DNA of 64,000 nucleotides from positions 108,057,314 through 108,121,313 of the forward strand of contig OY755042.1 in NCBI GenBank assembly GCA_963576565.1, in the 5' to 3' direction. The notes under the pieces were generated by a model, which ran no database searches, was not told the origin of the DNA, and saw only the letters and a program-made list of their open reading frames with translations. The position numbers and the translations under genes were made by a program. Below, one piece after another: positions 1-64,000 of the stretch. This DNA comes from Aspidapion aeneum (Eukaryota > Arthropoda > Insecta > Coleoptera > Brentidae). Position 1 is the first letter of the stretch. Every line of letters starts with the position of its first letter.

Positions 1-127
1 GGAAGAACTGGATACAGCAGCTAAAAATATAGGCATGAGTATGAACTACACTGAAACTAAAATCATAAACAAACACAAATGAAGATATCACGATCAGAAT
101 ACGCCAAAAGAAAATGGAACAAGTAGA

Positions 128-757
<630 letters not shown>

Positions 758-1335
758 ACAAATTATGAAACTAAAAAAAGAAAACCAAACAGCTGAAATC
801 AACAGACAAGTAAGATTGCCCTGGGCAGCAGTCGGTTAATTAAGCTATATATTAAAAAATAAAAAATATCCCCAGTACCTCAAAACGCAAGTGCATAACG
901 AATGTATCCTTCCTGAACTTACCTATGGATCCCAAACCTGGATACTTACAAAATCAAACATGGATAAGGTAACAAAAGCCCAAAGACCAATGGAAAGACA
1001 AATGTTCCATGTAAAGCGAACAGATTGAAAAAGGGATAGATAGTGGATAAGAAATAAAACAAAAGTAAGGGGTGTCAGAGGAGAAGTAGCAAAATTAAAA
1101 TGGAAATTTGCCGATCATAATATCAAACAGAAAGACGATCGATGGAACAACTGAATTGTAAACTGGAGACCTTGGAAAAACAAAAGAAATAGGGGAAGAT
1201 CCCAAATCAGATGGGCGGACGATTTGAAGAAACACGTGCAAACTAGATGGATGCACACGGCGACAGACAGAGGAGAGTGAAAGATATTGGGGGAGGATGT
1301 TCAAAGATGGATTGAAGAACGCTAAATATATGAAA

Positions 1336-2164
1336 TCATCTTTTTGATCATTATAAACTGCATGTATGTTAAGTAGCAGAGGTATAAACATAAAGCCACG
1401 TACACAGCTCGACATTTTGACGAGCATTGAGCCGCCAAGCGAGCAGAACGGCGAGCAAAACCGCGAATGAACTTGTTTGATTTCGACTAGCAGAACAACG
1501 AACGGAGCGCTTGTGCTGTTCCCACAAGAATGCTCTTAGTTTGCCAATTTCTTCAAAAGTACGCTCAAGACCCCTTCAAAAGTAGTGTTCTGTTCGTCGC
1601 TCGGCTCCTTGCAAGGCTAAATTTTCTTCGACATTTTCAGGTGTTGACGCGGATTAAACAAGTGTAAACGCGACGCGTGACGGAGGCACGAAATTTCTAA
1701 AACCAGGAATATAGGTGTGATCACGCCGAAATTCAGAAGTTCTTGAAAAGGACCCTTATTTATTATTTTTTATTATATTCCGTGTATCAAAGTCTACATT
1801 GGAAAAATTAGAGGAAGCCAAGGGTTGATGAAACCAAAATTTTGGCAAGACAATATAGAGGAGGCCATCACTTTGTACAATTTTCCCTCATAATTGAAAC
1901 AAACACGATAAATATCACTCATTGCGAAAATTCACAGAAAAGTTTTCTGAAAAAGAAACAAAACAAATGAATGTGAGGTTACAAAACCCAATAACCTTCC
2001 TCAAAAGTGTGGTGATTACTGGTAATAAACATTGAGTTCTATAACGCCCATAGAAGTCAATGGGTAATAAACGATGACGTATAAAGAGCTCATTCGTGAC
2101 GTCACTCTTCAAGGAGTGGTATTTACCAAGGCCGCTTGAACGCCAGTAGTAAATACAAGTAATT
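1336..2164. other. Intergenic, no gene seen
   Basis: About 830 bp between the LINE end and the ribozyme array. 1395-1650 is somewhat GC-richer with scattered GAGCGAGC/GAACGGCG words. No splice-bounded frame, RNA gene or terminal repeats are visible. Confidence 0.6.
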
Positions 2165-2174
2165 ACTAGTTATT
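2165..2174. repeat. 10-bp direct repeat, left flank of array (candidate target-site duplication)
   Basis: ACTAGTTATT here recurs exactly at 6146-6155, on the other side of the 4-kb array. It is not part of the repeat unit, so it may be the target-site duplication made when a multi-unit precursor inserted. Confidence 0.5.
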
Positions 2175-2525
2175 ATACGAAATAGTCAATATTATGGTGG
2201 AGTCGTTGAATACGAAATCAAACAGGTTATTGTCTTCCTCCACTAATTTTTAATTTGTTTTAAACATATAGTCCCGACATGTTTCGTAAGCAGAAACTTA
2301 CATTTTCAGTCTTCCTCCACTAATTTTTAATTTGTTTTAAACATATTTATGCCGACATGTTTCGTAAGCAGAAACTTACATCTTCAAGGGACATTAGGAC
2401 CAAACTTGCTTGACCAGCATCTTGTAATTTTAGGAAATAGTCCATATTATGGTGCAGTCGTTGAATTGGAAATCAAACAGGTTATTGTCTTCCTCCACTA
2501 ATTTTTAATTTGTTTTAAACATATT

Positions 2526-2570
2526 TATGCCGACATGTTTCGTAAGCAGAAACTTACATCTTCAGGGGAC
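2526..2570 (-). ncRNA. Hammerhead ribozyme motif, intact core (representative minus-strand copy)
   Basis: Read 5' to 3' on the minus strand: core CTGAAGA (C3 to A9, position 7 = A); one extra U; stem II GTAAG/CTTAC closed by a 6-nt loop; GAA (G12-A14); a 2-bp stem III AC/GT with a 2-nt loop; C17 at 2532. Predicted cleavage lies between 2532 and 2531. Stem I is GTCCC upstream with GGCATA downstream (G-C, G-C, a C-C mismatch, A-U, U-G). The tiny palindromic stem III (ACATGT) is the form known from newt satellite and PLE-associated hammerheads, which often act as dimers. An extra nucleotide between A9 and stem II is known in some natural hammerheads (chrysanthemum chlorotic mottle viroid). Copies with the same intact core start at 2532, 2888, 3066, 3244, 3599, 3776, 3954, 4309, 4487, 4665, 4843, 5199, 5377 and 5731. 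Confidence 0.82.
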
Positions 2571-5500
2571 ATTAGGACCAAACTTGCTTGACCAACATCG
2601 TGCAATTTTAAGAAATAGTCCATATTATGGTGGAGTCGTTGAATAGGAAATCAAACAGGTTATTGTCTTGCTCCACTAATTTTTAATTTGTTTTAAACAT
2701 ATTTATGGCGACATGTTTCGTAAGCAGAAACTTAGATCTTCAGGGGACATTAGGACCAAACTTGCTTGACCAGCATCGCGCAATTTTAGGAAATAGTCCA
2801 TATTATGGTGGAGTCGTTGAATAGGAAATCAAACAGGTTATTGTCTTCCTCCACTAATTTTTAATTTGTTTTAAACATATTTATGCCGACATGTTTCGTA
2901 AGCAGAAACTTACATCTTCAGGGGACATTAGGACCAAACTTGCTTGACCAGCATCGTGCAATTTTAAGAAATAGTCCATATTATGGTGGAGTCGTTGAAT
3001 AGGAAATCAAACAGGTTAATGTCTTGCTCCACTAATTTTTAATTTGTTTTAAACATATTTATGCCGACATGTTTCGTAAGCAGAAACTTACATCTTCAGG
3101 GGACATTAGGACCAAACTTGCTTGACCAGCATCGTGCAATTTTAGGAAATAGTCCATATTATGGTGGAGTCGTTGAATAGGAAATCAAACAGGTTATTGT
3201 CTTCCTCAATTAATTTTTAATTTGTTTTAAACATATTTATGCCGACATGTTTCGTAAGCAGACACTTACATCTTCAGGGGACATTAGGACCAAACTTGCT
3301 TGACCAGCATCGTGCAATTTTAGGAAATAGTCCATATTATCGTGGAGTCGTTGAATAGGAAATCAAACAGGTTATTGTCTTCCTCTACTAATTTTTAATT
3401 TGTTTTAAACATATAGTCCTGACATGTTTTGTAAGCAGAAACTTATATTTTCAGGGGACATTAGGAACAAACTTGCTTGACCAGCATCGTGCAATTTTAG
3501 GAAATAGTCCATATTATGGTGGAGTCGTTGAATAGGAAATCAAACAGGTTATTGTCTTCCTCCACTAATTTTTAATTTGTTTTAAACATATTTATGCCGA
3601 CATGTTTCGTAAGCAGAAACTTACATCTTCAGGGGACATTAGGACCAAACTTGCTTGAACAGCATCTTGTAATTTTAGGAAATAGTCCATATTATGGTAG
3701 AGTGGTTGAATAAGAAATCAAACAGGTTATTGTCTTCCTCCACTAATTTTTAATTTGTTTTAAACATATAGTTTCGACATGTTTCGTAAGCAGAAACTTA
3801 CATCTTCAGGGGACATTAGGACCAAACTTTCTTGACCAGCATCTTGTAATTTTAGGAAATAGTCCATATTATGGTGGAGTCGTTGAATAGGAAATCAAAC
3901 AGGTTATTGTCTTCCTCCACTAATTTTTAATTTGTTTTAAACATATTTATGCCGACATGTTTCGTAAGCAGAAACTTACATCTTCAGGGGACATTAGGAC
4001 CAAACTTGCTTGACCAGCATCGTGCAATTCTAGGAAATAGTCCATATTATGGTGGGGTCGTTGAATAGGAAATCAAACAGGTTATTGTCTTCCTCCACTA
4101 ATTTTTAATTTGTTTTAAACATATAGTCCTGACATGTTTTGTAAGCAGAAACTTACATTTTCAGGGGACATTAGGACCAAACTTGCTTGACCAGCATCGT
4201 GCAATTTTAGGAAATAGTCCATATTATGGTGGAGTCGTTGAATAGGAAATCAAACAGGTTATTGTCTTCTTCCACTAATTTTTAATTTGTTTTAAACATA
4301 TTTATGCCGACATGTTTCGTAAGCAGAAACTTACATCTTCAGGGGACATTAGGACCAAACTTGCTTGACCAGCATCGTGCAATTTTAGGAAATAGTCCAT
4401 ATTATGGTGGAGTCGTTGAATAGGAAATCAAACAGGTTATTGTCTTCCTCCACTAATTTTTAATTTGTTTTAAACATATTTGTGCCGACATGTTTCGTAA
4501 GCAGATACTTACATCTTCAGGGGACATTAGGACCAAACTTGCTTGACCAGCATCGTGCAATTTTAGGAAATAGTCCATATTATGGTGGAGTCGTTGAATA
4601 GGAAATCAAACAGGTTATTGTCTTGCTCCACTAATTTTTAATTTGTTTTAAACATATTTATGCCGACATGTTTCGTAAGCAGAAACTTACATCTTCAGGG
4701 GACATTAGGACCAAGCTTGCTTGACCAGCATCGTGCAATTTAAGGAAATAGTCCATATTATGGTGGAGTCGTTGAATAGGAAATCAAACAGGTTATTGTC
4801 TTGCTCCACTAATTTTTAATTTGTTTTAAACATATTTATACCGACATGTTTCGTAAGCAGAAACTTACATCTTCAGGGGACATTAGGACCAAACTTGCTT
4901 GACCAGCATCGTGCAATTTTAGGAAATAGTCCATATTATGGTGGAGTCGTTGAATAGGAAATCAAACAGGTTATTGTCTTCCTCCACTAATTTTTAATTT
5001 GTTTTAAACATATTTATGCCGACATGTTTCGTAAGCAGAAACTTACATTTTCAGGGGACATTAGGACCAAACTTGCTTGACCAGCATCGTGCAATTTTAG
5101 GAAATAGTCCATATTATGGTGGAGTCGTTGAATAGGAAATCAAACAGGTTATGGTCTTCCTCCACTAATTTTTAATTTGTTTTAAACATATTTATGCCGA
5201 CATGTTTCGTAAGCAGAAACTTACATCTTCAGGGGACATTAGGACCAAACTTGCTTGACCAGCATCGTGCAATTTTAGGAAATAGTCCATATTATCGTGG
5301 AGTCGTTGAATAGGAAATCAAACAGGTTATTGTCTTCCTCCACTAATTTTTAATTTGTTTTAAACATATTTATGCCGACATGTTTCGTAAGCAGAAACTT
5401 ACATCTTCAGGGGACATTAGGACCAAACTTGCTTGACCAGCATCGTGCAATTCTAGGAAATAGTCCATATTATGGTGGAGTCGTTGAATAGGAAATCAAA

Positions 5501-5935
5501 CAGGTTATAGTCTTCCTCCACTAATTTTTAATTTGTTTTAAACATATAATCCTGACATGTTTTGTAAGCAGAAACTTACATTTTCAGGGGACATTAGGAC
5601 CAAACTTGCTTGACCAGCATCGTGCAATTTTAGGAAATAGTCCATATTATGGTGGAGTCGTTGAATAGGAAATCAAACAGGTTATTGTCTTCCTCCACTA
5701 ATTTTTAATTTGTTTTAAACATATAGTTTCGACATGTTTCGTAAGCAGAAACTTACATCTTCAGGGGACATTAGGACCAAACTTTCTTGACCAGCATCTT
5801 GTAATTTTAGGAAATAGTCCATATTATGGTGGAGTGTTGAATAGGAAATCAAACAGGTTATTGTCTTCCTCCACTAATTTTTAATTTGTTTTAAATATAT
5901 AGTCCCGATATGTTTCGTAAGCAGAAACTTACATT

Positions 5936-6146
5936 AGTGGACGAAGACAATAACCTGTTTGATTTCCTATTCAACGACTCTACCATAATATGGACTATTT
6001 CCTAAAATTACAAGATGCTGGTCAAGCAAGTTTGGTCCTAATGTCCCCTGAAGATGTAAGTTTCTACTTACGAAACATGTCGAGACTATATGTTTAAAAC
6101 AAATTAAAACTTAGTGGATGAAGACAATAACCTGTTTGATTTCCTA
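5936..6146 (+). repeat. Inverted terminal unit of the array
   Basis: At 5935/5936 the array turns round: the preceding minus-strand unit stops inside its ribozyme region and the sequence continues as the reverse complement (AGTGGACGAAGACAATAACC). One full inverted unit plus the start of a second follows, ending in GATTTCCTA at 6146. The solo copy at 40146-40243 ends at exactly the same word, suggesting a true element terminus. Confidence 0.85.
6043..6086 (+). ncRNA. Hammerhead ribozyme motif, intact core (plus-strand copy)
   Basis: Stem I 5' strand GTCCC 6043-6047; CTGAAGA 6048-6054; extra U 6055; stem II GTAAG 6056-6060 with CTTAC 6067-6071; loop 6061-6066; GAA 6072-6074; stem III AC 6075-6076 with GT 6079-6080; C17 6081; stem I 3' strand GAGAC 6082-6086. 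Four of five stem I pairs form. Predicted cleavage is 3' of 6081. It is the only full copy on this strand. Confidence 0.8.
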
Positions 6147-6155
6147 CTAGTTATT
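6146..6155. repeat. 10-bp direct repeat, right flank of array
   Basis: ACTAGTTATT, identical to 2165-2174 (see that entry). Confidence 0.5.
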
Positions 6156-6156
6156 T

Positions 6157-6200
6157 GCTTGAAAACGGCTATACATATCTTCTAACAGTAATTGAAAATG
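6157..6200 (+). repeat. Partial copy of the PLE 3'-end motif
   Basis: GCTTGAAAACGGCTA followed by a degenerate ATA.CTT.CTAAC resembles the motifs at 20376-20430 and 57871-57925. It lies immediately right of the ribozyme array. Similarity is weak past the first 15 bases. Confidence 0.4.
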
Positions 6201-6853
6201 TATTAGTTTGTTGAACTACCCATACATAACACGTATTGACTAAAAGTCATAATCAAGTGGGTTGCATGTATGCAGAAAAAGTTCATTACTCCTTAATTAA
6301 AAACAAGTGATCAATCAAATTCTTGTAAACATAATGGTGTGTGCCTAATCAGTGAACTTAATGCAAAAAAGCTCGCTTTTTATGTTTAATTGCAAATCTA
6401 TATTTTTTAAGTAAGTGTCTGAAACCTGATGCTGATATTCTTATTTATTTTGATAAAGTAATACACGAAAAAATGAGAGAAACAAAAACTTCTTTTTACC
6501 CGATTATTATCCACGAAAACTTGCTTGATCTTTAAATTCACGGGTATTAAATTTACGTTTGTTAGTATTATTTGGCTTAAAAATTCCGCTGATTGACACT
6601 CATCTCTGAAGGTGGATGAAAACGCTAATCAACGTTGATCTGACCTGCAAGACAGAAGTGCAATCGATCTTTTCATCGGTCGATATATATATATAGCAGT
6701 TTATGCTCGCCTGCTCTTGGTCTAGTTTCTCTCGTATTTCGGTAGATGGCGCTTCATGTAAGGGTTTCCTCACTATAGACGTAGGATGAGAGACAAAATG
6801 GTCTGATTAAATTCGCAAGGGTGTCACATTGACCAAGTAGTGTTCCGAGGAGT
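6201..6853. other. Intergenic, no gene seen
   Basis: AT-rich. About 75 bp at 6471-6545 (ATGAGAGAAACAAAAACTT and onward) recur in direct orientation at 7591-7655, beyond the hAT-like MITE. A short TA run lies at 6685. No gene. Confidence 0.6.
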
Positions 6854-6861
6854 CCTATAAG

Positions 6862-7516
6862 CAGTGTTGCCAAAACTCACGATTAATCGTGAGATTAGAC
6901 GATTTTGGAAAGTATCTTACGATTTCACGAATTACGTAGAGTTTCTCACGATTTTTGTATTTTACGTCAAATTTTAATAAAAATCTTTCCAAAAAAAAAA
7001 TGCATTTTTTTATTCATAACCAACGTTACAATTATATCAGGTTAAGCGTTCCGACTCTCGCTGCTACTCTACTGGATTATTTTCATTGCATTGAAATTCG
7101 GGGAAGTCCCGAACTTCGAACATTGCTGGATCAGTTCCGCGGAATCTCGATCGCGCGGGCAGTAGTTATTTGTTTCAAAATAGTTTCACCGATTAGGCAA
7201 GTGCTTTTGTTTGCAGTTAGTTCGTATTGCGGTGTTTGTCTAAATATGTCTGATAGTAGAAGAATCTGTTCATGAATCCGAACCCCTCCCTCATAAAAAG
7301 AACAAAGTATGTTAGGTATGAAATATTATTATCTCTACAGTTTTTCAGCTTTTTGAAATGTGTTTGGTTTTCTGTAATACATATAAATATAAATTTCTTT
7401 TTGCTTTTTATAAACTTTTATTTATTCCTTTTCTATTTTGATCTCTTTTTAGGACATTTTAAAATCTCACGATTTCTCACGATTTTTAATATAAAATTTT
7501 CATTTTGGCAAAACTG
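6862..7516. mobile_element. hAT-like MITE (CAGTGTTGCC ends)
   Basis: Terminal inverted repeats CAGTGTTGCCAAAA at the left and TTTTGGCAAAACTG at the right. They are flanked by CCTATAAG (6854-6861) and TCTATAAG (7517-7524), a 7/8 match to an 8-bp duplication as expected for hAT. Both ends carry repeated TCTCACGATTTT words as subterminal repeats. The 106- and 83-residue open frames inside show no transposase motif. Confidence 0.7.
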
Positions 7517-7524
7517 TCTATAAG

Positions 7525-8417
7525 GACGACAGAGTTAACATTTAACACTTATTTACACCCATAGAGGTTAAGCTTTTGAGCTACTCACGGAAAAATATGA
7601 GAGAAACAAAAACTTATTTTTACTCGATTAGCAACGAAAACTTGTTTGACATGTAGTACATTGAACACATTATAGGGTAGTTTAAATTTTGCTACGTATT
7701 TGTACGTAAAACTACACATTAATATCCGACTTTGCTCTACATTTTGTTTAAAATTTGAGTTTAGTTAATCTTTAAACGTAACCATAATCATATAAATAAG
7801 AAAGTTAGCAGAAGCTCTTCGATGCCACCCATTCATAAAAAGAGGAAGAGCTGGAAATTACTTCGAGTCAAATCAAATGCTTGAGCCTGTGAACAGCCTC
7901 GGTTGGTGTTTTGGCTAACTACATTATTTATATGTTATTTAGCTACTAATAGCAGAGAATATGCAGTTGGCGGAGTTTTTTTGGGGGTATATTTTGTTGT
8001 TTTTTTAACTGCAATGGGCATGTATTTGCAAAAAATCCTTTGTGTTGGACGCGAAAACCATAAGTCATAATTTTTTAATGGGCGAATAAACCTTTCGTGA
8101 TTCTTTGATAACGTTAAGTCGCTCACAGACTGCCGCAAGATAACGTATATAACATTAAGGTAATAGCTATAATGACCATGAATATTCTGCTTAGAGAACA
8201 ACTAATTTAGCAGGTGTTTAGATAAGAATAGAAACATAAGGGTGTACCCCGACCTCAACAAAACGTGAACTAAAAGTTAAAGAAGAGGGGAAACAACAGA
8301 CGAGAAATTATAGGCAGGTAGACATGAGCTGACTAGGGATATTAGGGGAGATCCCACGAGGTCGCGTTTTGGGATGGAGATTATCTTTTCTTTTAAATCT
8401 GCGAAGCGAGATGGAGG
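7525..8417. other. Intergenic, no gene seen
   Basis: AT-rich sequence with the second copy of the 75-bp repeat at 7591-7655. An 88-residue minus-strand frame at 7935-8201 has no recognisable domain and no splice context. Confidence 0.55.
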
Positions 8418-8420
8418 TAA

Positions 8421-8700
8421 AGGGGCCTACAGACACGCGAGCAGTTCTTGAGATTAGTACGCGCGAACTAATCTTTGCATACATGTACGTTTGGTGGAAT
8501 TGCCTACACACACGAAGACAAAATTAAACGTTCTAAACATAAACACGATATTATTAATGCGTTTTGCCCAGACACCGAGAGATTTTCTAATCTTCGAGAG
8601 ATATTTTAGGCGGATATTGTCTACACACGAAGAGATTAGTATGCGCAAATTTGTACGCGCGTACTAATCTCTAGAAATGTTCGCGTGTCTGTAGGCCCCT
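8421..8700. mobile_element. PIF/Harbinger-like MITE, TAA target duplication
   Basis: Near-perfect inverted ends: AGGGGCCTACAGACACGCG at the left and its complement at the right, continuing as GAGATTAGTACGCGCG in both arms. TAA flanks both sides (8418-8420, 8701-8703). A 3-bp TWA duplication is typical of PIF/Harbinger. 280 bp, non-coding. Confidence 0.8.
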
Positions 8701-8703
8701 TAA

Positions 8704-9764
8704 GAATTGCGTTTTTATAAACCTTGCTAATTTTTTCTCGGGCATTAAGCCGGCGTTAAAATTTACTATCGAAGAAAAGGTTTAAATGTTAAAATGGTAT
8801 TTTGCAGGAAACTCCACTCGGGATGTAATAAATTTGTTTATTGTTAGGTATGAGGACTGTGATATTCCTTGCAAAATTACCATTTTGAATATAATTAACC
8901 ATTTTGATAAATTTGGATGCGTTAAGCTCCGCAGAAAATGAAGAGGTGGAGGAGGGTACAAGAGCCATGTCGGAACAAATTCAACAGCAAGAAACTGCTC
9001 CTTGTGCTGTTGCTGAAGTACTCCCTCCTTGTTCTAGTTTAGCCATTGCTAAAGAGATACCTGATGAAATTACTCACAGAACCATTCCAAAATCTACAAG
9101 TTATTAAAGACAATATACTAAGGGTGGAATTTTGTAACAAATTATTGATCTTGCAAATCAGGATCAAAATTTTGTCAGCGTTTGAATAATAAATAAATCT
9201 TTGAGGAACTGAATCATAGACCACACCAAAACTAGACATTTAAACATATTTATCTGTACCAAAAACAATGCAATAAAATAATTCGATGCGGGTTATGGAA
9301 GACGGCGTATGATTCGAGAGGGATGAAGAGGGGACGTTGTTTCTATTTTTATCTAAAAATCTGCCAAATTAGTTTTTTTTTCTAAGCAGAATCTTTGTGG
9401 TCAGTATGGGTTTTACGCTAATGCTATGTAAGCGTAGCACAAAGTAAGCTATCTATTTTTTTAGGTTACTTATACGTATACCAACATAGCTACAGTCAAC
9501 TGCTGACGTCAGACAATAAGAATGGAAAAAGAAAACTTAAAGCATTTAATAAGTTTACGAGGCAAGAAGAACGTGGTGAAAAATGGAAAACTAGAGAGGA
9601 AAATAATAGGATATGTCGCTCTAACTTAACGCCCACTCGAAAAATCACTTAGTCCGGGTGACTTCTAAAATGTAAAAAATGAATCTTGAGAAATAAATAT
9701 ATCAATAAAAAAAAATATGTACATTAATTCTTCTAAAATGTGAAAAAAGTTTATTAGAAATAAG
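8704..9764. other. Intergenic with one coding-like short frame
   Basis: Mostly AT-rich. 8797-8815 and 8864-8886 are short inverted copies of AAATGGTATTTTGCAGG. A possible small ORF at 8904-9107 is listed separately. Nothing else recognised. Confidence 0.5.
8904..9107 (+). CDS. Unrecognised 67-residue ORF, possibly a transposon or gene fragment
   Basis: Acidic, Gln/Glu/Ala-rich and of non-repetitive composition (for example EEVEEGTRAMSEQIQQQE, then AVAEVLPPCSSLAIAKE), unlike the AT-driven spurious frames around it. CTCCGCAG just before AAATGAAGAG at 8937 could act as a splice acceptor. I recognise no domain. It may be a relic of a transposon accessory protein or of a host exon, or chance. Confidence 0.22.
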   Translation: MINLDALSSAENEEVEEGTRAMSEQIQQQETAPCAVAEVLPPCSSLAIAKEIPDEITHRTIPKSTSY

Positions 9765-9766
9765 TA

Positions 9767-10238
9767 TAGTTTTTGCAAAGTCACTTGAATAACTCCTAAT
9801 ACGGGGGTCTATCGATTTCATGAAATCTACCCTTCAAACGTTATCCAAATTCATATTAAATCTTCCTGGTATAATTTCAACCCTACCGACTGAGAAGAGG
9901 CGCAGCTCTTTGCGGTCCGACCACAAAGTATTTGTTTTCCGACCGACCGAGCCCAGGTGGATGAACAGCACCTGATTGGCAGATTTTTTTGAGATGCGCT
10001 TTTAATTGCTTGCGGGTGTGCTTTTCGGAACCCCTTTAGTCGGCAGAATGCAGAGTTAGAAAATAAATCAGTGTCGTTCCTGTAGGTGTAGGAATAGAAA
10101 GTTTTATTATCTATTTTTATTTCTTTAGTTTAATGAAATAATTTTTATGACTATATCTACCGCCGCCCATGTCACTTTCTATAAAGGATATGCCGAGGGT
10201 CGGCTTTTATCTTTGTTCAATTGACTTTGCAAAAACTA
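9767..10238. mobile_element. Tc1/mariner-like MITE, copy 1
   Basis: Ends form a perfect inverted repeat: TAGTTTTTGCAAAGTCA and TGACTTTGCAAAAACTA, each followed outward by TA (9765-9766, 10239-10240), the Tc1/mariner target duplication. 472 bp, non-coding. The interior is unusually GC-rich for the region (GACCGACCGAGCCCAGGTGG). A second full copy lies at 30616-31073. Confidence 0.8.
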
Positions 10239-10240
10239 TA

Positions 10241-10545
10241 CCTATCAATTGGAAAATATTTTATGTCTACATAATAATATTAGGTACAGTTGCTCCATTT
10301 AAAAATGCTAGTGGGTGATTGTTTGCCGATGAGACTTGGCAATGCAGCTATTAAAGCAGTTATTCATACAATAATGACTAGGCCTCAAAAGTCAAATTCA
10401 AATCCATCCATTTTTTCAACTGCGCATTCGCCACTTCTCTCTCTTTTCTTCTGTACAGTGGTTCCCTTTCCCTCCATCTCATGCAACTCAGTATCATAAA
10501 AGTCTGACGGCTAATTTAAATAAAAAATAAAAAATTTCTCAATTT
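10241..10545. other. Intergenic, no gene seen
   Basis: A 69-residue frame at 10290-10499 has no domain. AACTGCGCATTCGCC and the pyrimidine run after it resemble, in inverse, sequence near 13100-13130. Confidence 0.5.
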
Positions 10546-10947
10546 TTGCTCAAATTAGCTTCCCGGTCCTCTTTACGGGAGGTCGAAATCGGTGTTAATC
10601 TAACTTCTTGGATCGCAAAAATATCCTAACATAGGGTCCAACATCTGACCTTTGCTACTAAAAAAAGGATTTCTGAAACATAGTTTTCAATCAAAATGCT
10701 TTAAAAAAAAATAGTTTTCAAAAACTATTTTTTTTAAATCTTTTTTTCGGGTCAAAGGTCAGGAATGTTTTTAAAAAATCGTTTTTTGAATAAACACTAT
10801 TTTTTGAAAGATCTTTTTTTTTTTTGGGTTAAAGGTCCGGTGTTGGGCCTAAAGTTAGGAAACATTTGCGATCGAAGAGAATAGGTTAACACCGATTTCA
10901 ACCTCCCGTTCTGTAGACCTCCTGGGAGAAGGTCAAGGAAGCTAATT
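10546..10947. mobile_element. Foldback element with arms of about 120 bp
   Basis: The left arm starts AAATTAGCTTCCCGGTCC and runs through AAATCGGTGTTAATC. The right arm ends in GGAAGCTAATTTT and contains GGTTAACACCGATTT. The arms pair over roughly 120 bp around an A/T-rich centre. A single related arm is present at 62440-62540. No coding content. Confidence 0.75.
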
Positions 10948-11818
10948 TTGGGTTTGGCCTTTAACGCCTAGTCAATATTGTGACACGTGGCTGGTTTTTT
11001 GACGTTGTGGATCCTATTTCTGGTGGCAACGCTTATTTCAATGTAACCACACCTATACACTTAGGATCATAATATTGAGTCAGAAATTCTTAATATACAA
11101 TTAGGCACTCATTGAAACAAAACTAATGGTAAGATCCGTAAAAATTTACAAAAACAAAAAATTTAACTCCAAATCGGCAGATCCTAGCAAACTTGTCAAA
11201 AATCGACACGCTGCTTCTACTTCAGTGATGCAAACAGCACAAACCCAAAAACAACATAGTGCTGTCTACAAAAATGAGCCAGAAAGTCAAACACACAGCT
11301 GCAGTGATTTTTAGGATTTTTATCGAGATATTTCAGCTATCCATTTTGAGGTTCAAAAATCCATGCCAGGGACCCGAGCGGTGGGACCAGAACCGACGTT
11401 GTCAAATTTTGCTCAAAGTATTGTCTTTGGTAAAAGCGCGCGAGAATTATTCACATATTCGAATGCAGGAGCAGTGAAAATATAAGGAAGGATTAGGATT
11501 TAGGATTATTTCTATTATCAGGGTCCTTTTTTCAAATCACTAGAATCTGAACAAATGTAATATTTACTACAAATTTTTTAAATTGTACTTGGCTCCCTTT
11601 CTATAGGGCGGAACTCGTTAAAAAGGGGTGAGTTGCGAAGAAATATTAAAGTTTTTCATTGTTTTGTTGTGCTAAAGTTTTTTCTTTATATTGTTATTGC
11701 AAAGTGTGAAAGCTGTTAGTTTATAGAGAGTGGGTCATGGTTATTCTTAATTGGAAATGAGAAAAACAAAATTTAAAATAGATTGACCCTTGAAGGATTT
11801 GACACTTTTTTAGCTTAT
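10948..11818. other. Intergenic, no gene seen
   Basis: Open frames of 62-72 residues (11126-11477) overlap each other in different phases and match no family I know. AT-rich, no terminal repeats. Confidence 0.5.
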
Positions 11819-11853
11819 TAACACGGATCACCTAACAAAGGTGATCCGTGTTA
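11819..11853. other. Perfect 15-bp hairpin
   Basis: TAACACGGATCACCT, then the loop AACAA, then the exact complement AGGTGATCCGTGTTA. No T-run follows and no gene is next to it. It could be the centre of an excised or collapsed inverted-repeat element. Confidence 0.85.
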
Positions 11854-11920
11854 TTAACTACACTTAAAAATCAATGGATTTGCTATAAGATGTAAGATTA
11901 TATTTTCTGAGGGCATGGCA

Positions 11921-12048
11921 GTGCCCGGCCAATTTCGCGGCGTAAACTGCTGTAGCGTCAAAAGGGTGAAACGGGACGATTTTCAGATATTTTTCAAAAT
12001 AACTTTTTTTCTAAAAAAGCTATAGACTTCAAACCACCGCCAAATGAT
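11921..12048. repeat. 128-bp dispersed repeat, copy 1
   Basis: GTGCCCGGCCAATTTCGCGG through CCGCCAAATGAT. Nearly identical to 13378-13505 in the same orientation. The shared block ends sharply on both sides. Family unknown. Confidence 0.85.
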
Positions 12049-13377
12049 GTAGCATGAACCTTGTTATGACAGTTTAGAGCCTGGCGTCTTGTCGTTTAAT
12101 TTCTTGCACAGTTACCTAAAACCTAATTTCCCCCCCTTTAGGTTCTATAAACTGCGAAAGAAAATAGTTTTTGAGATACAGAATCAAAAGTATTTAAATA
12201 ATAGCAAGAATTTTAAATCAGGAAAAAACCAAAAACATTCAACTAAAGGTAGACCCCGTATAGAAATCCTAAACTTCATCAGACACAAAAAGTATTATAC
12301 TGGGGATTTCTTTCAAATTCGCAACAATGTTGCCAGTACTTTTATAACTTGTAATTTTGATGTAGGTACATAAGTAAAATGGTAACTAATAAAAATCAAA
12401 AAAATATTTTGTTTTTGAATTCGGCTTACGTTTTGGATTGCTATACATGTATCTGTAATAGAATATGTTTACCATCCTATGTGAGAAAAGGATTGTTTTC
12501 ATTGATTTTTTTTTTGAGATCTTATCATTAATAACGTTTTTCTATACAATTTAATTCTAGGTTGTAAGTATAACCTCTAGATATGTATGTATGCATGTCT
12601 GTCTGTGTACCTATATGCACATATGTATACAAATGTTTGAAAAAAAGTTTTTTTTAAGTTAGAATATGTTATCCAATAATCAATCGGTAAATTTTTGTTT
12701 ACATAGGTACCTAAACTTAACAAAAATCATAAAACATTTGCTTTTAAGTCCCTGTTGTTATAGATCTATGTGGCGGTTTAAATCCTTATCTATTTTGAAT
12801 TAAAAGGAAAGTATAAATTAGAAATAATCAGCTAAAGTTGTTTTTTTTCGAAGGTTGTTTATTGTCGATTTTTATAGAACGTACAACGATTAGCACAAAA
12901 TTGCAATTTTTGTGCAGTCAACCAACTTGAGCTTGTTTTTTGCAGGAACACAAAATAACTAGCGGCGATATCCTGTAATGCAAACCATTTTTTTAAACTG
13001 CACATGCGCACCTCTCTTTTTCTGATCACATAAAATTATCTTCCTCTTACTAACTTCACACATGCTCGACCACAGCTGAGAGGGAGATATTTTACGTGAG
13101 AAGAAAAAGTACGGTAGCGAATGCGCAGTTTAAAATATTGATTTGGTTTTCGGTTTTCTGAAAAAAACGGGACTCCATTTAAGTGTGAAAAACGTTCAAC
13201 TGAAAGTAAGTTTAATTAAATTTCTTTGGTGTGAGGTTAGAGTTAATAAATAGTTTATTAGTTTTGTCTTCCTAGGTGGTATTTAAAAAGTTATTAAAAC
13301 CAGATGACTAAACTGCACTTTTAACTATTAATTATTGTTCTCACTACAAATGTTTTCGGTATAAAAATAACTCTTGC
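12049..13377. other. Intergenic with one imperfect palindrome
   Basis: 12993-13133 forms an inverted repeat (AAACTGCACATGCGCACC against the complement of GCGAATGCGCAGTTT). 12585-12635 has imperfect GTAT/GTCTGT microsatellite sequence. A 94-residue frame at 12089-12373 has no domain. Confidence 0.5.
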
Positions 13378-13505
13378 GTGCCCGGCCAAGTTCGCGGCGT
13401 AAACTGCTGTAGCGTCAAAAGGGTGAAACGGGACGATTTTCAGATATTTTTCAAAATAACTTTTTTTCTAAAAAAGCTATAGACTTCAAACCACCGCCAA
13501 ATGAT
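13378..13505. repeat. 128-bp dispersed repeat, copy 2
   Basis: Second copy of the block at 11921-12048, 1457 bp downstream, with few differences. Confidence 0.85.
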
Positions 13506-13985
13506 AGCTTATCGTTGGAGCTTTAAAATGACATGTCACACATATCTGTCACTTTGACAGGTGATTTCATATATTTTTTTTAGTGGGTGTCCCTATTGAC
13601 CCCGATTTTTTTCAGTGTTAAGGCTCGATTAGCCCCTTTAATGGGGTCAATTGCGATGGAAAACGTTAAAAAAATTATTTTGCAAACAAAACCGGAAAAA
13701 AAACTTTAAAAATAAGCCAAAAAACGAGGTTTATTCATAAAGCAACAAAACAACAACAAAAAACAGCGAAAATTTTGTTGGTTTTTTTGCGTGCTGCTCC
13801 ATTCAAAAAGCTAAAGCGAATTGGCCGGCGACTTGCAAAAACGCGTTCACTTAGATATCGCATTTGAGTTTTGAATATTATTGAACCTAAAAACAATGAG
13901 CTTGAGATACAGGGGCCATTTAAATAGTAAAAAACAGGCTTTGTCCCGATTGACCCCGCTGTCCCGATTCACCCCATTTGACGGT
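13506..13985. other. Intergenic, no gene seen
   Basis: AT-rich with repeated GACCCC/TCCCGATT words (13590-13640, 13945-13985). No coding frame. Confidence 0.5.
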
Positions 13986-13989
13986 ACTC

Positions 13990-14850
13990 TTGTAAAGGTC
14001 TTTGAAAAACTAACATTTTGACATATTTGTCAATTGTCTACGTCAGGTCTGTCAAAAGCTAATTTTTTCAGTCTTCGTTAAAATTCTCAAGTTTTTTGCT
14101 TTAAACAAAAATCCTATTGAGTGATATCTTGTTTGAAAGGTCTTTGAATAGCCAACATTTTGGCGTAACTGCTCCTTGCCTATGTAAAACATGTCAAAAT
14201 CTATCCACTGTCAAACTTATTGTTTTACTATTTTTGATAATCCGTGCAAATTTTACAAGCTTGGTTCAATTATAGCTTCGAAAGGTCTTTCAAAAACTGA
14301 CAAATTTTTTTGACTTCAGTTTAAAGTGTTTAAAATGCCACGATCAAATGAAGATAAAATTGAAATAATTTTTTTATGGGCGAACAAGATATAGGAAAAC
14401 TAAACGCCTTTTCAACAATACATTTAAAGACAGACCTGTCTCATAAAAAAAAAAATTCAACTTTATCTTCATTTGATCGCGACATCTTAAAATACAAATT
14501 TGTCAAAAAGTTTAGAAAATATGTTTGACGTAAACAAGTGACAGCAACGTCAACATGTTAGTGTTTGAATATGCTATGGTTACACAAAACTTGTGGAATT
14601 TGTCAAAAATGGTAAAAGAATAAGTTTGGCAGTCGACAGATTTTGACACGTTTCACACAGGCAAGGGGCAGTTACGCCAAAATGTTTGTTTTTTCAAAGA
14701 TCTTTTAAATAAGTTATCATTCAATAGGGTTTTTGTTTAAAACAACAAACCTGTTAATTAAAAGAAAACTGAAAATATCAGGTTTGGCAGTCCATAGCTT
14801 TTGACAGATTTGACGTAGACAATTGACAGTTATGTTATATGGTTCAGTTA
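13990..14850. repeat. Large imperfect palindrome
   Basis: The left arm (about 14000-14355) contains GTCAATTGTCTACGTCA, CATTTTGGCGTAACTGC and GATCAAATGAAGATAAA. The right arm (about 14450-14850) contains their complements in reverse order, with the centre near 14400. Arms are several hundred bases but diverged. It looks like an old foldback element or an inverted duplication. Confidence 0.75.
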
Positions 14851-14915
14851 TCTTCAATAGTTCAAAAGATATTTGGGTGGACTCAGACTTTTGGGACACC
14901 CTGTATATTAACTCA

Positions 14916-15090
14916 TTATTTTTGGTTCCGGACCGACGCCGTGGAGCCGATGATAGCATGGTCTGGTTGAACTGTGACGAAATGTCTTTCTTCCTTATAG
15001 ACCGGTGGATGGATCAGTTTGATTACTGTAGTCAGACAAGCCACGCTGAGGATGAAAATGCCTTTTTCCGAAACACCGGTGTCCGTGGTT
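14916..15090 (-). pseudogene. Orphan exon-like fragment with signal-peptide-like segment
   Basis: The minus strand is open with gene-like codon usage (C/G-ending codons, unlike the surroundings). It reads GNFKGSTTDTGVSEKG, then the hydrophobic IFILSVACLTTVIKL, then HPPVYKEERHFVTVQPDH and a TAA at 14916-14918. The hydrophobic stretch resembles an insect secretory signal peptide, but no Met precedes it: AAA stands where ATG would be expected. Just beyond the stop the sequence becomes a generic transposon-end phrase (ACAGGGTGTCCC on the minus strand). I infer a decayed first exon of a secreted protein, truncated by a transposon. The protein is not recognised. The opposite plus-strand frame (14823-15092) looks less natural. 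Confidence 0.4.
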
Positions 15091-15105
15091 GACCCTTTGA
15101 AGTTG

Positions 15106-15114
15106 CCTTTTATA
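15106..15114 (-). promoter_or_regulatory. TATA-box-like motif upstream of the orphan exon
   Basis: TATAAAAGG on the minus strand, about 15-50 bp upstream of the coding-like segment at 14916-15090. Position and GC-rich surroundings (15115-15310) suit a relic core promoter. Not proven. Confidence 0.35.
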
Positions 15115-15310
15115 CTTTGTTAAGAAAGAAGCAGGTTGCCAGAATAAATGACAGCCGGCAAAATATACCGGCGCTTCTACATTCGCGTTTTCGCCTAAAG
15201 TAAAATGCCGGCTTTGCGAGAAGCACGCTGTTTAGTTTGTTTTCGCGGCTTACTTGATTCGCATTTCCCGTGCACGACGGACACCGGAAGAAAATTTGCA
15301 CGAGCGCGTC

Positions 15311-18300
15311 TAAACACGGACGCGGAGTTTAGTAAAGTTGCAAAGTTTCAAGTTTAAACGAAGTTGCTTTCCTTTTAAGCGTTTTTGAGATTTGAAACAA
15401 TAAAAAGAGAAACTTGCTTAAATATCCGTGTTTCTTTGTATGGAATAAAAAGTTTTAAATTAAGGACTATAATATTTTTTATCAGATCTTAAGAACTTTT
15501 TCTATGCTCGGAAAAATTTCCGTAAGCAAATTGTGATGATTATTTTTTAATTTCGCGAGTTTTACAATTGAATATGTCATTTTATGGAAAAAGGAAACAT
15601 TTTTCGTAAGTTCAACACACTAATTTAAAGGTCCTTAAATTTTTCTAGCAAAGATTCTTTGCTAAAGATTTTAAACAATAAAACGAGAAACTTGCTGAGA
15701 TAACCGTGATTCTTTGTACAAAATTAAAAGTTTTAAATTAAGGATTATTATACTATAGACGAAAATTTCCTTAAAGAAATTGTGATGATTATTTTTAGTT
15801 TTATAATTATTAAATATACCATTTTAAGAAACAAGAAGATATTTTTCGTAAGTTTGACACTTTTTTAAGTTGCAAAGTTTGAAGTTTAAGTTGCTTTGCT
15901 TTTAAGCGTTTTTGAGATTTGAAACAATAAAACGAGAAACCTGCTTAAATATCCGTGTTTCTTTGTATGGAATAAAAAGTTTTAAATTAAGGACTATAAT
16001 ATTTTTTATCAGATCTTAAGAACTTTTTCTATGCTGGGCAAAAATTTCCGTAGACAAATTGTGATGATTATATTTTAGTTTCGCGAGTTTTACAATTGAA
16101 TATGTCATTTTATGGAAAACGGAAACATTTTTCGTAAGTTCAGCACACTAAATTAAAGGTCCTTAAATTTTTCTAGCAAAGATTCTTTGCTAAAGATTTT
16201 AAACAATAAAACGAGAAACTTGCTGAGATAACCGTGATTGTTTGTATAAAATTAAAAGTTTTAAATTAAGGACTGTTATACTATGTTAGACCAAAATTTC
16301 CTTAAATAAATTTTGATGATTATTTTTAGTTTTATAATTATTAAATATACCATTTTATGAAATAAGAAGATATTTTTCGTAAGGTTGACACTTTTTTAAG
16401 TTGCAAAGTTTGAAGTTCAAACGAACTTACTTTGCTTTTAAGCATTTTTTAGATTTGAAAAAATAAAACGAGAGACTTGCTTAAATATCCGTGTTTCTTT
16501 GCATGGAATAAAAAGTTTTAAATTAAGGACTATAATATTTTTTATCAGATCTTAAGAACTTTTTCTATGCTGGGCAAAAATTTCCGTAAACAAATTGTGA
16601 TGATTATTTTTTAATTTCGCGAGTTTTACAATTAAATATGTCATTTTATGGAAAAAGGAAACATTTTTCGTAAGTTCAGCACACTAAATTAAAGGTCCTT
16701 GAATTTTTCTAGCAAAGATTCTTTGCTAAAGATTTTAAACAATAAAACGAGAAACTTGCTGAGATAACCGTGATTCTTTGTATAAAATTAAAAGTTTTAA
16801 ATTAAGGACTGTTATACTATGTTAGACGAAAATTTCCTTAAAGAAATTGTGATGATTATTTTTAGTTTTATAATTGTTAAATATACCATTTTATGAAATA
16901 AGAAGATATTTTTCGTAAGTTTGACCCTTTTTTAAGTTGCAAAGTTTGAAGCTTAAACGGAGTTGCTTTGCTTTTAAGCGTTTTTGAGATTTGAAACAAT
17001 AAAACAAGAAACTTGCTTAAATATCCGTGTTTCTTTGTATGGAATAACAAGTTTTAAATTAAGGACTATAATATTTTTTATCAGAACTTAAGAACTATTT
17101 TTATGTTGGGCGAAAGTTTCCTTAAACAAATTGTGATGATTATTTTTTAATTTCGCGAGTTTTACAATTGAATATGTCATTTTATGGAAAAAGGAAACAT
17201 TTTTCGTAAGTTCAACACTTAATAACTAAAAGGTCCTTAAATTTTTCTTGCTTAGTTTTGTACTTGATTTTAATTTATTATTTTACCTGTTTTATTTTTG
17301 TAATTTATTTGAGCAAAAGAGGTAATTAATTTTTTGTAAAAAAATTAACGCTAATTTTGACAATTTTAAAATGTTTATACAGGGTAAACCCAAACGCAGT
17401 GTCTACTAAATTTTCAAAGTTTAAACGGAGATGCTTTGCTAAAGATTTTAAACAATAAAACGAAAAACTTGCTTACTTAGATATTATATCCGTGATTCTT
17501 TATATAAAATTAAAAGTTTTAAATTAAGGACTATTATATTATGTTAGACGAAAATTTCCTTAAAGAAATTGTGATGATTATTTTTAGTTTTATAATTATT
17601 AAATATACCATTTTATGAAATAAGAAGATATTTTTCGTAAGTTTGAAACTTTTATAAGTTGTAAAGTTTCAAGTTTAAACGAAGGTGCTTTGCTTTTAAG
17701 CGTTTTTGAGATTTGAAAAAATAAAACGGGAAACTTTCTTAAATATCCGTGTTTCTATGTATGGAATAAAAAGTTTTAAATTAAGGACTATAATATCAGA
17801 TCTTAAGAACTTTTTCTATGCTGGGCAAAAATTTCCGTAAACAAATTGTGATGATTATTTTTTTATTTTTGCGAGTTTTACAATTGAATATGTCATTTTA
17901 TGGAAAAACGAAACATTTTTCGTAAGTTCAGCACAATAACTAAAAGGTCCTTAAATTTTTCTGGCTTAGTTTTGTACTTAATTGATTTTGATTTATTATT
18001 TCACCTGTTTTATTTTTGTAATTTATTTGCTTACTTCTTTATATCTAGCCGCGTTTGAGCAAAAGTGGTAATGAATTTTTTGTAAAAAAATTAACACTAA
18101 TTTCGGCCATTTTAACATGTTTAAACAGGGTAAACACAAACGCGGAGTTTACTAAATTTTTAAAGTTCAAACGAAAATGCTTTGTTAAAGATTTTAAACA
18201 ATAAAACGAGAAACTTGCCTACCTAGATATTATATCCGTGATTCTTTGTATAAAATTAAAAGTTTTAAATTAAGGACTATTATACTATGTTGGACGAAAA

Positions 18301-19900
18301 TTTCCATAAAGAAAATGTGATGATTATTTTTAGTTTTGTAATTATTAAATATACCCTTTTATGAAATAAGAAGATATTTTTCGTAAGTTTGACACTTTTT
18401 TAAGTTGCAAAGTTTAAAGTTTAAACGGAGTTGCTTTGCTTTTAAGCGTTTTTGAGATTTGAAACAATAAAACGAGAAACTTGCTTAAATATCCGTGTTT
18501 CTGTGTATGGAATAAAAAGTTTTAAATTCAGGACTATAATATTTTTTATCAGATCTTAAGAACTTTTTCTATGCTGGGCAAAAATTTCCTTAAACAAATT
18601 GTGATGATTATTTTTTAATTTCGCGAGTTTTACAATTGAATATGTCATTTTATGGAAAAAGGAAACATTTTTCGTAAGTTCAACACAATAACTAACAGGT
18701 CCTTAAATTTTTCTGCCTTAGTTTTGTACTTAATTGATTTTGATTTATTATTTTACCTGTTTTATTTTTGTAATTTATATGCTTCATTGCTAAAGTGGTA
18801 ATGAATTTTTTGTAAAAAAATTAACACTAATTTTGGCCATTTAAAAATGTTTATACAGGGTAAACCCAAATGCGGAGTTTACTAAATTTTCAAAGTTTAA
18901 ACGAAGATGCTTTACTAAAGATTTTAAACAATAAAACGAGAAACTTGCTTAGATGCCCGTCATTCTTTGAATAAAATTAAAAGTTTTAAATTAAGGACTA
19001 CAATATTTTTTATCAGATTTTTAAAAGTATTTCTATGCTGGAAGAAAATTTCCTTAAAAAAATTGTGATGATTATTTTTAGTTTTATAATTATTAAATAT
19101 ACCATTTTATGAAATAAGAAAATATATTTCGTAAGTTTGACACTTTTTTAAGTTGCAAAGTTTGAAGTTTAAACGGAGTTGCTTTGCTTAAGCGTTTTCG
19201 AGATTTGAAACAATAAAACGAGAAACTTGCTTAAGTATCCGTGTTTCTTTGTATGGAATAAAAGGTTTTAAATTAAGAACCATAATATTTTGTATCAGAA
19301 CTTAAGAACTATTTTTATGTTGGGCGAAAGTTTCCTTAAACAAATTGTGATGATTATTTTTTAATTTCGCGAGTTTTACAATTGAATATGTCATTTTATG
19401 GAAAAAGGAAACATTTTTCGTAAGTTCAACACTTAATAACTAAAACGTCCTTAAATTTTTCTTGCTTAATTTTGTACTTGATTTTAATTTATTATTTTAC
19501 CTGTTTTATTTTTGTAATTTATTTGCTTATTTCTTTATACCTAGCCGCGTTTGATCAAAAGTGGTAATGAATTTTTTGGAACAAAATGAACACTAATTTT
19601 TGGCCATTTTAAAATGTTTAAACAGGGTAAACCCAAACGCGGAGTTTACTAAATTTTCAAAGTTTAAACGGAGATGCTTCGCAAAAGATTTTAAACAATA
19701 AAACGAGAAAGAAACTTGCTTAGATATCCGTAATTCTTTGTATAAAATTAAAAGTTTTAAATTAAGGACTATAATATTTTTTATCAGATTTTTAGAACTA
19801 TTTCAATGTTAGACGAAAATTTCCTTAAAGAAATTGTGATGATTATTATTTAACTTTGCGAGTTTTATAACTGCATATACCAATTTTCGTAAGTTTGGCA
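15311..19900. repeat. Complex satellite with alternating A/B subunits and a shifting higher-order period
   Basis: Two related subunits of roughly 250 and 280 bp alternate. The common word GTGATGATTATT falls near 15532, 15782, 16061, 16313, 16598, 16848, 17135, 17570, 17848, 18318, 18600, 19064, 19346 and 19837. Up to 17135 the A+B pair repeats at about 530 bp. After that each pair gains about 185 bp (CTTAGTTTTGTACTTGATTT and on to CAGGGTAAAC), giving about 715-775 bp. Both subunits share ACAATAAAACGAGAAACTTG and GTTTTAAATTAAGGACT. No open frames. Confidence 0.9.
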
Positions 19901-21341
19901 ATTTTATCAAAAACTCCTTAGATTCTCCTATACAAGTTTTGTTAAGTGTACTTACTTAATCTTTATTTATTATTTTAACTGTTTTGTTTCCATGATATTT
20001 AGTGAATTATCTTGTCACCTAGGTACAGCTTATCCATTTCTAGGTCTTTCCTGCGTTTGACATTTTGTGAGCTTATTATTAGCTATAAGCAAAGTGTTAA
20101 AGAATCATTTGTAAAAACAATCAACACAGTGAACAAAAACATATAACTATGTAAAAAAAATCTATTTTTTTTTAATTAGGTACCAATTTATTTAGGTGTA
20201 GGTACTTCATTTTAATTTATGATTTTAACTTTTAAACTTTTTATGTTTTTATAATTTTTTAAAATTAATTGCATAATTTTAATGGATATACAAAAAAATG
20301 ACCTACCTTTTTTTTATTAGGACTGCATCACAATCTGGCAAGCCATTTTTAGTTCGAAACTTTTAATCGTTTTTAACACTTGAAAACGGCTAGAGATACT
20401 TACTAACTGAAACGTCGTCTTTAAAATAAATAAAGGCAATGGAAGTCCGAAATTTTAATTCAAGCCATTTTTAAATCTGCGTTTTGGAATGGAGAACTTT
20501 CATTTATGGAAAATAATTCAACTGTTAAAACTAAATCTTATCTTCAAATTCTAGTTATTAAAACACTACATAAAATTGGTATTTTTTCTTGGGACTGCCT
20601 TATTTTTACTCGATTCTTTAAATCAGGGTCAAAGTTCCTTTAAAATAAGGTATTAGACACAATTATTTTTTTTTTATTTTATTTTTAAAATTAAATACAA
20701 AAAGTTTGACTTAGTTTCTATTATTTTTTTTAATGCATAAGACTAATAATACTTAGTCTTATGTTCATAGCAATGTAAACCCTTGGTATACATAATAATA
20801 TAAAGTAATGCGGGATATAAAATGGATTTAAGATCTTTTAAATGCAGATTTTTTACAAAATGCAAAATTTGTTTTTTGTTCCTCAAGGTTGTTTAGGACA
20901 GACGTTCCATATGCCACTATTTTTACCTAAGACGATGTTTTTGGAAATATGATGCTTTTTAAAACCACATGGTTAAACAAAAAAAATTGCTCATTAACAC
21001 ATCTAGGTATAAATTGCTCAAAAAATATCGCCATGAAAATAACATTTTCCTACGACCACATATAAAATGATGGATTTCACATGATTTGGATCCTCAGAAA
21101 ACGTTAAATTTTATCCGTGTGCAGAAATTTTTCACACATGTGCAAAGTAATTTTCCACACATGTGCGGAAAAGCATTTTCATTTGATTTATGGAAAATTA
21201 AAGACTAATTTTTACAAAAATTAGAATAGTTCAACAGTAGGAAAAATAGTCATACACTCGATAGAAACTAACTTTTTTACACTCGCGTGTTGTTTCACTC
21301 GGCTAGAGCCTCGTTCACAACATTCACGCTCGTGTGAAAGA
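19901..21341. other. AT-rich intergenic, no gene seen
   Basis: Apart from the PLE-end-like motif at 20376-20430, no frame, inverted-repeat boundary or RNA gene is visible. 21245-21345 is GC-richer (CTCGCGTGTTGTTTCACTCG) and borders the next element. Confidence 0.5.
20376..20430 (+). repeat. PLE 3'-end motif, solo copy
   Basis: ACACTTGAAAACGGCTAGAG, then ATACTTACTAACTGAAACG and TCGTCTTTAAAATAAA, nearly matching 57871-57925 downstream of the PLE. GAAACGTC with the palindromic ACGT is the usual 3' half of PLE hammerheads. The 5' half (TTGAAAA in place of CTGANGA) departs from the catalytic consensus. Confidence 0.55.
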
Positions 21342-22473
21342 ACATCGCACCCGTTTACACAGGTCTTATGGAAAATTTTTGGCTTGGTAGAATTGGCTAT
21401 AATTTTGGTATGTTATAGTAGGATATGTAACTAAAAATTTAATTTGTTGAGTTACTTTCTAATTTAATGGTTTCCAGTTTATAGTTTAAAAAAAAAGTTA
21501 CTTGTTACCATTATTAGTATTAAAATACTACAATAAAACAAGCTTTTTTCTTGATACCCCCTGTATATATTTTATTTTTCTAATGTTTTGGCTCTTATTT
21601 GTTTAGAGTTTTGGCAGCAAAAATTGGACGTTAAATACCGTTTTTTTGTGGCCGTCCTGTAAATATAAGATAGAGTTACAAAAATTAATATCTTCAAAAC
21701 TAGACATAGAAAAAGAAACATTTTTTTCCTAGTGTGACACTTAGTTACAAAAATAAGCTGGTGAAGTTTAATTAAAATTCACCAAGCCGTTTTCCAAAAA
21801 TAAACTAAAAATTATATAAGAGCAAAAAGAATTAATTTTTTTGTAAAGACCCTATAACTCAACCAAAAGCTATAGTATTTTTTTTATATAATAAAAATAT
21901 TCTTTCAGCTGTACTTTATGATAAAATATTTAACACATTGATTTTTTTCATACGGAAAATAGCTTAAAACAGCTAAAGTCAATTTTATTTAGTAAGAAAA
22001 AATACCTGTAATAAAAAAATTCATATCTATAAATGTGAGGGCAACCAAAAAACAACATCTTTTTTCTTTATATTATATAAAACTATTAATCTGTGCCAAA
22101 ATAAAAAGTGCTAGTTATAAAATTCGCTATTAGTGCAGATATAAAAAAAATGTTTTTTTGACAATCCCCCGTATATTATTTATTAAATTGACAAGAATGA
22201 CATCGTAGTGACATTGTCCAACATTTACTAAGTCATTTTTATGAACAATTAATTTTTTTCGGTCAAGATGTAAGAGTTATTATTATTAGAACATACACAA
22301 AAACGACCATTTAACGAACTTTGACCGTTTATATCTCAAAAACTGTACATAGAAAAACTAAACTTTACTTAATTTTTTTTTAGCTGCATATCCTACTATA
22401 ACATACTAAAATTATAGCCAATTCCACCAAGCCAAAAATTTTTCAATAAGGCCTGTGTAAACGGGTGCGGTGT
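21342..22473. mobile_element. Element with inverted repeats of about 110 bp
   Basis: The left arm starts ACATCGCACCCGTTTACAC and continues through GAATTGGCTATAATTTTGG. The right arm is the complement, ending GGGTGCGGTGT. Arms pair over about 110 bp. The 950-bp interior is AT-rich without coding frames. No convincing target duplication; superfamily unknown. Confidence 0.7.
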
Positions 22474-22649
22474 ATTTGTCACTTTCTTCTCTTGTTATGT
22501 AATATACTATTAATTTATTCTTAATTAATTATAAGATTCTACATACAATTTAAATGTATAGTATACCATTTAAAAATACTCTGCCAATCTATGGGCACCT
22601 AAGCTCACACTAGGTACTATAGTTATAGTGTTAGCTAATATAATCAAAA

Positions 22650-22990
22650 ACTGAAATATATTTTATTCAACTCCAGACTCAATTACCTTTCGTTTGATAC
22701 CACACAAGCCATGTTTTGACTTAAACTCAAATTTTTTAAATCTACCCCCACCCTTTTAAAAAAAACTAAAATGTATTTTGTTTAACTCCAGACTCAATTA
22801 CCTTTCGTTTGATATCACACACGCCATATTTTCACTTAAACTCTAATTTTTGACATCTACCCCCACCCTTTTTTAAAAAATAAACTAAAATTTATTTTTT
22901 TTAACTCCAGACTTAATTACCTTTCGTTTGATATCACACACGCCATATTTTCACATAAACTCTAATTTTTGGAATCTACCCCCACCCTTT
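22650..22990. repeat. Three tandem copies of a 115-bp repeat
   Basis: Each copy carries ACTCCAGACT.AATTACCTTTCGTTTGATA and ends in CTACCCCCACCCTTTT. Divergence between copies is about 10% by eye. Confidence 0.85.
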
Positions 22991-23119
22991 TATTTGGCTT
23001 GCGTTCGGTGGATTTTGTTCATTTTTAAATGGGACCATCACGGCCCAAGACCCAACTTAAGTACCAAATTTCATTAATATCGGACAAGTGGTTTTTGAGT
23101 TATGCGGGTTGGTCGTTAC

Positions 23120-23141
23120 AGACAGACATACAGACAGACAT

Positions 23142-23180
<39 letters not shown>

Positions 23181-23181
23181 G
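23120..23181. repeat. (GACA)n microsatellite
   Basis: CAGACAGA/CATACAGA units. The overlapping 62-84 residue frames on both strands (TDRQTDRQ, SVCLSVCL) are artefacts. Confidence 0.97.
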
Positions 23182-23313
23182 CAAAACAAAAAAGTTTCAA
23201 AATCATCTGAAACGCAAAGATATATAAAAATTTTTGAAATCGGAGCAACTTTTTTTTTCTCGAAAAAATTACGATCACCATAGCTCACACTACTTATAGT
23301 AGTAGTGTGAGCT

Positions 23314-23834
23314 AAAAATTATTTGAAATGGAGTGTGGTATGTATAGGTATTTTACTCAAATTTAGAAAGATAAAATTCACAAACTTTATCGAAATTTTT
23401 ATGCCGTAAAATTTAATTCTAAAGTTAAACAACTTTTCAAACAACTCAAAAAGTTAAGGTTCTCCCCCTTACTTCACAACAAAACAAAAAAGATGCTTAA
23501 GTAAAACATACATTATTAAGGTGAAATAATATACATGGTGTTTCAAGTAAAAGGTAATAGAGAGGTGTTTTTGGGTATATTTCGTTCTGATTTGTAGGTA
23601 ACAGCGCTCGAACACGTAGATTTTGTTTGATAAGGGGGCACTTTTTGTCTATCTTGACATATTTATAGTACGCACCCCCTTCGAACGGTAAACTTTACCC
23701 CCAAATTTTCAATAGAGAAAGTGGGTTGGATACCTTGTTTCAAAGTTCCTTTAAATATCCTTGGAGCCCTGTGAAAATGTCAAAAATCTATTGATACTTA
23801 TCTGATTCGTTTAAGAGACCTTCAAAACAAGGTA
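23314..23834. other. Intergenic, no gene seen
   Basis: AT-rich. 23690-23760 (ACCCCC, AATAGAGAAAGTGGG, CACCTTG-like words) loosely resembles 50430-50500. No coding content. Confidence 0.5.
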
Positions 23835-24775
23835 TCCCAAGCAGCAATTTAACGTTTTGCCGACGTATTTAAATTTGTCAGGCGACTAACTATGGTTACA
23901 CGGGCGACTATGCCTCAACGTTGTTACGACTCCATTATGCACCAATATGGTCACATTTTAGGGTTTATACAACGATATCCATTTAACCATGGGCCTTAGT
24001 TGGTCGTTGTTTTAACGTTAATGGTTTAACTTGAAATCAACTATAGTATAAAATGGACACTTTGCGAAAACTAAATCGAATACCAACAAATAAAAACAAG
24101 GAATGGAGCACCGCTAACAAAAATAACTTGATATATTTGAAAAAATTTATTCTTGGGGGTGGAAAACAAGTTTATTGATAATTATATATAGACTTGGTCC
24201 TAAAAAACACACGCGCCACAGATCTGTTGTGTTTTTCGTTAAAATGAAATTTTTTGTAGAAATACAGAATTTCATGCAGAATCGATCGAGCGTTAAATAA
24301 AAAGCTAAAAAAAATTTTTTTTCGTTTGCTTACGTTTCAATTACATCAATGGCAAAATCATGTAGAAAGAAAAAATGGCGTAGTCGTAAGGTGTCTAAAA
24401 TATTGACATAAACATATACTTGGGTTGCCCATTTAACGAAAATATTACCCACTTCGGTCCATAGTAGCCTTGGCCGACTAAAAAGTGAACATTTTATTAA
24501 CGGTCAGAAATTAGTTACTGATTGCGGTCGAAAGGTCGTTAAATTAACGTGCAGATTTTACTACAGTTGCCCGAAGACCTTAACGCAACGTCACTGTTTG
24601 ACTAAGAAACATCCTAAAAATTACCGGCGCGGCGTCTCAGACAACGTTAGTTAACCCGTATGGTATCTTGTCGTCTGGGGAAGTCAGTCTTACTATGACT
24701 AAATAGTGTACTTAAATTAACGTCAAACTTGATGTAGAATGTAGTATTAGTTAGTGGAAAAAATGCTGCTTGGGA
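23835..24775. mobile_element. MITE-like element with short inverted ends
   Basis: TCCCAAGCAGCAATTT at the left end matches the complement of AAATGCTGCTTGGGA at the right end. The 0.94-kb interior is rich in TTAACG words and has no transposase. AT on both sides may be a 2-bp target duplication; family uncertain. Confidence 0.55.
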
Positions 24776-25083
24776 TCATAACATAAGGGTAATTTGTCCC
24801 GTTTTTTGAAATTGACACAAAATGTCTTAAATTTTTACTGTTTAAAAATTAATTTTAAGTTATCTTGAAATTTTATTCCAAAACCAAAAAAAATCTCCAA
24901 ACCCCTTCCTGTATACCTACGCCCATGTTTTTCTAAGTTTCACATCTTATAAAATTAAATCATCAGTTAATTGAGCACAGTACATCTGTTTGATTTAAAA
25001 TCATAATAATTTTGGTTTATAAAGAAATGTTTGGCAAACACTCAAAACGATTTTCTCAATTATAAAAATTTATATACCAATTT

Positions 25084-25140
<57 letters not shown>

Positions 25141-26042
25141 AAGTCTTAATTTGTTTTTTAAATAGAATTTAGGACCAGAAAAAAAGTTTATTTTGGTACT
25201 ACGTTTTCAAAAGTTGGTACTAACTTTAAATATTTTTTTGCAAAGTTTTATTTTTAACTGGTATAGATGATGAAAAATCGCCTTTGAAAATTGGAACAAA
25301 AGTGATTGTTGAGCCATTGACAAAATTTTGTTTTTCTGTATTAGTTCCTCATTCAAGTTATGCCTGTACCATGTGGGAAAATATTCGCCATGGTTCTGGC
25401 AGCCAAAGAAACTTAAAACAGGATTCAATTAGTTCGCAGAAAAAAAAAATTAAATCAAATCTAGAAAACGTGTTTTTTCGATAATATTTTCTTCTCTTCA
25501 AGCAAATTGATTTTTAATGGCGACGTTTGCTTTCCAAGCAAAAAACTGTTTTTTAAATTTAACAAAGAGATAGTCAAAGTTTTTTATATTTTCAACTTTT
25601 TCAGACAAGACTTCTCCTGAATAAAAACCATTATCTTTTCAATTAGAAAGCTATATTTTCTTGATTCAAGAAAAAAAAATAATAAGAATGTTTTCAAACA
25701 AGACATTCATTTTCTCAAATCAAAGAAGTATTTTTCTCGACCCAAAACAAGCGTTAAATATTTTTTAATATTACACATTCAAAAGAAAGTTTAAAGACAT
25801 ATCTATTTTCAATGCAGTTTATTTGATTATTCTGTTATTTATTTGGGTGTAGAATGGATTATTGGAAATTTACAGTATGTTATAAATATTTAGGTAACAG
25901 TCAGATATATATAATATAGTTTATAGTTTAATTTACTATGATACTGATTAAATTGTAGCATATTCTTGCTAAATAAAGTTTTAAAGTTAAAAAAAATAAT
26001 AATAGACGCACTCTATATTCTCGTTACTATATGGTTATGTAC
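24776..26042. other. AT-rich intergenic with a TA microsatellite
   Basis: (TA)n at 25088-25130. The overlapping frames at 25207-25484 on both strands (66-73 residues) have no domain. 25500-25760 is made of loosely repeated CAAGAAAA/TTTTCTT phrases like those at 26750-27060. Confidence 0.5.
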
Positions 26043-26442
26043 ACGGTAGAAAATGTTGTCTACAATGAAAACAATAAAGTGTTTTACCATAAAACAATTT
26101 GTTTTGAATTAAAATATTTCTTTTTAGTTCAACGCAGCGTTCAGTCTTGAAATGAGACTTTATTTTTCTTCTTTAATTGTTTTGTTTCAGTATACTTCAT
26201 TTTTTAACAGAGCAAATTGTCTTCATATAAGTAATATTTTGCTTCCAGAAAAAACGGTGCCTTAGATGAATTCAGTTCCAATTTATAATAAAACAATTTC
26301 TGTTTCACATTAAAATAAAGAGGCAAGACATTTTTTGTGCCATATCAAGAAAATATTCTCTTGGTGAATAGAAAAGCACAAATTTTTTTACTTCAAAAAG
26401 CAATTTGCTTTGATCTAAGACAAAAAATTTTTACCGTCTAGT
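26043..26442. mobile_element. MITE-like repeat with ACGGTAAAAA...TTGTCTT ends, copy 1
   Basis: The left end reads ACACGGTAGAAAATGTTGTC. The right end is the complement of ACGGTAAAAATTTTTTGTC. The interior (TAATATTTTGCTTCCAG, GGTGCCTTAGATGAATTC, AAGACATTTTTTGTGCC) recurs in reverse at 63747-64000. About 400 bp, non-coding. Confidence 0.6.
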
Positions 26443-27655
26443 TATTGATATGACTACATAAACGAAATCTAACTAAAACTCGAAGTATGGTACAGAGAAC
26501 ACAGAGTTCACTTTACAGTGAAACATTATTCTAAATCTTTCGGACTCGAAATAAATACAAATACAAGTTAATTTCAATCTTTGGTATGTATAGTCAGAGA
26601 CAGAAGGATAAGATTCATCAGTTTTTGTTACAGTTTAAGTATAATAGGTAGTCTGTAATTATTTAAGGTTTAGGTATAAGTTTTATGTCGTTGGGTTAGG
26701 TTTTAAGATTTTAATAGGATTACATAATATAACAATTAGATAATTGTTAAGAGTAAATCAAGAAAAATGCAAAAATTTGTTTTTCTATCAAAATTTTTTA
26801 ATAAAAGGAACAATAATTGTCTTAAAAGAAAAATCAAAATTTTTAAATTATGATTTTAAATGTTGTTTTTTTGGAAATAAACCAATATGATTTTTTATTT
26901 TGACTAAACGTATTTATGTATTTTATAATAAAAGATAGTTTGCCTTGAGTGAATACAATACCCATTTCAAGAAAAAAATTGTCTTCTTTTGAAGCGAATA
27001 TTGCTTTGGTGCTTAGAAAAGCGATTTTTGATTTGATGATGATAATTTCTTTTCTGTCTAGAAATCGATCCGTGAACTTAATAGTGGTCCCAAAATAATA
27101 TGAATTGACCAAATAATATACATTGTATCAAAATTTCTCGCCTTTCTAAAAAAAAATTAAAATATAAAACATTAAAGATATCATTATTATTTAAACTGAC
27201 AGATACCAATTTTTTAAGCATGTTTTGTAAAGACTGACATCATACAGCTAAAATCGTTTAAACAATTTATTGGTCAATCAGAGAATCTAACAAAAAAATG
27301 GCGCCGGTAAACACGTGTAAGACCAAGTCGTTCTAAATGTTAGGGTAGCTTTATTTTTGTTGAAAATGAAAAAAACGTTTTTCTAGCGGCGGTGGTTTAT
27401 GAGATAATATACAATTTTCTATTTTCAAAGCTATAACAAAGTTTGTTAGAAACGTAATTCTCAATCTAAGTTGGAAAACCAGTTTGAACTCGATGTGTAC
27501 CATTTTTTGGCACACAAAAAGTTATTGAAATGGACCATGAGTACCATTTCAGGTACACGGATTATTGATCGATATTTTAGTGATAACGCGAGGCTCGCGG
27601 ATTGCATTAATTCTTATGAATAGGATTGTTGGTCTGGTTAAATGTTTTTGTGGCT
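26443..27655. other. AT-rich intergenic, no gene seen
   Basis: A minus-strand frame of 89 residues at 26843-27112 is Lys/Ile/Phe-rich and low complexity. Nothing else recognised. Confidence 0.5.
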
Positions 27656-27663
27656 GGTTCGAG

Positions 27664-28359
27664 CATATACATAATATTCCAATACACACGGTAACTCTGC
27701 CGTGCAAAGCAAAAACCTAGTAACTCGACTTACTCGAAAATGAGATTTTTATGTCATTGAAATCGCCGTAAAAAACGGCGCCAGCCAGTTTTTCTAGAAT
27801 GTGGCTATCTTAAAAAACAAGGAAGTTATGTAGTTAGTATGTAGTTAAATCAACTATAGTTAGTATGTAGTCAAATAAACTTCAAACTCTATTTCCCAAA
27901 ACACTAGTTTTTGACTTACTAGATTTCTGCTTTGCACGGCAGAACTGCCCATTCATGATACAAACATGAGGGCCTTGGGGTCTTTAAGAAAAAAAGACCT
28001 GATTGGTTGCTTTCAAAGACATATGCATATTATTTCCATATAGTACGTATTATTGCAATACCTACGGTACCTTACGATGCAGAATGCAAACATATTTGAA
28101 ATATCAATATCAATGGGTATAAGTTTATCCTCTTTGCGGCCCTTAAGATAAAATATCCTGATTGCTTATACTTTACGCATGAATATTATTTTATTCTTGT
28201 ATTCGTTACGTCAAATCATCGGCGTACAGTTTACAAAAACTCTATCTATGTATATTTGGTATCTGTGCATTTTTCGTACCTTTATTTCTGAATGTTTGCA
28301 TTCAAACGTTAACCATTGTGTAAATAGGTAACAGGGAGTATTGGAATATTACGTATATG
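27664..28359 (-). mobile_element. hAT-like MITE of the CATATAC family, copy 1, with nested insertion
   Basis: The ends are CATATACATAATATTCC and its complement, flanked by a perfect 8-bp duplication GGTTCGAG (27656-27663 and 28360-28367), which supports hAT. Its interior matches the copies at 39484-39919 and 51159-51603 in inverted orientation. It is interrupted at 27697-27942 by a second MITE. Non-autonomous. Confidence 0.88.
27697..27942. mobile_element. Nested MITE with 4-bp duplication AACT
   Basis: Inverted ends CTGCCGTGCAAAGCA and TGCTTTGCACGGCAG. AACT stands immediately outside both ends (27693-27696, 27943-27946). The uninterrupted copy at 39484-39919 has AACT only once at this point, which confirms insertion and duplication. 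A 4-bp duplication is seen in Chapaev-type elements among others; superfamily not assigned. 246 bp. Confidence 0.8.
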
Positions 28360-28367
28360 GGTTCGAG

Positions 28368-28784
28368 GTTTTGTGGAGAAATGGCGCCACGAGAGCATTT
28401 TGAAATCTGAATTTATTTGTGCTGGTGAATAGCAATCTTTGAACGTGTGGTCCAAATTGAAAAAAATATAGTTTCTATGGGTGGGAGTCAAAGCGTTAAA
28501 CATTTTTTTATATCTCTACGAGCTTACAGTTCAGGCCCAAATCTCAAACTATTTTTAGTATTGACACACAGAATGCACCTTCTGGTTACTGTGCAAACTA
28601 GTTTTATGCAATATTTATCATGATATTTCCCCCCCAAATAAAGTTGCTAGTTCCGCCCCTGGTTTAATGAGAGAAACATTTGGTATGGATAAACATGAGA
28701 CTCCCCCAAACATTTTATTAAGAAGAATCACCCCTTTTTTTCTCCAAAAAATATTTTAAATCTTAAACCCCATTCTAGACAGTT
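28368..28784. other. Intergenic, no gene seen
   Basis: AT-rich sequence without frames or terminal repeats. Confidence 0.5.
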
Positions 28785-29135
28785 ATATATTATATACGTT
28801 AGATATATATTTCTAAAACAACCTCCTTTAAATAAAAATAAATGTCTTTCTAGGAATCTTTAAATCAGTTAAAAATAATGATCAACTCAAATCAAACTAA
28901 AATTTTTGTATAATATGAACTCAGTAAATTATAAGTCAAGGTGAGTAAAAAATTATTATTAAAAATTGAGTTTTAAGTTAATACGACCCACAAATAATTT
29001 TTTACTCACCTTAAGTTATTATTTACTGAGTTACAAAAATGAATGTTCAATTTTTTATTGATTTGAGGATTCCTAGAAATATATTTATTTTTATTTCAAG
29101 GTAGCTGTTTTCGAAATATATATATCTAACTTACA
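28785..29135. repeat. Foldback palindrome, arms about 150 bp
   Basis: Left-arm words AGGTGAGTAAAAAATTATT and TTCTAGGAATC are repeated as complements in the right arm (AATAATTTTTTACTCACCTT, GATTCCTAGAAA). The centre is near 28970. AT-rich, non-coding. Confidence 0.8.
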
Positions 29136-29539
29136 AAATATTTAACTGTATAGAATGTATTTTTGACCAAACAAACTTTTTTTAAGAAAAAACGTGTTAA
29201 AAATAAAAAAATACCACAAGAAAAAACAAAAATTAAAATAAAAAAAGTCTTTCTTTGACACGCCTGCGCCTGTGGCATGTGCACAAATGCTTTTAGAAGG
29301 GACTGTACCATCATTTCTTGAAACATTTGACCTATCTAAAACTTTGCACAGTCGTAGACCTAACCATAGAGTTCACAACCCCTCCAAGTTTCATGGACTT
29401 CCACAAAGTAGTTACGAAATTTCAAAATACGTCGAAATTACCACTTCATTCACTTACTCACTCATGTATAGATCATCAAAATTCTACTGTACTCCCAGAC
29501 ATGCTACAAAGCTGAAATTTGGCAAACTGATAGAAATTA
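29136..29539. other. Intergenic, leader of the 142-bp tandem repeat
   Basis: Overlapping frames at 29272-29607 and 29318-29515 read through unique sequence into the tandem repeat. No domain is recognisable. Confidence 0.4.
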
Positions 29540-30070
29540 TGACCAAACCCTTGTATGTGTATGTAAAATTATGTAAAAGTAACATTGCCCACTTCCAGAA
29601 ACGCTAGAGAGCTGAGCTTTGGCAGACTGATAGGAACAATGATAAAACTACAGAAAAAATTTAAAAAACCAAAAATTTTAATTTACTTCCCTCCCCTATA
29701 AATGTAAAGTTATATAAAAGTAACATTGCCCACTTCGAGAAACGCTAGAGACCTGAGCTTTGGAAGACTGATAGGAACTATGATAAAGCTATAGGAAAAA
29801 AAATTAAAAACACCAAAATTGAAATTTAGTTCCCTCCCCTATAAATGTAAAATTATGTAAAAGTAACATTCCTCACTTCTATAAACACTAGAGACCTGAG
29901 CTTTGGAAGTCTGACAGGAACTATGATAAAATTATATCAAAAAATTTAAAAACACCAAATATTTAATTTACTTCCTTTCTCTATAAATGTAAAGTTATGG
30001 AAAAGTAAAATTGCCCACTTCCAGAAAGGCTAGAGAGCTGAGCTTTGGAAGGCTGATAGGTACCATGAGA
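29540..30070. repeat. Four tandem copies of a 140-144 bp repeat
   Basis: Each unit has AACATTGCCCACTTCCAG, CTAGAGA.CTGAGCTTTGG and TCCCTCCCCTATAAATG. Starts of the first word are at about 29581, 29722, 29867 and 30006. Confidence 0.88.
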
Positions 30071-30164
30071 ACACATGTTGTTTTGAACAATATTCCGCAT
30101 ATTTAAAACTTAAATATTATCCAAATCCTTTAAAAAAGGAGTGAAATCATGACAAAAACATTTC

Positions 30165-30606
30165 ATGTGTCATTCCATAAAAAGAATTGAGATAAAAATG
30201 AAGCCAAATTCTCCAACACAAATTTCGAAATCAAAGGTTCTTACTAGTTTGGAAATAATGTTTTTCTAAACTTGGTTATTACGGCTGCAAATGACTCTTA
30301 GGGATATTGCTGCTAAATAAGTTTATGTGTAAAAGCAACGTTTAAACCAGTGGCGCATCCAGGAATATGTCTTGGGGGGGGGCGAGGCCTATTATGGGGG
30401 GGCGAAGCCTAATGATGTCAAATTTTAAGCTATTTTTTGTGTTTTTTCATGAAATATGTGGAAAATATGTACAAAAATCTAAAGCTTGGGGGGGGGGGGC
30501 TGCGCCCATGTTTAAACAAACATTTCCAAACTAGTAAGAACCTTTTATTTTGACATTTGTATTGGAGAACTTTACTTTTATCTCAATTCTTTTTACGGAA
30601 TACCAT
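30165..30606. repeat. Foldback repeat carrying a nested MITE
   Basis: AAGAATTGAGATAAAA and GGTTCTTACTAGTTTGG on the left are mirrored as CCAAACTAGTAAGAACC and TTTTATCTCAATTCTT on the right. The MITE at 30348-30509 lies between the arms. Confidence 0.75.
30348..30509. mobile_element. hAT-like MITE with CAGTGGCGCA ends, short copy
   Basis: CAGTGGCGCATCCAGG at the left and CTGCGCCCAT at the right, with G-runs inside both ends. An 8-bp duplication GTTTAAAC lies at 30340-30347 and 30510-30517. The interior (TTCATGAAATATGTGGAAAA) matches the longer relative at 53031-53399. Confidence 0.8.
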
Positions 30607-30615
30607 TTTCGCGTA

Positions 30616-31073
30616 TACTTTTTGCAAAGTCACCTGAAATTTTGCTTCATTCTGCCCTTCAAAAGTTATCCAAATTCATATAAAATCTTCCTGGTATAAT
30701 TTCAACCCTACCGACAGAGAAAAAGCGCGGGTCTTTGCGGTCCGAGCACAAAGTCTTTGTTTTCTGACCGACCCAGCCCAGGTGGATGCACGACACTTGA
30801 TTGCCAGATTTTTTTGAGATGCGCTTTTAATTGCTTTCAGGTGTTCTTTGCGGGACCCCTTTAGTCGGCACTACGCAGAGTTAGAAAATAAATTAATGTC
30901 GTTTCTGTAGGTATAGGAATAGAAAGTTTTATTATCTATTTTTATTTCTTTAGTTTACGCCATAATTAAATGAAATAATTTTCATGAGTATATCTACCGC
31001 CGCCCATGTTACATTCTTTAAAGGATATGCCGATGGTCGGCTTTAACCTTTGTTCTAATGACTGCAAAAACTA
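30616..31073. mobile_element. Tc1/mariner-like MITE, copy 2
   Basis: Same family and orientation as 9767-10238. Left end TACTTTTTGCAAAGTCAC, right end GACTGCAAAAACTA, TA outside both. The GC-rich core is conserved (GGTCCGAGCACAAAGTC). Confidence 0.8.
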
Positions 31074-31075
31074 TA

Positions 31076-31734
31076 CTTGGCTTTTTTTACGTTAAATGTT
31101 TTTGTTATGATAAAAAAAAGTTTATCATTGTCGGTATGGATGGCTAATAAGTACCCAAAATATGTGTTACTTGCCGTATAAGGCAGGGTGTAACAAGATA
31201 AAGACAAGAAAGGTTAATTATGAGAAACACTGACACTGTACCTATATTTCAAAACAAAAATCGTGTTGTGATCATTGAATTTTTACACAAAGTACTTAGA
31301 AGGGCCACGGAAATTGGTTAATATATTAGGACATTTTATGCAAAAATTTAAAGATATATTTTAGAGTAAGAGCACGCAAAAAATTTGAGGAAATTGAACC
31401 TCTCTCTCTAGTTCTATATACCAATTATGTTTTTATAATTGGAGGATCAAAATGCAAAATAAGGATTTTAGCGTTAAAAGTGTCAATTTTAATTTTGGAA
31501 TGATAAGTGACGAATCAAGGATATACGAAAAAACTCAGGTTGAAAGCTGACATATCAGGAATGAGAAGAAAAGGAACGTAAAATCTAAAAACTCCAAAAA
31601 AAAATTGAAAAACTGAAGAAAAGTCAAACAGTGCAGAAAATTGATAAACTTCATGAAAAACGTATCTTTTTATACTACGCTTATGCGACAAGCTTTTCAC
31701 TTTCTGTTAAAAAGTGTAATTTTATCCCTTGTTG
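31076..31734. other. Intergenic, no gene seen
   Basis: AT-rich. A 61-residue minus-strand frame (31515-31700) has no domain. Confidence 0.5.
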
Positions 31735-32345
31735 GTATAGATACAATATCTATTTTTCTATCTATTTAGCCTTCTTCGATCCATCTTTGGAAATAGGCCT
31801 TCCTCAATATCTTCCACTCTTCCTTGTCTGTCGCCGTGTTCATTTATCTAGTTTCCGCATGTTTCTTCAAACAGTCCGCCCATCTCATTTGGGGGTCTTC
31901 CCCTACTTCTTTTATTTTCCCAAGGTCCCCAGTTTACAATACATTTGTTCCATCGATCGTCTTTCTGTCTGATATTATGACCGGCAAATATCCATTTTTA
32001 TTTTGTTACTGCTCCTCTGAGATCCCTTACTTTTGTTTTATTTCTTATCCATATATATTCTGTGCTTTACATGTAACATTTGTCTTTCCATTAATCTTTG
32101 GGCTTTTCTTATCTTATTCATGTTTGATTTTGTAAGTGTCCAGGTCTGGGATCCATAGGTAAGTACAGGAAGGATACATTGGTTATACACTTTCGTTTTG
32201 AGGTACTGAGGATATTTTTTAATACAAAAGCTTAATTTACCGAATACTGCCCAGGCCAACCTTACTCGTCTCTTGATTTCAGCTGTGGTTTTCTTATTTT
32301 AGTTTAATAATTTGTCCCAGGTATATATATTCCTCTACTTGTTAT
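31735..32345 (-). mobile_element. RTE-like LINE 3' fragment (copy B)
   Basis: On the minus strand: KYPQYLKTKVYNQCILPVL and TYGSQTWTLTKSNMNK, then QRLMERQMLHVKH, followed after frameshifts by MRWADCLKKHAETR and FQRWIEEG and a stop. The element ends in a TAGA-type tail (31735-31765). 5' truncated near 32345. Contains the C-terminal segment that is deleted from copy C. Confidence 0.85.
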
Positions 32346-32606
32346 ATTTTCTCTTACTATATTGCCTCAGTTTAAAATTAAAAAAAACCAAAATAAAAAA
32401 TATAAGATATAAATTTTTCTTTCGTCAGTGTACAATGTGGGCTAAAATTTATAGCGGTTTTTTTTTTCTATAGAAATAAACTGTTTGCTTGTTTGAAAAA
32501 GTTTGACATTTTCAAATTACTCCCGTCACCGTAAATTTTCTTTCTTACACAATAAAGGCAAAAATAAAAATAATAGAGCGCGGGTAAATATACAGGGTTT
32601 ATTAAG
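32346..32606. other. Intergenic, no gene seen
   Basis: AT-rich flank, no recognisable element. Confidence 0.5.
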
Positions 32607-32960
32607 CCTGGATTTTGCATGGGAAAAAGCCGTGTGTTGGAGTACAAACAGACAGAAAATAGAATAAGATAACAAGAGAGGGGCATAGGCCGATTTTGCC
32701 ACTACAATTTAAAAGTAGTAATTGTAGGCTTATTCATACAGCATCGTTAAATGTATATCATGGGAGATTATTACTGCATGTAAGATAAGAACAACTGCCA
32801 GGAAGCCAGACCCACAGCCAATACTAGCCAGTGTACGCCCCGGTAAAGCAGAAGGAGGAAATTTCTGGCATCGATTGTTTCGATTTGTTAGGGTTTTTAA
32901 CGCCTGGATTTTGCATGGCAAAATGCCGTGTGTTGGAGTACAAACAGACAGAAAACAGAA
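32607..32960. repeat. 58-bp direct repeats bounding 240 bp
   Basis: CCTGGATTTTGCATGG to CAGACAGAAAAYAGAA occurs at 32607-32664 and again at 32903-32960. The layout resembles a miniature terminal-repeat element, but there is no TG...CA end, primer site or target duplication. The right copy abuts the long-inverted-repeat element exactly. Confidence 0.6.
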
Positions 32961-35957
32961 CCCACTAAACGCAAAAAGATTTTATTAATGTCAAAATAAT
33001 GTTTAATTTAAAAACATAACGTTAGGTTGGATGTTAATTCTAACGTTATATTCATAGTGAAAAACAAGCTTTATAACCCGTTTTCTGACGTTAGAAAAAT
33101 AATCTTATGTTTTTATAACGTTTTTTAAAGTGTTTTTCAAACGTTAAAAAAATATTGATTTTTAACAGTGAAAAATAAATGTTTTTCTAACATTGAAAAA
33201 TAAATGTTTTTTGAACAATTAAAAATATATTTTTTTCAAATATCTCTAAAGATAAGGTAACTTAAATAATGTAAATAAAATCTTCTATTTTGGAAAAGCA
33301 GAGCAGGAAGGGTCCGTTGAGGTTTTTGTGAACTCGACACTCAGTAAAGGAAATTCGGATCCGTAGCTTCTAAAAATAAAATTATTATTTATATATATGT
33401 AAACAATCATTTTGTAGTAAGCGCCTCGCTCTCGTTCTCATTAATGCTCAAGTGAATACAAGGCAAACAATATTCAACTAAATGCTCGTTTGAAATTCAC
33501 ACTCTAATCGGATGGGGTCCCGTGCCGAGGCATTCGTTTGGTCCCGCTGCGAGGTTTGCGAATTATGCCTCAAATGAATACGCGTCTTAAGATCCGGAGG
33601 CTCATTCGCGGTGAATTTGTGGCATTCCCTGTCTGATTAATTGTAATGTAGGTTGGCGATATTCCATACAAAACATTTTTTTACGTTTGTTTACTTTTCT
33701 TACCTAATTTTGTGATGCTTCATTTAAATCATTGCATATATATTTGTTATTCTTTAACTATACGATCTTTTCCACACAACTGGTGTATATTCGTATTCAA
33801 ATATGTATTCAATATCAAAAAACTGCTTTTTTAAAATGTTCTCAAAACAAAACAATCTAAAAAATTTTTTTTTGCACGCTCTCTTGCAGCTGATCGTCGA
33901 TGCCTGTCAGTTACTCTCTGAAATAATATTACTTTCTGGAAGGTTCTAAAATATTAACCGGTCAATAATTTGTTGACCGGGCCCTTCCCCTTGCCTGATT
34001 TTGATGAAACTTGCTGGGAATATTAAAACTAAACCTTCCGTGAAAATTTTAGCCCCCTAACCCCTCAAATAGGGGTTGCAGACGGCTCCTTAATATTTAC
34101 CAAATTTCTTCAAAATCGGATAAGAATAAGTACCCGGTCAAGCAGATTTTCGCGGGTCAATCGAGTTTTTTCAGTCTGCAACCCCTATTTGAGGACTTAG
34201 GGCGGTGAAATTTCAATTCAAATCACGGAAGGTTTAGTTTGTGCTCTTTAATATTCCCACCAAGTTTCATTAAAATCAGGCAAGGGGAAGGGTCTGGTCA
34301 ACGATTGATTGACCAGTCAACATTTTAGACACACCCTTACCTTTTCGGGTATTACTCTCAAACAGAAACGGATTCTGTAAAGAAATTGCTCAAAAACATT
34401 GCATTAAATTGCATGTTCTCGTGAAACTGCATTTTAAACGTTCAAATAACTGTCAAACGTCCATTAATTTGGGTAAAAATGTTGGCAAATCGTGCAAAAT
34501 TTTCGCAGAATGATTAACGCGTTCAGCGATTTGTTTAGTCCGTCGTCCCAACTCGACACTTTACATTCAGTAAAAATCGCGCGTTTAAAAATACGACATG
34601 TGTAGATTTATATTTTGGGATTTCTATATTCCATGTCATCTCAGTATGAAATAATTCTTAATTCAGGGTGGTCTTAATTAACGTACTAATACGTTAATGG
34701 TGGTCTTACATACGGGGTGTTTAAAAAATAGCATTATCCTACTACCCACTAAGCAAAAAATCGTAAAAAACGTTAAATAAATGTGGAAAAAAATGTTTTT
34801 TTTCTAACACATATTTGTGTTAAAATTATGTCAACTTTTGACATTAAAAAAACATGTAAAAAATCCTAACGAAAATTTCATGTAAAAGCATTATGCAAAC
34901 ATATATTTCTTAATAACGTTAAGAAACCAGCATTAAAAAAAACATAATTTCACTAACATTAAAAATAATACCATCAATATATGGTTATTTTTATAATGTT
35001 TTTCCTAAATCTCACTTCTAACGTTGAATTTAAGATATATGAAGCTAATAAATGTTTTGTTTCTTAAACATTAAAAAAATATATACTATAGAGGACGCGA
35101 TGGCAGCGCCCTCTTTAGTATAGCAGTCCCACTACCTGAACATCGCCATTAGTTGCGTTTCGCTGCAGTTGATACGAGTCGATAGCAAAGACGCTTTTTG
35201 TAAGTTTGGTTAAAATATTTGCAGAAACAAACATGGCAAATTTAAAGCACAATTATTAATATTGATAGTGAATACAAATTTGGATCGGAATATTACTCCA
35301 GTTGTGTGGGAAAGATGGTATATTTAAAGAACAACAAATGTGTGTGTGTGTGCAGTGATCTAAATGAAGCACCACAAAATCAGGTAAGAAAAAGTAAACA
35401 AAAGAAAAAAAATGGTTTTGTATGAAATATCGCATACCTATAGGTAATCAGACAGGGAATGCGTCAATTCACCGCGGACGATTAGCCGCCGGACCTTAAG
35501 CCGCGTATTCAATTGAGGCAGAATTATATAATAATAATAAATCGTCTTTATTGATAAATAAATGTTACATAGGTGATTTTTAGCAAACTGCTACTTCGCA
35601 AGCCTCGCAGCGGGACCAAACGAATGCTTCGGTTGCATTCATGCTAAAGTGAATACGCGCCTTGAAATGGTTTGCCTTGTATTCACTTGAGCATGAATTG
35701 TTTGGCCTCGTAGCGAGGCACTTACTACAATATTATTGTTTACATATCATTTAAAATTTTATTTTCAGAAGCTACGAGATGAATTGCCTTTACTGAGTAT
35801 CGAGTTCACGAAAACCTCAACGGACTGTTGCTGCCCTGCGTTTCCAAAATAGAAGAATTTTATTTACATTATTTATGTTACCTTATCTTTAGAGATTAAG
35901 ATTAGATTAACTTATACATTTTTTAGACGTTATTAAAATGTTTTTGTGTTTAGTGGG
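32961..35957. mobile_element. 3-kb element with long (about 0.65 kb) terminal inverted repeats
   Basis: The left end CCCACTAAACGCAAAAAG and right end CTTTTTGCG-like TTTTTGTGTTTAGTGGG are complementary. Pairing extends inward through CTCTAAAGATAAGGTAAC, TCTTCTATTTTGGAAA and CCTCGCTGCG-type segments to about 33650 and 35440. Subterminal sequence is rich in AACGTT/AAACATT words. A second end-like sequence (CCCACTAAGCAAAAAATCG) at 34744 suggests a related element inside. No transposase frame seen; superfamily unknown. A foldback unit sits inside at 33955-34330. Confidence 0.7.
33955..34330. repeat. Nested foldback unit
   Basis: TTGACCGGGCCCTTCCCCTT and CCTCAAATAGGGGTTGCAGA on the left are mirrored by TCTGCAACCCCTATTTGAGG and GGGGAAGGGTCTGGTCAA on the right. 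Arms are about 150 bp with a 70-bp spacer. Confidence 0.85.
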
Positions 35958-36386
35958 TAGACTAACAACAAAATTTGAGCGATATCAATCAAAGGAACAA
36001 GCAGGCTTTAGAAGAGGTTTCAGTACAGTTGACCACTTATTAACCATGAAAATACTAATAGAACGAGCCAACGAATATAACATTTCACTATATATTGCGT
36101 TTATAGACTTCGAAAAAGCTTCCGATAGCATTGAGCACTGGGCAGTAAAAGCATCTTTAACTAATAGCTGAATAGACATATAGATATATACAGACTTAAT
36201 AGCCTATATATATATAGCGAAGCAACAACATGAATCAAAATCCACGAAGGAACCAAGACAATCCGTATAAGAAGAGGTGTCAGACAGGGTGACACCATAT
36301 CCCCTAAATTATTTAACCAGGCTCTAGAAGATGTTTTTAAAAGCTTAGATTGGGAAGAAATAGGCATCAAAGTAAACGGAAAATTC

Positions 36387-36881
36387 TTGAACCACCTAAG
36401 ATATGCTGATGATATCGCCTTAATAACAGACAAGACAGAAGAACTGATAAAAATGCTGGAAGAACTGGATACAGCAGCTAAAAATATAGGATTAAGTATG
36501 AACTATACTAAAACTAAGATCATAACAAACACAGATGAAGATATTACGGTCAGAATAAACCAAAATAAAATAGAACAAGTAGAGGAATATATATACCTGG
36601 GACAAATTATTCAACCGACACTTACAAAATCAAACATGGATAACGTAACAAATGCCCAAAGATCAATAGAAAGACAAATGTTACATGTAAAGCTGACAGA
36701 TAGAAAAAGGAATGAACGGATAAGAAATAAAACAAAAGTAAGGGATGTCAGAGAAGTAGCAAAATTAAAATGGAAATTTGGCGGTCATAATATCACACAG
36801 AAAGACGATCGATGGAAGGATTGGATTGTAAACTGGAGACCTTGGGAAAATAAAAGAAGTAGGGGACCCCAAATGAGATAG
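36387..36881 (+). pseudogene. Reverse transcriptase fragment of RTE-like copy C
   Basis: 164-codon frame holding the YADD active-site box near its start (residues 5-10, LRYADD) and the thumb/C-terminal block of the LINE. It lacks the N-terminal endonuclease and motifs A and B in the same frame, so it cannot be a working enzyme. Membership of copy C is clear from neighbouring motifs. Confidence 0.85.
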
Positions 36882-36957
36882 GCGGACGATTTGAAGAAAC
36901 ACGCGGGAACTAGATGGATGAACGTGGCGACAGAGAAGAGTGGAAGATATTGGAGGA

Positions 36958-39068
36958 GGCCTTTTTTTTTTTACTGTTATGCGCACCCGAAAGGAGATCC
37001 CTATCACGCTGGAGAAGCCGCAAGTGCGCGGAAATGTTGGTGTATGTTAGTTTTGAAACGGTTCAGGTTGTAATCTACAGGAAAAAATTGTTGCAGGGAG
37101 TCCATAACGCAGCGATGCTGTTCTCCAGAGATATGAATTCTGATACAATGAGGTTCTTGGTGCCTCTATTTTGACAGTAAATTGATGGTTACCGTCTGTT
37201 TGACGTGTTCGCCTAATAGGTGCTACTTCCGGGGGGATCATACGTGCCAGCTCTTCAGAGAACTTTCCGTAATAATACCTGTAGAAGAGAGATAGATCAC
37301 CGACAGTTCTTCGATGTTTGAGACTATCCAAGCTACGGGTAAGTGCGGGGTCATTGATCAGCTTGATCGCTTGTTTTTGTACGGAGTTTAAAAGCATCAA
37401 GGTATGTTTGAGTGCCGCACTCCATATATGTGAGCAGTACTCCATAGTTGGTCGAATCTGGGCTTTGTAGAGTGTCAAGCTTTTGGGACGCCCTTTTAGC
37501 TATATCTGCCACGTGACTGTGCCAAGATATGTTGGTCTCTGCAGTGACTCCTAAGATGTTCAACTGGCTCTGCAATGTGACAGCACTTCCAGATAGCATG
37601 ATGTTTGGCTCACCGGTGCTGGTCTTTTTTGAAAACAGGGCTGCTTGGGTTTTCTGCGCGTTGAACTGTACAAGGTTTTTGCTGCCTCAATCCTCTATTA
37701 TCTCCAGGTCGTTATTTATCTGCGATATTTGAGTTAGTCTAAGATGATGGAATTCACGTGCGGAGAGACATGTGGGTGGTATGATTGCGGAGACTACATT
37801 GCCATCATCTGCAAAGCAATAAAGTGGATTTACTGTTTTATCTATGAGGTCATTTATGTAAATCAGAAATAGTGTTGGCGAAATAATTGCTCCCTGTGGC
37901 ACACCATCATTTATTTGGTAAGAGTTGGAGTTCTGACCATCCAGTGCAACATAAATGGATCTATCCTTAAGGTATCTTTCAAACCAAGTGCAAAGTTTCG
38001 GCGAAAATCCCATTGCTTTGGGCTTGTTGAGCAGATTTTCATGCCAAACTTTATCGAATGCTTTAGATATATCTAATGCAATTGTTCTTGTTTCACCCCG
38101 CAACTCAATCGGTTTTTGCCATAAGTGAGTGACGTATGTAAGTAAATCGCCAGTTGACCTATATTTTCGAAATCCGTATTGTTTGTTGTTGATAATTTTG
38201 TTTGTTTAATACTTGGTTAGGTGATTTTTTCACAACTCTTTCCATTACTTTTGATATCACCGGAAGTAGAGCAATTGGTCTATAGTTTAACGGATCTATC
38301 TTTTGTCCTTCTTTGGAATGGGTTGTATTGCGGCAGACTTCCATGATGATGGATATACTCCTGGTCTGTAAGATACATTGAATAATTTAGCGAAAGTTGG
38401 GGTGAGTTTATTAGCACAATTTTTGAATACTATCGCGGGAATGTCATCTGGACCCATTGCTTTGTTTGTATCCAACTTTTTAAGGGATTTTCGTATTTCT
38501 CTGTGACAAAAGGGTACCTCTGGCATACTGTGGGAAACCCTTTCAATGAACGGTGGAGTTTTTCCACACTGTTAGGTTTGAGTGTGACGAAAAAATTTTG
38601 GCCAGCATACTGGCTTTTTCCTCTGATGTTGTGGCTAAGTGGTATTGACGACTTGGTGAAGTTTGATCTAACAGGTTTTGCCCAAAAGGACCTAGAACTA
38701 CTTTCAACAACAACAATTCAGCAACCTGTTTCTTATTCTTTGATTGTATGTTTCTTTGGCGGAGTCAATAGTAATTTTGCAACTATTTCTGGCTGCTATA
38801 AATTTTGTGTGGTTTTGAGTGGTTTGTTGTCGTTTCCAAAGGTTCCGCTTTGTGTTTCTTCTGTACAGCCGTTTGACACTGGCTGTTGCACCAAGGTTTT
38901 GCATTAGCTCTGCGTTTGGTTGTATGTGGGATATATGCAATCCATTCCAGATAAGATTACTTTTGTTATTTCATTACAGCAAATAGTGGGATCAGCTGTT
39001 TTAAAGCAAACCTCTTGGCATGGAAAATCCAGGTAAAACTTTAACTGTAACTGTCGTTAATGGTACAC
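36958..39068 (-). mobile_element. Jockey/CR1-like LINE inserted in RTE copy C
   Basis: Reads on the minus strand from about 39060 down to a poly(A) tail (T-run 36961-36973). Order of motifs: KETYNQRIRNRLLNC; HREIRKSLKKLDTNKAMGPD with GVYPSSWKSAAIQPIPKKD (38300-38500); DPLNYRPIALLPVISKVMER; motif A TIALDISKAFDKVWH (38045-38090); motif B INDGVPQGAIISPTLF; catalytic YCFADDGNVVS (37780-37815); then C-terminal YCSHIWSAALKH and HRRTVGDLSLFYRYYYG. Several frameshifts and stops separate these blocks, so the copy is dead. The endonuclease is missing, so it is 5' truncated. No clear target duplication; the host LINE resumes within a base or two. Confidence 0.88.
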
Positions 39069-39101
39069 GCTTATGTCCAGAGATGGATTGAAGAAGGCTA
39101 A

Positions 39102-39122
39102 ATAGATAGATAGATAGATAGA
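39102..39122. repeat. (GATA)n tail of RTE copy C
   Basis: Short GATA microsatellite directly after the LINE stop codon. Copy B has a similar TAGA tail. Confidence 0.85.
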
Positions 39123-39475
39123 GTCTCTTTAGTGAGCTGGTATTGGAGAAGAATTTGCCCACTCGTTGAAAACCTATCTATTGCCCTCAAATATCTCTGG
39201 ACTTAACTCGCACAAAACCCAATAAATTCGTAACTTCTTTTTATTTATTTTTTCCTACCTTCTCATCTCTTCAGGCACACTTGGCTGTAACTGTCGTGAG
39301 TACAGTTGCATGTCTCACGCATTAGTCGTAAACTTAACTCTGTAAGTAAAGAATTGAGAAGTTTATAGGCCCAGTATTCATCCATTGATCATACAAATTA
39401 CTGCAGTTATTTTATTTGTGCAGTTTATTAAAAACATATCAGTCTATAAATAAGCAAAACGATACTTTTCTTTTT
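39123..39475. other. Intergenic, no gene seen
   Basis: No frame, repeat boundary or RNA gene recognised. Confidence 0.5.
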
Positions 39476-39483
39476 TCGTAGAC

Positions 39484-39919
39484 CATATACGTAATATTCC
39501 AATACTCTTTGTTACCTATTTACACAATGGTTGGCGTTTGATGCAAACATTCAGAAATAAAGGTACGAAAAATGCACAGATACCAAATTTACATAGATAG
39601 ACTTTTTGTCAACTGTACGCCGATGATTTGACGTAACGAATACAAGAATGAAATAATATTCATGCGTAAAAGGACAATCAGGATATTTTATATTAAGGAC
39701 CGCAAAAAGGATAGACTTATTGATATTGTTATTTCAAATATGTTTGCATTCTGCATCGTAAGGTACCATAGGTAAGGCAATAATACGTACTATATGGAAA
39801 TAATATGCATATGTCTTTGAAAGCAACCAATCAGGTCTTTTTTGCTTAAAGACCCCAAGGCCCTCATGTTTGCATTATGAATGGGCAGTTACCGGGGGTA
39901 TTGGAATATTATGTATATG
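39484..39919 (+). mobile_element. hAT-like MITE of the CATATAC family, copy 2
   Basis: Ends CATATACGTAATATTCC and complement. Flanking 8-mers TCGTAGAC and TTCTAGAC agree at 6 of 8 positions, consistent with an aged hAT duplication. This uninterrupted copy shows the empty site for the MITE nested in copy 1. Confidence 0.82.
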
Positions 39920-40145
39920 TTCTAGACTGATTTTCTAGATAAATTGAATCGTAAATATTTAATTTTAGAAAATTAAATATTATTTCATAATAGAGTGTTT
40001 GGTCAGGTCATTGTAAAAGCTATACATCCTTATCCCATTTAAAATACTCTCTATTGCAACTAATATATTTATCCTACCGATTATTCTTCCACTCTTTAAA
40101 ATATTTATGTAGTCCACTTTAGAAAAGGCTGACAGCTCTTCTTCG
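39920..40145. other. Intergenic, no gene seen
   Basis: AT-rich, no feature. Confidence 0.5.
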
Positions 40146-40243
40146 TGAAGATGAAAGTTTCTGCTTACGAAACATGTCGGGACTATTTGTTAAAAACAAA
40201 TTAAAAATTAGTGGAGGAAGACAATAACCTGTTTGATTTCCTA
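40146..40243 (+). repeat. Solo truncated copy of the ribozyme repeat
   Basis: Matches the array unit from the ribozyme core to GATTTCCTA. Stem I 3' strand GGGAC, stem III, GAA and most of stem II are kept. The core reads GTGAAGA in place of CTGAAGA, so C3, which pairs with G8 in the active site, is lost; it should not cleave. The 3' end coincides with the end of the inverted unit at 6146. Confidence 0.85.
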
Positions 40244-40870
40244 AAAAATTATCTTATCTAATGTCGGACGTTTCGTATACCAACTTCTAAGTTGCACTCG
40301 AAAGGAATTAAAATTGTATGCACTACCACAAGAAATGCCGCTAAAACTGACGTTTTACCGGAAACGAAGCCTCTACCGATCAGTTTAACAGGTCCGACTT
40401 CAGTCCTGTTCAGTTCAGGCAAAACATACGTTTTATTGTCTACACGAAAGGTTTTTCCTGATCCGTTTTACCTGATCAAGTAAAACGTCAGACAAAACGT
40501 TATGTGTAGACCCCGCGTTATATGTCGAATTTTTCAAGTCACTGGTGGTCCAGCTGATTTTTGTAAACAAAAGTTAGATATGAACCTTATATTTTTTGAG
40601 TTTTTTGAAAACTAGAGCAAAAATAATATTTTTGAGACATACAAGTCGTTATTTTTTTTAGCTCGCTTCATTTTTCTTTACACAAAACTTAAAATTCAAA
40701 GAAATTAATGTGTTCGTTTTTTACTTCAAAAGTAAACCACTAACCTACACCTTTGTATACTTCCCAAGTCCTCGGTTTACCTTTGATACTAAACGATCAC
40801 ATTCAGTTTGACTTGTATTTTAAGTTTTGTTTTTTTTATCAAAAACTTTATAACATATATGTCTGTATGG
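40244..40870. other. Intergenic, no gene seen
   Basis: A 63-residue frame (40292-40483) has mixed composition but no domain. Confidence 0.45.
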
Positions 40871-40889
40871 TGTATTTTCGGGGCGAACC

Positions 40890-41062
40890 GAACCGAACCG
40901 AAAATACAAAAAGTCGAAAGTAAAAAAACAAAAGGTCGAAAATACAAAAGGGCAAAAATACAAAAGGTCGAAAATACAAAACATCGAAAATACAAAAGGT
41001 CGAAAGTACAAAAGGTCGAAAGTACATAAGGTCGAAAGTTCAAAAGGTTGAAAGTATGAAAA
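40890..41062. repeat. 16-bp minisatellite, left arm
   Basis: About ten units of GTACAAAAGGTCGAAA or close variants. Inverted relative to 41360-41645. Long frames here are artefacts of a period that is not a multiple of three. Confidence 0.95.
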
Positions 41063-41359
41063 TAAAGACTAAAACCTAACCAAGTCTAATTGTTTTGCCC
41101 AGCCGAGTTACTCCAAAGGTCGAGGATAGTTCATAGTTAACCCGGTTAGGTTACAAACCCAGCCTGACCAGGTTAGGTTTGTTTACTAAAAAAAACTACC
41201 CTGATCTCGTCAGGAAAGTTTTTTTTTGATATACTACCCTAACCGGGTCAGGTTGGGATAGTAACCTAACATATCCCGGGCCCAGGTTCACCTTGACTGG
41301 AGAGGTCAATTCGAATTGATACGGTAAATTGATATTATTAATATTTTGTATTGTCGATT

Positions 41360-41645
41360 TTTTTTCGATCTCTTGTACTTTCGAACTTTTGTACTTTTGA
41401 CCTTTTGTACTTTCGACATTTTGTACTTTCAACCTTTTGTACTTTCGACCTTTTGTACTTTAGACCTTTTGTACTTTCGACTTTTTGTACTTTCGACCTT
41501 TTGTTTTTCGACCTTTTGTACTTTCGACCTTTTGTACTTTCGACCTTTTGTACTTTCCACCTTTTGTATTTTCGACCTTTTGTATTTTCGACCTTATTTT
41601 TTCGACCTTTTGTACTTTCGACCTTTTGGACTTTCGACCTTTTAT
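41360..41645. repeat. 16-bp minisatellite, right arm (inverted)
   Basis: About seventeen units of TTTTGTACTTTCGACC. Together with 40890-41062 it forms a potential 170-bp hairpin around a 300-bp unique spacer. Frames of 84-116 residues in several phases and both strands are spurious (FRPFVLSTFCTFDLLY). Confidence 0.95.
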
Positions 41646-42279
41646 CCGCCGCCCGTATTTTTGTGGTGGAAGAGCTTCGTTATATAATGACGTTAGGATG
41701 ACCCAGTCTCCTGTCTGCCAGAAATTGGGTCTTTTTTGACGAACACTGTTGGACAATCTTCTTAAAAGTTCCAAATAAATAATTTTTGATCGGTCGACGG
41801 TCTGTGAGCACCTGAGTGAGTACAGGCACTTAATTTTTTAAAATATTTTAGTCGATTTGGGAAGTTGATGAACGTTCAGAACGTTTCCAAAAACTCCCTA
41901 TTATCACGCAAAAAATACGGAAGCTGCTAGGCGAGTAAAGTATACAGTTACTTATTTCTGTTCAACTCTTTTTAAAATATATGAGACAAGACTATCCCAA
42001 AATAAATTCACGAATTGAAAACAAAACAAACAATGCATTGTTTTATTTGGCACTAATAATAAGTTACCAACGACCAGTCATTTACTTATTAAGTAGGTAA
42101 GGTAAGTGTACCATATTCTGACACATTAATAAGGAGCCAGAAGTGAGAATTTGAGTTTTAAAAAAACATTGAGGGATATTTTATACCGACAAGTTTGGTT
42201 TATTAGAATTTGTTCTTGCTCAATAATATTGCCTACTGTTAATAACAATTTAATATATTATTTATTTTTTTTTTCAATT
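41646..42279. other. Intergenic, no gene seen
   Basis: AT-rich, no feature recognised. Confidence 0.5.
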
Positions 42280-42281
42280 TA

Positions 42282-42451
42282 CAGTCGAACCTCTATAACT
42301 CGAACCTGAAGGGACAACCAAAACAATTCGAGTTATGGAGAGTTCGAGTTATATAAATTTAAGTTAAAGAGGTTAAAATACATATGAAAAGTGCAGGGAC
42401 CACTTAAAAGGTTTGAGTTAAAGAGAGGTTCGAGTTAGAGAGGTTCGACTG
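42282..42451. mobile_element. pogo/Tigger-like MITE
   Basis: Ends CAGTCGAACCTCTATAAC and AGAGAGGTTCGACTG, with TA outside both (42280-42281, 42452-42453). The CAGT(C)GAACCTC end is the well-known signature of pogo/Tigger-type elements. 170 bp, non-coding. Confidence 0.85.
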
Positions 42452-42453
42452 TA

Positions 42454-42914
42454 GTTGAATGCGTTCCCAAAAGTGACAAGGATTTTAAAAAAGTCACCTG
42501 TATCTGACCTATGACCTGTTGGAACCTAAATCTGACAGTGTATCCTTTTCGGACAGATGCTTTTGTTTCTTAACTTGACATACCATGCTCCTTGTTCTTA
42601 CACCCTTGTCAGAATTAGATAATTAAAAAACTTATTTTCTAAGTAAATAAAAAAAATTATTCTATTTTATGTTGAATGCTGTAGAAAGAAATAACAACAT
42701 AAAAAATTATTTTAGAAAAATAAAACTACTCTTTCAAAAGATAACATTCTATTATATCAGGATCAACTAAAGATTAAATATTTTTATGTTGACTAAAAAA
42801 TCTGGTTAATATCAAGTTTTATTGCATTATTACATTTCACAACCAATTGACAACATTCGAAGTGTTGACTGTTTTGACATCTTTGGAAATAAGTGACAGA
42901 TGTCATGATGTCAA
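42454..42914. other. Intergenic, no gene seen
   Basis: AT-rich with TGACATxT words; left approach to the inverted repeat that follows. Confidence 0.5.
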
Positions 42915-43545
42915 AGATCTAGTTGGATCCCAAGGTCTGTAAAGGATAGGTTGCCTGGTAACTCTATGGTCGAAGCGGCGTGAGAGGTGACAGCGCGTCA
43001 TTTGGAGTGCCATGATTTGATTAGAGCCCTTTGTTTACATGTATTTATTATTATCTATAATCTTTGCATGTATTTTTAAGTATTTTTAATCTTCGATGGT
43101 TTACTTTTGACATTTGTGGTGTTTTTTTTAAACTATATTTATTTAAAAACCATAAATACTTGTTTTAGTTTACTTATACCATAGAGTAATACATATAGGC
43201 TATATTACTCTATGCTAAAACTGTCTACTTGTAGTTATTTTAACGAACTAAAAGCTTCCCAAGACTTTTGCTGGGATATTTGGTATTAAGGTAAGTTTTA
43301 TATTTGAGTTAGTTGAAGTAAGTTATGAATATTGTTATTAGAGACAGTTTACGAAAAATAACAAAACATATTTACATTTAAATCAATAAAGAAACACAGG
43401 AAACTTGAAGATTTCCTACTATATTAAATGCTTTTTATTTAAATGGGCACTCCGGGTGACGTCATTTCCCGCTTCAACAACTGGCTCTGGTTGCTCAGAA
43501 AGTTACCAGGTAACCTATTCTCTACAGACCTTGGTTAGATTCAAT
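42915..43545. repeat. Inverted-repeat element, arms about 90 bp
   Basis: AAGGTCTGTAAAGGATAGG through TTTGGAGTGCC on the left is mirrored by GGCACTCCGGGTGACG through CTACAGACCTTGG on the right. A small perfect hairpin (ATAGAGTAATA...TATTACTCTAT) lies at 43183-43213. Non-coding. Confidence 0.65.
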
Positions 43546-44992
43546 AAAATTCATTTTAGTTGGTGGAGCACCAATCTGTCTGTGATGTGATGTTGACCTG
43601 TCATATCTGTAATTTACTCTCTCTGTAACTTACAGCTTATTTGACCAATAAATAAACTTGAACTTGAACTTGTCTGTTTAAGCTGACTTCCAAGATGCAG
43701 CGATCCTTAGTTTAAGAACCGAAGTAGTCATAATTCTCTAGATATATTCTTATGTTAGCAAATTTCTTAAAATGCTGTCAGTAGATTACAGTACAATGTC
43801 AGAATATGGTACAATTACCTTACATATTTTTGAAGCCAGGCTTCTTCTTTTCTCAATAACCTTTTGTATGGTAATGAGCTAAATATTTTGGATTTGCAGG
43901 CTAGATGCAGATTTACCTGTCTCGAAAACATAAATTTCGTACACAAAGGCACTTTGATTAAAATAAAACAAGATTGGTGGGTGTGGATAATATACAGCGA
44001 GTTCCAAACTAACTGTCCACCATGGCTGGGGTTGCCAATAGTCCTCCAGCCAGAATGACAGGCCTCCTCTGAGCCAAAATCTCCTCCGTCCGCCACACCT
44101 AGTGTGGAGGGCATGAGAATTTCCCCAGTTACCTAACCAAACTCCCCCCCTTAAATTTTAGTAGCATCCTCTTTAAAAATGGACCCGGTTCCGGTTAAGA
44201 CGTCTCCATGATGCGTTTTTTCATCAGGGTGGGCACGCATAGGTGTAAACCGGGTATAAGGATACCAAAATGATATATTAAATATTTGATTACACGCATG
44301 ACTGCTACAATCATGTCCTAAATTTGGCTGCTGTAAAGTTGTTCCAGAGTTTGTATTTTTTTTATATGGCGAACAATTTTATATTTTTTTGATTATTCTA
44401 AAATTACTCTTTTGTGACGCCATTTTTACTTAAGTACTTAACTTTTTTTTTTAGTTATTTGTTCATATTGCAAAAATTTTCTTCAGTTGCGTTATTTTCT
44501 CAAAAAAGGACAAATTTTCTAAAATTTTAGTGTTTCAAAACTGGTTAATATTTATCAGCTTGGGCCTCAATCCCCCGCGAGTAAGCGCCCCTGAAAATTC
44601 ATCCACTAATATAATATCTTGCTTAAATATCTATGGCTCTTTCTGGCCCCGCATCACAAATTATACTAGGCTATATACCATACTATATACTCCAAGGAGT
44701 AGACAGATAAAATAGAAAATATCTAATATCAAAATCTGAAAAATCTATAAAAGTCAAATTTGAGAAACTAAATAAAAACTGATCGAAATTATTAAATCTA
44801 ATAAAAAACCGTAAAAATTCTTTTATTCACCAAAAAGCTAAATAAAAAAAAATAAATAAAAAAAACACCCATCTGCTAAATCTACTTGTAACTACTATTC
44901 GCAGTTGGGTACAATATTGATAGGTATAACTATAATGTACGACTATATACGTAATATATGTGTACGACATGCTCCAACTTTTAGTTTTGATG
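43546..44992. other. Intergenic, no gene seen
   Basis: CAATAAATAAACTTGAACTTGAACTTG at 43650-43675 resembles a LINE/SINE tail. Frames at 43815-44114 have no domain. No RNA gene. Confidence 0.45.
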
Positions 44993-45500
44993 CCCATAGC
45001 CAGCGGCGGAGCGCGGGGGGGGCGGGGGTTCATCGCCTTCCCCCCCCCGCCTCGAGGATCCTGGCGCCTCATGGTTCTAAGCTTATTAAGTAGCAAAAAC
45101 TAAAAATTGGTACAACCGTAAAAAAATAATACCTTGAGCAATTTAGTATTTAGAAAGTTAAGCAATATTATGCATATCTTTTCAGGCAGTGTGGAAATTA
45201 TATAATTTTGCCGGCCCTCCGTTCGTAAAATCGGAAGACATTTTTGCTTGCTACGAGAAAAATAAAGTTTGCCGATCAAAGCCCAAAGCATCATGCATCG
45301 CGGTAAGAAAGACAAAACCAAACAAACTATCAGTGCACCTGTCATTCTTAATATTATAGTGGGTTTACACATGCATGAATTTAGTGGCGCCAGTGTTCGC
45401 GCAAGTTCTATTTGCACGCCAGTAAAGGTTTACACTATTGTGCGAAAATTAAAAAGACTGGCACGCCAGTTTAATTTTTAAAGTGTACACGATACGCGAT

Positions 45501-45748
45501 ATGTCGGCTGAACTCTCGGAAGCCTGCAAAATAGTCGCTAAACTTCAATTGAAAAAAAAATAAAAGAGATTCAGGAAAAGGAACAACGAAAAGGCCGTAT
45601 CTGCATGGGTTAAAGCATGGATTGCTAGTCGATCTACTTTGGGTGCTTCCGAAAAACTTTTAGGGGAACTTGCAGCAGAAGATCCTGCAAGCTATAAAAA
45701 CCATCTTCGAATGACAAAGAGTTTTTCTTATTTAAACAACATTCTTTA
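45501..45748 (+). pseudogene. HARBI1-type nuclease, N-terminal remnant
   Basis: Opens with MSAELSEACKIVAKLQLKKK, breaks by frameshift, then reads VKAWIASRSTLGASEKLLGE and LAAEDPASYKNHLRM. The W(V)K.WI...LGA...LL.EL..EDP.SY.N.LRM pattern is the conserved N-terminus of PIF/Harbinger nucleases. The catalytic DDE region is absent. Confidence 0.7.
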
Positions 45749-46040
45749 AAATTCGGTCTGCTACTTTAAACCATGGTACTTTTGGGGTGTATACTTCATT
45801 TGCACCAGCTCCGGAACGTTGGCTTTTTAAAATTTTTGTCAATCCCAAAGCATATGTGTTTCTTATGGATCATATTTTTCCTTTTACTTCTGCAACTTCA
45901 AAGCCTTTAATAGTCATTATTTTACTAATTTTTTGGGAAGCATTATCTCGACTATCTTTGTTTTTATACGAACTACTGTGTACATCCCATAAACAAGGAA
46001 AACATTCATAGCCTTCAAGAAACTGTATGGTCAGTTCTGC
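45747..46040 (-). pseudogene. MADF-domain protein of the Harbinger element
   Basis: On the minus strand: LTIQFLEGYECFPCLWDVHS, then YKNKDSRDNASQKISKIM and EVAEVKGKI, one TGA, then IRNTYALGLTKILKSQRSGA and TPKVPWFKVADRILKNVV and a stop. L...Y...P.LWD..S..YKNK..R..A...I, later KI..IR..Y..E..K, and W.....L are hallmarks of MADF DNA-binding domains. In Harbinger elements this second protein helps bring the nuclease to DNA. A single stop and the lost Trp (ASQ for AWQ) mark it as broken. Confidence 0.75.
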
Positions 46041-47243
46041 TGACCACTTTTTTTAGCCATATTAAGCTATAAAAACAAAAATAAACAAATTTTTTAAGCT
46101 CAAACACAATGAAAATAAAAAATAATGTAAAATAATGAACTTAAAACTGGCGAGCCGACGTGCAAGCACTTGTTTACACATGAAAATTTTCCTTTTCTGC
46201 GCGCATGCGTCACCACTGGCGCCAGCAAATTCAGTCAGCTGCAGACTTTTTTGATACATGCATGCAAAAAAATAACTTGTGTGCAAGTCGGTGTTTACAC
46301 TTGCAAATTTAACTTACTGGCGCGCCAGTTTTTATTGGCGCCAGCAAATCCATGCATGTGTAAACTCTCCTTTAGATAACACAGTCCCGTAACACCTACC
46401 TAGAGTACCAAGCGCCCGGGGGCGCCCAAATGAAGAATTAATGATAATTAGCCCCAAAAATTTTCGCTTGTAATTTTTCTTGGTTCTTACCAACAAATTT
46501 TTTTCCAAAAAAGATAATGTTTCTAAAATTTTCGTTTGCGACGCCCTTTTTGTATTAAATCTACAAGTTTTCTATTGCGGTGCCATTTTTGTTCAATACT
46601 TTTGCCTACAACGCAATTTTTTTAAATTTTTTAGTGGTTTTTTTAGTTTAGCCGTTTTTTTCCGCAAAGTATTATTATTTTTAATTTTCGTGGAGTAAGA
46701 GTTTAGGTAAGGGGGCGCCAAATTTATTGTATGCCTACAAAAAAATACCTAGCTACGGAACTAACTGCGGCGCTTAAATACCTTTAAAACTAACTTTTGT
46801 ATTTGGTCCCATTTTTCCCGAAAATTTTGGCGCCTTATTTTGTTGAATAATTTTACTTTTCTAAAATATTTGTTTTCGTTGTTATTAAAAAAATTTTCTT
46901 TGGCACCTTTTTTTCCAAAAAGTACTTGATTTTTCAAAAATTTATGCCTACACCGCAATTTTTTTACATCTATATCTACAAAAAAAATTCTTCGGTTCAA
47001 TTTTTTTCATAAAGTACTAGGTGTAAAGTGTTTTTTTTTTCCAAATAACAAAATATTAACCCGCTAGGTAGCGTGCCATTTAAATTCGACACCATATTAA
47101 TATAAGCAATTTAATTAATAATAATAAAAAAAAGTAGGAAGCTATTTTAATTTGATTCTTATTTCTACGTAAAAAAAAATTGGCGCCCTTTTAATCCTCT
47201 GCCCCGTCCGCCCTTTGAACCACGCTACGCCGCGGCCCATAGC

Positions 47244-47879
47244 GCACTTACGAAATTATACAGTTTTGTATTTTCATGGGTTATTGGGTAGTTTTGTACC
47301 CAACTGCGACTAGTAGTTACAAGTAAATTTACCACGTGTTAATTTTCTACGGACGTGGACAGTGCTACCTTCCATTGAGTGAGGAGGACAAAGTGGGGAG
47401 GGAACTAGTAAAATGGCGTTGAAAAAATCTTAAAGCGTGTGCAGAAAGGATTTTTAAAATCGTTCTATATTTGTGAAATTTATAGCTACAACTATTACTT
47501 ATAAGGAGAGTGGGGTGGAGAGAGGGAGAGGGAGGAGGAAGCTAGTAAAATGGTGTTGGAAAAAAGTCTTAAAGCATGTGCAGAAAGAATTTTTGAAAAC
47601 GCCCATTATTTGATAAAATTATGCTATTTTTAAGAGGGTGGGGGGGGGATGACAAGATGAATGATGGGTGGGAGCAGGGAGGACTAAAAAGTAATTACAG
47701 CAAATTAGAGGAGATTTGGAATGGGTTATCAAATGCATTTTATTAAAATCGTGTGAAATTTAGGTAATTCGTATGCCTTAAGTGGACATGTTTACCAAAA
47801 TCTCGCCGAGTTCAAATAATATCAATTAGGTTAAGAATAGGCATTCATTCTTTAAATTAAATCACGAACATATTTTTTT
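47244..47879. other. Intergenic with an imperfect duplication
   Basis: AACTAGTAAAATGGCGTTG...CGTGTGCAGAAAGGATTTTT (47405-47460) is repeated with changes at about 47540-47600. Purine-rich G runs. No gene. Confidence 0.5.
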
Positions 47880-48150
47880 AAAAACCAATGCACTTATATG
47901 CGCCCAGTGCCGTGAAATAATCACAGTGAGATACATATTAATTGACTGCCCAAACTACAACAACCAGAGACACAAATACAAATTGAAAAACAATTTAATG
48001 GAACAACTAAACAATAGTGAACAGACCACCAATCATCTCAACTTTTTAAAAGACTGTAATTTGGTACATTGTATTTAACTATTGTAAACTTCTTTGAGTG
48101 CGCTAATGACCTTAGTGGTCGATGCGCCTTACAATAAAAGAAAAAAGGAA
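47880..48150 (+). mobile_element. I-like LINE 3' end
   Basis: From 47902: CAQCREIITVRYILIDCPNY, then NNQRHKYKLKNNLMEQLN and FLKDCNLVHCI and a stop at about 48077. CA.C....TV.HIL..CP.Y...R is the conserved cysteine/histidine tail at the C-terminus of I/Jockey/R1-type reverse transcriptases. The 3' UTR GTGCGCTAATGACCTTAGTG and an A-rich tail follow. 5' truncated. Confidence 0.75.
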
Positions 48151-49014
48151 GCCGACATCATGTGACAAAATGGCCGCCGCCGTATTGACTCATGCTTAAA
48201 AAATATAGCCTATAGCACCTTCGGGATCAGTAGCAATACATCCACACCTTTTTCGTCAAAATCGGTTCAGCCGTTTAGCCTCTAGCGCGACAAATACATA
48301 TTTACATACATACATACAAACAAAACATTAAAGGACGCCATGCTGCAGTTTAAATAGGTAAATAATATGTTAATACATATGCCCAGCTTTTTTGGTTAAA
48401 AGTTAAATTAATGTTAATTTTAAGACAAAAGTTCATAAATTTTTTATGTTTAATTTAAAAAAGAAATTACTGGTAATTTTTTTTTAAAGGGAATGGATAC
48501 TTTTTCATGTATTTATCGTACGTTTTTGGAAGAACCCTCGAGTTTATTTGCGAGGGGGACACTAAGGGGAAAGGGGGGCAATATGGGATACTTATTTTTA
48601 TAGGCTTATTTCTCATAATAAATGATCACCATTTTTATTTTTGTAAAAACTTGACTTTGCCCCATTTTGCCCCGCATCAAATTAAAAAATATTTTTTGGG
48701 GCAAAATGGGGTATAGGTTATTAATTATTAAATATGAATAATACATAAACCCACTAATTATTGTTCAATGTAAATAAAATTTTGAAGTATGTAGAAAATA
48801 TACTTACCATCACAAAATGCGCGAGCTTCTTTTACGATAAACAAGGCACAACATCACATATTGAGCAAAAATCAACTTAAGCTCAGCCAACCGGCATCAA
48901 TCATATTGCAGAGAGTTAAACCAGTCATGGCGATAAAACATCTGATATTAAGAGGTTTTCTTTTTGGGCAGTTTACCTAAAACTGCGGTATTTCGTTTTA
49001 CCCCCGTACCCCAT
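48151..49014. other. Intergenic with a short-repeat tail
   Basis: 48240-48325 has CGTCAAAATCGGTTCAGCC then (TACA)n, a frequent tail phrase of insect SINEs and LINEs. 48530-48720 repeats GGGGCAAAATGGGG/CCCCATTTTGCCCC in both orientations. No gene. Confidence 0.45.
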
Positions 49015-49015
49015 G

Positions 49016-49046
<31 letters not shown>

Positions 49047-50345
49047 TATTTATTAAACGGATAGCACCATTTTACAATTTTGAATTACAAAATACTTAAA
49101 ATAACCTAAAAAATTCACTAGAGTCCCTAAATATATAAAAAACACTTAGGTAATTAAAAATAAACATTCACTGTTAAACATTTTACAAACATGAATTAAG
49201 ACGATTTTTTATCACACTGATAGAATTGTTAAAAATATCAAACTGTCCTGAGAGATTATTTGCCAACCGAAGAGATCTACTAATGGGGTTATGATATGCA
49301 TAGTTTGTTCCATGATATTCAATATGAAAGAGGTTACTAACCCGAGTATGGCGAGCAGCATTTAAGCCTACACAATCAAGCAAAGTTGAACAGTCGATCT
49401 CACCTTTTATCAATTTACTTATAAAGCATAAATCAATTATTATCCTACGATTCTGGAGAGACTGTATATTTAAAGTTTTTTTTATGCAGCCATACTCATA
49501 TTCGCCCCTAATGAGGTTCATTTTGTATGCACAAGTTCTTAAAAATTTATTCTGTACCCTTTCTAGGCTTTCTATATAAGCATTATAATAAGGATTCCAA
49601 ATGAATGAGGCGTACTCCAAGATAGATCTAACCAATGAGCAGTATAATACTTTAAAAGTCATATAATTAAAATCCTTAGACAATCTTGTAATAAACCCCA
49701 ACATTTTAAATCCCTTTGAAACGACACCTGAAATGTGAGCCCTAAACGTTAATTTGCTGTCAACCAATATTCCTAGATCTTTAATTTCATATTTTCTTTC
49801 AATCACTTGGTTTCCTAAGGTATACAAATTAAGAACTGTGTTATTTTTCCAAGAAAATGAAATACAGTAACATTTATTCACATTTAAATCTAAATCATTA
49901 ATAGAACACCAATAATAAAAATTATCCAAATCAAGTTGTAGATTATATATGTCAAGATCCGAACAAATTATTTTATATAACTTAAAGTCATCAGCAAAAT
50001 TTAGTGCTTCAGCATGCACTATAACTTGAATAACATCATTAATAAATAAATTAAACAGAAGGGGTCCAGAATGAGAGCCCTGGGGGACACCAGATGGTAC
50101 ATCGATAACCTGAGACAAAGAACTGTAGATCCTAACACTCATCGGTCGGTTAAATAACTATGAAGCCATGATATCCAGGAATCTGAAAAACCCAGTGCAG
50201 TTAACTTATGTAGAAGCAGCCGCAAGTTGACTCTATCAAAAGCTTTGGAAAAGTCAGTATAGATAGAGTCAACCTGCAGCTGATTCTCAAAAGCCGAGAT
50301 AATGCGTTTTTGATACACTCCCAAGTTAGTAACTGTTGATCTTTG
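49015..50345 (-). mobile_element. Jockey-like LINE, nearly intact 3' half
   Basis: 5' truncated near 50345; 3' end at a CTAAA-type tail (TTTAG)n at 49015-49042. Reverse transcriptase motifs in order on the minus strand: motif A SIYTDFSKAFDRVN (50215-50260), motif B VPSGVPQGSHSGPLLF (50050-50100), catalytic LNFADDFKLYK (49970-50010), then DLDLNVNKCYCISFSW and DLGILVDSKLTFRAHI. One frameshift after SYLTDR separates the two frames; otherwise it is open to the stop at 49183. Confidence 0.9.
49183..50142 (-). pseudogene. Reverse transcriptase frame of the Jockey-like LINE
   Basis: 319 codons, the longest open frame in the window. Contains motif B near residue 20, the FADD active site near residue 50 and the typical C-terminal tail with the Y..S...WNP..N block. 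Its Met is internal to the original protein, since motif A lies in the next frame upstream (50139-50324). No endonuclease. Recent but inactive by truncation. Confidence 0.88.
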
Positions 50346-51150
50346 AGATGTAAACCCGTGTTGTTGTGAAATTGGCCCCTTTACCCCTATTAGCTATGAA
50401 GAAATTTTCGTAACACGTATCCCCTCCGAAGAAAAAACTTCATCCCTATCTTTTGAATAGGGAAAGTGAGTCCAGTGACACCTTGTTTTTAAAATTGTCA
50501 AACCCCAATTAAATGTCCTCCTTTGGTGGAAACCCGAGCTGGCAACCCTAACCATGACTAACAATTTTATTAAAAAAGGTACAGATACAATACAATATTC
50601 TTTTAATCCGCTTAGTGAAAAGCATTATGTTTTAATTTAATAAGAACCACTTTAATCGAATGTTACAAAGTTACAATCTGGGTACACATAGTACTTTGGG
50701 TCAGGACTCTGAAAACAAAGTTTCGATTTATTTCTGGAGATGCGTAAATTTTAAAAAAATGTTTCCAAATCCAAATGTTTCTTTTACATCTCTATACTGT
50801 TTCAAAGACTCACATATCTCCTTGACTGTTCGAAGGTACAGATAGCGGCATATCTTTATAGCTCCAAGCAAGCAATACGACCCCCACGTATATGCCACTG
50901 CATCAGCTCCTCCATGTACCCTGGGGGATTTACCTAAAATAAGATATTCGTTTTTGGAAAGAGACATATTTGATTAGTGCAGGGAAAAAACATTTATTGG
51001 CGATACGGATGATATATGTGTGCATAAATCTCTAGAGTACATATTTTCCAAAAATAGAATTGAAATAGGTAAAAACAAAAAAAAATGCCATTCATATTCT
51101 TTGCAAGAAAGGAGCTTTATTCTGGACACTGCTAACTGCACAGGAAGGGT
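50346..51150. other. Intergenic, no gene seen
   Basis: 50430-50500 loosely resembles 23690-23760. Opposed 61- and 79-residue frames at 50660-50967 have no domain. Confidence 0.45.
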
Positions 51151-51158
51151 GTGTGCCC

Positions 51159-51603
51159 CATATACTTAATATTCCAATACTCCCTGTTACCTATTTACAC
51201 AATGGTTGGCGTTTGATGCAAACATTCAGAAATAAAGATACGAAAAATGCACAGATACCAACTTTACATAGATAGAATTTTTGTCAACTGTACGCCGATG
51301 ATTTGACGTAACGAATACAAGAATAAAATAATATTCATGCGTAAAAGTATAACCAATCAGGACATTTTATCTTAAGGACAGCAAAAAGGATAGACTTATA
51401 CCCATTGATATTGCTATTTCGAATATATTTGTATTCTGCATCATAGGTACCGTAGGTATTGCAATAATACGTACTATATGGGAATAATATGCATATGTCT
51501 TTAAAAGCAACCAATCAGGTCTTTTTTGCTTAAGGACCCCAAGGCCCTCATGTTTGCATCATGAATGGTCAGTTACCGTGGGTATTGGAATATTATGTAT
51601 ATG
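51159..51603 (+). mobile_element. hAT-like MITE of the CATATAC family, copy 3
   Basis: Ends CATATACTTAATATTCC and GGAATATTATGTATATG. Flanks GTGTGCCC (51151-51158) and ATGTGCCC (51604-51611) are a 7/8 match to an 8-bp duplication. About 95% like copy 2 by eye. Confidence 0.85.
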
Positions 51604-51794
51604 ATGTGCCCGGTAATAGTACGTTTACGTCTGAATGCATTTGGTAAACCTCAGTTTGACGTGGAAGATCTGAAACAAATAAGAGCTCTGTTTGAATATT
51701 AGATCCGAGAGTTGTACCCACTATCATCATTTTTATTATCATCTACAAATTCAATATTTAAACCAGTTTTTTGTCCAGACCCTAGCCCTCTATG

Positions 51795-52987
51795 CATTGG
51801 CGTAGCTAGCCTTGCTTTTCAGGGGGGGCCGTGGCCCCGGTCTATCTTGAACAAAAAGCAAACATAGGTTTTAAAGAGTCGTGCAAAGTGTGCAATGAAT
51901 AAAATAAAAATACGCGCATTAAATGTTCTAATATTTTAATATAACAAATTTAATAATACATTTACCAACTTATTTATATGTATACACAGGAAGTATGTAA
52001 TTCAGCAATTCTACAAAGAAAGTTTTCTACGTCGCTGACTGAAAGCGTCTGCCACACTGTCTAAGTCGACCTCAACATCTTTTTCTATGAATAACAATGA
52101 CAAACCTGAGTGTCTCTTTTGAGTCATAGTTGTTCTAAGCCAATTAAAAACTCTCCTCATGGCAGAGAAAGACCTCTCGCAAGTTGCACTTGAAATTGGA
52201 AGAATACTTTAAAAAGTTGGTAGAGGTTTGGATAGGTGTTTTCTGCTATATGTTGTTTGATAGAATCATGACCAACAGTTTGATTTAACCGAAAAATACA
52301 ATTCTTTAAAACGGTCATTTCTGCTCTTAGAGCAGAAGTATTAATATTAAAAATTTCCCGGTATTGCTCGACGAATTTATTCCATTTAACGACGTGGGAA
52401 AACTTAATATGAAAATGGTTATGAAATTGTCACCAAAATCGGAAAATTTCCATAAGACACTAAACGCTAACCTCAAAAAAACTAAAACGATTATTATATT
52501 TATTTTAGAAAAACAGTTTAAAAAGGTCTTTTATAACCTTACGACATCTACAACCCGATTTCGGAAACAGAGGGGCAAAGGTCGCTGTCTTTATTAAATG
52601 CGAAATTCAACTTACACTTCTATAATATTTTACAAGATGTCGCCAATATGTATGAAATATTCAATATGCATAATTATGTTTAAATTTAAAAAATATTTTC
52701 GGGAAATTGCATAAGTGCAGAAAAGTTACCGATAATTTAAAGAGAAAAAGCCTAATTCCGCAAGACAATGGCTTTTTCCTGAAATGTAAACATTATCTGA
52801 ATGATTTTAAATTTTAATGCACCTATTTTATTTGAATATTTCCCGAATAATAATAGAAAAGTATGTATTTTCAGCATCATGTTCTTTTACTAGTAGTCGG
52901 TAGGGGAGGCCTAAAATATCTTAGGGGGGCCTGAGGGACTTCAGGGGGGGCCAGGCCCCCCCTGGCCCCTCCCTAGCTACGCCAATG
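51795..52987. mobile_element. hAT element with perfect duplication and transposase remnant
   Basis: Ends CATTGGCGTAGCTAG and CTAGCTACGCCAATG are exact inverted repeats. CCTCTATG flanks both (51787-51794, 52988-52995). G/C-homopolymer runs lie just inside both ends. A hAT dimerisation-domain remnant is on the minus strand at 52011-52250; the rest of the transposase is missing, so it cannot move on its own. Confidence 0.93.
52011..52250 (-). pseudogene. hAT transposase C-terminal dimerisation domain
   Basis: Reads LPISSATCERSFSAMRRV, then NWLRTTMTQKRHSGLSLLFI and VADAFSQRRRKLSL, ending in TAG at 52011-52013. S.A.CERSFSA...K.WLR..M...RL..L is the signature of the hAT dimerisation region. Upstream YPNLYQLF is in another frame. 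RED and catalytic segments are gone. Confidence 0.9.
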
Positions 52988-53030
52988 CCTCTATGCTCTG
53001 TTACATAAACATTCTCAATTATTTTAAATG

Positions 53031-53399
53031 CAGTGGCGCACCCAGTAATGTGTCTTGGGGGGGGCCCGAGACCTCTCGGGGGCCGACAACGGGCGGCTCG
53101 CAAAAATCGTACAACCTACAAAAAAAAAAACAAAAGGTAATTGTGTTTGGAGCGGTCTGACAGCTCAAAAGGACGCCCCTCAAAAATCTTGCGACCAAAA
53201 AAAAAACAAAAAAAGGTCTTCTTGTTTTTCACGGGACACGACGAACTAGGCCGCTGCTTGGGGGGGGGGGGGCCGAGTCCTCATTATATCAAATTTGATG
53301 CTATTTTTTCTGTTTTATCATGAAATATGTAGAAAATATTTCAAAAATCTAAGGCTTGGGGGGGCCCGGGCCCCCGCCCCCCCCCTGGGTGCGCCCATG
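53031..53399. mobile_element. hAT-like MITE with CAGTGGCGCA ends and internal tandem phrases
   Basis: CAGTGGCGCACCCAG and CTGGGTGCGCCCATG differ at two positions. TTAAATG stands on both sides (53024-53030, 53400-53406). Long G/C runs lie inside the ends. Two copies of an AATCTTGCGACCAAAAAAA phrase at 53110-53225 also occur in the element at 55156-55556. Relative of 30348-30509. Confidence 0.8.
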
Positions 53400-53406
53400 T
53401 TAAATG

Positions 53407-54365
53407 TAAAGTTTTTGGTTATTTAGGTTTCATTTGTTTAAAGTTTTGTGTGCTGGCAAAATATAACACTAATGAATTCATTTCAGACAATCAAAAAGAC
53501 ATTGAGCAATTAAATGATAGTTTGGTGTTTTAGAAATTAATGGCTGTCTGAACTTGGGTCATGAAATATTTTATGTATCGCATAAAACATATACAGGGTT
53601 TTCCACGTTAAACGTCCACCAATTTGAATTGGAAAACTAGTAGAGTTTTTAATTTAAGATATTTAAATCGTTTTTTCGAGTTTTTTAAAAAAACATTTAA
53701 AAAAATTAATTGAACAACCGCTATTTTAGAATTTTTTTTGATAGGTCTATTAATTCTAAATAAAAATTGTACTTTGATTTTTTCCCAACAGTTAAAATAA
53801 CGAAGATATTTTAAATTCAAAATTACTTAGTGAAATTTTATTTGGTAGAAAGTCTAAGCGTAATTTTGAATTTGGAATACCTTCGTTATTTTTAACTTTA
53901 GGAAAAAAATACGAAATAATTTTTACTTAGGATTGAAAGACCTATCAGAAAAAATTATAAAAAACAATTAAAATTTGTTTTAATTTTTTTGAAAAACTCG
54001 AAAACACGAAAACGCCATGTTTTAGTTTTTTTTGATTTAAGCATTTTAAAGAAAGTTAAAAGTTATACTAAATAGTTTGCCAATTTCTACTAGTTAAAGT
54101 TTTTTCTATCTTTAATAATAACAAAGTTGGCAATGGTGGACACATAACTGGGAACATAGGTAGATATATTAACTAAGATTGGTAATTAAGAAAACGGAGT
54201 AACATATATGTCTAAAACATGTCGTATTACTGTCTAGTTACATATAACAACAATTATTTATGTGGTAATACTAATACCACACAAATTAGAATCTAATGCC
54301 GAAAATGTGTTATTTGGGTGTATTTTGACTTATCCTAGCAATATCGTCGTGATGTCTGTCTGTAT
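53407..54365. repeat. Foldback palindrome with flanking AT-rich sequence
   Basis: 53610-53825 and 53860-54105 are inverted copies. The word TAACGAAGATATTTTAAATT is mirrored by the diverged AATTTGGAATACCTTCGTTA, with the centre near 53842. Nothing recognised in 54106-54365. Confidence 0.7.
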
Positions 54366-54366
54366 A

Positions 54367-54440
<74 letters not shown>
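54366..54440. repeat. (TG)n microsatellite
   Basis: TG repeat with TATA interruptions. The 75-77 residue frames across it (CVCVCV, THTHTH) are artefacts. Confidence 0.97.
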
Positions 54441-54441
<1 letters not shown>

Positions 54442-55014
54442 ATTTTTTCTGTCCTTAACATGATAGCTTCTAAACCGCTAAACCGATTTTCATAAAGTTT
54501 CAGGTAAAATAGTGTTCGACACTGTAATGAGCTGATTAGGCTTTGATCAAAATCCATTAATGCTAATGACAGGTTTTTAACAATTTAAAAATTTTAAAAA
54601 TTCTAATTTTTTAACAAAGCATCGCATCAATATGCGGTTTTCGGAATATAGTAGACTACACTTCGCTCAATATTTTGTGTTATGAGCAAAAACTTTGTAT
54701 GAGCTTGAGTTTTTGAGATATTTACAAAAAAACTGTTTTCAGAGCTGATTATCATAGCTTCACTTGAAGTGTGCTAATAAGCTAGCTAGGAAGGTATTAG
54801 ATCTGTCATGGATCCATTTGTTTCAATATTGTGACCATAAAAAAACTTTTTTATTTATCACTATATCACAATTTATACCACCACAAACTATATAAAAATT
54901 ATCAGCCCGAATTTAAATAAAAATCAATAATAACCCCTTTACTTGCTCCTAACCTAAACTACAAACATTACCTGATTTCTGCTGTTAATAGTTTGTTTCG
55001 TTAAAATATTATAT
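54441..55014. other. Intergenic, no gene seen
   Basis: CTAAACCGATTTTCATAAAG after the microsatellite is a common insect repeat-tail phrase. No coding frame. Confidence 0.45.
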
Positions 55015-56250
55015 ATTTATCGGTTTCACAACGTTCTAGGTCTTCCGATACCCAATCTCCACTCGTTTCCGGTTGCCCATAATTCATCATCTAGGCCTCT
55101 TATTCTTATTTCATGTCTATTCCTACTCTCCAGCTTCTCCTTGGCCGTCCTCGCAGCGGCGTAGCGTGCCCGAAAGGGTGGGGGGGGGGGGGGGGGGGCG
55201 ACAGGCGACAGCTAAAAAGGGCGCCTCTGAAAACTGATGGAAAATCTTGTGACAAAAAAAAAACAAAAAGGTCAAAAGGGCACCTCTCACAAATCTTGCG
55301 ACCAAAAAAAAACAAAAAAAAAAGGTCATCATGTGTGAGGGGGCGGCCGATAAGTCACAAGGGCGCCTCTCACGAATCTTGCGACCAAAAAAAAACAACA
55401 AAAAAAAAAAGGTCTTCATGTCGTTAGTTTCCTTTGGCACCCACTCAATTGGCCGTTACCGGCCCGACTTAATAAAGCTGTGGGCGCTTCGGCCACCTAT
55501 AGGGCGCCACTACCCTCGGGACGGGGGGGGGGGACGAACCCCCCACGCTACGCCGCAGAGTTTTCTTCGGCCAGTTGATTTGCATTGTAGTATTTGTTTA
55601 GGTAGTCTTTCATCATTCATTCTTTGTACATGTCCGTACCACACCAGTTGTTTTGTTCTTATATCATCCACTAAAATACGTTCACCACTGTCCACTTCTC
55701 CAATAGTCCATCTCCGTAGCGGAAAGCATTTTTTCTGTTCTATCCTTGATTGGCCATACTTCTGAGCCGTATGTAATAATACTTTTTACAATGGTGTTAT
55801 ATAAAAGCTTTTTGTTATGTTTTGATATACTATGGTCCCAAATTATTCCATTTAATAAAGTTATTGCTTTTCTTCCTTGTACGTCTCAATCTTTTATAGC
55901 TTTGTCTAGTGTTCCGTCAGCTGTAATTTTTAGACCTAAGTATTTATACTCATCATAGGACTGAATTCGCTGCCCGGTATTTAAGATTAGATTCTGTTTC
56001 ATTCCACCGATACACATATACTCTGTCTTATTGAGATTAACCTCTAGTCCTCACATATTGTACTCTTCTATTAGTTTTCGTGTCATATATTCGAGGTCGT
56101 CATAATCCTGAGCCACTACTATCTGATCATCGGCGAAACATAAAGTATACAAGGTGGTTTCGTCCAACGGAATTCCCATGTTTTGGCATTTTCTCTTCCA
56201 TACTTTAAGAACTTGTTCCAAGAATATTTCGTTAAAATACTCCAAATTAC
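55015..56250 (-). mobile_element. Non-LTR retrotransposon fragment, split by a MITE
   Basis: On the minus strand: FLEQVLKVWKRKCQNMGIPL, TLYTLCFADDQIVVAQDYDD (FADD active site, 56110-56150), then VNLNKTEYMCIGG, YKYLGLKITADGTLDK with small frame breaks, SGERILVDDIRTKQLVWYGH and VQRMNDERLPKQIL. After the insertion at 55156-55556 it resumes RGRPRRSWRVGIDMK and ends in a W.LGIGRPRTL-like tail. This C-terminus is typical of an arthropod endonuclease-RT LINE class different from the RTE-like copies. 5' truncated. Confidence 0.82.
55156..55556. mobile_element. MITE with CGGCGTAGCGTG ends inserted in a LINE
   Basis: GCGGCGTAGCGTG and CACGCTACGCCGC are perfect inverted ends with G/C runs inside. CAG lies next to each end (possible 3-bp duplication). 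It sits exactly where the LINE frame should read GRRKRGRPRR. Inside are three tandem phrases (AGGGCGCCTCTCACAAATC, TTGCGACCAAAAAAAAACAA), shared with 53110-53225. Confidence 0.75.
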
Positions 56251-56580
56251 AAAACCATTTGGAGTATTTGAATTATTTCAATAAATATTATCTTGCCCCG
56301 GTGGGCGCCGGCGGCGTTCATTCGGTAGCAAACTCCTGTTAAAGTTCCCTTTAATAAAATTCCACCTGTTACGCCTCCTGATTTTAAGATTAATGTGAGA
56401 CCCGATTTTCCTTAATATTACGAACTTGGTTTAAATTATTTTCGTTCTCCCAGCAGCAAAGTTTATTTAAATTTCCCAAAATAATTAATTGTTTAGGTGC
56501 AGTAAATTCTCAAACGCTTATCAATATTATTATTATTCGAATCGGTGTACCTACCTTAATACCTTAAATTACGTTACGAC
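56251..56580. other. Intergenic, no gene seen
   Basis: About 330 bp between the LINE and the PLE. It may hold unrecognised 5' PLE sequence. No frame. Confidence 0.4.
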
Positions 56581-57800
56581 ATCGAATTAGATCCCGAAGA
56601 TAGATTTGTAAGTTTTGATGTAGAAAGTCTGTACACCAACCAACGTGCCAATAAATGAGTCACTCAGTATCATCAAAATCAAATTACAAACTGATGATAC
56701 ACTTCACGAGAGAACAACGCCATCAGTGGAGGGGGTGATAAATCTGTTGGGAGCTCTCTTGGAGATATGTTTTACGCGCAAAATGATGAAGTTCAAATGG
56801 GTTCGTCTCCTTCGCCAGTAGTGGTAGCAAACATCTACATGGAGTGAGAATCAAACCAAAACTATGGCTACGATAGATCGATGACACATTTATTATATGG
56901 CCGGAAAATTATGACGAACTACAGAATTTTCTACACCATCTGAACGGTATTCGGCCAACAATCAAATGCACCATAGAAATTGAAAAGGATTCGCCCTTAC
57001 CTTTTTTGGATGTTCTTGTCAAACGATTAGACAGAAACATTCAAACCACTGTTTATAGGAAACCTACACACACAGGACAGTCTCTAAATTTCATGTCTAA
57101 TCATTCTGTTGCTACAAAACAAGGAGTTATAAGAAGTTTGTATTTAAGAACCGTAAATATTTATAGTAATAATAAAGAACTAACCACGGAAATTAACAAC
57201 ATTAAAAAAGGACTTACAACAGAAGGTTATTCCGAGAAATTAATAAACTCAGCGATCTCCTAAATTAAAAACAAACGAAATATAGCAAATTCTCAAAATA
57301 ATAATCCGTTGGGTGTTATTAACATTCCATATAATTAAGGGATTTCAGAAAACACAAAACGAATAGCCAAGCACTATAATATAAAAACAGTATTTTCATC
57401 GGGAAATACGATAAGGAGTTTTGTAACTAAAACAAAACCAGAAAATCCCTCAAATAATAAGGATAATGTATTTACAAAATCTCGTGTGGTTAATCCTCGG
57501 GTTAATCATATGTTAGGGAAACGAAACGCCCTCTTCAGGTTAGAGTAAATGAACATCTAAAAAGTACCAAATTAGGGGATATTAAAAAATCCGGTTTAGC
57601 GGATCATGCATGGTCAAATGATCACAGGATTCGGTGGTCAGAAGATAAAGTTTTGCATAAGGAGTCGGTTTGGCGAAAACGAAAATTTATTGAAGCTGCG
57701 TTTATAATGTAAAATAAAGAAGTTTTCAGTCAACCAAGCACGGACATACCAAACATATGGAAACCACTCCTTAAGGAAAACAGGCGTCTTAGGATTAAAA
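56581..57800 (+). mobile_element. Penelope-like element: reverse transcriptase plus GIY-YIG endonuclease, decayed
   Basis: Motifs in order on the plus strand, in shifting frames: motif A DRFVSFDVESLYTN (56600-56640) leading into NVPINESLSIIK; motif B MGSSPSPVVVANIYME (56798-56850, normally GSPLSPVVANIYME); motif C, where Tyr of YVDD is a TAG stop and IDDTFIIWPENYDELQNF follows (56875-56930); then SPLPFLDVLVKR and TTVYRKPTHTGQSLNFMSNH in the 85-codon frame at 57006-57263. Downstream is a GIY-YIG segment: SCG..SSG.SYVRETKRP and VRVNEHLKSTKLG (57478-57570), then SGLADHAWSNDHRIRW and KRKFIEAAFIM. RT followed by GIY-YIG is diagnostic of Penelope-clade PLEs. At least four frameshifts or stops make it inactive. 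Confidence 0.9.
57006..57263 (+). pseudogene. PLE reverse transcriptase fragment (post-motif C)
   Basis: 85 codons from PFLDVLVKR through KLINSAIS and a stop, the conserved region after the PLE active site (PFLD..V...........VYRKPTHT). Flanking RT and endonuclease blocks lie in other frames. Confidence 0.85.
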
Positions 57801-57870
57801 AAGGGGGCCAGCCGTTACACCTGACTGCACACCAAGTAGTATGTAGCCTAGAGACTAGATTGTTTAGTTT

Positions 57871-57925
57871 ACACTTGAAAACGGTTAGAGATACTTACTA
57901 ACCGAAAAGTCGTCTTTAAAATAAA
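57871..57925 (+). repeat. PLE 3'-end motif with hammerhead-like layout
   Basis: Seventy bases past the last PLE coding similarity. TTGAAAAC, then a 6-bp stem GGTTAG (57883-57888) with CTAACC (57898-57903), then GAAA and AGTC/GTC. Order and spacing mimic a type I hammerhead (core, stem II, GAAA, short stem III, GTC). However, C3 is T and G8 is A here, so this copy should be inactive. Near-identical solo copy at 20376-20430. Confidence 0.5.
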
Positions 57926-58545
57926 TGTAAATTGTAAATTTTATTTTCATAATAGTTGTTTCTAATATAAGTTTTTCTATTTTATTTTTTTGATTATTTT
58001 CTCACATATAAACAGCTAAAATTCCGTCCGGAAAGTTAAAATATGGCAAACGATTACCTAAATCTAGGTCTCTTTCCTTTTTCTCAAATACCAGTTTGTC
58101 AGAATTGTTTGGATAATATCTTTGAGAAAACTAAAAGAAAAGAAAAGTTAACTTTAGTAAATTAAAGTTGTTTTTAAGTCAATAATATATTTTAGTATTT
58201 TTTGTTTAATTTTGACACTTAAAATATTACGTGTATTAATTTTAAGCCCTATTTTCACCTTTATAATTTCCCAGGCATTTTTCTTAAATACGCGCAATTT
58301 TCCACCCGTTTTTTTTCTTATTTATATTTATGACGATCTTTTCCCATGGCAGAGAAGTAATTTCACTTAATTTTAATAAAACCCCTTGACGGCTTAATAA
58401 GCCTTGACATTATGCCACTCGGCTTTTTTTCGCATTTCTTTTTGCTCCGTTCAGAAGTATCTACTTTTAGCAGTTTTTTTTTATCTGACACCAAGTTAAT
58501 TAAAATTTTTTAACTATGCACAGATTAAAATTTCTCCTTTTTTAA
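57926..58545. other. AT-rich intergenic, no gene seen
   Basis: No frame, repeat boundary or RNA gene. Confidence 0.5.
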
Positions 58546-58925
58546 TGACAAGTTTTTATTTAACAACAAGTGAAATTAAAGAAAGAAAAATTAGAAAAAA
58601 GTTTTCTGTCTTTGACCGGGACTCGAACCCGGAATCTCTTGCTATGTACGCAAACGCTCTTAACATTCAACCACCGAAGACCATACATAAATTTTCGGAA
58701 AACTTTCATCTATGCATGTGTGCGGTGTCTTAATACAAGAACGAGAAACTCTCAGGGTATTAACTCGACCAAGTCATCCAACTGATCTCTATAATTCTTC
58801 CCTCCCACTGTCAAAGGTATGAAAACTCAAATTAGACGTAAAGTCTCAACGTCTGAAAACATGAGATCACCAGAAAACTGTTTTCTTATTTTTCTTTCTT
58901 TAATTTCACTTGTTGTTTATAGTTT
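58546..58925 (-). mobile_element. tRNA-derived SINE between inverted tails
   Basis: A tRNA-like head on the minus strand (58609-58680) is followed by a tail. The tail (AACAACAAGTGAAATTAAAG, 58559-58606) is repeated inverted at 58872-58919. Either two SINEs sit tail-outward with one head lost, or the tRNA-like unit lies inside an inverted-repeat element. The interior right of the head (58690-58870) is unfamiliar. It lies 205 bp upstream of the ETHR start codon. Confidence 0.6.
58609..58680 (-). pseudogene. tRNA-like SINE head
   Basis: Minus strand: B box GGTTCGAGTCC exact; T arm CCGGG/CCCGG with 7-nt loop TTCGAGT; anticodon arm TTGC/GCAA with a 7-nt loop containing U33; A-box-like TGGTTGAATGTTAAGAGC; acceptor TCTTCGG/TCAAAGA with one mismatch. 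The D arm is poor. Best read as a SINE head or tRNA pseudogene, not a working tRNA. Confidence 0.6.
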
Positions 58926-59040
58926 TAGGTCCTTGCATTATTTGCAATTTGGTATTTGAGAAGTTTTTATTTATCGTGTGGTTGATTTTTTTTAAAACAA
59001 TCTATCACTCTTAGTTTTTGAAACATAACAAGGTAAACCT

Positions 59041-59051
59041 TATTTTTTAGG
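59041..59051 (+). promoter_or_regulatory. Candidate splice acceptor before the first ETHR coding exon
   Basis: TTATTTTTTAG followed by GTACTC, 79 bp upstream of the start codon. A good polypyrimidine acceptor, suggesting a non-coding 5' exon lies further upstream. Not confirmed. Confidence 0.4.
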
Positions 59052-59129
59052 TACTCATGTATCACCTAACCTCAATTACCACCTTATCCACCATCAGGCT
59101 AATCGTCATCAACAGTAGTAAACTATGAT

Positions 59130-59408
59130 ATGATTTCGCCAATTGTCACATTGGCGACGACGACATTGAACATCAGCGCCCTCTCTGCAATTACTCCGGA
59201 ACCGAACGTGACGACTGTCAATTATTTTACCAGCACGTTTCCCTTACACCAAAGTTTTCTAGATGGATCTGACAATAGTGCCTTGTACAATGTCACTTAT
59301 CAGGGCGCAGACTATTCTGCGCAGTTCAACGCTTCGTCATTCAATGCGTCATATAACGGCACGTTTGCGATCCCGATTTTCCCGAGCTATATTAGGACAA
59401 CATCAATG
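59130..59408 (+). CDS. ETHR: Ecdysis-triggering hormone receptor, first coding exon
   Basis: ETHR is a class A neuropeptide G-protein-coupled receptor of the plasma membrane; on binding ETH it starts the moulting (ecdysis) motor programme. This exon encodes 93 residues of the extracellular N-terminus: MISPIVTLATTTLNIS onward, with at least six N-X-S/T glycosylation sites (NIS, NVT, NVT, NAS, NAS, NGT), ending in FPSYIRTTSM at the border of transmembrane helix 1. The ATG is the first in frame after a TAA at 59100. The exon stops at ATG|GTAAGT (donor 59409), phase 0. Joined to the exon at 60870, the frame reads TTSM-VFCIII without a break. The N-terminus is variable in this family, so identity rests mainly on the next exon and on IRTTSM. 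Confidence 0.85.
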
Positions 59409-59670
59409 GTAAGTACGAGTATTGTAACATTATTATGGGTCTTCATAGTTTTTTATTCTCACGTTTGGATCATCTGCATAACATAAACACCGATATAATA
59501 GGGTATTTGACAAATTTTAGAAAAGAGTTTAGAATGATACATAGATCCCTAATTTGCTACGCAAAATTATTAAAATAGTATATTTTATCATGGCTACATT
59601 TAAAATCAAGTTTTCTAATTTCCGATTTGAATTTGCCGCTAAAACGCTCATTTCTAGCATGACGTTGCAA

Positions 59671-59982
59671 TGACGTCACCGCGCAGTAAACTCGCGGACA
59701 GATACACGGCATTCAAGTGTTTATTTGTTTTTGGGTCTGTGTTTTTACTGTTTTTTATGTAAAAAAATGTCCTATAAGTGGTGTGTAGTGCCTCAGTGTT
59801 CGAATACTAGCATAAAAACTATTTATTCATGTGCTTACAGCAGTAAAAGAACGAAAAAAGTGGCTAGAACTTGCTCGAAGAGACCCAATGTCCTTATTCT
59901 AATACATCTTCACTTTACATTTTTAAAGATCACGTTGACGTGAGTATTACTACATTGTTTCTATTAATTTTTCTCACGTTGT

Positions 59983-60049
<67 letters not shown>

Positions 60050-60626
60050 CTATTTCGTAAATGACCATGAAATTTTTGAGGTTATGTTTATTACAAGGGG
60101 TGAACAATTATAATAGGCAGAAAGGTGTACAAATTTTTAGGCGGTGCTAGGCAGTTATTAGGCAGGACTAGTGAGTACCTCTAATGCTTAAAATAATAAT
60201 GATTTGGTATTTAATTGAATCTATTGTAAGTGGCATATTAAACAAAAAAGCAAAACATATAACGTAACCTCAAAATCTAAATGAGTAAAAGTAGGCAAAG
60301 AATATCGTAAAAAAACTTTCAGTTATATACAAAACAACTCATCGAATACTTACATCAACATTTTAACGTTTCTAAATTCCGCAGAACAAAAATCACTGTT
60401 GTTGGCACAGAAGCCTGCCACCATAAAGGAATTCAGCATTGGCAAGTAGGAGCTATCGGCTTTGGAGAATTCGTTTTCTGTTGAAAATGTTTTTTATAAG
60501 CAAAACACAAAATAAAATCTAATTTAGGACGATAATTTGCACTTTAAACCAAAGCAAACATCATCCGTAACAAAATAACACAGAAAATAAGTTCGTTCGA
60601 GGCGTTTACTGTTTTGTGACGTCACT
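59671..60626 (+). mobile_element. P-element-like fragment with THAP remnant, inside the ETHR intron
   Basis: TGACGTCACCGCGCAGTAAAC at 59671 is matched in inverse by GTTTACTGTTTTGTGACGTCA at 60604, giving subterminal inverted repeats about 0.93 kb apart. Between them, MSYKWCVVPQCSNTSIKT (59767) has the C-x4-C start of a THAP DNA-binding domain. The following KKWLELARRDP and SNTSSLYIFKDHVDV, in other frames, match the rest of such a domain with the second Cys replaced by Phe. THAP domains at the N-terminus plus inverted repeats suggest P-type elements. The transposase body is absent. Exact ends not found. Confidence 0.5.
59986..60048. repeat. (TA)n microsatellite
   Basis: About 60 bp of TA within the P-like fragment. 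Confidence 0.97.
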
Positions 60627-60869
60627 CGCAGCTGATTGGTAAACCGCCTGTTTTGAATCACGTGGCTAATTGTTTTAATTCAATGAATTTATTTAACTAA
60701 AAGAACTATGAATTTGAGAAAAAATTAAACAAAAAAGTTTGTTTTTAGCCAAGACCTAAAGAGATATATAAAAATAAATAATAATATTTGGTGTTTCAAA
60801 TATAGAATTCAGGAGCACACTATCTTTTGAATGCAAACCTAAATTTTCTAAACTATTCTTCTTTCTTAG

Positions 60870-61080
60870 GTCTTCTGTATCATCATCATGTGCTTCGGGG
60901 TCATCGGAAACGTGATGGTTCCCATCGTCATTTTCAAGACTAAGGATATGCGTAACAGCACAAACATCTTCTTGGTGAACCTGAGCATCGCTGACTTGAT
61001 GGTTTTGCTAGTTTGTACCCCAACGGTACTTGTTGAGGTCAATTCGAAGCCTGAAACTTGGGTGCTTGGAAGAGAAATGT
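60870..61080 (+). CDS. ETHR: Ecdysis-triggering hormone receptor, second coding exon (TM1-TM2)
   Basis: Encodes 70 codons plus one base: VFCIIIMCFGVIGNVMVPIV (helix 1 with the GN motif, N1.50), IFKTKDMRNSTNIFLVNLS (first intracellular loop and start of helix 2), IADLMVLLVCTPTVLVEVN (helix 2 with the LxxAD motif, D2.50), then WVLGREM and the first base of the next codon, expected to be the conserved Cys at the top of helix 3. Donor GTAAGT at 61081, phase 1. GNVMVP.VI.KTKDMRNSTN and VCTPTVLVEVN are, from memory, characteristic of insect ETHRs. Helices 3-7 are not found up to 64000, so the gene continues right of the window. ETHR makes A and B isoforms by alternative 3' exons, which also lie outside. 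Confidence 0.88.
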
Positions 61081-62439
61081 GTAAGTTTTATTCATATAAT
61101 TAATTATTAGATTATTAGTAGAAAATCTCACAGCATACTCTAGTAGTTTACCTTTGCTACAGTTTTACAAATTATTTTCTTATGTTAGTAGAAAAACTAG
61201 AATTTTATTTATTGTTTTGTTTTCTTCCTAAAAGGACACGCAATTGTTTCCAGTAATTAAAAACAATGTAAAATTTTCCATATACAGGTAAACTTGACCC
61301 ACCTTTGGTTTAAGGGGAAAATTGAAAAAAATCCTTTCCTACGACAATATTTTGCGTTCTAGATTCATAATTATCGGCAAATTACAAATAAACGTGTCAT
61401 AACAGTTGGGCTTCTGCAAAAAATATTTAAAATACATAATTTTTATATTGTGTAACCAAATAGCATAAAAGTTAGGACTAGTATAATTCAATAACTATGA
61501 TAGTTATTATGAGCAAACTTAAATCGCTTGGGAACGAAAAATTTTAAAATTGGTTGCATAGCTTGGTTAATTAAATACCCTGAGAGCGTTCATATACCGT
61601 GACGCTGATCATAAATGGAAATCTTAATAAATTATAATTATGGACAGAGGTTCCAGACTCGAGTCCCAGATGAAGCACAGGAAACATTTCTTATAATTTT
61701 TTGTTCTTTAAATTTACACTTGGTTTGGTATGATGGTTCTATTAAACATACTAAAAGTCCTGCTGCTAGGCGAATATCGTCAAAACGACGCGGCGCCGCC
61801 ATCTTGGATTTTCAGCTATTGATTCTTTCACTGGTTGTTTTTCGTAGAAACAAACCCGATACACCGATATTTATTAAAGAGGATTAAAGTTTAAGTTTAT
61901 CTTTTGGTTTAACAGTTTAAGTTTAATTTTGCTGCAGTTCTTTTAAACTTGATAAAAATTCAATGGAATTTGGACTAATTTTAACTACATAGGTTCTATA
62001 GCAATAGAAAAAACCAGTTTAAATAAGAATAGGTAAAGATTTCGTTGATAAAATGGACAAAAACGGGAAAGATTTGGTTGAAAAATAGGTTTAACCCGGT
62101 AGAGTAGGCGGTTTAGGTGAAAATTCGGCGATACCCAATTGAATTACTTACATTTTTAAATCTTTTGTCACTTACAAAACATGACACTGTCGAAAAAGGT
62201 TTTCATTTTACCTAATATTTATATAGAACTTGCCAAAACTGACGTTTAAATATTTAGGACACTTGGTAATGGGATTCTTATCTGCGCCGAATCGGATAGA
62301 GCTGAATGATGGGTCGGAGACGAGATTCCAAAATGCCAGGGGATTGTTCACGAATTCACCTCACTAAATAAGCGTGCGTTAATAATTGCATTCCAAAATT
62401 ATGTTAGTTGGTGCTAAACTAACTGGTTTTTCCTTAAAT

Positions 62440-62540
62440 TAGCTCCCCTGTCCTTCATTCTGAAGGTCAAAATCGGTGTTAATCGAACCTTTGCTATCAA
62501 AGACATTCTTTTTTTCAAAGGAAAACGTTAGGAAACGCTT
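62440..62540 (-). repeat. Single arm of the 10546-10947 foldback family
   Basis: AAATTAGCTCCCCTGTCC and AAATCGGTGTTAATCGAACC match the left arm at 10546. The opposite arm is missing or decayed (weakly GGAAACGCTTGCGATTAATAG at 62531). Confidence 0.6.
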
Positions 62541-62808
62541 GCGATTAATAGACAAGGGTTGGGTTATCACTGACTTGGATTTCCCAAAGAAGAACCGGCG
62601 AGGAATTGTAATAAAAATCAGTTTTACATGTTCTCATAAATTTTCTTCTTTTTCCGGGTATATAGTCCATTTCAAGAAAAAATCTTCAGACAATTCAAAT
62701 TTCAGGACATTTTCATGCATATTTAAATTGTCAAATCAAGACCTTAAGCTTAAACCAAAACTTAGGCTAAAACTTAACCTTAGTAAATATCGGTTATACA
62801 GTTCTAAG

Positions 62809-63059
62809 CGAGGGTGGCTCGGTATTTCCTTTTGGTGTACAGGTTAGGGGAAATACAAGGAAATACTTGGGAAGTATGTATGAAAGAAATATACTAGGAA
62901 ATACCATTGAAAATACTAGGGGGGAAATACTAGGAAATACCACTGCTTGGAAAATACTAGGAAAGACCATTAAAATTTGAGGAAATACTGGGAAATACCA
63001 GGAAATACCGTAGGTATTTCGTTTTGGTGTACAAAAATCTGCGATCGAGCCACCCCTCG
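62809..63059. mobile_element. hAT-like MITE with GGAAATAC internal repeats
   Basis: Ends CGAGGGTGGCTCG and CGAGCCACCCCTCG, inverted with one extra base. A perfect 8-bp duplication GTTCTAAG lies at 62801-62808 and 63060-63067. The interior is nearly all short tandem ACTAGGAAATACCA-type units, bracketed by GGTATTTCCTTTTGGTGTAC and GGTATTTCGTTTTGGTGTAC. Inside the presumed ETHR intron. Confidence 0.9.
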
Positions 63060-63410
63060 GTTCTAAGCGAATGTCCCGTCTATAAAATTAAAGAGCGTAA
63101 TTGGCAGAAAAGTCCACAACATTATTTAACAAAAATTGTTTGTAGACCCCATTAATATTGCCACCTTTGTTTAAACTAAAAATCTACATACACGTTTCAT
63201 CACTTAGCAAGGATTGAACAAATAATGGGGATCAATTTAAATAAATTAAGTCATATTTTTATCTATTTCAAAGTACCCACATATAAGTATAGGATTTTGC
63301 GTATTTAAATTTAGTTAAATGGAGTTAAACGAGAACGCTCTTCAAAGCTTAAATTAGAAAACTCGAATCAACATAACTATCAAAATAACTTAAAGTACAC
63401 GGTAAAAAAA

Positions 63411-63665
63411 TTGTGTATGCTTTCACACGGCAGAAGTGTAAACTTCAACATATTCTGCAAAGCGGACCGAACCAAACTCTTACGTATACTGGCACAAAGA
63501 ATATACTTTCTAGTACTGGCCTTCATCTACATCATCATATCGCTCGCTGAATGCTTCTCACAGTTAGTCGACTCGAGCCGATTGCACCCGAATGAGCGTT
63601 ACATAGCCCCGAGCCTGACGGCTCAGTTCAATTCGCTACCCACAAAAACTGCTAAATGCGCCTAA
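63411..63665 (+). CDS. Unrecognised 84-residue ORF with one hydrophobic segment
   Basis: Reads CKADRTKLLRILAQ, then hydrophobic IYFLVLAFIYIIISLAECF, then QLVDSSRLHPNERYIAPSL and LPTKTAKCA and a stop. Codon choice is balanced and C/G-rich at third positions, unlike the AT-driven spurious frames nearby. Flanked by ACACGGTAAAAAAATTGT words at 63398 and 63745 that look like MITE ends. Could be a transposon-captured gene fragment or an intronic relic; no family recognised, and not part of the receptor frame. Confidence 0.3.
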   Translation: MCMLSHGRSVNFNIFCKADRTKLLRILAQRIYFLVLAFIYIIISLAECFSQLVDSSRLHPNERYIAPSLTAQFNSLPTKTAKCA

Positions 63666-63746
63666 AAAAGTTTACACTTCAAACAAATTGTCTTGGATTA
63701 AAGCAAATTGCTTTTCTTGCTTTGAAATTAAGAATAATTTGTACAC

Positions 63747-64000
63747 ACGGTAAAAAAAATTGTCTTAGATCAAAGGAAATTGCTATGAAGTAAAATATTT
63801 TTTGCTTTCCTATTCACTAAGAGAATATTTTCTTGAAATACACAAAAAATGTCTTGCCCCTTTATTTTATTATGAAACAGAAATTTTTTAAATAATAATT
63901 AATAAATTGGAACTGAATTAATCTAAGGCACCGTTTTCTCTGGAAGCAAAATATTACTTAAATGAAGACAATTTGCTTTGTTACAAAACGGACTATACTG
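63747..64000 (-). mobile_element. MITE-like ACGGTAAAAA repeat, copy 2, cut by window end
   Basis: ACACACGGTAAAAAAAATTG at 63743 and AGACAATTTGCTTTGTTAC near the right edge match 26043-26442 in reverse orientation, including GGCACCGTTTTCTCTGGAAG. The other end lies outside the window. Confidence 0.65.

Follow-up and report, generated by a model that had tools for sequence, protein, structure and literature searches.

Metazoan non-LTR retrozymes are described as tandem repeats of 150 to 450 bp that have a type I hammerhead ribozyme and a low GC content but lack LTR, PBS, and PPT; insects are among their hosts, coral arrays reach 62-mers, and the target-site duplication, when present, is longer than 4 bp (PMC7229834). 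As far as that account goes, it reports linear and circular retrozyme RNAs of about 170 to 400 nt, characterizes the circle as highly self-paired with no threshold given, and places retrozymes in genomes that also carry Penelope-like elements (PLEs). The hammerheads of newt and axolotl are stated there to be more active as dimers (PMC7229834). In its treatment of retrozymes, a 2020 review found the repeats to be without a motif that identifies an autonomous partner and named PLEs as likely candidates (PMC7761336), a 2022 guide suggested that retrozymes may depend on PLEs (PMC8969392), and a 2024 review presents the proposal that retrozymes are possible reduced PLEs (PMC11722881).

Integration by PLEs has been described for an element from Anolis (PMC11167929). 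The PLE protein is reported to cleave and extend both target strands, with a preference for ATT in AT-rich DNA, and to initiate internally at two sites whose spacing equals the tail, which is 30 to 40 bp long in Penelope. According to the same description (PMC11167929), the ORF has its start at stem II of the hammerhead, 26 bp upstream of the cut, the template requires the first 172 nt of the ORF, and the hammerhead does not cut without protein, with hammerhead mutants inserting normally. Rotifer Penelope inserts were reported with an inverted pLTR beside direct pLTRs and, on one inverted pLTR, a 31-bp tail; duplications of 8, 9 or 10 bp accompanied some inserts and none accompanied others, and pLTRs alone were sufficient for integration in trans in some cases (PMC3846280). 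PLE-type hammerheads are described in the 2020 review as minimal variants without helix III or loop contacts (PMC7761336). A retrozyme-PLE partnership is already suspected in print, and the new part of the present analysis is the structure of the insertion ends. No report of such ends on retrozymes was found in the literature surveyed, which consisted mostly of titles and abstract openings.

The window analyzed here is a 64,000-nucleotide stretch of the genome of the beetle Aspidapion aeneum with a GC content of 33%. Near its left edge lies a tandem array that is most informative through its Penelope-style anatomy as one whole insertion. The features discussed below are the following, with coordinates counted from the first base of the window.

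2164-2174, no strand: left copy of the target-site duplication, TACTAGTTATT, an exact 11-bp match to 6145-6155.
2175-2309, minus strand: outer copy, incomplete, that starts in the hammerhead core (CTGAAAATG, lacking G8) and stops at 3' end site B (CTATTTCGTA), the end with the 35-nt tail (unit alignment).
2354-5906, minus strand: 20 full tandem units of 176 to 178 bp (TRF, cut-site split, site audit).
2532-2565, minus strand: one candidate hammerhead of the major type, CTGAAGA-U-GTAAG/CTTAC-GAA-A[CATG]U-C, with 5/6 stem I pairs and a C.C mismatch (site audit).
4920-4926, minus strand: TTTCCTA motif serving as 3' end site B, in the unit that also contains site A at 4955-4961; it stops 101 nt past the predicted cut (alignment).
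4955-4961, minus strand: TTTCCTA motif of a consensus unit that serves as 3' end site A and stops 66 nt past the predicted cut (alignment).
5907-5935, minus strand: truncated hammerhead at the inversion junction, where the minus copy, starting near (A)ATGTAAG, joins the inverted copy.
5936-6144, plus strand: inverted copy of about 1.2 units that runs to site A (GATTTCC), its outer 3' end without a tail.
6048-6081, plus strand: candidate hammerhead with an intact core and 4/5 stem I pairs (site audit).
6145-6155, no strand: right copy of the target-site duplication, TACTAGTTATT, an exact match to the left copy.
40146-40243, plus strand: diverged solo copy of 98 bp that starts in the hammerhead core (TGAAGATG) and ends at site A (GATTTCCTA).
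56560-57710, plus strand: decayed reverse transcriptase relic (protein matches to the piece at 56877-57263).

TRF applied to the window reported a 178-bp unit in 20.4 copies with 96% matches (2309-5934). Splitting the array at the predicted cut gave 22 minus-strand sites, 20 full units of 176 to 178 bp and, on the left, a 78-nt one; the full units, with a partial and an inverted copy, bear out the original observation of about 22 copies of a 177- to 178-bp unit. The full units (n = 20) have a mean identity of 96% with their subtypes interspersed, and no clear higher-order period was evident in the array, where mean differences lay between 6.0 and 8.3 at lags of 1 to 11. Variability directly after the cut is mainly a contrast between two subtypes. 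By inspection, the GC content of the unit is low and the repeats are without an LTR. No stop-to-stop frame of at least 110 aa occurs within 2175-6144, and hence no RT or GIY-YIG ORF lies inside the insertion.

Both copies of TACTAGTTATT directly abut the array limits. When the flanks were Markov shuffled, the boundary windows shared 11 bases in 0 of 20,000 trials and at least 10 bases in 1 of 20,000. Because the first TA may be part of the element's own TTTCCTA at the right end, the length of the duplication is given as 9 to 11 bp. Judged by its sequence, the whole array is a single insertion inside one target duplication. Both outer ends of this insertion are 3' ends of the hammerhead strand and point outward, the right end reading GATTTCC(TA) and the left end CTATTTCGTA(T); neither array end carries poly(A) or a simple repeat. 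The unit contains two TTTCCTA motifs, 35 nt apart, which end 99 and 134 nt from hammerhead U4. Site A is the end point of the right end of the array and of the solo copy, and site B, 35 nt beyond it, is used by the left end, placing the left, right, and solo 3' ends all at TTTC(C/G)TA. Three 5' breaks likewise fall within a few nucleotides of each other in the hammerhead core, beside an AUG: TGAAGATG in the solo copy, (C)TGAAAATG in the left remnant (the 5'-side junction of the partial outer copy at 2175-2309, where GAAGAC is followed by TGAAAATG), and (A)ATGTAAG at the inversion junction. In a rough, post hoc estimate, the coincidence of the three 3' ends has a chance of 1.8e-4 and that of two further 5' ends a chance of 0.004, with the qualification that both array ends stem from one event, which leaves two independent events.

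The AUG in question lies at hammerhead stem II, within CTGAAG-ATG, at A9-U-G. Counting from its A, the cut follows nt 28 and the two end sites finish at +94 and +129 in a unit of 178 nt. Array units read ATG TAA, and therefore no ORF follows the AUG. The solo copy has GGGAC after the cut, has lost C3, and pairs 4/5 in stem II; its end is followed by AAAAATT, a run of A, and a search for a target duplication at 40146-40243 found none that was recognizable. In the solo copy, the reading frame that opens at the AUG contains one stop and looked protein-like. A search of its 42-residue read-through for a PLE-like N-terminus, a weak test with so short a query, found no relative: it returned 8 candidates by shared words and none at an E value of 10 or below. 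Four features go beyond the first reading of this DNA: the solo copy, the target duplication, the outward orientation of the 3' ends, and the distance of 35 nt between the end sites.

Type I hammerheads are defined by a core of CUGANGA ... GAA ... A-U H, in that order, with stem I open. On the sense strand, a unit reads GTCCC-CTGAAGA-U-GTAAG-loop-CTTAC-GAA-A[CATG]U-C, with the predicted cut after this C and the 3' side of stem I next. The audit covered 24 sites, 22 on the minus strand and one each in the inverted (plus-strand) copy and the solo copy. The minimal type I core was intact in 15/22 minus-strand sites and in the plus copy and was broken in the solo copy. Stem II was full in 14 of the 15 intact minus-strand cores, its first pair being broken at 2710, and once this site is left out the earlier count of 14 minus-strand cores and 1 plus-strand core is reproduced. 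The expected 5' end at 2531 on the minus strand is also confirmed as a position, with the predicted cut falling between 2532 and 2531. The remaining 7/22 minus-strand cores are broken at the inversion junction (5907), by changes in both G8 and G12 (5554, 4131, and 3421), by a changed G8 (5021 and 2276), or by a changed C3 (2354).

An additional U between CTGAAGA and stem II is present in 24/24 audited sites, and stem I is imperfect in 24/24. With 0/24 sites combining a full core with a complete (5/5) stem I, cleavage is a prediction. The weak stem I foreseen for the major type was found, with 5/6 pairs around a C.C mismatch. A stronger subtype pairing GGGAC with GTCCC, also claimed at that stage, fails because the copies that have GGGAC lack working cores: within the array this form occurs only at 5907 and 2276, where damage affects the core as well as the GTCCC partner strand, and the GGGAC-bearing solo copy lacks the partner too. 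Across 20 units, core columns differed at 0.031 per site versus 0.024 for the rest. The core is no better conserved than its surroundings, so the present array gives no sign of selection for cleavage, and a later satellite-type turnover of the array is likely.

A strict descriptor, written after the motif had been seen, required the core, both stem II and stem III, and a minimum of 4/6 stem I pairs. It matched 13 sites in the window, all of them in the array (12 minus, 1 plus), and on Markov shuffles it matched 4 times in 3,598,800 window bases (one strand) and in 6 of 20,000 shuffled units, which makes the motif a rare chance product. A relaxed scan outside the array returned a single site at 14319 on the minus strand, with position 9 changed, which was judged to be chance. 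A degenerate hammerhead pattern matched nothing in contigs of viruses or of bacterial and archaeal genomes, collections that do not represent insects. Rfam hammerhead models gave no match at the gathering score, nor at an E value of 10 or below, for the whole array or for single copies searched one at a time. The original prediction had listed the lack of such a match as one of three results that would jointly count against it, and this one of the three was obtained. The minimal, PLE-type build of these hammerheads may be the cause of the miss. MicroRNA-model matches at 5836-5975 were below their gathering scores, were triggered by the inverted repeat, and were set aside.

Fold predictions argue against a single hammerhead that is stable. 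For three copies constrained to the strict hammerhead structure, the energies were +0.2, +3.0, and −0.2 kcal/mol versus minimum free energies (MFE) of −9.6, −7.4, and −8.8 kcal/mol, and thus unfavorable in 3/3. In a two-unit transcript, stem II formed with a probability of 0.96 to 0.99 and stem I with a probability of 0.0. When two strands of the major type were folded together, the best duplex was ATGTCGGCAT self-paired over the cut site rather than a hammerhead helix III. One unit folded as a circle had an MFE of −27.7 and a z score of −0.42 against 300 Markov shuffles, indicating no unusual self-pairing. The retrozyme identity originally proposed for the array is partly supported by these data: the repeat size, minimal type I core, long duplication, and dispersed copy speak for it, and the missing covariance-model match, the unfavorable folds, the stem I probability of 0.0, and the failed stronger subtype are its weak points.

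Elsewhere in the window, the reverse transcriptase relic at 56560-57710 is probably a Penelope-like element, a family call that in part we presume. Among 80 protein matches to the piece at 56877-57263, 53 were labeled PF26215 and 9 RVT_1, and the two relatives named to species are both beetles. The relic pieces tested had no match in Pfam, in NCBIfam at the curated cutoff, or in PDB. The PF26215 label is that of the protein database; a Pfam rescan of five proteins so labeled found RVT_1 in three and nothing in two. A pattern made from the relic matched 11 times in viral contigs, with no relative among these matches. LINE-type reverse transcriptase pieces (RVT_1) are also present in the window. 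Among the best 120 of 6682 matches to one LINE fragment, the highest-placed relatives with a species name were from two beetles, Callosobruchus chinensis at 47% identity and Gonioctena quinquepunctata at 49%, with moth and butterfly names below both in the same 120.

The end structures suggest that the array is a non-autonomous small retroelement of the retrozyme kind, placed in one insertion by PLE machinery. We assign this reading, which draws on one array and one solo copy within the window, a probability of roughly 0.7. Points against it are the missing Rfam match, a core and a stem I without preferential upkeep, the unfavorable folds, the AUG frame that found no relative, the solo copy's lack of a duplication and its trailing A-run, the relic unconfirmed by family models, and a duplication that may exceed the rotifer Penelope values by one base. 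Under this model, a PLE protein would bind the RNA and cut both strands of an AT-rich target, reverse transcription would start internally at either TTTCCTA site, and the two cDNAs would then join head-to-head. Multimers could derive from a circle or from a multimeric transcript, and unequal crossing-over may later have mixed the subtypes. Cleavage by the hammerhead would reduce transcripts to 178-nt units and would probably require a dimer or assistance from protein. Since the copies continue across the cut site, their RNA template would have been either uncut at this hammerhead or re-ligated.

Several properties of the repeats would be expected of an ordinary satellite, in which a 178-bp unit spread by unequal crossing-over and the hammerhead is a relic or a chance resemblance that is no longer relevant. 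The 20 full units with 96% mean identity and interspersed subtypes fit such a history, as do a core that is not more conserved than the rest, 7/22 broken minus-strand cores, a stem I left uncompensated, and a circular fold (z = −0.42) like that of shuffled sequence. A satellite does not account for a target duplication that brackets the array, for two ends at a repeated motif, for one inverted copy, or for a dispersed solo copy that has an end in common with the array, and we consider it unlikely as the whole explanation. Satellite-type amplification after insertion is compatible with the PLE-mediated reading as well.

Other mobile elements could also leave a duplication and inverted units. 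In a non-autonomous DNA transposon, in the style of Mutator or foldback elements, TAGGAAAT would serve as short terminal inverted repeats around internal tandem repeats, with a 9- to 11-bp duplication; the outer ends do read TAGGAAAT or TACGAAAT inwards, and both the duplication and long inverted units are present. This reading was dropped as very improbable because the ends diverge past about 8 bp and the solo copy at 40146-40243 has one such end only; in addition, the left end reaches 35 nt further along the unit than the right. The same element could instead have been moved by a LINE, with the inversion arising from twin priming, given that LINE-type RVT_1 pieces occur in the window and that the end of the solo copy is followed by an A-run (CCTAAAAAATT). 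Twin priming yields inversions, with the second end at some internal position that bears no relation to the first. Here, unlike in twin priming, both array ends lie at the same motif, 35 nt apart, and the array ends without poly(A) or a simple repeat. Movement by a LINE is likewise considered very improbable.

Placement by PLE machinery, if true, would make the end structure direct sequence evidence for the reduced-PLE idea that is already published. Tailed, defined ends of the PLE type would constitute the kind of motif by which a partner can be recognized, one that is searchable in any retrozyme-bearing genome. As a tentative extension, to which we give less than even odds, the 178-nt unit could be a Penelope element reduced to its cis-acting core, namely, the hammerhead, the AUG, and the two internal start sites, and animal retrozymes could be PLE pLTRs that exist as circular or multimeric RNA and re-enter the genome by the two-site, two-strand internal priming of PLEs.

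Compared with metazoan retrozymes as they are described, the locus is alike in repeat size, tandem copies, low GC content, a long duplication, and a dispersed second copy. It differs in that its hammerhead is minimal, with a one-pair helix III, a weak stem I, and an extra U, and in the unexceptional degree of self-pairing predicted for its circle. The satellite or retrozyme hammerheads of newt and axolotl have a similar one-pair helix III with a palindromic tetraloop, and HHR_Amex1 of the axolotl in particular has an A-U helix III with a palindromic CATG, although their units are given as 330 to 350 bp (PMC7229834). Another insect satellite that carries a hammerhead is pDo500 of Dolichopoda cave crickets; its reported unit of about 500 bp, compensatory changes, and in vitro self-cleavage set it apart from the present array, which has no such conservation (PMC2837043).

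Differences from PLEs lie in the content of the insertion, which has no RT or endonuclease ORF and consists of 20 tandem copies of the unit alone, and in details of position and length. End sites lie 111 to 118 from the AUG in the description of the Anolis PLE versus +94 and +129 here (PMC11167929), and the 9- to 11-bp duplication is possibly one base longer than the 8 to 10 bp quoted for rotifer Penelope (PMC3846280). With the PLEs and pLTRs described so far in these sources, the locus shares direct and inverted repeats, 3' ends that face outward, one tailed end, and a duplication of similar length. It further shares with PLEs a hammerhead that overlaps an AUG and two putative internal start sites, here spaced 35 nt apart, and its 178-nt unit is about equal in size to the minimal template reported for the Anolis PLE, the first 172 nt of the ORF (PMC11167929).

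In units of the major type, the commoner subtype of the hammerhead-bearing tandem array, the predicted cleavage position (e.g., around 2532) is straddled by ATGTCGGCAT, a segment that is nearly self-complementary. This near self-complementarity could promote dimerization in competition with the hammerhead. A long inverted repeat makes up the end of the array (5666 to 6146), and close to its center lies a partial hammerhead. Rfam microRNA models respond to this inverted repeat with scores below their gathering scores.

Further features of the window are as follows.
15665 to 17073, diverged tandem repeat (5.3 copies of a ~279-bp unit, with 64% matches)
22646 to 22991, short tandem array with a 119-bp unit
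29561 to 30068, short tandem array with a 143-bp unit
40923 to 41053, first of two 16-bp minisatellite arrays (unit AAAATACAAAAGGTCG or its reverse complement)
41363 to 41643, second 16-bp minisatellite array (unit AAAATACAAAAGGTCG or its reverse complement)
58607 to 58681, minus strand, tRNA-Cys-like gene (anticodon aca; Rfam score, 35.7 bits)

A scan of the window with the hammerhead descriptor, a pattern of core, stems, and stem I pairing written after the motif had been seen, found no hammerhead in the ~279-bp repeat. Because aca is an unusual anticodon for Cys and the Rfam score is modest (gathering score, 29), the tRNA-Cys-like gene may be a decayed tRNA or a tRNA-derived repeat. The two minisatellite arrays share one 16-bp unit in opposite orientations and resemble the arms of a foldback element.
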